The position numbers and the translations under genes were made by a program. The notes under the pieces are model-generated. The model was not told the origin of the DNA and made no database searches. It worked only from the letters and a program-made list of their open reading frames with translations. This document shows positions 1-64,000 of a stretch of DNA of 64,000 nucleotides, in pieces. This DNA is from Triplophysa rosa (Eukaryota > Chordata > Actinopteri > Cypriniformes > Nemacheilidae), in NCBI RefSeq assembly GCF_024868665.1, contig NC_079913.1:2483051-2547050 (forward strand), given 5' to 3'. The first letter of the stretch is position 1. Every line of letters starts with the position of its first letter.

Positions 1-717
1 TTGTCAAATGTGCCATTTTACAGTATTTCAACATTAGTGTGTTGCTGTCTCCTCATTAACATTTGGTTGAGTTCGATGTGTTGACTCCTTTATGTCAACC
101 ACTGCAAAAAGGTTTTTAGCATAAGACCGTATAAAATAATACATTATAGTTAGTGTAATCTGAAATATTGACCCATCTCAACTGAGTATTGTTATCGCAA
201 CATCCACATGGGGATTCCCAGTGTCTTCACCCAGGCGTGGTGATCGACCTGGCGGATTCATATAATGAAGACTGTCCCTTTAAAGACTGCCCGAACGACG
301 AGCCGGTAACCATGGCGACTGATGTGGGACCCAGTTTGCATCTCAGTGCATTGCTTCTCAGTTCATTGCTGTTTTTTTTCATTTCCTGCAAGGGTTAGTT
401 AGATACTAACTTCCACTTCTAATAATTGAAACAGCATTTTCACTCTTATTTGTTACCTTATAACATATCTCCAGGATGTTTAGTGTTACTTCGGTCATAA
501 AGATGACCAAAAACGACTTCTTACTTGTTTAAAGGCTGCAGAAAGCAATGCACTGAAGTTTTGTCTCGTGGGTTCTGTGTTTGCTGTGGTGTGAGGAGGG
601 CTTTGGGGACGGGTTTTTGTTGTTGGCATTTGCTGTGGATTTCTAAGAGATATTACGATGCATAAAATGTGATCTGATGGTTTTCTTCTACTCATATGTG
701 CATGATTTATTGTTCAG
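1..717 (+). other. snap91 intron (window edge)
   Basis: This is non-coding sequence upstream of the first snap91 exon in the window. I looked for the preceding exon, which should encode the end of the ANTH domain, and did not find it. The open stretch around 189-398 has no similarity that I recognise to AP180 and lacks a convincing exon structure. I see nothing else here. Confidence 0.6.
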
Positions 718-2982
718 GCTCCCAGCAGTATTCTGGAGTCTCTAGAGACACATATGAACAGCCTAGAGGGGAAAAAAGGGTACGAAACCTCCGAACTCAC
801 TCTAAATCAACTTAAATGTCAAATGTTGTCTGGGCATGTAAAGCGACTTTCAGAACTAACAGTTGTGTGAATATATTTCTGTTCTCTCTTTATTGGTCTC
901 TTGAATATCCAGGGAAGGGTGAGTTAGCTTTTACAAAAAAAAACATTTTAATCAGTTGTTTGTATATAAGATAACCTGTTCACTTATGTTGCACCCTGTG
1001 TCCTCTAGGTCACCTACAAAGGTAAGAAGATACACGTTTTATTGATTGATTGTTTTAGATTTTTTGTATCAAAAAATCATCCCGTTGCTTGTTTTGTTTT
1101 AGGGATCTCCCACCAATAACGTTTCTCCGACCTCCACCCCCGCCAAATCTGCTTCTGCTGTCCCCACTCTAGAGCCGCCACCCACCGAGGCCACACCCAC
1201 TGAGGCCACGCCCGCTGCCGAGGCAGCCACTGAGTCAGTGCCCTGTTTTACTTAGTCATTATTCACAACACACTCTATTTCATATCTTGACAAAAATGAA
1301 GGTCTCTCTTACTGTCCATCTTTTGTGTAGTTCTCTGCTGGATCTGGACCCCTTGTCTTCCTCTGGACCTTCTGCAGGAGGCGCGTCAGCTGCTCCCACA
1401 TCTTGGGGAGGTAAAAGCATGAAAGACATATACAAGATTTTGCACACAGACGTTTGAACTTTCTTCTGGGGAGGGTTTGCCATGAAATGAATTTACGATG
1501 TTCTCAAATGATGCTTGACCTAGTAACCAGACATCAAAACCAGTATTAATACCTTTCTTCCCATCTATCTGTCCGTCTGTGATGTCACAACAGATCTGCT
1601 GGGGTCAGGTAGGTGTCAGTGTTCATAATATTGAGTTCCGATGTGTTAGATGTCTCATCCACATTCGTGAACATTTTAAAGACTTGTTATAGTTCATTTT
1701 CAGAACTGAGATCATAGTGTATAGCAATTGTGTGCATTGTATAGCAGACCTAGTTAAAACCCATTAAGAGTATAAATCTATTTTCTACTCAGTCTCTCTC
1801 TTTCTCTCTTCTGCTCTTTGGTTCTCTCCTTTCCCTGGTTATCTGTTTATTTGCGTCTCGGTTTATATTGTTTCACCGGGGGGCGTGGCTATGCAGAAAT
1901 AGGTTCGCTTACTACAGAGACTCTCCTTCCTGACCCAACCCTTGCCGTAGACTCCAACTCCTCAGCCACGCCCACCACCACAGCCACAGAGGCAGCCGCA
2001 TCAGTGGCTCCTCCCCCTTCCGCTGCCGGTGGTACCTCCGGCTCAGCGGATCTCCTCGGAGGTCAGTAGTGAGGTTTCTTCCTTAAGAAGATATTTCTGG
2101 GGGAATGGCTGTGCGACATTCTGAACCAGAGCTACATTCTAGCAGACACTTCAAGTTCACAGATTCACAGTTCTGTTTCATTATTGGTGTTTGTGATCGT
2201 GTCTGTAATCACCATCGCTGCATTTTGTCGTGTGGTCGTGCTGCGGTAGAAATCTAGAGCTTCTCATCCACATTCCTGCACTACTGCACTTTTTCCATTT
2301 GACATCAATCAAATGACATCAATCTGCACAAGATCTGATGCCTGTGAATTATTCTTATGTGTTTGCAACCCGCACAGTAAGATTGAGCACGCTTTATTTA
2401 TACTTTCAGTGCATGCTAAACAGACTTTAAAGTCGACGAACCCGAATTGACCCCATTTACATTTCTGTAGTGCATGTTAAAGAAAATAATGTTCACATTT
2501 TTAAAACCTGATTCATCTTTTAAACGATGCTTCTTTTTTGGATAGCTTAAGGTTGCATTGGAAGCATTGAATGTTCTCAGAAACATGTAAATTACGTTGT
2601 GAATGTAATTTCATGTTGACTTTAAGATAAGTTATTTTTAGATTTGGCTGAACTGGAATAAAGTGGGACACTTCTTGTCTTTCATATCAATGACACTTTA
2701 TTCTAATTATGTATTTGTTTTTAAATATTGAAAAACTTTTTTTCTTTCAAACTCTTTGCGTGACATCGTAGTCTTTCTTTCTCTCACTCTTATCTCCGTT
2801 CTCTTCCTCTTTACATTCTCGATCTGGCCCTCACGTGTGCTCCAGATGTGTTTGCGGCCCCTGCGGCTGAAACAGCTGCTGCTGCAGAGGGTGGGGCCGC
2901 AGCGACCACGCCCACCCCTGCTGCCGACAGTACAGCTGCAACCGGTGGGTGACAGAAGTGTAAATGCGTCTATGTGACAATA

Positions 2983-3014
<32 letters not shown>

Positions 3015-6000
3015 CTTATAAGGACTCTTCTCTAAATCCCCTGAGATTTCTTTTTGAGATGCCATGGGTGTTGCCATAGAGATTGATGTCTGCGTTACTA
3101 GGGCAATGCTCTTTAAATACTGAAGTTAGTCAGTATCCATGAAGATTCTCGCAGCAACACGTCAAGATGATGAGGGTCTCTATAGGGGGTCTAGTGTTCT
3201 ATTCTTCTGTTCTTCTGCTTTTATTCCTCTAAATTTTCATCCCTGAGGACAACTGTAAATAATAAAGGCTATAATAATTAAGGCCTGGTCGATGTTCTCC
3301 AACGTTTATCCTCTTCTCCTGGTAGACCCCTTTACTCCAGCGACCGGTACTGCAGATACCTCCCTTCAGTTGGACCTGTTCTCCATGCAGCCAGTAGATG
3401 ACAGTAATTCCTTCTTTAGCTCAGTGTCGCCCCCTTCTGGTCACACATCCACTGCTGTCACCACCACCACCACCAGTACTGTAGTCCCTGCTGTCTCCCC
3501 AGCTCCAACGATAGACCTGTTTGCTGGTAAACCCTTTAGGCCAGTTTTTTGTTTGGAGTGAAAATCTCTGTGTTCTTTGCAAAGATGTTTTATAACCAAA
3601 AAATGTACAAACTTTGTCACTGCACGTATACCATGATCATCTTTGCCATAGCATAGAGATAGACAGTACATTTTTGTTACAAACGTATGCTAAAACATCA
3701 GCTATCCTAGGTTTGGTGCGGGGTGGTTTAATTTGAGCCATTTTATAGTTCGGATAGATCAGTTTGGCTTGGTTTGCATTTCCAGTTGACCATTTTTTAA
3801 ACATCGCATGTTTGTATGTTTGTACATGTGTTCTTGTCTGTAGGTTTTTTTGATCCCGTGCCAGATTCATCCGTTCCCAAAACAGACCCAAATCCCAGTC
3901 TAGATTTGTTTTCAGCAGGTACACACAGCACTGCATGCATCCTTCCATTGATTCCCTCCCTCGCTTGTACATTGTTTTTACTCTGTCCTTGGCTACTCAA
4001 GGTGAGCCAAATATGCTTCTGTCCCGGGGCAGCCAAAGGAACTGTGATTTCTTTCCATCCCTGGGGCTTCGTTCACTCTCTCTAACACACACACACACAC
4101 ACGTCTCTGTCTCATTTTCCCCAGATTTGACAGATCTTCATTTTATTTCACTCACGCTTTTCATTTTGTCTATAAATGGGGGTTCTAAACTGAGGGCAGA
4201 TTTAGTGTGTTTCAAAATGTATGTTCACAGTACAGAGGGTAGATAAACAAAGTTAGTATTCCAAAACATAGTTCAACTAAACCCGTTCCTGTGCTCCAGA
4301 TGTGTTTCGTCCACCCGCCCCTGCTCCATCTGCCCCCATGAGCTGGCCAGACAGTGGGGCAAATCTGGACCTGTTTGGGGGTTGGTAACTGGTTTGATTT
4401 GCTTGCCGTGAGCAGATGGCTGCTGTGGATTGTGTTGTGAAATAAAGCAGTTCTGATGGTAAATGGACATCAGGTGGAGGTTGTGGAAGAGATGTGGATT
4501 AACGAGAAAAAAACAGACATGTAAATGAAGTGTGTGTTTGTGTGAATTAGTGTGTGAATGTCTATATGCAATTTGTGCGATCATGCACTCTCTTTTTCTT
4601 TCTCTCTCAGCGATTTGGCTCATTCTAAACTTTTTTACCCTCATGCTGCGTGGACGTTTTGTCTGGTTGTGGATGAAATGGGGTTTTCAGACTCCGCAGG
4701 TGCAGGTGAGGCCAAACCGGCCGCCCCGACTGCTGCGGCTCCAGGAGGAGATCTGATGTCAGGTACATCACCTGCGACCGCATGATTGCCTTTATCTCTG
4801 GTTTTAACGTTGAACATTTTTCCTTTTCATTTGTTTTATTGTGGTCACGTTTTTGTGGAGTGTTTTAAACAAAAGTCACATTTAAAGGCATTTAAACATA
4901 TATATTAATTCATAGTCGGTAGCATGGAACTTGTGGCTTTCGACATATACAGTGGCCCCAAAAAATATATCACACATAAAAAATTGCATTGACCAACTTT
5001 ATTCCAGGCGATCCTCAATGAATGTATTGTAAATGGTCCATATACTTTTTGGGGTCACTGTATGACTTCATGTATTTTACATTCAGTAGACCTGTGGCTT
5101 TGTGTTTGTATGGGTTGTCGATATCTCCAGACACAGTTTAGTGATACCTGCGTGCCGTTGTTGCCGTATTGAGTTTCTGTGCACATTACTTCTCAGTTTT
5201 GTTGAGTTTGTTGTGATGCGATCCGTGTTTCCATCACCGTGTTTCATTCATTTGCTTTCAACTTTGCTGTAAATGGACTGAGAATGCATTCTTCTCACTG
5301 CTTAAATCTGCTCTTTCTCATTCTCTTCTCTTATACTCATCTTCCTCTGACACTTATTCGCCTGTTCATTTCTATTCCAATGTTTCATATTCCCTCTCTT
5401 TATCATTTTCTTCCTTATTTTCCTTCTCTCTCTCTCGGGTCATTGCTTGCTCCCTCCTGTGCTACTGGTGAGTTCTGATGCTTCTACACCGGCTGCTATC
5501 CCACAATGCATTGCTACATTTAAGAACAGTCCCAGGGCTTCTGTGAATTCAACTGAAAGTCTGTTAGCCAAGCAATTACAGGATTTGAGAATAGGATGAT
5601 GGATGGACTGGATATTTAATATTTGATGTTTTATTGACCTTTACGGTGATATGCATCAACGTGTGTAGCCTACATGAAATGTAAATGAAAACAAATGGTA
5701 CAAAAGTATATTAAACAGAGCTGTACAGTAATGAAACATACTCTTAGCCTGTTTCACACCGCATGCGTACTGTAAGTGATGAATATTTATATCATCACCC
5801 GTGTTACTGTATTCACTGCATACAACAGATGCTGAGCCTCTTTTTGACTGTAGTATCTCAGAAAATTTCAGTAGATAACCACAGTTTTGCAGTAATTACA
5901 ACACGTTCACACTTACATGTTGCTTACATGCTGTGTGAAACAGGTTACACTTTAAATGTAATGTTGGATGTGTGATTACTGCTTGTTGTAGCTATGTATC

Positions 6001-8051
6001 TAAAGATGTAATATTGTTCGTGTGGTATAATTTATTTTATTAGATTATAACATATAGTCTCTTTTGTCTTGGTGTTGTCTCTGATGTTCTCTTGTATTGG
6101 TTGCCATGGCGATATACGTCTGTTGTTAGCATGTGCTTTAGGCCCTGTTATCTTTGATGTCGCTTACCTTTGGGTTACTGTTCAACTCATTGTGTTCCTC
6201 TTACTCCCTTGAAGCTTTCGATGGATTGGGTGATATGCTCATGCCAGCCATTGCCCCCCAGGCGATGGGGGCGTCACCCATGACCACCTCGCCAGTCAAA
6301 CACATGGGAGGAGACCTAGACTCAGCGATGGCCAACATGGCCAGCAGTACGTTTCCAACATCTTTTAAATAATTCACAAACCCAGAAATCATAGCAGGGA
6401 AATAGGAATATATGTACTTTTACGTGCTATCGTGATTTTTGAAACTAATGAATGCGTGTTGTAATGTCCCTTTTTTTGCAGATCTTGCCGCTGGAAACCA
6501 GAAACCGTAAGCCTCACCGTATCTTTCTTCAATGTATTTCCTTGCCTTCTTGCACATTAAAATGTAAATCTTTGTATCCGTCCCTCTTTTAATTCGATCT
6601 CTCTCAGGGGTGAGGCAGCCGGAGGGGCAAACTGGCAAGCACAGGTACCCACCCCTAGCTGGGGCGTTGCCATGGTAAATGTTGTGTTGTTCTGTAAACC
6701 TAAAGCATGGGGTGGAGTCGCATGGCTTCGAGTGGCATGGCGTGGGGCCAATCACGAGCCTTCTCCTCACACGTTCTGGTCTTCTATTGAATAAAAAGGA
6801 CTAAAGTGACGTTTAGTTGAAGAAATACTTTTTTCCATCAAACAGCTAGACTTGAGCATTAGAATTGTTTCCGTAACATTCTTTCTTGCCTCCGCTGTTT
6901 TCGAGATGTCCTCAATGCAGAACACCACATCCAGGGGGCGAGGTTGGACCCAGATCCAGATCCAACTCCTCTCACTTTATATACTTAGCCACAGTTTGGA
7001 GAGTAAGTTGCAACTCGTGGTCTCGAACGTTTGCTCTTATCAACGTCATCATTTAGTGTACGCCTGTAAGTAATGATCACAGTTAAATATTTGTTAACCC
7101 AAACCCTTACCCTAAACCTAATAAAATACGTTATTAAAAATACCCTAACCCTTACCTGAAACCTAAATCTAATTAAATATGTTAAAGTTTGTCTTCAGCA
7201 AGTTTGTTTTCCGTGAAAAGAATAACTTAAGTAACGACTCAATGCGAAAATAGTAGAGCCACAACATGAGTGTGACGTGAAATCTGTCGACCAATCAAAA
7301 CGCAGTGGAAAGAGACTGGATCCAGTGTCGACCAATCAAAACGCAATGGGAGGAGACTGGATCTGGATCCAACCTTGCCCCCTGGATGTCGCGTTCTGCA
7401 GTGAGGAGCTACTGCTGTTTTCTGCGCTTCTGAACAATAATGCATGAACAATCTCCTATTTTAACACATATTCAAATCACCCTTCCCCTATGTGTTGATT
7501 TCCCTTCCGAGTCTGTGTGCCGTAGAGTCGATACTGTGCGATGTTGTCATGTTCTGTGTCGTCTGGTGATAATCTCTCCCCCATCCGTCCCACCCGCTTA
7601 GAATTCCCCTCGTGGGGTCTCTCCTATCTTGGGATCCCCGTCACTGTTTGGCATGGTAAGAGTGTGTTTATGTGTACGTGCGTGTAGGCGTATGTGTTGC
7701 TGTCTTACTCGCTGTCTCTCTGTCAATCACAGCCTGGAGCGGGAGCCCCGCCCATGATGCCTGGCTCACCGATGATGGCCGGCCAACAACCAATGATGAG
7801 GCCACAGTTTCCTGCCACAGGAGCCCCTGGACAACCGGTATTAAACACATACTGATCTAAACACCTCCATGAGGCGTATATTTACATAAATTGTACATCT
7901 CCCCCCACTTATTTGCATAGATAAACCCACAGTGTTCATTGGCATGTGTGCTTTTCCTTCACAGATGTCTCCAGGAGTGGCCCAGAGTCCCAGGAGGCCC
8001 CCTCCTCCTAAAGATCCCCTCGCTGACCTCAATATCAAAGACTTCATGTAG
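718..8051 (+). CDS. snap91: Clathrin coat assembly protein AP180, C-terminal part
   Basis: The gene encodes the neuronal endocytic adaptor AP180, which recruits clathrin and sets vesicle size at synapses. Exons by phase: 718-779, 913-918, 1009-1021, 1103-1233, 1331-1410, 1594-1608, 1897-2061, 2846-2944, 3326-3526, 3844-3918, 4300-4380, 4691-4762, 6215-6346, 6482-6506, 6608-6674, 7602-7655, 7733-7837 and 7965-8051. They total 489 codons plus TAG. The first exon reads APSSILESLETHMNSLEGKK, matching the AP180 sequence just after the ANTH domain. The rest is the low-complexity Ala/Pro/Thr assembly domain. It carries repeated clathrin/AP-2 motifs (DLLG, QLDLF, TIDLF, SLDLF, NLDLF, DPF), the FDGLGDMLMP block and the end DPLADLNIKDFM. 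That ending separates snap91 from picalm with good confidence. The N-terminal phosphoinositide-binding ANTH domain is upstream of the window. A 6-nt microexon (913-918) is part of the model. Confidence 0.93.
2982..3014. repeat. (GT)n/(GC)n microsatellite
   Basis: Dinucleotide run just downstream of the snap91 exon ending at 2944. It switches from GT to GC and back. Confidence 0.9.
4950..5060. mobile_element. Tc1/mariner-type miniature element
   Basis: A 111-bp insertion in a snap91 intron. It begins CAGTGGCCCCAAAAA and ends TTTTTGGGGTCACTG, so the ends are inverted repeats. It is flanked on both sides by the dinucleotide TA (4948-4949 and 5061-5062), the target-site duplication of Tc1/mariner elements. 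There is no transposase, so it is non-autonomous. Confidence 0.85.
6916..7400. mobile_element. Inverted-repeat miniature transposon
   Basis: A 485-bp element in a snap91 intron with long terminal inverted repeats. The left end starts TGCAGAACACCACATCC. The right end, read on the other strand, starts TGCAGAACGCGACATCC, and pairing continues for about 40 bases. A 50-bp internal stretch (around 7270-7370) is tandemly duplicated. No coding capacity is visible. I cannot assign the superfamily because the target-site duplication is unclear. Confidence 0.7.
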
Positions 8052-9296
8052 ATGAGCAGCTTGTGTAAGTTTCAGAACAGGTAGAGCACATGAGGGGTTT
8101 TTTTGCCACATAGAAGTGCCTATGAAAAATAGATGTCTTTTCTTTTTAGCAGATGTCACACTTATCGTGCAGCCCTGATGAAAAAGACGCGTGTACTCTC
8201 TCTCTTCCGTTCATCAGATTCAAGACCCCTGACTCCTCTCTTTCTCTCCCCTTCTGTCTGTTGTTGTAGCACAAACCGTGAACGTGACTAAGTATGTGTC
8301 TGTATGTGTGTTTGTATTTCAATGTTCTGTTACTTCAGATCTATATATTTAAAAATACTACAAAACGTGAAGAGTAACGGCAGATGCATTCTTGAAAGTG
8401 TATCTGCGGGTTGATTGATGTGCATTCTTTTACTCCTGGCTCACTTTCCATGGGAAATCAAATCAAAAGTGTGACGTTTTCTGTGGAAAATGTTTTTTTT
8501 TTTTGCCGTGGTAAATATGGCTGGGCCGATTTGTGTCATCATCAGTCAAGTGTTACTTATCGTTTTGTCCATAGATCTTCTGGGAACACACAAATGAGTA
8601 TCAGTGTATCACAGGTTAAACTAGCGTCTCATGCACTGTTTTTATCAATGCCCTGATTTGACTCTTTTTTTGTCCGTATCTATCGATTGTGAGTTACATG
8701 CAACATGTGACTATTTAATGAAACTACATATGCATTTTAGAATATTTTAATGACAGCTGGTTTTGAATATCATTAGTCTTTATTTTGAGATAAAAAGGTT
8801 GACTATATTTTAGTTATGTCAGACGTTTACTTTACTACATGGCTAGTTAGATGTCCCATTTGTAAAACATTTGTGAACATCACAAAACATGAAGGCACTC
8901 TCTGAGCCGATACTCGGTTGTTAATCCTGCAAGTGTATTATCATAAAACCACCAGTAAATCCTTTGTTGTTCAGATGGGATTGAGACTGGTTTGATTCTG
9001 TAAGCAGCAGGTTTACTTTGGTAGTTTATGGTACTTCAGTCTGAATATCCTTAATTTGAAAATAAGTGACTGTCAAGTGTTTTGCATTTCAAGTGACTGT
9101 ACCGAAAAGTATCTTCTAAAAGTATCTAGGAATTCAGATGGACCAACAGCAGTCTGATGGGACAGTATTGCGTTTTATTGATAGCTGTTTTTTATTTCAA
9201 TTGAAAATTTTGTTGATAAATTTTATTTTTGGATGGAATAACACCCTCTGCCCCACCCCACCTTTGTGCATGTTAGTCCTGTTGAAATGCAATAAA
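8052..9296 (+). other. snap91: snap91 3' untranslated region
   Basis: Follows the snap91 stop codon. An AATAAA signal at 9291-9296 is the likely polyadenylation signal. A pyrimidine-rich AG near 8270 could be an acceptor for a spliced UTR. The region holds no coding sequence that I recognise. Confidence 0.6.
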
Positions 9297-9701
9297 CAGT
9301 GATCCGTGAAGAGAAGTTGGCGAGTCATTACTGGGTCACTTTTAAAAATACAACTTCACACATTTACATTGTTCAGAATGAACTGAACTGGAACTGAGCT
9401 TACTTATAATTTACTGTTACAGTTACAAGTGGCACTTTAAAACACAACCTCTTAACGTAACCTATTCTGTTCCCCTCTCAGAAGGGAACAGTACAAGCGT
9501 CTCATAATGTCCACTTGCTTTACAATAAAGCAAGGACAATCCAACTTTAAGGCCAAGCTGAAGACGGCATGTTGTATTTATGGTAGAAACAACATTAATG
9601 AACCCCTCAACCTCCAAACAATGGTACCGGCTGGAGAATGGCGAATGGGTGTTTTTGGCAAATCTCCCCATATTTCAATCCCTTATATGAAAGAAAGTGT
9701 C

Positions 9702-10633
9702 TTAATATATGAATGCATAGTAGAAAAGTGCGCTGATGGCCAACAAAGCGACAGAGAGTATCATGTTTTTCCTGTTCTCTCCTCTGAGCACCTGCAGCTC
9801 CTTTTCTGAAGAAAGAAAACCAAAATCACTTTCCTATACCAGGAATGCTACGAGCATCACAATTATCATTAAACATTAAAAACTCACCGTATTTTTGTAT
9901 TCTTTCATTCAATATGATAATTTCATCCTCCATGGCTTGCCTGTCAGGGCATGAAAAGTACTGTTTGTCTTCTAGTCATTGCTGATCAATGCAAGTTGTC
10001 TTTATTATTACGTGGACAAAAAGAGCCTCATACCCGTCTTCGTCTGAGAGTTGCTCTTTTCTCTGTCTGAACTCGGCTCTCTCCAGGTGGTTTTTACAAT
10101 GCAATCTGCGCTCCTCAATGCGGTCAATCTAGAGATAAAACCACACTATCAGCATCATACTTCAGTACATATGACACACAATAATACAGCATACAATTAG
10201 ACAGGATCTAAACATCAATCCTGAATGAGACAAGAGCAACCATTACAGAATTTCTAATGGACTTAATGGTTTAAATGGGTTCTATATGGTGGAATGTTAA
10301 CTGGAAATGTGAACAAATAAAACACCGTAATCCTACTGGATTAAGACCCAAAACACACTACATAAGGAACTGTGTAATAGTTATAGTGATATAATGATGG
10401 AAATCATTGGAATTTCAGCAGGGATGGACACATAATATAGGTAATACATATAAAAATAGATAGTTAAATAGATTACAACAATTACATTTTATTAAGTATT
10501 TTATCTTTTATAAGCAATTTGCTCAGTGCATGTGAAGTCACAGTATAGCTTCAAAGTCAGTTTACAAAACGATCACATTTACCTCACTTGCGACACTCAT
10601 TTTTTCTTTCTTGCCGGTTTTTGATTTGCTCAT
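9702..10633 (-). CDS. ccdc167: Coiled-coil domain-containing protein 167
   Basis: A four-exon gene (10633-10583, 10128-10034, 9940-9888, 9805-9702) that encodes 100 residues and is missed by simple ORF finding because every exon is short. It starts MSKSKTGKKEK, a basic N-terminus. A charged coiled coil follows (residues about 18-80). The C-terminus is one hydrophobic segment preceded by ENRKNMILSVALLAISALF. The ENRKNM-LSVA block and overall length match human CCDC167 (97 residues), a small tail-anchored membrane protein of poorly known function. All junctions are GT-AG and the phases agree. The gene converges on snap91. Confidence 0.88.
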
Positions 10634-11277
10634 TTTGGAAAATATAAGGCCTTTATGACAATAAATTGAATCTAAATCTTTAAATAAGAGAAATCATGAG
10701 AATGCCAAATTCTTCCGCATATGATTCGTATTCTTGCTCGGCGTTTCTATACTATAACGAGATACATACTGCCACCTGCAGTCTGGGAGGATATATTTAC
10801 CGTCGTTCACATGCATCCACACCGCACGCTTAGCTTTTATTTAAAAAATCTATTAAAATATCTTCAGGGAATTTAAGTAATACAATTTTAAGTTATATTT
10901 AATTATAAAAAATAAATAATTAATGTACAGCATTCTATCGACAAGCTGTAAGATTATTATGCAATAATATCAATAATTATAGCTACTGTACACAGTCACT
11001 TATTGTCTAGCAATTATTACTAACTTTTTACTAATTTTTATGTATTTCTGTGCGTATTTCTATAATTGTGGACAACCATTCAAATAAATTACCATGGTGC
11101 TTTCAACACTTGTACTTGTACACATGACGTTGACTTTCAATTACATTTTTATTAGGGGACAATAACAGACAATAACAAAACAGGAAACCTAATAGCATTT
11201 AAAAACATAGCATTTCTACCCCAAAATAGTTTTATTGTTAAAAACTATTAAAAAGAAATACAGTCTATATGGTCCTG

Positions 11278-12118
11278 CTACTTTCTATTCAATGTAAATG
11301 CAAGTACTCCCACTACTGCCATCAGGGCAGCGCCACCAACTAGCAACACAGGAATATCAAAGAAAGAACTGGTGGGGGTTCCTGAAGTATCTGTATTTGG
11401 AACTAGGCCTACACCCTCTAAAGATGATGATGTATGCTCTTGAGATATGCCAGTAGCATCACTAGACTCAAAGGTATGGGCCTCTTCTAAGAGGGTAAGA
11501 GTAGAGGATGGTGTCCAAGGAAGTTCTTGTGGCGATGGGAGATGTTCTAAAACCTGTGAAATGATTTCCGGTATGGGGACAGAGGCAAGGGTAAAATCTG
11601 AAGGTTCAGACAGAAGAGCGGTATGAGTGAAAACAAGCTGAGAGGTGTCCTCCAGCTCAATCTCCTCCACTAGTGGGTCTTCCACACACATCAGAATTTC
11701 TACAGTCTCTGGAGGTCTGAGATCAGATTCGGCTTCAATCTCCGCCCTCATTTCAGCCAGCTCCTTTTCACTGCCTAGCATGCTCATCATGCTGGTCTGG
11801 AGGTCCTCCTCCTCTTCATCTGATTCCACCCGACCTGCCTCTAGATGGATGATGTCAGAGGTTGAGGAGTGGTTCTCACTTTGGTCCTCTGAAACCACGA
11901 CTATCTCACTGGTTTCTAGATTTCGAACCGCTGGTTCCATATCGCTAACAGACGCCCAGGACTCCACCAGACTGTCAATCTGCCAGGGACCGGGGTCTCC
12001 TCTATTCTGCTCCAGGCTTGGTTTGGGAAGTTTGGTAACAACAAACTGGTCCTCAGACAGGGCTAAAGATGCTTTACTGCCTTTAATAAATCTGATTGTC
12101 TTCCCCGGTCAGTTATTC
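11278..12118 (-). pseudogene. bcl2l13: Orphaned last exon of BCL2L13 (Bcl-rambo)
   Basis: BCL2L13 is a tail-anchored outer mitochondrial membrane protein and a mitophagy receptor. Only the equivalent of its last coding exon is here, with an acceptor at 12119-12120. The frame is open for about 265 codons to the stop at 11278. It shows a BCL2L13 signature (SENHSSTSDIIHLEAG, close to the human sequence), an acidic stretch (SDEEEEDL), an ESWASV peptide at the place of the LC3-binding WxxI motif, and a C-terminal membrane anchor ending FTLNRK. Near the acceptor the reading frame appears to shift twice: GIT-D is followed in another frame by GEDNQIY and then by the long frame. The Bcl-2-fold exons are not found between here and atp6v1e1. 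The first in-frame ATG is at 11940, so a 220-residue protein without LIR or BH domains is possible. AATAAA-type signals lie just downstream (complement of 11229-11234 and 11148-11153). It could still be a transcribed, shortened gene. Confidence 0.6.
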
Positions 12119-13330
12119 CTGAAAACGAGATAAATGGTTTAGAATAATACTTCATATAATAACAAAAAAAACAATAAAAAAGGCATGTAATGTTTTATTT
12201 TGTAACATGAAGTTGCTAAAGACATCACAAATAAATCTTATAGTCAACATGAAACCCCATGTGCTGATCTATATATAGGCCTGTTCACACATTATACAGT
12301 AAATGTGTGACCTATAAATATCTCCATCTGTTCCCATGATAGAAGAATGTCAGATATTTTACATCGCATGACAGTGGATCGTGGTTTAGTTCACGGATCC
12401 CTTAGTATGTGTGGTACAGAATGTACATATCTTTTTCAGGTCCACAGCAATGCACTTACGCAATTTTATTTTCAGTAAATACTATGATCAAAGTTCTTTC
12501 TGTCACTGATACTAAAGGTCTGTAAATGCACATTGTATACTTTCCTTTCCAATCTACCAGTAAATACAAACATGGTGAAAATAGCGATGGCCATTGGTCT
12601 CGGTCACAGCATGTTAAACTGTGGAGTCACAGTAAAAGCATGTGCAGTGTCAACATTCAGATTGTCAGAAGATAGCAGACTAAAGCCCATCACCAAGGTC
12701 AAAGGTCAATGTGCTTAAAGGGATCAGATTTGCAATGCATACCCGGTATAGCATTTTAACTGTGACCTCTGAAAGACTTGAATGGGAATCACTGTTAAAA
12801 GTTAGAAAACATATCGGACAGCGTTTGTCAATTATTCTGAAGAAAAGTTGCCAGTGACCACTGGTCTGTTCAACAGGAATATTTGTGAACATCATGTATG
12901 TCTGATGTAACCACACGGTCAATATAATAAGATAATGGCTTGACAACAGAGCATTGTGGTGATTTAACCATATAAGCCTTGTTACTGGGTAATCTAATCT
13001 AGTTAACATTTTAACTCTTAGAAACTTTTCAGTTGGGAGACAGGAAATACTTTGTTCTACAGCCTGCTGTATGCGGACACCCCAAAATTTAAAGAATGTG
13101 ATATTCTTTAAGGCAGCTATTGAAAACAGATCTTACCTTGTCCGCAAACAGGGCTTAAACAGCAAATGAATGCAGATCCAGGCAGGGTCTTGAATAAATA
13201 CAGAGGAGGGGCCACTGTAATTTCGGGGCAAATAGGCAACAGCAGAAGCACTGCTGCAACAGATTGCAATCCAGCCCCTCCCACCCCTGTTCACTACACC
13301 CCCACAGCCCCATCCGTTACACCTGATCAC
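12119..13330 (-). other. Region upstream of the bcl2l13 exon
   Basis: I found no BCL2L13 homology (BH domains) on either strand. The stretch 13137-13330 is GC-richer and ends, on the minus strand, in a good donor (ACAAG then GTAAGAT). It could be a non-coding first exon spliced to 12118. Its short open frame resembles nothing I know. Confidence 0.35.
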
Positions 13331-14031
13331 ATGACAAAGTAAAAAAACTCCAGTAGTCCACTCAGCTTTTCTGTTCCATATGAAGATTTGAACAAAAAAG
13401 CTGCTGTCCTACTTTTCAACATTGACTTTGGGTTTTTGTTTGTTTGTTTTCTTTTATATAATAACAATAGAAACGAGAATGTTTGTTTTTTATTTTATTT
13501 AATAATAATAGACAGGAGAATTATTTATTTACCTGTCTTTCCAAATCCAAATATCTTTTAAAACACGCCTCTCAAACATTAAACATAACAAAGGACAAAT
13601 GGAGAATATTTACTTCTCATTTGATTCATCATTTCCACCTGCATATGCTGTAATTTTGAAAAAATTGCAAATTGTTTTTTCTCTTTCTAAATTATTTAAA
13701 TTATTATTAATGTTAATCCGTATCGTAGGTTCGAATAAGCGTGTCACCCTCACCGCAAATAAACAGCGCTGGACGAGGACTGATATCCGATTGGTTCTCG
13801 TAGAGGAAATACGCGTCATGTGACCTCTGCGTCATCGTTGACTGAGAATCAGCTGATCCCGTCTATATTCTCCTGCTCTGTCACGATCGACCTCTTTCAA
13901 TTTATTTTCTGCGTGTTTTTAAATCTTTAGTTTGTTTCAAGCACATTTATAAATCTTCCTGCGACGCAGACCTCTGCCCGTCACGAGCTTTCTTTCTCGG
14001 GGGAGTTTAAAACCGTCTTAAAGCAGCAGTC
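13327..14031. promoter_or_regulatory. Shared promoter region bcl2l13 / atp6v1e1 with two M-box motifs
   Basis: The interval separates the divergent bcl2l13 remnant and atp6v1e1. It holds GTCATGTGAC at 13815-13824, about 210 bp before the atp6v1e1 ATG, and its complement TCACATGAC at 13327-13335. TCATGTGA is the M-box, an E-box variant bound by MiT/TFE factors (MITF, TFEB), which control lysosomal genes including V-ATPase subunits. Binding here is inference. Confidence 0.45.
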
Positions 14032-15859
14032 ATGGCGCTGAGCGATGCCGACGTCCAGAAGCAGGTGAATAACGCGTTTAAATGCATCCCTTTGCTTCAA
14101 CACAGTACTTACAACACCATTAATTCATAAATGATTTGACAATTGCATTATTAGATTAAGGCAGACAGGAGCATTTTGGTGTAATTCAATGAGGATGCTG
14201 TGGCCCTCAAGGTTATTTATTCATTAGACACGCGCTGAAGTCACGAGATCGGTCTATATAATAATAGTGCATTAAGATCAGCAAATATTATAGTACTGCA
14301 TTCTAATTAGTCCATATAAAACTGCTTTGAGATCAGTCTATTTAATTAATTTCATATTTTATATTTAAAAGAGAATGACAAGCTTTTTGTATTAGAATAA
14401 TAGAGAACCAGTCAGACTCTCGGTTTAGTGAAGCCAGCAGTGACCCAACATAACCCACCAATGACCTTTACAGCTGACCAAACGTTTAAACAATAAAATG
14501 GATTTCAGGCTTCATAAAAGCCTTTCTTTCACTGATATTGAATTGTTCTCATATCTCCCCAGATCAAGCACATGATGGCTTTCATTGAGCAGGAGGCCAA
14601 TGAAAAAGCAGAGGAGATTGACGCAAAGGTAACACTGCCACTTTTAAAGTTTCTTTAAAATGTACTGGAAACCTAGTGGGAATCCAGAGTTGATGGCTCT
14701 TCTTGACTCTCTCTGCAGGCAGAAGAAGAGTTCAACATTGAAAAGGGTCGGTTAGTTCAGACCCAGCGTCTGAAGATCATGGAGTATTATGAGAAGAAAG
14801 AAAAACAGATCGAACAGCAGAAGAAAATGTGAGTGTGAATTTCAGATGACCTCACCCTTGCTGTTGAAATTCCATCTTTCCTTAAATTCTGTTTTAATGC
14901 TGTAAAACAGGTTCAGGTCATTTAACTATTAAAGTTTGCTTTCTGTTCACAGTCAAATGTCCAATCTCATGAACCAAGCCAGGTTAAAGGTGCTGAAGGC
15001 CCGTGACGACATGATCTCGGTTAGTTACTGTTGTCATGTATAGCACATCAGTTATTCAAGTAAACGTTGGTAAGACATTTCTGTTGATTTATAAATGTAT
15101 TTTTAGGATTTACTAAATGAGGCACGTCAGCGCCTTGCCAATGTTGCCAGAGATCCTTCCAGATACACGGCTTTGTTAGACGGACTCATCCTGCAGGTAC
15201 ATAAATTAATTTGATAGATTGCGAGCAAATAAGATCATCTGTATCAGACGTTCATGAAGACACTTGATGATATTCCCTTAAAATATATTTTAGGGATTCT
15301 ACCAACTCCTGGAACCCAAGGTGACCATCCGCTGTCGTAAACAGGACATGGGTATAGTGCAGGTCTGTGTGTTCTGTACCAAACAATAGGCTGCAAACAT
15401 GTCTTTAATATGTGGATCTGTTACTAATCGCAAACTTGTCTTTCATTAGGCTGCTGTGCAGAAAAACATCCCGATCTACAAAGCCGCAGTGAAGGACAAT
15501 CTGGAAGTGCGCATTGACAAGGACAACTTCCTCTCTCCTGAAATGTTAGTGTCTCTGGGCTCTCTGCTTGATGAAACACTGAAGAAATTGATTTCTGTCA
15601 CTCATGCCTGTGTTTACGTGTTCCCCTGTGTAGATCTGGTGGTATTGAGATGTACAATGCTGATGGGAAAATCAAGGTGTCCAACACTCTGGAGACTAGA
15701 CTGGATCTTTTGGCACAACAGGTATACGGCAACTCCAAACGTCAGACATGATTTCAAATGTACTGATATGCTGATGTCATTTTCATTATTTTTCAGATGA
15801 TGCCTGAAATCCGAGTTGTCCTGTTTGGCGCAAACCAGAACCGCAAGTTCATGGACTGA
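14032..15859 (+). CDS. atp6v1e1: V-type proton ATPase subunit E1
   Basis: Subunit E forms the peripheral stalks (EG stators) that hold the catalytic A3B3 head of the V-ATPase against rotation, on lysosomes, endosomes and acid-secreting membranes. Nine exons: 14032-14064, 14563-14628, 14719-14828, 14953-15019, 15107-15196, 15294-15362, 15450-15544, 15634-15721 and 15797-15859. They give 226 residues, the normal length of mammalian E1. It begins [11 protein letters not shown], followed by a long charged helix (residues about 10-110). The globular C-terminal domain includes QKNIPIYK and ends [12 protein letters not shown]. All splice phases agree and there is no break. An AATAAA lies near 16661. 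Zebrafish has two such genes (a and b); this sequence alone does not say which. Confidence 0.97.
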
Positions 15860-17146
15860 TTCACAGAAGATGCTTTTGGAACCACGGCTAAATGCCATTA
15901 TTTGATGTTGTACTTTTTATTTTATTCTGATGTTAAAATTTTCCATTCCTGTGTCTCTCGATATTTAAGAAAATATCATGTGTATGTATGTGTGTGTATG
16001 TATGTGTTGATTCAGTATTGCTGTAAAGAGGACCAATCTAATGTTTTGTTTGGCTGCTGAAACTCTGGTCCTGAACATCTCATTGGCTGCAGCTGTAATA
16101 TAACAGTTCTGTTTACAGAAGAGCTTCTGAGCACAGTCTTGTACGGATATAGAAATTCCATTGTTTACTTGTTTCAGTTGAATTTTTTTGTTATCCCTTC
16201 CTGTGGTGCAGAGCATGACCTGTATATCAGAACCATACGTGTGTGTTATCGCTGCAAATACTATATTGATGTGGAAATGTGTATAATGAAAAACATTATC
16301 AATCCCATCTTCTCTCTTGTCCTTATTGTGTGGATGTACACGTAGTGTATGTAGTGAATGGGTAAATGGAAGGTATTTGAGGAATGTTTTATTATATTAT
16401 TATGGGATTGTACAGAGTTGTTCTTCAATGACTCATTTCAGTTCTTGCAGTCGGTCACATGCACTATTGTTAGGACATTCTTGACATGCGCTGAAAAATG
16501 AGGAACTTTACCGATAATTTCAGTAGACATGCAGACACAGCTAAAACATATGTCTCTTGGAGTTGAGGCCAGTAAAAAGGAACAGGAGATACGTGGAAAG
16601 AATTTTGTTATTGGTAAGTGTTTAGCTTCATGACTATTTGGGGTCAATCGTTACATTTTCAATAAATTTTTTAAAAGGTTTCGATTAACACTTGAATAAT
16701 TTTGTAAGTATTTGGTGGTTTGTGATCCAAATGTTTCAAACATCGAAGGGTGGAATATATTATCCTTTATATAGTCTAATGGATTTGGGCATGGTTGGAC
16801 ACACATATATTTCTAAACAAATATTTTCAAAATTTGACTGCTGTGTAAAGAAAGAGCTGTGCAATATGATACAAGACATTTGTTGATTTATTTATAATAC
16901 AGTCTAATTTATTAGTAAAACTTAAGCGATCTTTGTGAAATCATATGCAGTGGCTAACTAAAAATAGATTCTTTCACATCCTATTCACAGAATGACTACA
17001 AAAACCTGATGCTTGACATGACAGAATCTGTAAAGCCACTTTATTATCAACAGAGTAGTCAGATAAAAACACTTTCAAAAGAACTGTAATATTACTCACT
17101 ATCTATCTTCATAGATCCATCTGGTTATCCCTTTAAATCTTCAAGC
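15860..17146. other. atp6v1e1 3' UTR and spacer
   Basis: Contains the atp6v1e1 3' UTR (AATAAA around 16661) and the ada2 promoter. No gene or clear mobile element is seen. Confidence 0.5.
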
Positions 17147-19597
<2,451 letters not shown>

Positions 19598-19817
19598 CCA
19601 AAAGCAGATGAGAGGACTATACAGCAGAAATGAACAACTGTTAAACAATGTAGAAAATCTTTGTTAGTCTAAATTTTTCATTTTGAAATAAATTGTATAT
19701 AAAAAATGCTTAGAATTGACCAACGTGAACAAAGAAAGTATAAATGTACAGACACAAAGACTCCAACTGGACACATCTGCATGCAGTATCACCATGCAAG
19801 CATTGACCTCCTGCATT

Positions 19818-22800
19818 TTAAAAGTCCTGAATAACATACTGTATCTTCCAGTGCTGGCCGCTGCATTCACCAATAAAGAGTTCATACTCTCCATTCTGAT
19901 CAACACTGACCTCCAGACAGCGTTTGGTGTCTCTGTTCTGTATAGCCTGTCCCTGAAAAAATCAGGCGTTATAACCATGGCATTTTTGCTCATAAGTAAA
20001 ACTTTCAAGGTGTCATGATTTGTTTACCTGTTTGAAGTCCCAATATATGTGCTCTTTAAGCTTTTTAGTGCCTGAGCACAACTTCAATGCCGGGACTCTC
20101 CCTGAGCCCGGATCTATGAGACAACGTGTGTGTGTCTGTGTATGAGACTCAAGGGGACCAATAAATATCTCACCACTAGTTGTATATTTAAACACCTGTG
20201 TATGGAGAAACTAAAGTTCATTCAATATTTTTCAATAATACAATCAAGTTGAGAAATATGAAATATAAAAACTGTATTACTTGTGAATATGAGTAATGAC
20301 ATGGATATAAAATGGGAGTGTTTCCATCAAGCGGCCCCTGATCCAAACATAAACTTGTTTGCAGATCATTTTGCACCTGTCCGTGAGAGATAATAAGTCA
20401 GTTTTAGTAAACTGCATTAAATTGCGGTACATTTGATCTCATGTCACTCACCACTCCATAACCAAGTATATCATCTATGAGCTTTAACTGAGGATAGACA
20501 TTTTCCAGATACCATTTAAATGGTTTGCACTTCAGCCTCTCTCTCAATTTCCTTCGCTCGGATACATCTCCAATGTCTATCCCATGGTCCTGTTAGAAAC
20601 AGAGATAGGCTATGGTTCATTTGCATCTGTATTAACAAGTTGTGATTAATTTCAGGGGTCTCAAGAACAACACAGTAACGTTTTGGCAGGCAGGAGAACA
20701 AGGAGTGGATCCAAAAGCAGTATCTAGTGATTTTAATGATAATCCACAGGGCAACATGAGGTCCAAGAGTAACATAAAATCCAGAAAACATGAGCAGGTA
20801 TACAAACGAAACAAGGCACAACATAAAACAAAGATCGACAAAAGACAACTGAACACAAGGGTTATAAATAGCAACAGGGTGTAACAAACAAGGTTGGGTA
20901 AAATACATTTCTTAAGTATTATACAGTACAAGCATGATCCAGTTAATAAAAACAAGGAAATTAAATGAAAGTCATCCTTATGTTTTCTCGCTTTCTGCAT
21001 AAATAAAGATACTCTACGATTCATACCTCTATGGGAAGATTCCAGGCAACGTTTACGTTAGTCTTGTATTCATCCATCCACACTTCTGCCACTCTGAGGG
21101 CATTTCTCTTCATTGTAATGCTAAGGTCAAGCATGTAGGGTTTGTGTGCCCTTTCAATGTGGGCGACTTTAGAGCACGGCACAATCTCTATACTTCCTCC
21201 ACAAAGCCACACCTGTGCCAAACCACACGACAAGTCAAAACAATGACAATGATAATGATAAATAGATTAGACCTACATTAATATTAAGTACAAATGGAAA
21301 TCTACAGACAGCATCTTTAGCATGCTATCAATTATTGCATAAAATAATGTCATATGACCCCCTCACACAATCTCTCATTTAAAACCGCATCATATTTGTA
21401 TAAGTGTTTTACAGTGTAATGTAAGTCGTAGTTTACCCGAATTCCCAATTCAACATTCTCGCCTCCATACACCCGCATCCCTGCATCTAGAGTTCCAATC
21501 TCACCAAAGAACAGACGATCAGCAGCCAGAATGCCCATTACAGATGGACTCCTGGACATCAGAACGCAGTTTTTTATATAGTTACACGCTCAATACAGTA
21601 CAGTGGACGTGAATATTACAACAAATACGCACACTCACTTTCCTGGCCGTGAAGGGTCATTCTGATCATACCACTTCTGTGGGAACGTTTCATACGCGCA
21701 CCAGAGAGCCCAGTCGAAGCCATGAGCGTTTGCAGGATAATTCGTTATTTGCAAATCATCGAAATTCACTTTGTCAAACACGGGGCTCAGGACCACCGTG
21801 CGGTCGGCCTGGATACGAGCAAGCAAAGGCTCTGCCCTATGTAGAAACCAAGCACATTTCATCCACCGCATATTCTTTATGTTTCATATACTGTACATCT
21901 ATGAACCCACAGGGGTGTTTCTATAAAAAACAACAACAATATCTAAAAGGTTGGAGCATAAAGCAAGGTCCACACCATTTGACATGGACTTCAATGTGGG
22001 CATCCAAAATGGCAACTACATCCGCGGAGGCAGCCTTCCATCCTGAGATTCTCGCCTGCGTGAGACCTCTCTGCTCTGAATGTATCACCAGTTTCAACAA
22101 GTTTGGATGCTTCTGGTTAATAGATCTCACAAAATCATTCAGCTGTGTCTTCAGATCTTCTGTAGAGGAAATGAATTACTCAAAATCTTCTTGCTTGAAT
22201 CCTTTTATTACAGGCTACCACTGAAAGAAGCTTTCACAAATACAACTAACAAGCACGCAAATCTAAAACTTTGAAGAGCAATTCCCATCATCATCATCAT
22301 GCAGATTTAAAACAAGTGTGAAGCGTAAAGGCTTGTCTGTTTTGATTTGAAGTGAAACAAACCATTTTGGCTGTGGTCATCCACCAGTATGATCTCTTTC
22401 AGCAGGTGGGCTGGAGTTCTGTTGATGATGCTACAAACAGCTCTTTGAATGACAGACAGAGCCTCATCCAGATAAATCAGAATCACACCGATGGTGGGCA
22501 GATTCTGGGGATATTCACGTTCAACGCATCTACAAAGCAAAGGAAAACACATTTCTATCATTTCCACAAGACGGATATTGAGCTTTATGATACTCATCGA
22601 TTAAACACACCTGTGATCTCGAGTCTCCGGCAGCTCTCTGTCCAGAGGGATCTGATCACTGAGAAAGGCGTTATAGCCATATTTCTGAAAAAGATCTTCA
22701 GCCTTCCTCTGATCTTCTTCAGAAAGTTCCACAGTCCATCGCTGGAACAGACGCGAGTTTGGAAACAGCTTCTTCACCGGTTGCTTCTCTGTTTTCACAT

Positions 22801-23105
22801 TACGGTTTTTCTCTTCTGTAAATATTTTCAATCAAAATATAATAAGTAATTAGTAATTATCAGTAACATGTTTCGCTTTGAGCAAATTCCACGTACATTA
22901 GTAACTCACCCATGGCGTGCACCTGAGCCTCCAGTTTCTCCAGTTTGTTGAGAAGAAGATCATTGTGTAAGGAGAGGTTCTGCTGGGCTTGATAAAGCTG
23001 CTTCTCTTGGGTTTGGAGGTTTCGTTTGACAGAGCTCACATAGAGAAACACTGCAGAGACAGCCAGAGCTGGAAACAAACTCCTCAAACAGCTTATTCTC
23101 ATCAT
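19818..23105 (-). CDS. galnt8: Polypeptide N-acetylgalactosaminyltransferase 8-like, copy A
   Basis: A Golgi type II membrane enzyme of the family that starts mucin-type O-glycosylation by moving GalNAc from UDP-GalNAc to Ser/Thr. Eleven exons: 23105-22910, 22815-22611, 22529-22363, 22159-21976, 21836-21639, 21551-21437, 21212-21027, 20589-20452, 20376-20281, 20195-20028 and 19952-19818; 595 residues. A short cytosolic tail and membrane anchor (residues about 8-24) precede a coiled stem ending EAQVHAMG. The catalytic domain has the metal-binding DxH (D242-A-H244), [10 protein letters not shown], His373 in [11 protein letters not shown] and AEVWMDEYK. The ricin-like lectin domain (about 463-595) has CLDQGP, CLIDPG and GQHW. 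The match is closest to human GALNT8, for which activity is poorly documented. No break is seen. The stop codon lies only 221 bp from the convergent ada2 stop. Confidence 0.93.
20008..22812. repeat. Recent segmental duplication, left copy
   Basis: Covers galnt8 A exons 2-10 with introns. It is almost identical to 34922-37742: the offset is 14,930 bp over most of its length and 14,914 bp at the left end. The exception is a patch near 20354-20435 that differs in both sequence and length. Both copies share an intron insertion (about 20686-20885) that copy B lacks. Confidence 0.9.
20686..20885. mobile_element. Intron insertion shared by galnt8 A and C
   Basis: About 200 bp of A-rich sequence in the intron between exons 7 and 8. 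It is also present at about 35616-35815 in copy C, but copy B has a short intron here. It looks like an interspersed repeat. I cannot name the family, and the boundaries are approximate. Confidence 0.5.
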
Positions 23106-23459
23106 GAACTAAACATTTGTGATGTCGTGAAGCACAGACAGCCTCGTTCTCCAGCAGTGATCTGATAAAGACGTTTTTCCTGTCCGGTAATGATTGTTCT
23201 GCTGTCTGTATGCATAGCTTCTGCGAACAAAAAGCTATATGTATGCAATGTTTGCGAATATTCCTTCATGCCTGGTTGACTCTGTACAAATAAACAAGCC
23301 CTGAGCTACATTTCATTATAGCCTACATGACCTCGTACCTGAACAACGGCGCAGCTTTGATCATACACTTGTTATATTAACAAATTACTCGCATTTAGTC
23401 TTCAGATTGAAATAAGCAATCAAAATGTATTTCAAGGCTAAGCTGGAAACTTTTTTTAG

Positions 23460-23487
23460 ATGATGCCTGAAATCGGAGTTGTTCTGT
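23460..23487 (+). pseudogene. Fragment of atp6v1e1 exon 9
   Basis: ATGATGCCTGAAATC followed by GGAGTTGTTCTG repeats the start of atp6v1e1 exon 9 (15797 onward) with about two mismatches in 28 bases. A T-rich tract and AG precede both, so the splice acceptor seems to be included. Similarity ends soon afterwards. It is too short to be functional. Confidence 0.5.
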
Positions 23488-24680
23488 GTGTGGTGATTGT
23501 GTATTTGTATGTGGCAGTATGGGCAGGAGAGAAACCAGGTGCAGACTACAATGAAATCAAAAGATCTTTATTGATCAAAAGTCTCAGAACTTAACAAAAC
23601 TGAAACTGCGCTAAAACTGAAAAACCCACAACCACAAAGCAAACTGGAACAAAACAATAAATCCATGAGGGGGAAAATGAACACTTAACAATCACCCAAC
23701 ACTAAACACTTGCTTGACTAGACTAGATTTGGTATTGCTCAACGAAACCCACACAATAAATGACCACAACTCAGCACAGGACAGCAAACAAAGGGGGAGA
23801 CACCAAGTAATAACCGCACTGGCAGATGAGGGGCAGGGGGTGCTAATCTGGGCTTTTAAATTAAATAATAATTCATAATAATTCATTTGAAACTTTCACT
23901 CAATCGATTAATCGCGATCAATCGCATCCAGAATAAAAGTTTGTGTTTACATAACATACGTCTGTTTACTGTGCATATTCAATTTGTATTTGTAAACACC
24001 TACACATACAGGTATACATATTTAGAAAATATTTACATGCATTTATTTTTATTTACCAATAATATATAATAAATGTTTGTTATTTTTAATATAGATTTTT
24101 TTTCTTAAAATGTTTTCATAAATACAAAATTAAAATGCACTGCACACATACATACAGTATATTATGTAAACACAAACTTTTATTCTGGATAAATAATAAT
24201 CGTTTGACAGCCCTAAATATAAATGTAAGTTTTTTTTTCTTCAGGAACAGTTAGAGATTGAGTGCCAAGATTAGTACTCAATCCTCCACCTCCTACAAAA
24301 ACCTGGTAGAATAAATTATATTTCTTAAATTTTCAATACCACATTTTTTTTAAATACATTTAGTTTTGAAGTTCTGAGGATGTGCACAATCCTAGTACTC
24401 GGATTCAAGTATATGAGATTGATGAGACGAGGCATGAACTCTACACATGGGCGGTTACATTCAGGTGGGATCGGGCATGTTGTGTCGTATCTGTCACTCC
24501 CCATCTTGGAACTCCCACTTGGAGTTCCCCACCCCTTTTTAAGATATTCAGGTTCTGCTTGAATGTCACATTGATGATCATAAAAATGATGATGGTTTTG
24601 TTTTTACTAAATATATTTTTTAAATATTTATATTTACTATTAAATCACTTGACCTCCTGTGTTTCAAGAGCTCGACCTGA

Positions 24681-24970
24681 TTTTGCCAAGTGGTTGATGT
24701 TCTCAGGGCAACATATTTTGTTGACCTAAGGACAACATTTTTATAAATAAAACCTAAACCCACACCGAACCCCAACCCTAACCATAACTTACCCCTAAAA
24801 CCAGAGGGAAATGATAAGTGAAAAATAATGGTCTAGAAGCACCTAATCCTGGTTGGAAGATTAAACTTAAAATAAACTGTAAACTTATTTCTGAAATCTG
24901 ATTGGTTGATTTAAATGTTGTCCCAGGGTCAACATGATGTTGCCCTAAGGACATCAACCACTTGGCAAAA
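24681..24970. mobile_element. Inverted-repeat element (MITE-like)
   Basis: The left arm TTTTGCCAAGTGGTTGATGT is matched on the opposite strand by the right arm ending CACTTGGCAAAA. The arms are about 35 bp. No coding capacity is visible. Class is unassigned. Confidence 0.7.
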
Positions 24971-25047
24971 ACAGGAGAGCCGTTTCAAAAGTCCTGAACA
25001 ACATGCTGCATCCTCCAGTGCTGGCCGCTGCATTCACCAAGTAAGAG

Positions 25048-28000
25048 TCAGACTCCTTTCTGATTGGCTCTAATCTCCAGACAGCGATTGGTGTCTTTGT
25101 TCTGTATGGCCTGTCCCTGAAAAAGACCACAGAAAAGTTTTTTAATCGATTGTTCCGAATGAAGGCAACATCCCGGCCATTTTTGACATAGTGTATGTAG
25201 AACTTTTAAGGTCTCGTTACCTGTTTAAAGTACCAATGTATGTGCTTTTCAAGGTTTTTGCCGTCTGAGCACAATGCCAGTTCTGGAACTGTCCCTGAGC
25301 CCGGATCCTTCAGACAGCGGTTCCGTTTGCGTGTATGAGACTCAAGGATACCAATAAATATTTCACCACCAGCTGTATATTTGAACACCTGCGTAAGGTG
25401 AAAGTTGCCTTAATATTCTTCAAAAATAAAGCATCAGAGAGAAAAAGCAACAACACCAGAACAGATGATAAGTGAAATAAAAAGCATTACCTGTGACCAA
25501 AAGAAATGGCATGGATACAAAATGGGAGTGTTTCCTTCAAGCGGCCCCTGATCCAAACATAAACTTGGGTGCAGATCATTTTGCAGCTGTCCGTGAGAGA
25601 TTCTAAGTCAGTTATATTAAATTGTATAACCTTATTTATATTTTGCTGTACATTAGATGTCACTCACCACTCCAAAACCAAGTATATGAAACCTAAGATC
25701 TAACTGAGGATAGACATTTTCCAGATACCATTTAAATGGTTTACACTTCAGCCTCTCTCTCAATTTCTTTCGCTCGGATACATCTCCAATGTCTATCCCA
25801 TGGTCCTGTTAGAAACAGAGATATGGATCACTTGCATCTGTTTAAACCACAGCTATTATAGTTATACTTTTTGGTTAGTTTTAGGGGTCTCAATAACAAC
25901 ATGAAGGTGGGCACTGATTTTTCTGTTATGTACTATATAAGAATGATGCAATGAATGAAAAAAAAGTTTTCTGCATAAATTAACATACTCTATTATGTGT
26001 ATTATGTCCTATTTGTACCTTTACGGCAACATTCCAGGCAATGTTTACGTTAGTCTTGTATTCATCCATCCACACTTCTGCTACTCTGAGGGCATTTCTC
26101 TTCATTGTAATGCTAAGGTCAAGCATGTAGGGTTTGTGTGCCCTTTCAATGTGGGCAATTTTTGAGCACGGCACAATCTCTATACTTCCTCCACAAAGCC
26201 ACACCTGTGCCAAACCACACAACAAGTCAAAACAGAGGCCACTAAAATAAAATTAAATGTTGTTAAAAGTTCAAGTGATAGGTTTTTTTTACAAAAATAA
26301 TGTTTACTGCAGCATCTGTAACCTGCTATCAATAACCACAAATCTGATACAAATTAACTTCATATTTTCAAACAATGTTATCTCGCAGTTAAATATGCAT
26401 AACACCTTTATATTCTTAAGTGTTTTATAGTGTAATGAAAGTCTGTACGCTCAGTTGCACGTAGTTTACCCGTATTCCCAATTCAACATTCTCTCCTCCG
26501 TAAACCCGCATCCCTCCATCCAGAGTTCCAATCTCACCAAAGAACAGACGATCAGCCACCAGAATGCCCATTACAGACGGACTCCTGGACATCAGACAGA
26601 CCAGAAAATGGTTCTGAATACACTCAATACAATACTGGAATATATTGATTAATCTATTGATTTGATCAGATTAAACAAATACACACACTCACTTTCCTGG
26701 CTGTGAAGGGTCGTTCGGAACATACCACTCATGTGGGAACGCTACATACATGCACCAGAGAGCCCAGTCGAAGCCATGAGCGCTAGGATTATATTTTATT
26801 ACTTTCAAGTCATAGAAATTCACTTTGTCAAACACGGGGCTCAGGATCACCGTGCGGTCGGCCTTGATACGAGCAAGTAAAGGCTCCGCCCTATAAGAAG
26901 ACAAGGGTGTATGAACATGTTTACTGTATGATCAGGAAGGAGAAGCATGGGGGGAAATAAATTAAATAATAATGAGCAGTTCCACACCATTTGACATGGA
27001 CTTCAATGTGGGCATCCAAAATAGCCACTACATCCGCGGTGGCAGCCTTCCATCCTGAGATTCTCGCCTGCGTGAGACCTCTCTGCTCTGAATGTGTCAC
27101 CAGTTTCACCAGGTCTGTATGATTCTGGTTAATGGATCTCACATAGGCATGAAGCTGTGTCTTTAGATCTTCTGTATGGACATGCATCCGAGATTAAATA
27201 CTCAAAACCTCCATCTGACTTTGGTGTATTATAACTGGTCAGCATGACCGAATGTGATGTCTGGAGCATATTTGTACAATATTTGCGTTTCTGTCGGGAC
27301 CACTGTCATCAATTATTTAACGATAGCATATATTTAGTTTGGCGGAATGAAACTGTTCTGCGCAAACTCTCTGCCCGTCCATGCAGCCTTGCATGGACAT
27401 AGCAGGAGCGCAGCAATACCAGAACAGATCCTGATGCGTAACAGGATTCAATTAAAAGATCTGAAGATACAGGCAGATAAGGGGGAGATGGGGATGGCGG
27501 TGGGTTTTAGGTGCAACACGATTAAGCAGCTGATAAGGAGCAAAGAAATGCAACTTAAATAGGACGCAGTCTAGTGTGTGTTGTATGACTATTGGTTAAC
27601 GTTGATTAGCGGCACCTGATGTGATCAGCTGATGCAAGCTGAACTCACGTGACCTGCCGCAACTAATGCTACGCTTGATTTAATGTCCCCACTGGTAAGA
27701 TTAAAACGTGGAAAACTTGGTCAAGGTTTTTATTTATTTATATAATCAGCAAGTGTAGCAGGGGGACTTGGTGGGTCTGTTTGGTTTTATGTGAAACAAA
27801 CCATTTTGGCTGTGGTCATCCACCAGTATGATCTCTTTCAGCAGGTGGGCTGGAGTTCTGTTGATGATGCTACAAACAGCTCTTTGAATGACAGACAGAG
27901 CCTCATCCAGATAAATCAGAATCACACCGATGGTGGGCAGATTCTGGGGATATTCACGTTCAACGCATCTAGAAAGTGACAAAAGCAATGCAAAATTGAA

Positions 28001-31000
28001 AATACATGACAGGTAAGTTTTAAGCACTCATATACCCGATTAAACACACCTGTGATCTCGAGTCTCCGGCAGCTCTCTGTCCAGAGGGATCTGATCACTG
28101 AGAAAGGCGTTATAGCCATATTTCTGAAAAAGATCTTCAGCCTTCCTCTGATCTTCTTCAGAAAGTTCCACAGTCCATCGCTGGAAAAGAGGTGAGTTTG
28201 GAAACAGCTTCTTCGCTGGTTGCTTCTCGGTTTTGACCTTGGGGTTTTTCTCTCCTGCAAATTAATTTGTGGTCAAAATCAGTGATGTAAATTATTCAAA
28301 TATATCACTTCATTCATAATGTTCAAAGTTGTTCACTAAGTAATAGTGGTTACTACATTAGTTATTCACCCATGGCGTGTACCGGAGCCTCCGTTTTTTC
28401 CACTGGTTGCTTCTCTGTTTTCTCTTTAGGGTTTCTCTCTCCTGCAAAAATTGTCATTTGTGGTCAAAATCAGTGGTATAGCAAGTCAGCCCTGGGGCCA
28501 TATGTAAACATTTTATTTTATTGGGTCAGGGCAGGGCAGGGCAGGGTCCCCTCTCCGTCCGTTTGCGATTGCGTTTTTCATGGTTTCCCCTCCATCTGTT
28601 CACGATCGCATTCTTCGCCATCCCCTCTGTCTGCCCGCGATCAGCCTCAATATACTTTAGATGCGGACCCCCAATCCCCCCGGGCCCATATGCACCTGCC
28701 TACCTAGACGCTACGCCAGTGGTCGAAATCATTAAAAAGGATGAAAGATTTTTAAAATTCTAGTAGCTAACATATTTCACATCATCCATAAACCAACTGG
28801 TTTAAATCAACCTATAAAAAGTCCTTACTTACCCAACTATGGATTAAAATTCAAAGCAGAATTTGACTGTTTGGACAGTATGTCACATAAAAAGATCCAA
28901 ATTTCTGCACTAAACAATAGTGGTTATTACATTAGTTACCCATGGCGTGTACCGGAGCCTCTGTTTTTTTCACTGGTTGCTTCTCTGTTTTCACTTCAGG
29001 GTTTTTCTCTCCTGCAAAGATTTTGATTTAACTGGTCAAGATCAATAAAATTCTAGTAACTAACACATTTCACATCATCCGTACACCAACTGGTTTAAAG
29101 CAATCTATAAAAAGGAGTTATTTAACCAACCATCAGTGTTGGGAGTAATGCTTTACAAAAGTAATGCATTACAGTAACATATTACTTTTTGCTGTAACGC
29201 AGTAGTGTAATGCATTTCTAATCAATTTTCAGTAATACTTTACTCGGTACATGTTCAGAAATGCTTGCGTTACAACAAACTTTTCGCCCGCGAGACATTA
29301 ACAAATCAAAGATCCCGCAAGTAAGTTCTATTTCCTGTTCGTGAATAGACGCGTGTGGTGTCATTCATCTCCCTCTGGCTGGTGGAACTATTTTGTAACG
29401 GCATGATTTCAGTCTCTGAGCTAAAGGTCCGAGGCTATAAAAGTGTGGGGAACGAGTTTCTGACAGCAGGCTACAGTACAGGGAGCGACGCGGGAGCTCA
29501 GCTCAACCAAAGAGGAAAATATAGCGGTGGTAATAGACAATGCATCCGAGTTATGCTTTTACCAATGTTTTGTAAGGTGCATGTCACGTTTCACAATGAA
29601 AGAAATCACGCGTGAGTGTTCAACAGTTGATTCTACCGGCTGCTAAATATCACGTTTGAGCAGCTGTATACGCAGTCTAGAACAACTAAAACATTGACGT
29701 GCTTGTACACATTATACATATGCAATAAATTTAACCAAGCTTATTTCTTAAGCAAGTTTTTGCATGTCTTACGAAGAGAAAACACGTTTCTCTTCCATTT
29801 CCGTGCGTGGCCTCGAGCACACATGGATCTTTTTTAAAGGGACACTCCACCCAAAAATTCTGTTATGGATTACTCACCCTAGTTGTTCCAAACCTGTATA
29901 CATTTCTTTGTTCGGTTGAACATAAAGACATTTGGTAGAACGTTAGCAACTGAAAATTATTTGGCATCATTGACTACCATAGCAGAAAAAAATATAACTA
30001 GTCAAAGGTGACCCAGAATTGTTTGCTTTCCTAAATGCCCCAAAACATATTTTGAGTTCATCAGAACAAAAAATATATACAATATCTAGGAAACCATTCA
30101 GATAAGTAAATATAGCAATAGAAACGTCTTTTGGCAGTTGTTAACTTTGATTTGACACCGGAAAATAATTGGTCTAGTTTTCATTCCCTTTGGGCGGGTT
30201 TTGAGGGGTCATTGGGCTGCTTTCAGGAAGCTATTAGCAAGATCCCTGTGACCAGCAGCAATGACAAGGTAAGCTAACGTTTACATGATGACTAGCTAGA
30301 ATTCTATATAATCTAGTTCAGTGATGAGATGGGACAATTTTGTATTTAAATACCTTTGAAAAAAAGAATTGTATTTTGTATTTAAATGTGTTTAATCTTA
30401 GTATTTTTATATTTTCAAACTGCAATACTTTTTGCCAATCAACCTCCTTATTAGACTGCATGGATGGACAGTGTATTCAAATACATCCATTTGAAATACA
30501 AAATACTATTATTTTGTAATAGTATTTTGAATTTAAATTCATTTACTCTAGTATTTTTTTGTATTTATTTTTGTATAGCCTAGTTAATTCAAGAAATCAG
30601 CAGTCTAAAGAGGTTGATTGGCAAAATACAAAGACTTATTTTAGAATGTTAAGTTCTACTTAGGGTTGTTCCGATAGACGATACTATCGTGTATCGACGA
30701 TCCTCAGACCTATCGGCGATAGCTGATTCCCTAGACGATAGTTGGCTGTTTGCCAATATATGTTGCAAATCAATATTACAAACGCGCATTGCGCATTTCT
30801 TCATGCAAGAGAGCTTGCAATGCACGCGGCTTAGGCTTTTCCTCGCACCAGAGAGAGTTTATAATGTGCGGGCTTTGAGTTTTCAGAGCACGAGAGAGCT
30901 TGTGATGCGCGCGGCTCGGGCTTTTCCTCGCTCCAGAGAGAGTTTATAATGTGCGGGCTTTGAGTTTTCAGAGCACGAGAGAGCTTGTGATGCGCGCGGC

Positions 31001-33177
31001 TCGGGCTTTTCCTCGCTCCAGAGAGAGTTTATAATGTGCGGGCTTTGAGTTTTCAGAGCACGAGAGAGCTTGTGATGCGCGCGGCTCGGGCTTTTCCTCG
31101 CTCCAGAGAGAGTTTATAATGTGCGGGCTTTGAGTTTTCAGAGCACGAGAGAGCTTGTGATGCGCGCGGCTCGGGCTCAGGAATTGCTATGCGCGTGAGG
31201 GTTTAAAACCAGCGCACGAGTTGTTCCCGTTTGGCAATCAAGTAATAACAGCGCACGCGGGCATCAATGACGCATTTGGATGAATGATATTGACTCATAG
31301 CAATAGTTTACTTTCTCTTGTTTAAAAGGTTGCGCTGGTAAGTAACAATGTTGCCAGCTGCACTGAACTTAAACTCTGATAGAATGCTAATTGCAGTCAC
31401 ACATGAGCATTTTCTAGACACATAAGCTACTGTTTTTGTCCACAAATCCAGCTTGTCATAGATAAATGCGTAATTGCCCCGCCCCTCGATACTATCGTGT
31501 ATCGGCGATCCACAGGCTGGCGATCGAACGATCTGATTATATTGAATATCGCCCAACACTAGTTCTACTTCTATAGTGATTTTGGTGAAAGTAACTCAAA
31601 AGTAAAATAGGAGTCATGTAACGTATTACAATTCTGAGACAGTAATATTGTAAGGTAAGGGATTACTTTTAAATAACAGTAACAAGTAATCTGTAATGTA
31701 TTACAGTTTGGAAGTAACTTGCACAACACTGCCAACCATGGGTTTAAATTCAAAGCAGAACTTGACTGTTTGGAGAGTATGTCACATAAAAATGTCCAAA
31801 TTTCTTCACTAAACATTGGAGGTTTGTTACTGACCCATGGTGTGTACCGGAGTCTCCAGTTTTTCCACTGGTTGCTTCTCTGTTTTCATTTTAAGGTTTT
31901 TCTCTCCTGCAAAGATTTTCACTTGTGGTCAGAATCTTTAAAATTAATGAAAGATTAGTAACTATATGTCACATCATCAATAAGCCAAATCAATTTATAA
32001 AAAGTTGACCTATATGAATTTAAATTCAAAGCAGAATTTGACTGTTTGGAGCGTATATCACATAAAAATGTCCACATTTCTTTACTAAACAATAGTGGTT
32101 AGTACATTACTCACCCATTGTGTGTACAGGAGCCTTCGGTTTTCCCACTGGTTGCTTCTCTGTTTTCACTTTAGGGGTTTTCTCTACTGCAAAGATTTTC
32201 ACTTGTTGTCAAAATCATTCAAATTGATGCAAGATTAACATAATTCCTGTAACCAACATATTTCACATCATTCAACCTCAACTGCTAATTTGAATCAATC
32301 TATAAAAAGTCCTTACTTACCCAATCATGGATTGTAAATAAAATCAGAATTTGACTGTTTGAAAAGTACAGTATATCCCATGATAAAAGTGTCCAAATTT
32401 CTTCACTAAGAAATAATGGTTGGTAATTAACTCACCCATGGCGTGTACTGGAGTCTCTGGTTTTTCCATTGGCTGCTTCTCTTTTTTCACTTTAAGGGTT
32501 CTCTCTCCTGCAAAGAGTTTCACTGGTCAAAATCGTAATCAACATCATCAACATTCTATCAACTAACATATGTCTCATCATAACTGCTGGTTTAAATCAG
32601 TCTTTAAAATGTCCATATTTGACCCAACCATAGGTTGAAACAACCCAGCATTTTTAGAATGCACATAACAGTAAAATCTAAAACAATAAATCAACAGCTT
32701 TAGGTATTTTCTATTTACAATGACACAGACATGAATCAAAACGATTTATTATGTCTTGAAAATACAGATTGATATTCTATTGTCAACTTTTGCTACAACT
32801 CATAATAATATATTGGGGAATCATTTTTCAATGACATTTTAATTGTACTTTCAAATTACACAATTCAGACTTTTAAGCAAATAACGTGAATTAAAAGCAG
32901 AATTTGTGGAGAGTACTTCATTTATTTATAATAAATGAATGTCAAAAACATTTGACGAAACATTAATGAGTAGTTACTCACCCATGGCGTGTAACTGAGC
33001 CTCCAGTTTGTTAAGATTTTTGAGAAGAAGATCATTGTGTAAGGAGAGGTTCTGCTGGGCTTGATAAAGCTGCTTCTCTTGGGTTTGGATTTTCTGTTTG
33101 ACAGAGCTCACATAGAGAAACACTGCAATGACAGCCAGTGTTGGAAACAAACTCCTCAAACGGCTTATTCTCATCAT
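25048..33177 (-). CDS. galnt8: galnt8-like, copy B, with expanded stem and truncated lectin domain
   Basis: Same enzyme family as copies A and C. Exons: 33177-32982 (anchor and stem), then five 72-bp stem exons (32507-32436, 32186-32115, 31906-31835, 29011-28940, 28441-28370). The remaining exons are 28254-28050, 27968-27802, 27171-26988, 26890-26693, 26584-26470, 26204-26019, 25805-25668, 25586-25491, 25388-25221 and 25116-25048. The model encodes 693 residues, of which 120 come from the extra exons. Catalytic motifs are kept ([26 protein letters not shown]). In the last exon the frame hits TGA at 25050-25048, about 20 codons early. The homologous tail with GECSGQHW continues in the same frame after it. 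The loss removes the last lectin repeat's Cys and QxW. It may be a working variant or an early pseudogene. Confidence 0.8.
27190..27780. other. Insertion-rich intron of galnt8 B
   Basis: The intron between exons 3 and 4 of copy B (numbered as in A) is much longer than in A and C. It holds a G/C-richer block (about 27300-27700) absent from the other copies, probably a mobile-element remnant. I recognise no coding domain or ends. Confidence 0.4.
28471..28721. mobile_element. hAT-type miniature element
   Basis: Starts CAGTGGTATAGC and ends with the complement of CACTGGCGTAGC. The flanks GTCAAAAT (28463-28470) and GTCGAAAT (28722-28729) match at 7 of 8 bases, as expected of an aged 8-bp hAT target duplication. 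It sits in the intron between the fourth and fifth stem exons of galnt8 B. Confidence 0.7.
29835..30060. repeat. Dispersed cyprinid-type repeat
   Basis: Contains the GGGACACTCCACCCAAAAATTCTG-type start and TTACTCACCCT core, common in cyprinid genomes from my knowledge. It is related to the palindromic copy at 55408-55665 and nested in the larger hAT element. Confidence 0.55.
30661..31561. mobile_element. Nested non-autonomous hAT element with internal minisatellite
   Basis: Flanked by an exact 8-bp duplication GTTCTACT (30653-30660 and 31562-31569). It begins TAGGGTTGTTCCGATA, and its other end reads TAGTGTTGGGCGATA inward. Subterminal CGATACTATCGTGTATCG blocks occur in both halves. No transposase is visible. 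It carries the 85-bp tandem repeat at 30805-31176. Confidence 0.85.
30805..31176. repeat. 85-bp minisatellite, about 4.4 copies
   Basis: Phase markers (CTCGGG) recur at 30915, 31000, 31085 and 31170, giving a period of 85 bp. The first copy is the most diverged. It is GC-rich with many CG dinucleotides and lies wholly inside the nested hAT element. Confidence 0.9.
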
Positions 33178-34684
33178 GAACTAAATGTATCCCTCATCTA
33201 AAGGTACACGCTAGGTTCCTGTAATTGAATTTCAATTAAACCACATCAGGTGTGGCTTTCAATTGTCCTGTGATAGGGACCTCAGCCAGAATAAATCCTG
33301 TATTTCTAGTTCAGCGTTCTGAACGTCATTAAGATGCTGCTTCTCTCCAAGAAAAACATTTCAAAGGCTTAGGCCTCGAATCAGGAGGGTTTGATAAGCT
33401 TGTCACGCTTATGGGCGAGTTTCTTCCTCAGAGAAACAAATGAAGCTCACCACTTGCAATCTGTTTTTGCCTCTCATTCAGTACTCTCCAAAATTGATTA
33501 TAACCATAATGAGAAGAGTTGATCTGTGCTGTTGACTAGTTGCAGTCTGTCCCACATATTTTGACATCTGCAGTGCATTTTATTGTGTAATACTCTGCAT
33601 GTTGTATTACTGCAGTTAAACGATCGACAGTCTCTTGTTGACAACCCAACACAGTATTGATTTCCATCAATGTAAATCGCAATTACCTTATCGCATTACT
33701 TGATACCTTTGTAATTCCCTCAACTAGTTTAAGGAAACTTATGTTGGGTGTGATCGTGGAGTTGCATAAAACAAGAAAACCTTTGGTGGCATGTGTCATA
33801 AAGCAACAAACTCTAGCTGTCATCCCTCACTTCAGGCTATATTTTCTGGAAACCTTCTAAACATGTATAACTCTGTCTAAACCAACTTAACAATGTTTAG
33901 ATTAAGTTAATGTCACAATATAGGACACAGTGTATTTGTCCATACCCATTTATGAATAATTAAAATTCTACATGGAATTGTGTCCTAATTGTTTCACTTT
34001 CAAATTGGGCTCAGATTCAAATGATCAATAGAGCCAATTAACATTTTAAGAATACCTTCATACACCATTCTGTTGTTGGGCCATGGGTGGTTCTTACCAC
34101 CTTTGTTTAATCCAGTCGACTAAAATAACATCATTTTTAGTGAATACAAAATAACATTTTGGTTGAAGAGAAAGTGCAAAACTATTCCAAAATATGTCCA
34201 CAAATATTCAACGAAATAAAAACATTATAATGGTGATGGTTTCTCATGCAAGTCTTTGGCCAAATAAGAAAATACCGTAAAGTGCATTAATACTGTTTTA
34301 AATACTAAAACAGAATATTTTGTCAATGTTATTGCGATTGATTGATTAATTTAACACAACAACAACAAAATAACCAGATGAAAGTTGCATTTTAGTGCCT
34401 TTCGTCAAAAAGAATAACATTTTTGTTGGAGTTTATCTTAAGATCGTTCTCTAAATTGAGTGAAAATGATGCTGTGAGGACAGAAAACAAGATATCAGTT
34501 ACAGGGGTTAGGGACCAGAAGGATGGTTTAAAATGTGATGTGAGTCCGGTGCTCAAAAAAATTAAGAACCACTGACAGATAAAGCAGTTCACAATATTTG
34601 ACCAGCTGTATTCACATTTCTTTTTACCCGCTTTAGTGTATACACAAAGAACTCCGGCTTCATGTCAGCGTCATTTACATCATT
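33178..34684. other. Spacer between galnt8 B and C
   Basis: Promoter of copy B on the right of its ATG, then AT-rich sequence. I see no gene, RNA gene or clear mobile element. Confidence 0.5.
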
Positions 34685-37600
34685 TTAAAAGTCCTGAACA
34701 ATATACTGTATCCTCCAGTGCTGGCCGCTGCATTCACCAATAAAGAGTTCATACTCTCCATTCTGATCAACACTGACCTCCAGACAGCGTTTGGTGTCTC
34801 TGTTCTGTATGGCCTGTCCCTGAAAAAGACAGAGAAAGACCAGAAGTACTTGAATAAGAATGCATTCTTTAGGTTGGATGCAGCATGGGATGGACATATT
34901 TTGACTTATGTAAAACATTTTAAGGTGTCATGATTTGTTTACCTGTTTGAAGTCCCAATATATGTGCTCTTTAAGCTTTTTAGTGCCTGAGCACAACTTC
35001 AATGCCGGGACTCTCCCTGAGCCCGGATCTATGAGACAACGTGTGTGTGTCTGTGTATGAGACTCAAGGGGACCAATAAATATCTCACCACTAGTTGTAT
35101 ATTTAAACACCTGTGTATGGAGAAACTAAAGTTCATTCAATATTTTTCAATAATACAATCAAGTTGAGAAATATGAAATATAAAAACTGTATTACTTGTG
35201 AATATGAGTAATGACATGGATATAAAATGGGAGTGTTTCCATCAAGCGGCCCCTGATCCAAACATAAACTTGTTTTCAGATCATTGTGCAGCTGTCCGTG
35301 AAAGATTATACGTCAGTTATGTTAAATTATACTATGCATTATTTTTATATTTTTCTGTACATTTGATCTCATGTCACTCACCACTCCATAACCAAGTATA
35401 TCATCTATGAGCTTTAACTGAGGATAGACATTTTCCAGATACCATTTAAATGGTTTGCACTTCAGCCTCTCTCTCAATTTCCTTCGCTCGGATACATCTC
35501 CAATGTCTATCCCATGGTCCTGTTAGAAACAGAGATAGGCTATGGTTCATTTGCATCTGTATTAACAAGTTGTGATTAATTTCAGGGGTCTCAAGAACAA
35601 CACAGTAACGTTTTGGCAGGCAGGAGAACAAGGAGTGGATCCAAAAGCAGTATCTAGTGATTTTAATGATAATCCACAGGGCAACATGAGGTCCAAGAGT
35701 AACATAAAATCCAGAAAACATGAGCAGGTATACAAACGAAACAAGGCACAACATAAAACAAAGATCGACAAAAGACAACTGAACACAAGGGTTATAAATA
35801 GCAACAGGGTGTAACAAACAAGGTTGGGTAAAATACATTTCTTAAGTATTATACAGTACAAGCATGATCCAGTTAATAAAAACAAGGAAATTAAATGAAA
35901 GTCATCCTTATGTTTTCTCGCTTTCTGCATAAATAAAGATACTCTACGATTCATACCTCTATGGGAAGATTCCAGGCAACGTTTACGTTAGTCTTGTATT
36001 CATCCATCCACACTTCTGCCACTCTGAGGGCATTTCTCTTCATTGTAATGCTAAGGTCAAGCATGTAGGGTTTGTGTGCCCTTTCAATGTGGGCGACTTT
36101 AGAGCACGGCACAATCTCTATACTTCCTCCACAAAGCCACACCTGTGCCAAACCACACGACAAGTCAAAACAATGACAATGATAATGATAAATAGATTAG
36201 ACCTACATTAATATTAAGTACAAATGGAAATCTACAGACAGCATCTTTAGCATGCTATCAATTATTGCATAAAATAATGTCATATGACCCCCTCACACAA
36301 TCTCTCATTTAAAACCGCATCATATTTGTATAAGTGTTTTACAGTGTAATGTAAGTCGTAGTTTACCCGAATTCCCAATTCAACATTCTCGCCTCCATAC
36401 ACCCGCATCCCTGCATCTAGAGTTCCAATCTCACCAAAGAACAGACGATCAGCAGCCAGAATGCCCATTACAGATGGACTCCTGGACATCAGAACGCAGT
36501 TTTTTATATAGTTACACGCTCAATACAGTACAGTGGACGTGAATATTACAACAAATACGCACACTCACTTTCCTGGCCGTGAAGGGTCATTCTGATCATA
36601 CCACTTCTGTGGGAACGTTTCATACGCGCACCAGAGAGCCCAGTCGAAGCCATGAGCGTTTGCAGGATAATTCGTTATTTGCAAATCATCGAAATTCACT
36701 TTGTCAAACACGGGGCTCAGGACCACCGTGCGGTCGGCCTGGATACGAGCAAGCAAAGGCTCTGCCCTATGTAGAAACCAAGCACATTTCATCCACCGCA
36801 TATTCTTTATGTTTCATATACTGTACATCTATGAACCCACAGGGGTGTTTCTATAAAAAACAACAACAATATCTAAAAGGTTGGAGCATAAAGCAAGGTC
36901 CACACCATTTGACATGGACTTCAATGTGGGCATCCAAAATGGCAACTACATCCGCGGAGGCAGCCTTCCATCCTGAGATTCTCGCCTGCGTGAGACCTCT
37001 CTGCTCTGAATGTATCACCAGTTTCAACAAGTTTGGATGCTTCTGGTTAATAGATCTCACAAAATCATTCAGCTGTGTCTTCAGATCTTCTGTAGAGGAA
37101 ATGAATTACTCAAAATCTTCTTGCTTGAATCCTTTTATTACAGGCTACCACTGAAAGAAGCTTTCACAAATACAACTAACAAGCACGCAAATCTAAAACT
37201 TTGAAGAGCAATTCCCATCATCATCATCATGCAGATTTAAAACAAGTGTGAAGCGTAAAGGCTTGTCTGTTTTGATTTGAAGTGAAACAAACCATTTTGG
37301 CTGTGGTCATCCACCAGTATGATCTCTTTCAGCAGGTGGGCTGGAGTTCTGTTGATGATGCTACAAACAGCTCTTTGAATGACAGACAGAGCCTCATCCA
37401 GATAAATCAGAATCACACCGATGGTGGGCAGATTCTGGGGATATTCACGTTCAACGCATCTACAAAGCAAAGGAAAACACATTTCTATCATTTCCACAAC
37501 ACAGATATTGAGCTTTATGATGCTCATCGATTAAACACACCTGTGGTCTCGAGTCTCCGGCAGCTCTCTGTCCAGAGGGATCTGATCACTGAGAAAGGCG

Positions 37601-38530
37601 TTATAGCCATATTTCTGAAAAAGATCTTCAGCCTTCCTCTGATCTTCTTCAGAAAGTTCCACAGTCCATCGCTGGAACAGACGCGAGTTTGGAAACAGCT
37701 TCTTCACCGGTTGCTTCTCTGTTTTCACATTACGGTTTCTCTCTTCTGTAATTACGATTTTTTTTTTTATTAAAATGGTGATAGATTTACATAATAATAG
37801 TAACCAACATGTTACTCATAACTGTTTAAGTCAACAGCTTAGTTTGTGTAGGTCTTCCTTCAATAGCCTACAGCAGTGGCCAAAAGTGGAAAATCATTTT
37901 TTTCTTTTTTAAAACATTATTATTAAACATTTTTTAAGATGTATTAAAAATGTTGTATGTGTGTTGTGTAGTTGTGCTTGCAGAAGAATCTAAGAATTTT
38001 TGGCAAAAAAATGCACAAAGAGTAAATGTCTGTGGAGAATGGCAACAAAATATTAAATGAGGACCAACAAAATATTAATAACTTCAATGTAATCAATTTT
38101 GACCATATTCTTCATATTTTGATGGCTTAATCTAACCCGAAGGGGCATTAAAAGCTAGCATTAAAGGTACAATATACCCTCTTGTTCACCACTACTTAAT
38201 AGTCTTTTAAGTCCATCTTATCTTGTTACTTGAAAATAAGATCAATATACTGTTGTGCAGAATCTGACTGTTTGGAAAGTATGCGACACTTTAAACGAAT
38301 TCCAAATTTCACCAAACATACATTAGTTACTCACCTATGTTGTGTATCTGAGCCTCCAGTTTCTCCAGTTTGTTGAGAAGAAGATCATTGTGTAACGAGA
38401 GGTTCTGCTGGGCTTGATAAAGCTGCTTCTCTTGGGTTTGGAGGTTTCGTTTGACAGAGCTCACATAGAGAAACACTGCAGAGACAGCCAGAGCTGGAAA
38501 CAAACTCCTCAAACAGCTTATTCTCATCAT
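34685..38530 (-). CDS. galnt8: Polypeptide N-acetylgalactosaminyltransferase 8-like, copy C
   Basis: A complete 595-residue paralogue of copy A with the same eleven-exon structure: 38530-38335, 37745-37541, 37459-37293, 37089-36906, 36766-36569, 36481-36367, 36142-35957, 35519-35382, 35291-35196, 35110-34943 and 34819-34685. Catalytic motifs [22 protein letters not shown] and the three-part lectin domain are intact. Exons 3-8 look identical to copy A. Differences lie in exon 1 (the stem ends EAQIHNIG instead of EAQVHAMG), at the start of exon 9 (LHNDLK versus VQNDLQ) and in the last exon ([11 protein letters not shown] versus [11 protein letters not shown]). The first intron is unrelated in length to that of A. 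The pattern suggests that the middle of the gene was recently copied or converted. Confidence 0.93.
34922..37742. repeat. Recent segmental duplication, right copy
   Basis: Partner of 20008-22812. The diverged patch is about 35275-35365; there the sequence is closer to copy B in places (GCAGCTGTCCGTGA, GTTAAATTATAC). Outside it I noticed only scattered single-base differences, mostly near 37490-37550. Confidence 0.9.
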
Positions 38531-39940
38531 GAACTAAACATTTGTGATGTCGTGAAGGACAGCCTCGTTCTCCAGCAGTGATCTGATGATCTGATGAGCA
38601 ATGATCGGTCCTGCACTAGTGTACACAGCTTTTGTCAACAGCTTCACTAATATTTGCAAATTCATCCATGACTGGCTGACCCAATATTTAAATAAATAAA
38701 TGTACTACACGGTTTTATTACTGTTGTTGTAATAACAAATTATTCATGTTAAGACTGAAGGGAGGAGACCAGGACATTGAATCCTGTTAGGGCTTATGTT
38801 AAGCACTGGGTGGGGCTCTCAATTTTTCAACCTCACCAAAACATTCACCTGCTCCATTTGTACTACTCTTAGCACATTTTCTTATTGTATTATTCAATTA
38901 AAATGAGCTGCTATCACAGTGCCAACTCCTAAAGGAAATAAAAACAAGCAGGTTTATTGTTTTTTAGGACAATATGCTGGATTTTTGGCAGCAGGCCGAT
39001 CAGAATTCTTTAAAAAATGTATAGGACTTAAAATCTTGCTAAAACAAATACTCACTTGATTTATCTCAAGTTATTGGTCACCTCTGTTGTTAATAAAGTT
39101 TACTGTACATATGCAAAAATGTAGGTCCCAGGATATTGTCAAAAATAACTTCTTGGAGGCGTAAAATTCCTCCTTGGGTAAATTCATATTACACACAATA
39201 TACATAGGCTTAACCTTGATACAGATCTGAAAAACATAAACAAAGATCGAGTAGCATGTGACCTGTATTTACACTCTTTAAAAATGTTGGGTTGTTTTAA
39301 ACCCATAATTGGATCGAATATGGACATTTTCTCAGATAATCTCAAGTAATGGTTGGGTTTGACCATTATTTACTTAACCAAAGGTTGAAACAACACAGCA
39401 TTTAATGTTTGTAAACATATATATATAAACTTCTGGCCACTAGAGGGACACATCACACAAGCATATTTTATTGTAATTTATGCAAATACTTCATGGAAAA
39501 TACTACTACACACATGCAGCAATAAGTGTACACACTGTGTATAAACACAACTTTCCTCATATTTAAATGAACAGGAAAAGTGAGGTTACAACAAAAAAAA
39601 GAGGCATACTCATAGTTACTCATTTATTACTTAACATTCACTATAAAGACACTTAAAGGCATTCACTATAGAATAAAACTATGATTCTAAAAATGTTTGC
39701 ATGTTGCATGATTTTTAATGGTTGTCAAAAAAGTGCATTTTTACAAAGCTGAAAGAACACCAGACAAGAATACATTTAAAATATTAAAATTTACAGCAAA
39801 TAGAAAAAGGAATGAAATTCTTGTTAAAATTATTATAGTACTATAAATATTTTGAAAATTACTTTTTCCCACTGAGTTTTCATGAGCTATCCTCAAACTT
39901 CTGTGCGGTTTCCAAAAAAGTTTCTTCTAAATCAGTATGT
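38531..39940. other. Spacer between galnt8 C and rad51ap1
   Basis: Contains the galnt8 C promoter and the rad51ap1 3' UTR side. It is AT-rich, and no gene is recognised. Confidence 0.5.
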
Positions 39941-42177
39941 TCAATGAGCAGGGGCATTTGGGTGCAAAGGTTTGACTCGAGCCAAACGAGACAGTCCCAA
40001 GCGCAGGCCTTGTCCTGGAGAAGTGACAGGTGCGTTCTGGGTTTCACTGGGACTCCTGCCAACCAGACCTGGAGATGTAGTTCAAAATAAATTACCTACT
40101 ATACAAAAACAAACCTCTATGTTGTGTTGACCAGAGAGCACCACACTGGTAACAGAGCTTCAGTCTCACCAGGAGGATTCCACTTTGCCAGTCTGCCCCC
40201 TGCAGGACTGGAGCTGAGTGCTGGTTTAGACAGAGGTGGAGTTGTGGGTGTCTTCAGTCCAGACACAGAAGCAGCTGCACTCCCACTGATTGTTGAGCTG
40301 GAGGCTGTCAGAAAGGGTCAAGTGTTAGAAGACAATAGCAGATACACTTTTTTAACAGATTGAAAGACTCAGATGTCCAGAATTGTTAGTGGAAACTAAA
40401 GGTACCTGAGTTTTTAACTTTTGAGGCTTTTGCTGGCAGTTTCTCTTTCTTCTCCTTTTTCTGCTTTGCAGTCTGAGGGGTCTTTTTTTCTGTTTTTTGT
40501 CCCACCATCTTCACATTCTTCTTTGTTACTGTGAACGTCTCATCCTCGCTTTCATCTTCTTCAGTAAAGTTAGCGTCACTGTCAGAATCTACAACAGGAA
40601 CAACGTACATTAACATACAGTAATATACAATGGTCCAGTCCAGATACTTGGTACTCAGGTTACTTGGTGTGTTTTGCGGCTGATAGTCTTCATCTTCACT
40701 GTTCTTCAGCGGTTTTCTCTCCTGCTCTGACACCTTCCTCGGTTTAGAAACACTGGGAGGGGAGGTCTTCATATTGATGATCAGATTCAGCCCTTAAAAT
40801 ACAGACATCATTTTCAATGGTCAGTTTTGAGGAAATACTGTTCCCGAAGATTAAAAGTAAATCTAGCGTTACCTAAACTATTGCCATCGACGCTGCAGTT
40901 GGACAGCATAGGAGGAGAATCTGGTCGAAATTGATGCTCATCTGCAAAGTTGTTAAGGTTCAAAAGAACAAACTGAATCTGACAATAACTGGAATGACTA
41001 GATTCGTTCAGAATCATCAGAAATATGTGAAAAGATACAAACATTAACATCTTGAAATATTTAGTAAATAAAACAAAAAAATGACTAATCGTCACCTAAA
41101 CGGCTGTTAGCGTCATTGCAGTGTGTAAGAACAGGAGGTGGAGCTTCAGACCTGTTGTGCGCCTCTACAAAGTACAGAGAAAAATAAAAACTTAATAACA
41201 ACAGAGTTTTTCACAGAGTTTCTGAAGCCCAAGAACTCTATAATAGTGCATATGAGGATTCGATCAGACCTGCTTTGGTGGCAACTTCTCCTCCTGTTAC
41301 TGGAGAGTCCAGCAATGACAGCGTCAATGCCGCCTCTAAATCTCTTTCATAGAGTTTATCTTCCAGAGACACCCTGTAAAAATATCCATCAGTTTTTTAT
41401 ACTGATCTTATTATGCATTATGGAAACATCAGGGGAAAACATGTAAACCGTGTGAGCAATTTTTTTCTGTTTGCTGTAGTTAATAATTCTTAAATGTCGC
41501 TTATTAGTAACAAAATTAATAGTCATAGAAAGTAGTTTTTGTGACCTCTGAGTCTTCTGTTGTCCTGAACTGGTAAGATCAACAACTATACTTGAAGTCT
41601 TTGGGTTTCTTTCAGAATCAGGGTCTTTGGCGGTCGTTCGAGATTTTTTGGAAGGAGGTTTCACAGCAGCAAAATCCTCATCTGCCACATATAAATCGGG
41701 AAAATATCTGATTAGAAATACTGTCATCATATAATGTGTACCAACTCTAAATTGTACCATTAAGGAATTTAAAACGATTTCTCATGTCTACAGTAATAGT
41801 TTTCAGAAAAACATCACTAATGTCAAAACTATAAATTTGCATTTTAAAGTAATAAGCCATACACAAAGTAAATCCGATCTCACCGTCATCGTCTTGGAAG
41901 TCTGTGTAGGTGACCGATTTTATGCTTCTGATACAAGTTGAAAACATAACGAGTCAATTACATATTTAAAACTGTGATATGGAGGGCAGTGTTGTTTCCT
42001 GAAAATATCACATCCAGGTAACTTAACAACACCCTGCAAAAGCACACGGCACTAAAACACGACCTAAATGTGTACGTTACATTGTATTATATATATGCAT
42101 ATACACTGTACATTGTATATAAATATATGTACATTGTAGAACCTTATAATACTTACGAACCTGGACGGTCGATCCAT
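39941..42177 (-). CDS. rad51ap1: RAD51-associated protein 1
   Basis: RAD51AP1 binds RAD51 and DNA and stimulates D-loop formation in homologous recombination. Ten exons: 42177-42161, 41927-41884, 41681-41546, 41373-41270, 41164-41096, 40941-40873, 40792-40664, 40588-40406, 40304-40170 and 40068-39941; 337 residues (human about 335-352). It begins MDRPSRSIKSVTYTDF. DEDFAAVKPP, VVDLTSS (a possible SUMO-interaction motif), the DKLYERDLEAAL block and SNCSVDGNSL follow. There are acidic and Lys-rich stretches. The end GLRLGLSRLARVKPLHPNA is the conserved RAD51-binding tail. A longer open frame over the last exon (39880-40062) is in the wrong phase. The exon 1 donor must be the weak GTTCGT, four bases before a strong GTAAGT. 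Confidence 0.93.
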
Positions 42178-43972
42178 TCTGCATATCAGTCAAAGGGAAA
42201 ACACTTAACGTGCTATGATTACACAAACATGCACGGATTGTCTAAAATGTAATTTTACATTATAAACGTAGACATTAAAGTGGCATGTTTTGCCGCGAGC
42301 AGCTACAAATTCATTCAACCCGCCTGAAAACAAAACGAAGGAAGTCTGAATATAGATGTTTACGGTTCGTCAAAAGCGCAACTCTCATTGTGTCTTTATT
42401 TTAAAAGAAATTGGATTGGCTAAATAAAATGACAAAAAATGTTATACTTATATATATATTTATATTTATGAAAGGGGAAGCTTAAAGAAACAACTATGTC
42501 ACCTATAATTCTTTTTATGACCTTTAGTAAAAACATCGAATCTGCGGATGGGATTATAATGTACTCTGGGCCCCATGGGTACCGCTATTGGTACGTCACA
42601 CAGTTTTCTTTTATTTTTTCCGATGTTTTACATTTGTCTTATATACATGAATAACAATAGCAACAGATTTGCGCTACTTAACGAAAGGTTTTTTTGAAAA
42701 TTGTATTAAAATTCTATGGTTTTCTCCTCTACGAAAATCAGTTTATTTCAGTTTTTGTATTATTGTTAGTGTCTCATATTTTATATATAATGGTTTTCAC
42801 TGTTTCTACTTATATTTTACTATACGATAAATGTTGCTATGTTAAAATTTAGATACATAAAGTTATTTAGGCTAGTTCTCTGTTCTGCTCTTCTATCATA
42901 TTTTTTTTTACAATGAAACCATTTCTATGAAGGAATATTGAAGGTTTAAAATTTGGACAATAAAAAGTCTATTTTTATGTTTTTAACATGCTGCTTATAA
43001 ATAAACTACAAAATGTAGGCTACGGTTTCTGTTCACTTTAGGGCCTTTATATAGGCCTAGCAGGGTTACAGTGTAACTACTCCAAAAATAACCAGAATGT
43101 GGAAAAGTTTAGTGAGACCCATAGAGATTAATGGTGCTGATTGATTCTAAGGGTTCATTATCCACCTCTAATGACAGGACATTTGAGATTAGAGAGTCAA
43201 TGTTAAACCAAACCTTCATGAGTTTCCAGTGCACGCACACCAGGCCAAACACTAACAAATCATACAATATTGTGTGGAAATATACCAAAAATAATTTCTT
43301 TAAACAAATTAAAGAACACACATTTTCTTTAATCAATAAACAAACTTTTATTTATTTAAATCGTTGAGTAATATAACCGTTTTCCTGCACATCTTACACT
43401 TAAAGCAAATACCATAAATAGACATTTATGTCATTAAATAAATAAATACTTTTTGGTTGACAGGTGGTGTCCAGCACCAGACACAAATTCAGGATGGCAG
43501 GTGAAAAATAAATAATATAAAACACTTATTACATATACCTATTAATTTTAAGAGTAGGTGTCAATCTGTTCCAATACACCTGGCAGCAATTGAATGTGTC
43601 CCTGAAGACGCTGATTACATGATTCATGTGTGTTGAATTACCGGTTGGCTCAGCAGAACTCTAGGGAAAGAGTTGGACACATCTAATTTAGACAATCAAT
43701 CAGAATCGTTTTTTAATGTAGTCCATATTTGAAGATAGTCGCTCTAAAATGTATGGGCTTAAAAATAACCAACCCAGAGCTGCGTAAAAAACAGCACTTT
43801 TGATGCGTATTTCCATGATAGACATGACGGTTCGAAGTTCTTCGGGTTTTGGAATTTAAAAAACTCGTTTTCTCTGAACTGACTTACAAAAATACTTGTG
43901 CCACACTACATCATTTTGCTCTTCGACTTGCGCAAAGCAGCGTCGGGTGCGCAGTCACTCCATGAAGCACTT
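42178..43972. other. Spacer between rad51ap1 and fgf23
   Basis: rad51ap1 promoter side and probable fgf23 3' UTR. It has AT-rich runs. No gene or mobile element is recognised. Confidence 0.5.
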
Positions 43973-45068
43973 TCACCCGACAATTCCTGCGATTCGAGGG
44001 CTGCTGGGACTCATGTCCTGAACAAGGTCCCAAGGGTCATCATCTGAAGGGGAAACAAGGGTTTCTCTCGAGATGTTATGACCTTCCGATGGCTCAAAGT
44101 CAAAGTCTCCATCGTCCTCCTGGACCGCTCTGGAGTCTGAACCCTCGCCGCGCCGGAGCGCATTCAGCGGGTCAGATGGATTCACCTGTCGGTTTCTCCT
44201 CTCCCTGTGCTGCAGACGCTCCAGTGAAATGGTGTTCTTCTCTGATAGAAAGAGAGATGATTGAGGGAGATTTTGCCCTGCTGTGTACACCTGCTTCGCT
44301 CCATCCAAGTTAAGAAGTATATTGTTCTTGCTGGAATAGTAGACGTCGCGGTTGTTTTCCAACAGTTTGTGGTGAAAAAGACAGTCGTCCTTGTTGCAAA
44401 CTGTCTGTGAAGAAGAAACATCCATTTATTTACGGTAAGAAAGACTTACGACATTAGTGTTTATTTTACCATGCGTACACTGCTGCATTATTGACAACTA
44501 AATGATTTAGACAATAAAAAGTTTCAACCCGAGCTGCTGCTTAAGAAAAACATGACGCTTGTTAAAACCGATACTTACAGATGTGAAAATAGTGCCTCCT
44601 GCGTCCATACACATAAACCGGTTACTTTTCACCCCAAATATTGCCAGACGGTCTCTGGTCTCTGCTTTTAATAAAATGACACCTGTCGAATAAACAAATA
44701 AACATACATTTTTTTAATGTAATAAACTGGTGATGTTAAAATGCAACATAGAATTCAACATATTGGTGTTTTTATCTATTATATTTTTTTTATTGTGTCA
44801 TCATAGCCTACAAAAACTTGTACTCACTGTAGGAGCCCCGGTGTGTAGTTTTGCGCACGTGTCCGTTAGAGCTGATCTCCAAGTAGAAGTTGTTCAAATC
44901 AGAAGTGGTCTGAAGATGGATGAATCTCCGCGGGTTCCCCCAGTTGGAGCCGAGGAGAGGAGAAGGATTTGGAGCGGTATCCGCAGGTCTGAATCCCTGG
45001 AGAGCTGTGAGCCACAGAGCAAGGATGGAGGATTGCAGCATGGGCAGGTTAGAAAGTGCGCAACGCAT
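43973..45068 (-). CDS. fgf23: Fibroblast growth factor 23
   Basis: An endocrine FGF that lowers plasma phosphate and vitamin D through FGFR/Klotho. In fish it is made in the corpuscles of Stannius, from my knowledge of the family. Three exons (45068-44828, 44682-44579, 44404-43973) encode 258 residues (human 251). I chose the ATG giving MRCALSNLPMLQSS, which precedes a hydrophobic signal peptide. A second ATG nine codons later is an alternative. The core has PSPLLGSNWGNPRRFIHL, DLNNFYLEISSNGHV and SNRFMCMDAGG. A proprotein-convertase site RERR (residues 182-185, in HRERRNRQV) sits where mammalian FGF23 is cut at RHTR. The Ser-rich acidic C-terminal peptide ends RIAGIVG. The three-exon structure is typical of FGF genes. 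Confidence 0.95.
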
Positions 45069-46292
45069 CTCCACAGTGCGCAAAGTAACGACGCGTAAAA
45101 CCAGTTTGGGAAACTGAAGAAGTTGTGATGCGTAAAAGTTTGTGCGCACGGCTTTTTAAACTCACCCTGTGCCACTCCTCGGTTCCATCTTTTACGCAAC
45201 ACTCGGCCCCAGCGCCAGAGGATGTGAGGGGGCGGCCACATCTTCCACCTTCTGTTTATTATGATAAAATTGACCGGTAAAGCAACAATTTATTTATATC
45301 TTTGTCAGTTTTGCACAAGGTGTGAATTTCTGTTTCCAGACTTTTGTTATTTCCTAAGAGATTACGAAACGAACGTTAATAGAAAACCCTCTCTCAGCTC
45401 ATTACATTGTTATTTTGCATAGGCTATAAGAAAGGGTTTTTTACTCTCTAAATATTTATTTACTTAGGAGTTCCTGACATATAAAGCGAATTATCTATAT
45501 TTTCAATATATACATTGTCGCTCTCAACTACAGAGATATGAAATGAGAGTGGAATGATTACAATGAGATTTGGTACAAACTCAATTTTAACTTCTTCATC
45601 TTGTCCAGCAGAGGGCGCTTAGAGCTTGTTTTATCAAATTAAATTAATGCGCCTGTACGAAAGCACATGTTTGTGCGAAGCACAACATTTAAATGTTTTG
45701 CGTAATTTAAATGTAAACTGTTTAATGAAACTAAATAGATCAATCAACTGATAGTAAGTGAAATAAGGAATACTGCCCCACCAGGAGAACCTGTAAGATA
45801 CCTTAAACATAGTCTACATAAATGTATAATTTAAAATGACTGAAAATGGCCTACATTAGAGGTTCTCTCTTAAAAAAGTATGGTGTACAGAGAACTGAAA
45901 CACCGTGTCTACACCGGACGTGGCCCGATGCGACAAAAGACAATAAAACGCATTAGAACCGATTATCATTTAAAATTCTGTCCACACTGGATGCCGCGCG
46001 TCCGGTGTAGACTCAGTGAAAGGGTACCTATAGAGCTTCATCAGAGCTTAAATTTATTTTTGTGGAAGGTGGGGAGGTAGACATTAAAGAATGGTATTTG
46101 AAAAGTAATTCCTCTAATACTAAAGGGACACATTTCTAAAATGGGTGAGATAAAATTCTCCCCTACTAAACAAACACTAGTTTGCCAAAACAACATTCCA
46201 TATTTTAAATTCACTTTACAAATTTTAAAACTAATTGTTTACTTTAGAAAAAAACATGACAGTGAAAAAGTTTATGAATTAGTTGCAAGTAC
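45069..46292. other. Spacer between fgf23 and fgf6
   Basis: Contains the fgf23 promoter and an inverted-repeat element (45899-46022). No gene is seen. Confidence 0.5.
45899..46022. mobile_element. Short inverted-repeat element
   Basis: GTGTCTACACCGGACGTGG on the left pairs with CCGCGCGTCCGGTGTAGAC on the right, about 124 bp overall. It looks like a miniature DNA transposon; the family is not assigned. Confidence 0.65.
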
Positions 46293-49200
46293 TTTATTGA
46301 ACTGATTTAATTTGTATAAATAAGTGACATCCTAAATTATTTCTAAGAAATCAGTTCTGGGCACACTGTGACTCCAACCAGTCCTTGTTTTCACTACTTT
46401 GAGCAAAATGTAAAAGCGATACACACATGTAAAATAGAAGAAAAAAATAATCAAAAACAAAAAATAAACTTTTATTAACATCAGGAATAGGATTACACTG
46501 CTGTGCACAGCACATACGTAGAAAAAGAAAAGAAAAAAATCCCCCAAAATATGTGTTTGCATACATAACTACAACGTTTGATTTCAGACAAAAATGATCA
46601 TGCCCTGTTTCCTACTGTCACAATTTTTCCAAGAACTCATAAATAAGGCAGAGAGTGAGTGACATGTTCATAAAAGAAATGGACAGAACTACTCATCTCA
46701 GTGCACAACATTCAAACAAAGAGAAAACACATACAGTAGACACTCAAAAACCTGGACTCATGTGCTGCTAATTATGAGAAAGATAATTGTATTCAGCTTA
46801 TGAGTATAAGTAAATTAATAGAATGTATTTATTTCGCTATTTATCCAATTCATTTCATTTGTTCACCCTTAATCTTTGGTGGAAAAGGAACTATAAATAA
46901 ATACACCAGAAAAATCCAGACGTAACACTAAATGATTAATGACCACCCCACAGGCACAGAGGTCTTCCCTCCAACTGCAATGGAATCAGACACACCCCTT
47001 AAACACAAAGCCGTTGAAAAACAAAGGCTGCAATGCCCTCCCTGATTCCGACCATGACACCTAAAGCTGGCCATTTAATGAGCACATACGGTTTTCTCAT
47101 GAGCTTCTGGGTCCAGCGTGTACCAGGAAACTGGTGTCTATATTCTATGCCCAATAAACATTTTTACAGCTGTTGCTATAAATCCAAGCGACGTATATCA
47201 GCAGTTGAGGTGGCTCGGATTCCCAAATGTTCACGCACATCACTCATTCCTCACAGACTTTGATTGCTATCACAAACTGGACACGAGGTAATGAAACGGC
47301 TTATTTGGCTCCCTCCTCGCCTCTGTTTTTCTCCGTCATTAGTGCTCGGGATTTTATAACATAATCAGACATTTAAGTTACAGATTGGCCATGCATTATT
47401 GTACTTTTAGACTAGTTTTCCACATCCTTCCATTATGTAAAATTAGTGGTTCAATGATGTTTGTCACTATTCTAAGTGATTGTGGATGGATGTTAACATG
47501 TTTGGCACATTGTTTGGCATTGGGTTGATTACTGACAATTGGAAAGAAATTTGCAAATGTGAAGCAATGACAACCACAAACAAGCAGCATGCCAGGGACG
47601 ATTAAGTATTGCGTCAGTCCTGCAGTGGTCCCTCCTGATATATTCACTGCGCTAGAGGAAGGACCCAACCAAACAAAAGTTTCCTTTTTGCACAGTAGCT
47701 AGCATGCGTGGATACAAAAACGAAATCATAATTTCAACTATCGTGGAAATTTTGCGTATGGCTATGACCTTGGACGAATACCGGAAAGATCCCGACGCTA
47801 CAACTGGAATCTCAAGGCTCCTATGTGCGGTGGCTTTTACGGGACTATCTGTGTGAGGGAGATGTCACGAGCATGGCTCAGGTATTCCACCCCCCAGGAG
47901 CCACATACTTCAAACGGATTGAACAAACAAGCAGGCCGTGGTGACCCAGAAGTCTTTCTAAAATAGCATCATTCCTTTCCAGTTCCCTTTAAAGAAAAAG
48001 TGTCTCGGGGTAAACGTTTGGTGACAGGACTAGCGGACAAAGTCTGAAAATCATAAAAAACAGTGACAGGCCCTCAGTTTGGATGCCACACAGCATCTGC
48101 CCTGTAATTACATTTGCATAGAGCACCAGCGGATCCGGCAGAGCCGAGTTTCACTGCAGTGTCACTGCAGCAACAGGAGCGAGCCCGGGCACACCAACTG
48201 CCCCCTCTGCCAGGATTTATTCAAACACAGCCCAAAAATAAATAGATATATACTGCACGTATTCCCTTGAATCAGATGCCGTTCCATCATCGATGGCAGC
48301 TTGCAATCTGACGTTTAGCGACAGCTCCGTATTACTGAACTCTTTCAGTGCACAGACAGTATATACAGTATTTTCATTGCTTTACTTCTCCATTCGCAGC
48401 AAAGCTTAAAGCTTATTTTTCGAGTGCTCCTTTTCTTCAGGTCAGTCATAAGCAATAATATTGTATCTGTGGGCAAAATCTTTTTTTGTGTGTGTGCGCT
48501 TGCATCAATTGCCCTGTAGTTTTTTTCCCCCTGGCCTTTTCTGTTTTCTTTACAAAAAACGTATCCATTGCAAAACATAAAAACCACAAATAAAACAAAG
48601 CTTATATAGGAGGGAGAGATCTCCACTACAAAAGTTAAAGTTTCACCTCATTTCACTTTGGAGACAACAAATGATGCTAAACTACAGATCATACTACAGA
48701 CGTTGCAGGCTTTGGATGTGACTCTGGATTCGTATCCGTGAGTCACTCCGAAGTCCCGGACGAGCTCGAGGTGACACGGGCCGTTCTCTAATTTGAGAAA
48801 AGTAAACTAAAGCAGAGATGCACACCCCTCCCCCCCCCGCCCCTCTTCAGGGCCCTTGTGGGAGAGTCCCCGAGGGGCCGCGGCTAACATATCAGCCCTA
48901 TTTCTGATGCCCCGGGGCGTTCGGAGCAAAGGGGCGGCGTGTGGGAATGCCAAGGCACCTCAGCGCAACATGCAGCAAGAGAGATCTGCTTTCCTTTAAG
49001 TGCTCGCACAACCCCACAGCATGAGAAAAACAAGACAAAATATCTGTTCGAGATAAAAAATAAGATGCCGTGTCGGCTGATAAAAAAATGTGTAACTTCA
49101 TGCATCCTTTCAAACCATGTAGTGGTGCTTGAGGATTTATGAGCTTTTAGAATTGTCTGTATTTCTGCAAAAACATGACCTCAAACTTCATAACATTATG

Positions 49201-49882
49201 AAACGTAGACTAAGAGAACCCAATTAGATAAATGATGCAAATGTATTATACTTATACAAATTCATTATATTTATATTTTGTTGAAATGATCCGACAAAAA
49301 CAGCAACAAGCATCAGTAACTCTCCATGTTCTGTAGATTTTATCTTTAAATGAACTGCAAGTCCAAGAGGTTCACAATCCTTTTCTCTTTTAAATAAATA
49401 AATCAAATATAAATAAATCAAATATTTTTGTATCATTGTTTAATTGGGTTCTACTTCTACATTTAGGATTTGTGTAAATCTCCTTCTGTTTTGCCTTTGA
49501 AAATGCAAACAATTTAACAGCCTTCACAAACGTTCAAGCACCACCGTAGCTTTGAGGTAATAAAAAACGTAATTTCATGGTAAAAAGCCAAGTGGGTCTT
49601 CCACCATCCACCCAGAGCCTGTTCCATTCTTGGCAAGCACCTGACTACAGACAAGAAGGTGAAGGAACCTCCACATCCGTGATCAAAAAATATTGAAATA
49701 AAAGATTGAAGCAGTCATGAATAGCGTACTCAGGGACTCTAAAAAAAAAAGCTGACCTATTCAAATATACATATAAAAAATAATGAGTACTCTTATGGTG
49801 ATATTCTTGCAGTTCTTCGTATAGTCCGTCGTCACATCTCTCAAGAGATCAGTGCAAAGGAAGAATTATTGCGAGAGTCTGC
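46293..49882 (-). other. fgf6: Possible long fgf6 3' untranslated region
   Basis: Follows the fgf6 stop codon on the minus strand. It is mostly non-repetitive and without coding potential. A complement-strand AATAAA at 46293-46298 is the farthest good candidate signal; nearer ones exist. A C-rich tract lies at about 48829-48843. The extent is uncertain. Confidence 0.3.
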
Positions 49883-52497
49883 TCATACTCGAGGGAGGAA
49901 GTGAGTGACAGTCATAGCAGTGGTGACTCTGTTTCCTCGCTTCACTCGGCCATGTTTGCTGAAAGCGATGTAGAATCCTTTGTAAACAGAGGACTCGTAT
50001 ACATTGTAGTTATTTGGCAGCAGGGTCTCCTTGAACTTGCACTCATCGTTAAAGACGACCTGAAAAGAAAACAAGAGATGTAAAGATCACGATATACCTG
50101 AAATACATTCAGAGACAGATGCACAATGAGTTTTGCCTTTGAAACAATTTGCGCTTTTCATATTAGTGTCAATAAGAACAACAGAATAAATGCATGAGCT
50201 ACAACAGAAGTTAGTGCATAGCTGCAATGCTTTAAGGATAATCTCATAACTTCAGAATTATTAAATACTTTAATCATAAAGCAAGAGTTTTCTATGGTCT
50301 GTTAATGCTTTGAAACAGCAAACATGCAGTGCTGGACATATTTAGAAGGATAATGTTCAGTCTGTTCAGCTTAATTTAAATAGAAGACTATTAAACCATT
50401 AAATGGCCATATTCTTATGTCTCGGCTAAATAGGTCTGGTCATTAAAAATCTGTTTGATTCTTATAATGATCACTTATTCTGGCCTAAGCATTTAATGCT
50501 GTTGTTTCATTGATCAATCCAGCAGATGCTCTTGTAATTCACCTCAGTTTTGGAATAAAGCTATTATCCACTCACCGCCCCAAAAGAACAAGTGTTGCAC
50601 GACTGCTATATAACAATTTACCTATGAAACCCACTTTACATTACATCGGACACACATATTCATACTGTATTATCCATATTTGTCCAATTTGCATTGCATT
50701 TTTTTCTAATTCTAAAAACTGTTATTTCCTTATGTCTGTCTGTTCCGAAGAAGCTTTGCAACAACGCAAAATTCAAAGCATAACAAATATATTTGAATTA
50801 AATATATTCACACACACAAGTTACTGTAGTAATTTTCTCAGTTATTAAAGTTAATAAATATTATTGATTCATAATTGTCCCTACCTCTACTAAAAATTAT
50901 GACAATTATAAACACAAGTATTCATTTGTTTTAAATAATAACAACTAGCATCTTAGTCAAATAATTTCAGATGTGCACACAAAGCAATATTCAACCCTGG
51001 AAAATAAGTTAGGCCTGTTAGCATATCAACTTTTTTGCAGTACAGATGCTATGACGACTTTCTGCATTGAAGACGCAATCGGGACAGCATTTACATTACG
51101 CACGTGTGACGAATACTTCTGACAAGTGAAACTACGAATACGCTGACCTAGATTATTCAAACAGAACAATGCGTTTGTTAATAGGTTTAGTGTGAGTCAT
51201 AAACCGTTGTACGTCTTTGGCACTGTGCCTGGATCTAATGTACCGTGTAATGCATTTAATAATCATTTGCAATATCATTACAGCTGTGGCAAAATGTCTC
51301 GGTTCAACCAACCAAAGCGCGTTTTATTTGTAAGGCATGAATAATGCAATGCAGCGCACTGTCATGCTCTCTTTATGCCTGTGCGACGGTGCCATTGTAA
51401 CCCTATTATTAGTCGCGCGACAGACACACGCGCTGAATGCATGGATCATCAATTACTTTAAAATGACTAAAGCACCGTCTATGTTGAGAAACGTCACACA
51501 CTCGACGCTTGAGTTCAGGGATGCAAACGCTCGGTCATCGCATCGACTTCCGAGGAGGCAATGAAAGCGAAGAGTTGCGCACACGCACTTACCGTTCCGT
51601 ACAACCTTCCTCTGCTATTCATTGCGACAAACAGCTCGCTTTTCAACCCGTACAGGCTAACCACTCCTCTGGTCACGCTGGAAATCTCTATAAGACCTGA
51701 TCAAACAAAACAACCATGTTACACAGAATAAAGCGGCTCCGGATGACTGTGCTCCAAACAACAAGGCATGCGGTGGGTGGGACCTCTGCAGGTGCGAAAT
51801 GTGGATGCGCATACAGCCATTGCCTTCAACAATATTTTGCTAACGCATCAGCCAAATGTTGACCATCCCTCACTTTCAGGCGTGCATGTTCTAACGCTTT
51901 CTGGGCCGCGCAAGGAGCCGGTGTAAAAATAAGTTGGCGTCTATATCTGTCCCAGCATTCATGTCATGTTTAAGCCCGGGACAGATATTTAGCACTAAGG
52001 GATACTATGTTTTTAATAGATTTGTCTTTGCTTCAAAAGACACCTGACTCTCCGCAAGCACACCGCAAGTGTTACTACATTATAAAGAAATAAAGCTCAT
52101 CGCAGCGGAGCTGTCCACTAGGTTAACGATTGCATGCCATGAACTCACTGTACTGATTCTCATTATGTACACCGTTTATCTTGCCGTCTGGGAGGACCTG
52201 AAGGTGAAACCCGATGCCTACATTGCAGTACAACCTCCGCACTCTTTTGGTGCCCTGCAAATAGTCATTCTCCCAGTTTCCCTCTGTTTTCTCTCCAGAG
52301 ATTCCCAGCACGGACCGTGAGAAGAGGGTCTCCCATTGCTTCTCCAATAAAGTTGTACTATTAGTCCTACTTGGAAGCGGATTGGAGGACGCAGTCCCAA
52401 CTAGGAGCAATCCCAAGAGCAGAACGGCAGTCCTTGGCCAGTGTTGCGCGTTGGCCTCGCAGGACATACTGATGAGGGACCTTTGCGCAGTGGCCAT
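49883..52497 (-). CDS. fgf6: Fibroblast growth factor 6
   Basis: A secreted FGF of the FGF4 subfamily, active in muscle growth and regeneration through FGFR1/4 with heparan sulphate. Three exons (52497-52149, 51696-51593, 50059-49883) encode 209 residues (human 208). A hydrophobic signal ([14 protein letters not shown]) is followed by an N-glycosylation-type NST and NWENDYL. The beta-trefoil core starts [19 protein letters not shown], then has [36 protein letters not shown] and the heparin-binding [10 protein letters not shown]. It ends [10 protein letters not shown]. These blocks are nearly identical to mammalian FGF6. Phases are consistent. Fish have a and b copies, and I cannot separate them here. 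Confidence 0.95.
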
Positions 52498-52807
52498 CCG
52501 GTTTACCTTCGGGGCACGTGGTCAAAATTAATGGCACTAAAAATACCACTCTTCTAGTTTTTCTTCCTTCGGCATGGTGCTGCAGGCTTATTGTAGCGAG
52601 GCAGGTCAGGACTTCGGGCATGCGACCGTGGCCCGAGATGAGAGCGGCAGAAGAGCGTGGAGAGATCGCGCGACAACTTGGGGTGGCGGTGAATGTGGTG
52701 ATGACCATGTTGTGCAGCTCCAAAGCCTCGGGTCGTGGAGAATGCCACTATCTCACCTCAGCAGACACCTTCATCCCACATGACATCATATTAGGGGAGG
52801 GGGAATA

Positions 52808-52840
52808 AAGAGAGAGAGAAAGAGTGAGAGAGAGAGAGCG
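52808..52840. repeat. GA-rich tract
   Basis: Purine (GA)n run about 310 bp upstream of the fgf6 ATG. Confidence 0.8.
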
Positions 52841-55407
52841 AAAGTTGCAAGCGGCGAGAGAAGAACTGCCCCGTACTGCAAACGCGCCTGGTCTGATGAT
52901 GGGACGCTGCTGTCACTCCACATGTGAAATGGGGGTCGCATGCTGAGCCTCATTGGACGCCTTGTGCGTGATCATGGGATGCGATGGGTACTCTGGCAGC
53001 GCCCAAATCGGGACGGTGGTCATATGTCTGACAGCCCTGCTTCCTTATTTAGAAGGATGGTGTAAAAACAGTCCAGTTGTCACCGGAGAGCTATGGCACC
53101 CCTGTCTGCCACCTCGCAGGCTGTTTGTGTTGAAAGTTTACACAACGACCCGATTCCAGAATATTGCGCTCTTCCAATGCGTGCCGATCATAACCTTCTG
53201 CGTGATCGCGTGGAGGGATGTTCCCATCTTCCGGGAGGCTGCCTCTCTTGATGTCACAGCGATGATGATGCCGCTAAGAAAAACGCATCTTCACGAGAAT
53301 GCTCGGACCGCGCGTAATGCCCGTGCGTCAGCAGATGTTGCGCCTCGTTACGCGCTTCCTCAGGTGCGCTTAGAACTCACTGAAGCGGGAATGTTGTGAC
53401 ACTTGGGGAGGCGCTGTTGTTGGCACTGTAAAACGCCGGTCACATTATCTTGGAATTTGGAGGAAAATACAGTTTCAGCAACATTTTCTTACCGACCTTC
53501 AAGGACATAAATCATGGCATCAGTTCTTTACATCAATAAATTGCCTATACTTGTGCATATTAATACTTTAAATGAACACTTTAATTTAAAAGTTTAAATA
53601 CATTTAATGACAAGACCATAACCTCCTTGATATACATTCTTAATATTTAATTAGAACCCCATAACACTTTTTGCTGTCAACAATTCTCCAGGAATATAAA
53701 AGGGTAATGTGATCAAATTAAATTAAATTATTTGTTGTTGAAATTGCTAATCTATTACATTTTGCAGTGAGGCACACACAATTTGATTGACAGATCAGTT
53801 AAAGCAGGATGCTCTAAGGAGAAATGCATTGGGTGCCAATAAAATTAAGTCATTAGTAGCTGACTTGAACATTTGTAGCTGAGTAGGATGCAAATGTGTT
53901 CTGCATCCAGTCACCAGCTGTCTTAAAAATGCTCACACACCTTACGAAACAGCCACAGACTAATTATCAAAGCATTCTTAAATCAATACTGAAAATCCCT
54001 GAACTGTTCTGACACTGTCAGAGGCCATTGAATGCAGGTCTGATTTCAACACCTGTAAGATCAGGAAATTGCAGGGAATGACACAAATCTTTACATCAAT
54101 AAAGTTTGCCTTGGAGATACTGTATATAGAGTGCATTAAATGTAAATTAAACTCCATCACATTAATCCTGACAAACCAAACCAAACCGTAACAATGGACC
54201 CACCCAGTGGCACAATTCACACGGCTTCTGCACGTCTGTGCAATTAACAGAGGAAGTTCAGATCAAAGCACAAACACATTCAGCTGTCATTACCTCTGGA
54301 GTTTAGACAGATAACGGCACATCCACATCTGCTGCACATCACTTCAGTTTACCTCTTAATTGGATTTAATTGCCTGGTAATCGTTCCTATAAGGAAGAGC
54401 AGAAGCAATGATGAACAAATTTTAAAAGGATACTTCACTGCAATGCTATAGAATAAACATTTTTTTGATTCTCCAAAGAACCTTTCAGTTAATGTTTCCT
54501 AAAATAGACATTTCTTTCTTACCTTCTTATAGTCTGTAGAAACATTACAAAACATCTATTACAAAGAATCTTTTTGTGCAAAAAAGTTACATGCAGCCGA
54601 ACAAAGAACATTTTAAAACTATTATTTTTAATGTAGCACACATATACCCAATAAAATAATTATAATAAACATGATCAAATTACACAGATTACAGATGTGC
54701 AGTCTCTGTCTCACACACAATATAATTGTTATGAATTACAGTCATTCCATGAAGCTTTGTGCAAGGCGGGGATGTCACAGTCCGCGTAACTAGATCTGCT
54801 GTGGTTTCAAACCCTTTCAATTAGATTTTTATTAACGTGGGTTTAAATGGTATAGACACGACAGCTGAGGAGAGCCACTGAAGTCTGACAGAATTACTCA
54901 CACATGACATCAGGAGCATCAGTGGACATTTAACACACCGCACATATGACATTCAGTACGGCTGAGCAGCTGTGCCATGGTACCGTTCACATCCTACTGA
55001 AGACATCTAAATACAGCATTTGCTCTATTTTAACTCGTATTAAAGGACTGGTGCAATGTGCATGAACCTATGTGAGAATAAAGCTGGCGGTCGAGGTGTA
55101 AAAGTGTGGGGTGGAATGACAGAGATGGATATATCAGTGATCTTGCCGACACAGCTGATCAATAATTCAAGAAGGTAAAGTGGCACTACAGCCTTTTGTT
55201 TTATTTTTCCTAAAAAGCACAAAGAAGCCACTCCCAGTCCTTACTGGCCAGTGAATTATTGATTGTAATAAAATGGACAAAGGGTCGTCTTCTTGAAGAT
55301 GTTTATTTGTTCATTCTTTCAAAAACACAAATTTGACAAAACAGATAATTACATAAATACAACAAGACAAAATTATCAAATTTACACAAAGTAATATCCT
55401 TAATTTT

Positions 55408-55665
55408 AAAGGGATAGTTCACCCAAAAAGAAAAGTTCAGTTATTTATTTACCCTCGTGTTCTTCAAAATCTGTATATGACTCTTTCTTCTGTGAAACAC
55501 AAAAGGAGATATTTTGAGAAATGGCTCAGTGGTTTTGTGTTCATACAATGGAAGTCAATGGGACCCAATGATGTTTGGTTAGAAACATTTTTCAAAATAT
55601 CTCATTTTGTGCTTTACAGAAGAAAGTCATACAGGTTTGAAATGACATGAGGGTGAGTAAATGGG
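55408..55665. mobile_element. Palindromic cyprinid-type repeat (MITE-like)
   Basis: The left arm AAGGGATAGTTCACCCAAAA continues through TTTACCCTCGTG and TCTTTCTTCTGTG. The right arm returns the complement (CACAGAAGAAAG-type sequence, then GAGGGTGAGTAAATGG). The unit centres near 55540 around AATGGAAGTCAATGGG. It is non-coding. Confidence 0.7.
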
Positions 55666-56846
55666 TTAATTGAGTTCAAAAGCCGAGGCCAATGTACACC
55701 TTGAATCATTTAATACTAATTTCTCATCTTATAGAAATGATGTAAACATGTTGTGCAGATTTTTAAGTGAACTACCAAATTAATAATAATAAAAAGATTT
55801 GATAGAAAACATTCTGTATAGGATGAATGTGAATGTATGAGTACATCTGTAATCGTTGCATTTTTGGAAGATAATATGAATGAACAGTAAATGTAAAGTA
55901 TTGCGCTGGGGAAGGTTTCTTGTGTGCCAGGCCGAGGTGCAAGTACTAAAAGAACTGTGTGTTCATGAGCTGTCAGAAACCCAGAGAGGAGGATGTTTCT
56001 GTAGGGCGGAGCGTTTGACCCCTGCGGAGAGCAGGAACTCTGTGCACACTACTGATCCTCACAGCACAATGACTCAGGCAAAAATTTCGGGCTAGCAAAA
56101 AAACGAAGGTCACTTTTTTTGTTGAGTATAAGATCAGAATTGTGCCTATTTTCCTGCGTTTTTGTTCTTTTATGAGAACAATCTGATTCTGTATTTTTTT
56201 ACACGAAAAGTGCACAGTCATTTTAAATTAAATCCCATCCCTCACCACTCGCTATATTGTACTCAGCATGACATTAAGCTATATAAGTATTGCCCTCAGT
56301 GTGGTCTGGACTAGTCGGAATGCCTTAACCACTAAGAACTGATGAGATATTCTGTTTAAGAACTAGTTGCACATACAGAACGTTATATAAACTTTATCAA
56401 ACCACAACAAGTGCATCTGTAAAAAAGTAAAAGGAATTTCATTTGGCAGTTCATATGACAATGAAAATTCTCTCATCATTTACTCATGAAACAGATCAAC
56501 ACAATTCGTGAATTAATTACTATAAAATTCAGTTTATAAATCTTATGAATTGCCAATGAGAAATAGAACAATGTCAAAATTCTCACTATAGTTTAGTCTA
56601 TTAATCATGTGGTTTTACAAAACTTTTACATTTTTTTATGGTGTTAACTAACATGATATGCTTCTACAGCATTTATTAGCATGTTGTTTTTATTGTTTAA
56701 AAACATTTGTAAATCAAATGTTTTGGTTAACATATTAGTTATTGCACAATGAACAAGAACAACTGTATTGGCAATATTAAGAAATAATATTTAATGCAAT
56801 AAAAATATGTTGTTAATTGTTAGTTTATGTTGGCTACTAATGTTAA

Positions 56847-57650
56847 TGTAACCGATGGTATTATTCTCTGCATGGCTAGGTTTAGATAATGACTACACCA
56901 CCCTGGGAATTGCACCCAAGGAAATACAATAAAACAACGGAACACAGGTTCGGTGGTGCAAGGAGAAGACATAGACGTGTAATTGCATTCAACAAAAAAA
57001 CGTTTATTTCAAAAAGAAAAATAAAGCAACCCCAAATTATCATAAGCAAATACGCACAAAGTTTATTATAACAGTCGTTTTAAAAATTCACAAGATTTAA
57101 AATAGACAATCTCAAACATGCATAAAGGTTACTCGGGTCACAATCAAATGTGGAAAGCTAAATTGGGCCATACACAAGGACAAGTTAATTACTAGAAACT
57201 ACAAGGCTAAAGCTTACCTCAGGGGTAACCAATGAATACCTCAAACATACCAATGAATAAAATACTCATCAGATTGATAAAAAGACAACTAAATCATACT
57301 CGAATCCACGGGTGAACAAACATCTACAAGTAGGATGCCTTCATAACTGTCCCACTAAAAACACAATAAACAACACTTAAGTCCAATAGAAAAACTTTAA
57401 CCACAACCATAGCATTGCTATCGCAATCCTACCTACAAGTGTTCATCATGCACTTGACGCAACTCCCGAGAGGCTTGACTGGAACGGCTGAACCACAGTC
57501 ACTGAAGGCCGGAAGAGGGGCGGCAAAACACTTACTGTACGTTCGAATGCTTCCTGCTAAGGCGCTTAAATACACCAGCCCTTATTACCCTAATTGCGCA
57601 TTCAAGCAGGGATCAACAATTAAAGGGAAGCCCCACCCCATACTGTTACA
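56847..57650 (-). mobile_element. Probable solo LTR
   Basis: An 804-bp unit bounded by TGTAAC and GTTACA and flanked on both sides by TTAA (56843-56846 and 57651-57654). Read on the minus strand it begins TGTAACAGTATGGGG and has a TATTTAAG promoter-like box about 80 bp in. It also has an AATAAA-type region, as expected of an LTR. No gag/pol sequence flanks it, so it is a recombined remnant. A TTAA-targeting DNA element is the alternative. Confidence 0.55.
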
Positions 57651-58191
57651 TTAACAAAAACAGCCTTGTGTTACCAACTATTCTTCAAATCAGTGCTGTG
57701 CGGTTTTAGATTTAAACCTAGTTGCTTGACTTATGGAGCTATAGATTCCGAAAGACTTGTTTGCATACGAATGGACGAGTAGCTATTTACACCAACTAGT
57801 CCAATTTAGCCAGAGGACATTTTGGTTTCGGAGTATTTTGGTCTGACGATGAAAGAAAAGCAGAGTGATGTCAGACTAGGATTTCTGCTGACTCAACAAT
57901 CCACAAGCCCAACAGTCCCCCAACATTCTCCCAAACTCTACACCAACACCATCTCCCTCTGCCCAGCCCTGGAATGACAGGCATTTTGTTAGACACTCGT
58001 GCGCCACTTTACACATTCTCACTCCCTACGGGCAAGAACGGTGTTATTGGTGCTGATGCGGGCGGGCGTAAGGTGGGCGTATCCACTCTTTCCATTCTGT
58101 CATTTCAGCAATGACAGAACCAGTTGGAAGTGTTCGGGTGCTTTGGTGGGCACGCAGTCCAGTGAATGTATCAGAACAATCTGCCTGATGA

Positions 58192-58211
58192 AGGAACACA
58201 CACACACACAC
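58192..58211. repeat. (CA)n microsatellite
   Basis: Short CA run. Confidence 0.8.
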
Positions 58212-59701
58212 AGAGTGTGCAGGGGGAGTGACTCATCTCCGACACTGAGTTTGTCTCTGTGCCAATAAGCACTGCGGCAGTAGTCATTTACATAATAAAT
58301 GTATCATTACTGAGACAGTAATGAGACAGCATCCAGTCATTAATCATCATTAAAGCGGGCAGGGAGGCAACATGATGTTCCTCTTAAGAAATGAAACTCT
58401 ACAGGAACATCACACAACCTATCTCAGTGTGTTAAAATAGCACAAGAAGTTATTCAAATGACTTAAGATGGAATGACAGACTTTGGTATTACAGCAACTG
58501 TTGCATTAGTTAAACTTTTGTAAATCGTTTTTTGTGTTCAAAATCTAAGACAGACTGTTCCGCCAAAACTACTTATGAAAACAGAAATGCTAGTTTATTT
58601 CATTCAGACCTCACTTTAAAAGTTCAATCTATTTAGTCAATGTCAGGATTTTTATTATGCGCATCGCCCTCTTCTGGTGGAAATGTATCCTGTGCAAGTG
58701 GTTATTAATTTACTGCATTGCAGCAGTGGGACGTTGTCACTCTTTTCGGCAGGATGTGTGCACACATCACACCCACAGAAAATACAAAGTTGAAACAAAA
58801 AGTTGTCCTTTCAAGAACTTTCTAAATAAAAAAGTCTTCATTTATTATTCCTTAAACAACTAACTAGTTTTTGGGGAAAAAAATAAACAAATTTAATAAG
58901 GCTCCAAAACCAGCGGTGTCAGTCTTCTGCTTCTGCTTCACTAAAACAACACATTTATATAGTTTTGTTCCCTGCTGGGCAAAAGTGAGCAGGGGAACTT
59001 TAGATAATTAAATTCATGAGGTAGGATGGAAACCTAAACGTTCGATGGATAAAATCTGATTATAAAATTCACTCTGCAGTGCTGAATCCAGTATGTGTAA
59101 GATCTATAAATCTGAGAGTGCAGTGAAAATCCTGATACTGGCATTTTAGCTTACACACAACTGATACAAAACCATTATGACGTAAGATCTCTAATGACTG
59201 ATGCACATGATGCTTTAAAACGTATGCATAATTTGTGAGCCAAAATCTAGTTATTATAATCTGCGTTGCCTTATAAATAAACTGAAGAAACTGAGGCCTT
59301 TCTAATAACTTGCTATGAACCTCATAATGTTCATGTAACTCAGGCTCAGATTTGAGTAATGCATTAGTGGCGTAAAGGTTGTAGAATGGATTCCCAGGGA
59401 TGCTGGTAAAATGTTTCTCTTGGGTAAATGATCAAGAGTTATGTTATACAGACCAACATCAATCCAGTTCAACATCCAGATTTGTTAAAAATAGCATTCA
59501 TATCAGCTGTGAACCAAAGTTTAGCTCTCTAAGGGGGCTTTGGTGTTCAACTGAGTTTGGAAAATAACCAAATGGATTCATTTCATTTGCGCTTCACTAA
59601 AACACAATATCCAGTTCATTGGCTCACAGCTCTCAGAGGAACCGCTTAAATTGTTAAGCAATTTACATTAAGATATGCATCACGGAAATCACATACCCTT
59701 G

Positions 59702-60117
59702 TCTACACACGTGTTATTACTCTCTCTCTTATCAACGGTGCGTGTTCTGCATAAACAAAGTCTTCGAAAGCAACTGTTTATGTACAGAAGTCAAGGAAAA
59801 TAAACTCCGGAACATAACGCACCGCAGAGCTTTCGCTACCCACACCAAGGTCTGTGGCACGATCCCGTGTGGTTAAGCTCTGAGGAAAACTGACCTCAGG
59901 CCATTTCTGAGAGGGAAGCGGACGTCCGAATGTCCCGGTCCCGCCCTCTGCTCCTTTTATAGAGAGTACAGGAAGTGCAATCAGTACCCACAAATGAAAC
60001 ACCTGTAATTATGAGCTGGAAACTTTGAATAGATCGGCATTAGCACGCTCGCTTCCAACGTCTCTAAAAATACACCCCCTCGGCCATCATGCGCCCATCA
60101 CGCAGGACGTGACAGCC
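59702..60117 (-). promoter_or_regulatory. TATA-containing promoter or LTR-like unit
   Basis: On the minus strand a clean CTATAAAAGG (TATA at 59961-59955) is preceded by GC- and T-rich sequence starting TGTCACGTCC near 60113. An open stretch follows. It could be a retroelement LTR or the promoter of an unrecognised minus-strand transcript. No convincing target duplication was found. Confidence 0.35.
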
Positions 60118-60977
60118 CCCTTCAACGTGTCTTATTTTCTAAACACAGCTTTTGGGGAAAAAATGATTCTTCTATAGTTCATTTGTTAATCCAATGAGAT
60201 TCAAAATCAATATTTCAAAACAAATAGCTATAAAAATTGAATTCTGCTATCATTAGCAGAAGGATGGTGTGGTTTCTTGACGCTATTAGCTCTGCGTGTG
60301 ATTAATGAATCTTGTAACCGCATTGGATCGATCGTTTATCTTACTAGGCCCGTGAGAGCTTTGCTGTGTCATCAAAGTGTGTCCCTCGAGACTCTCGGAT
60401 CGGCTGTCTGGAGCATAAATAACAGGTATTAAGATAACTTGAGCTTCGTCATGACGGATGTGATAATGGGCTGGGTTTACACGCAGATCACAAGATTTAG
60501 TGTAAGAATGCAATTACGACTTCTCTTCAGCTGAAAAGACCCGGAAAGGCCGTACCTGTAGAACCTCCCGGAGGGTTACTGTGATTTACCTGAAGTGTTT
60601 GTCTGTGTTTTAAAGACACAGATTTTCAGTGGTGGTTTCTGTTGTTGTTGTTTTTTTTAGCAGGATTGTCATGAAACCAGTCTGGCTGGACTAGAAGACC
60701 CACTAAACCAGCATAAAACAGTTGAAATCAGCCAATAAACTAGGCCGCCTCCTCTTCAGCTTGGAGTTTTTTAAGAGCAGTAGGACTACAGCAGAACAAA
60801 ATAATGTGAGCATGTGACTTTGTTTTGGTGTCTGTACAAGGAAACTAAATATAAATCGAAATATGCGAGGAACTAAATTAAACCGCTGTGGCCTTTTACT
60901 GTTCTATAGAAGCAATTATAACAGCTGTTATAATGATGCTTCTGCAATGCACTGAAGGATGCTTGCAGCTCATTGGC

Positions 60978-60982
60978 ACGTG

Positions 60983-61014
<32 letters not shown>

Positions 61015-61070
61015 TGTGTGTGTGTGTGTGCGTGCGTGTGCGTGTGCGTGTGTGTATGTGTGTGTGTGCG
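60978..61070. repeat. (TG)n/(CGTG)n microsatellite
   Basis: About 93 bp alternating purine-pyrimidine run, mainly TG with CGTG tetramers, a sequence type that can form Z-DNA. Confidence 0.9.
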
Positions 61071-62203
61071 AGAAAATGTGATTTTTCTGGCCAGATATTT
61101 TAGGAGCTCCTGTAGGAGTTAAAGAATGCGCGGTCACAGACTGAAGTCAATCGTATGCTTGGATTGTGGCACATCAGAACGTTTGGCCATCCATCCAGGT
61201 CCCCTTCGTGACCAACCCAGCCAAACTGCCGCCCACTTGTACCGGCAGGAAAATGACAACCTTTAGAAGATCACCACGTTTCCACGGCCGTCCGGTAGGG
61301 AGAAAATGAGGGACCATAGATGGTGATAGTTTCCTGTGAGAGTGGGCGACAGCAAACACGTGTCGCCAGGTTGGCCCCCGTTCTCCTCTAGGGGCCAGTA
61401 GCACAGCGCCATCTGGTGGGTGATATTCTACATGACAGCCAGCCCTAAACAACAAAATCATTCATGTTAATCATGCTAAACAATAGATTTAAAAACTCAA
61501 CATTTCTAGAGCTCAACAAAACACTATTTCCAACAAGAATATTCTTTTTATTAAACAATTTTCTCCCATAGCTATTTTACATTTAATCTATTTGAAATAT
61601 AAACCTTACAAAGTGAAACTGATAACTTTTTGGGTTTAAAATGACCAAAATCAATTACTAAGCAAATGCTTAAAAAATAAAAACTTCTGACCTTGTCCCA
61701 TTTTATTTTTCATTAACCGTAACAAAGTAGTCAGCTCGAATTTTATGTTTAAAACATGTCGATAGAAACAAATCGCAGAATGCCGCTTTAAGAAACCTAC
61801 CTAAGACTGCACTGAAACAAGAGCATTGACCTTATAAAACATTTATAATAGTAAAATAAACCTTTTAGGCCTTATATTTCTACAAGTCTTTTATTGCATA
61901 TACATCAATATATATATGTGAACACTTTAGTGTTTAAAAGGCAAAACAACATAAAAAGTGCATCTGTAAGCTTAGCGTGCATCAAACAGACACATTCAGT
62001 CGTGACAGAATGAATCAAATAATTTTGTGCCATACAGACTACAGCACAAACATCATCAACACACTGCATTTAAATAAATCACATGGAGACAAATGTGCTT
62101 TTTTCACAACAAGTCCTTCAGTATGTAAGGAGAAATATACACTGGCCAGGTCAAAGCCAGGGGCAATACCGATAAACCAGGTAGTTACAAGTCAAATTCA
62201 GTG

Positions 62204-63633
62204 TTATTTGACATCATCCAGGTGGTCTTTTCTGTTGATAAAGACACAGTGGATGTGTGTGGCTCGTGGGCCGCTCTCTGCTCTGCGGAGGGTGAAGATA
62301 AACCTGCTGATGCCGGTGTTTGGGCACGGGGAGAACACCTTGTTCATCTTCAGGCCTGCGGGTAGACAGCACTGCAGCTCGTCCACTAGGTGGCGTACAG
62401 AGACACGGATAAACGCGCCATGACTGACGATCAGAGCGTGGACAGGCACGCCGCAGACGCCGTCATTAGCCAGTCCAGCGATTACAGGCCGCTCGGGTTC
62501 TGATGGCCCAGACGCAGAAGATTGGTTGGGTGGAGCATGTTCATCCAACATGCGCTGATAGAACGACTTGAGGAACTTCTTAAATCGCATCTTCACCTGG
62601 AAATACAGACAGAAACATATTTCTGCTATCCTGTGTAAAGTGTATTATCCAAACACACCCTAGAACAACTATAATCTTAAAACAAAAATCCCCAAAAGAC
62701 AGACGTGAAAGAATGATCAATATTCTCAAGGTAATAAAAAGTGTCTCTTGATTTACATGGTATCGTACTCCCGAACGTTTCTCTTTGAAGATGTAAGACC
62801 TACCTGATCCAGCGTCTCGCCTCCAGGTGGGGTGTAGTCCCGGCAGGCTTGACCTGCAGCATTAGCCATGTTCTTCAGATCTTCTTTTGGTCGTCCTTCT
62901 GCCACTCCAAAACCCTGCGCAATGCATCACACTCACTGTCATCAAAGAGGGACCTCAAGAAACCCTTTACAATTTAGGGAGGTCATAGTTTGGCAGACCC
63001 TCACCCTCTCTCGAAGTAAAGGATCCAACACCATCTCCATGTCAGAAGAATGAAGGTTGTGCCTTAAAATGATTTCAGCCGTCTTGACGGGACAAATGAG
63101 AGATTTCAATAAATAGCTCACCCAAAAACGACGTTAGTAGGTTTAAGCATATGTCTCTGAACAACGTTTTTGAGATCAACATGATGTTCACACACCTGAA
63201 TGGCTCTCTGCAGGTTACTGGCGAAGACATTAGTGAAATGCAGGTCTTTGAGGTATAAGCCAGCAGCTGCCGCCTGCTTATGTCCTGTATCTGACAGTGG
63301 CGTGTCAATGCCCTGACCTGCACACACGCATTTATGTCAAAGCTTTCATCCACGCATATGCAAAGGGGATCATCATCTGACTGACCTTGGTTCAGTCGCA
63401 GACATCTTGTTTTTACTTACCTTGGAGCAACTTATCTCTGTTGTATTGCGTTTCGCCACTAAGAAACAGATCGCACAAGTCACTTTGAAGCTTATTTTAG
63501 GTCAGACATTTTGCATTTTCAACACTTATTTAACGCCATCAAATAACACTCCGTGTGCATGCAAGCAAGCAAGCAAACAATACGAGCATGCACTCACTTA
63601 CTGTCGTACGATTGTTAATGCAAACGTGAGCAT
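62204..63633 (-). CDS. tigar: Fructose-2,6-bisphosphatase TIGAR
   Basis: A histidine phosphatase that lowers fructose-2,6-bisphosphate (or 2,3-bisphosphoglycerate), pushing glucose into the pentose phosphate pathway; the human gene is p53-induced. Six exons: 63633-63602, 63458-63421, 63317-63196, 63082-63005, 62914-62804 and 62596-62204; 257 residues (human 270). The tiny first exon gives MLTFALTIVR and the junction rebuilds the RHGE motif (His11). GQGIDTPLSDTG, SNLQRAIQT, FGVAEG (catalytic acid region) and YTPPGGETLDQ follow. The second catalytic His186 is in VSHG. A less conserved linker (about 147-175) precedes it. Phases agree throughout and the gene is complete in the window. Confidence 0.94.
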
Positions 63634-64000
63634 TACAGAAAACAGTAGCAGCGGTTTAATGTATAACGGTCTCTTCCTGGTTCACGCGTACACGTGCAGC
63701 GGGAAAATTACGTCAGTAAATAAATGGCAAAGCCCCTTTAAGCAAAGTCTCCTCACTCGGCTGCCATATTTGCAACGCCTCCGGGCAGCTAGTTCAATCA
63801 TACAAGACCAAGTTCAATCGACGTGATTAAGGGAAGACATGAATCTATAACATTGCTTGCTTAAAATCACAATTAAACCACACATTTTAACAAAAAAATG
63901 AACCTTACATCAACTGGAAGTTCATAACTTGTTTCTTAAGATCAAACTGTGTTAAAAATAATACTTTTCTCCAGGTTGCTCCAGCTACTTCGCATGCGCA
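63634..64000 (-). promoter_or_regulatory. tigar upstream region
   Basis: Sequence 5' of tigar. It contains a CACGTG E-box within GTACACGTGCAG (about 63690) and a CRE-like TTACGTCA (about 63708). Whether these act is unknown. The window ends here. Confidence 0.35.

Follow-up and report, generated by a model that had tools for sequence, protein, structure and literature searches.

The PEVK repeats of titin are about 28 residues long, and each of them is encoded by one exon. The PEVK segment has been described as an entropic spring (PMC7274174), and many of the PEVK exons are reported to be partly included (PMC6300359). In Drosophila, the gene pgant9 has two alternative versions of an exon in the lectin domain, and the choice between them is reported to change a charged loop close to the active site (PMC6115407). 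Literature on GALNT8, GalNAc-transferase stems, the Triplophysa rosa genome, tandem or hybrid exons, exon duplication in glycosyltransferases, and PEVK, mostly papers outside subscription, yielded no array like the one described here, which is carried by one of the galnt8 copies of T. rosa and is best read as a putative lineage-specific, PEVK-like spacer array in the stem of a Golgi enzyme.

The window, which is the whole 64,000-nucleotide stretch of DNA that was analysed, contains three neighbouring galnt8 copies (A, B, and C), all on the minus strand. T. rosa is by taxonomy a loach of the family Nemacheilidae, and the initial annotation erred in speaking of its relatives as cyprinids. Copy A (19818..23105) and copy C (34685..38530) each consist of 11 exons that encode 595 aa, with the low end of each copy placed by counting out the 595-aa frame, and both are free of the units; the copy C protein is identical in every letter to the public T. 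rosa protein P0003. Exon 1 of copy B (32982..33177, minus strand, 196 nt) encodes the start of the stem, contains a hydrophobic anchor recognized by inspection, and agrees with the public T. rosa partial protein P0001. Exon 2 (28050..28254, minus strand) begins with about 41 nt that are the counterpart of the 5' part of each unit, and the last exon (25048..25116, minus strand) closes at a TGA, with loss of the end of the lectin domain that is kept in copies A and C. With the units, the copy B gene model comprises 16 exons and 693 aa and is open throughout; without any of the five, 573 residues remain, and copy B minus its initial MM and the units is P0001. A GALNT8 record of T. rosa is 99% identical to copy B, and a protein search and Pfam place copy B in the GALNT8 family by sequence and domains. 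Its glycosyltransferase family 2 type catalytic domain (PF00535) spans residues 269–394 (E 6.6e-19; 68.9 bits against a cut-off of 23.3), and its descent from a polypeptide GalNAc-transferase (GT27) of the GALNT8 type is, as judged from these similarities, not in doubt, in contrast to its intactness as an enzyme.

Between its exons 1 and 2, copy B has five units on the minus strand, each 72 nt long, of phase 1-1, and encoding 24 residues: unit 1 (32436..32507, donor gtgagt), unit 2 (32115..32186, gtgagt), unit 3 (31835..31906, gtcagt), unit 4 (28940..29011, gtaact), and unit 5 (28370..28441, gtgaat). The initial annotation had described five 72-bp exons with good splice sites, any number of which could be skipped without a frameshift, and this description holds: all five exon-like units are open and flanked by AG and GT, the shared phase keeps the frame whichever are skipped, the U1 pairing of the donors falls inside the galnt8 range, and the acceptors resemble that of exon 2. 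The pairing energies of the donors of units 1–5 are −9.9, −9.9, −5.7, −6.2, and −6.6 kcal/mol, poorer for units 3–5 than for units 1 and 2, and the remaining donors in copies A and B range from −1.6 to −9.9 kcal/mol. The unit acceptors have short pyrimidine tracts, with a pyrimidine content of 0.44–0.56 versus 0.50 at exon 2, and the exon 1 donor meets them first, before the acceptor of exon 2. Two other claims stand in part. A VKTEKQPV core had been assigned to every unit; the exact core is present in only two of the five, although KTEKQPV occurs in four. Copies A and C, which had been said to have no units, indeed have none, yet the head of exon 2 contains VKTEKQPV in both.

The anatomy of the 72-nt array, its frame, its splice signals, the parentage of the two halves of each unit, and the presence of the array in copy B alone among the three copies are certain. 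Scanning the window for the pattern on both strands returned the five units and none further, and a self-comparison of the stretch from exon 1 to exon 2 revealed no sixth unit. The genome (684.8 Mb, 1038 contigs) was searched with unit 5 and its flanks (156 bases) as the sole query, and the 9 matches, obtained from the 7 best candidates scored, were the five units, exon 2 of copies A, B, and C, and exon 1 of copy A. The matches in galnt8 exons 1 and 2 are half-matches, and apart from these no units elsewhere in the genome were among the matches listed for this query.

Every unit is a hybrid in which the first ~41 nt of exon 2 are followed by the final ~31 nt of exon 1. The unit consensus agrees with copy B exon 2 at 36 of the first 41 nt and with exon 1 at 26 of the last 31 nt, while beyond the overlap the parent that is not the source agrees at merely 0–2 of each 6 bases. 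The flanks follow the same order, both within copy B and against copy C: the sequence downstream of the units resembles the start of intron 1, and the sequence upstream resembles its end. The tail of unit 3 with its downstream intron matches the exon 1 tail and intron 1 start of copy C at 76% over 118 nt, and the upstream intron and head of unit 2 match the intron 1 end and exon 2 head of copy C at 71% over 126 nt. By this resemblance, the derivation of the between-unit introns is from intron 1. A duplication with one end within exon 1 and the other within exon 2 would account for both the hybrid exons and the intron 1-derived introns. The founding step would thus have been a tandem duplication of the exon 1 tail, intron 1, and the exon 2 head; this first duplication would have joined the exon 2 head in frame to the exon 1 tail with splice sites ready-made, and subsequent growth would have proceeded by the copying of whole modules of exon plus intron. 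At the join, a GTG codon of exon 2 is followed by a GAG codon of exon 1 and the frame is kept, as a random pair of ends would be expected to do one-third of the time.

Unit 3 is, by eye, the closest to the original fusion of exon 2 and exon 1. All five units have Pro where exon 1 has Gln (EAQ), and because this change is common to all of them, it probably preceded their multiplication. Exon 2 of copy B begins with a G, and so do four of the five units, whereas copies A and C have an A there; of 8 aligned proteins, only copy B has the matching substitution, E66G. An origin of the array in the B lineage is therefore most likely, as far as these shared bases can tell.

The reading preferred here, to which a probability of roughly 0.5 is assigned, is that copy B carries a stem array born from a duplicated exon junction, some units of which would be spliced in and act as a length-dependent spacer. 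It is also possible, though on balance doubtful, that the units are inert pseudo-exons, in which the duplication carried the splice sites along while exon 1 is spliced directly to exon 2. The pattern of divergence bears on this alternative from both sides. The five units differ mutually at 7–18% of exon bases, and none contains an indel or a stop or has lost a splice dinucleotide. Exons and introns were compared in the 6 pairs of units 1–4, with unit 5 omitted for its short intron and the inserted element removed from the unit 3 intron; exon divergence was 0.137–0.207 with no indels, and intron divergence was 0.187–0.297 with 3 to 6 indels per pair. Such freedom from indels, stops, and splice losses beside introns that gain and lose bases argues against inert sequence, although the proportion of variable columns (19 of 72 in exons versus 71 of 182 in introns; p = 0.06) is not significant alone. 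In neutral simulations run at intron rates, in which a stop, a splice loss, or any indel counted as a break, all five units remained intact in 0.0005 of 20,000 runs, and in 0.0154 at half depth, fractions that also speak against pseudo-exons; without counting indels, the corresponding values were 0.0156 and 0.113. In a neutral relic free of any constraint, the survival of all five units intact is improbable by this measure.

The residues themselves tell in favour of pseudo-exons. A constraint on the residues of the units, for which the initial annotation had proposed a dN/dS-type test, did not emerge: pN/pS is 0.96 over all 10 unit pairs, and the variable unit columns number 8, 7, and 4 at codon positions 1, 2, and 3. 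The units appear to be under no constraint at the residue level, and their length and frame look kept. This pattern fits a segment held for its length and frame, or one under weak or past constraint.

The protein records likewise lend weight to inert pseudo-exons. P0001, the public model of the copy B gene, runs exon 1 directly into exon 2 with no units; this record is partial and may be no more than a prediction. Three protein searches returned no unit-bearing protein, which was sought among proteins of about 381–1212 or 91–289 residues, limits that follow from the stated factors of the search tool. The main search scored 7996 candidates sharing most words, and the best 120 of its 1620 matches were examined; among these 120 homologues, the KxE(K/R/Q)(Q/H)P core never occurs in more than one copy per protein. 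A second search of 1505 candidates gave no match at E 0.001, and P0001 also failed this search, by which single-unit proteins could therefore be missed. The search of short proteins gave one match, P0121 (95 aa, from a 2059-base contig), which is without a unit and appears to read from an intron into a copy-B-like exon 2; the source label lgn suggests that the protein collection includes translated read assemblies. Against inert pseudo-exons stands the order of the splice sites, since the first acceptors after exon 1 belong to the units and have a pyrimidine content like that of exon 2.

A second alternative, which seems unlikely, concerns the gene rather than the units: copy B may be a decaying duplicate that no longer makes a working enzyme, whether or not the array was once used. 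The TGA of copy B lies 20 codons before the stop that matches those of A and C, and the loss of about 20 residues, among them the final Cys and the final QxW of the lectin domain, is what such decay would be expected to leave. The ricin-type lectin domain (PF00652) of copy B is incomplete, ending at profile position 107 of 126 as compared with 125 of 126 in copy C, and a QxW occurs within the last 45 residues in 112 of the best 120 homologues, with P0001 among the 8 exceptions. Decay is further favoured by unique changes at columns otherwise invariant among the 8 proteins, of which copy B has 16 and T. tibetana 9; the 0 of copy C is an unfair control, as the near-identical copy A is in the same set. 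However, the 693-aa frame is otherwise intact, as are its splice sites, and dN/dS against copy C is below 1 in the catalytic part (0.45), with 0.63 in the stem and 0.60 in the lectin domain; against copy A, the values are 0.50 for the stem, 0.46 for the catalytic part, and 0.54 for the lectin domain. Selection on copy B is apparently relaxed, not gone. The catalytic part also keeps an LDAH that aligns with the LDAH of the solved GalNAc-T1 and is presumably the metal-binding DxH motif, a retention at odds with decay. Human GalNAc-T8 has been described as possibly lacking function in vitro (PMC8472655), and a non-catalytic role of copy B is, by analogy, conceivable.

The intron between units 3 and 4 contains a transposon-like insertion of 2598 bp (29134..31731, no strand assigned) with an 8-bp target duplication, CCAACCAT, and this element, which has relatives elsewhere in the genome, entered the intron after the units had formed. 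Compared with the genome, the whole array stretch gave at least 164 matching pieces, counting its own, and nearly all of them fell in the element. Copies B and C are 79–83% identical in stretches spanning exons and introns and 90–95% identical in others, and the introns of units 1–4 differ by 0.187–0.297 substitutions per site between pairs; from these values, the array may be about as old as copy B. The intron and exon trees of units 1–4, with their short inner branches and conflicting shapes, indicate that the units arose close in time and later drifted apart. Tandem repeats are generally known to cause assembly errors, but an error or a mixture of alleles is a highly improbable source of the array, as the units differ by 7–18% in exons and 0.19–0.30 in introns, units 3 and 4 are separated by the element and its own target duplication, and all five units lie on one contig with no second locus among the matches listed.

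Under the preferred reading of a spliced spacer array, the units are inserted after residue 65, between the hydrophobic anchor, assigned by inspection, and the catalytic domain; the match of P0001 to GalNAc-T1 begins at residue 92. At 24 residues each, they consist to 60% of Pro, Glu, Val, and Lys, with a net charge of +8. Splicing of some units into copy B mRNA would lengthen the Golgi stem by 24 to 120 residues, and the unit-bearing stem would be flexible, a spacer in which length counts and sequence does not. With as many as 120 flexible residues inserted, the catalytic domain would be able to extend farther from the membrane. A bolder form, in which splicing sets the stem of this GalNAc-transferase at 0 to 5 units as an adjustable tether, perhaps with lectin guidance lost, must be considered speculative and quite improbable. 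If the units are used, they would provide a natural stem-length series in one Golgi enzyme, and the spacer role that is assumed for such stems could be tested by unit counts across tissues and species. Should they be unused, the locus still records how a duplication that ends in two neighbouring exons makes a frame-safe exon, a new hybrid that has ready splice sites and can then multiply.

Like the products of ordinary tandem exon duplication, the units are adjoining homologous exons of equal, symmetric phase separated by homologous introns. In contrast to that process, the duplicated segment here is not a whole exon; it ends inside two neighbouring exons, and a new hybrid exon would therefore form at the join. 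Within the same family, that of vertebrate GALNT8, none of the best 120 homologues has a repeated KxE(K/R/Q)(Q/H)P core. Drosophila pgant9 is likewise a polypeptide GalNAc-transferase gene with exon choice, which there is reported to alter the enzyme (PMC6115407), but that choice is either/or and lies in the lectin domain, whereas the copy B units are additive and lie in the stem. Homology to titin was not found in copy B, for which the Pfam scan gives only PF00535 and PF00652 (E up to 0.001). The likeness to the titin PEVK array is one of arrangement and composition: a run of exons encodes a segment rich in Pro, Glu, Val, and Lys, the length of which is described for titin as depending on the exons included (PMC6300359). 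Titin, a muscle spring, has dozens of such exons with measured inclusion, whereas the array of copy B has five, of 24 residues each, belongs to a Golgi enzyme gene, and is known from DNA.

Copies A and C of galnt8 share 98.7% identity over 2863 bp (19977-22821 and 34890-37751, respectively), introns included, and these two genes, which flank the more diverged copy B, were duplicated or converted recently. Within copy B, the segments around exons 2-3 (27775-28264) and exon 7 (26016-26234) match A and C at 90-95%, whereas the remainder of the gene matches them at a lower level of 79-83%; this mosaic suggests either gene conversion or uneven constraint.

The matched protein P0121 (95 amino acids), which derives from a contig, has an exon 2 resembling that of copy B, with a similar intron end. 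Because P0121 departs from the window at several residues, its source sequence represents either a relative or a different allele.

The intron between units 4 and 5, two of the 72-bp exon-like units of copy B, contains a GC-rich insertion (approximately 28475-28719), and alignment did not find this insertion in the introns of units 1-3. A transposon-like insertion at 29134-31731, in the intron between units 3 and 4, shows a target duplication of 8 bp, and its ends read CAGTGTTG...CAACACTG. It is apparently broken up by a second repeated segment near 30661-31561, within which an 85-bp tandem repeat is present in 4.4 copies (30808-31177). We take the insertion at 29134-31731 to be hAT-like.
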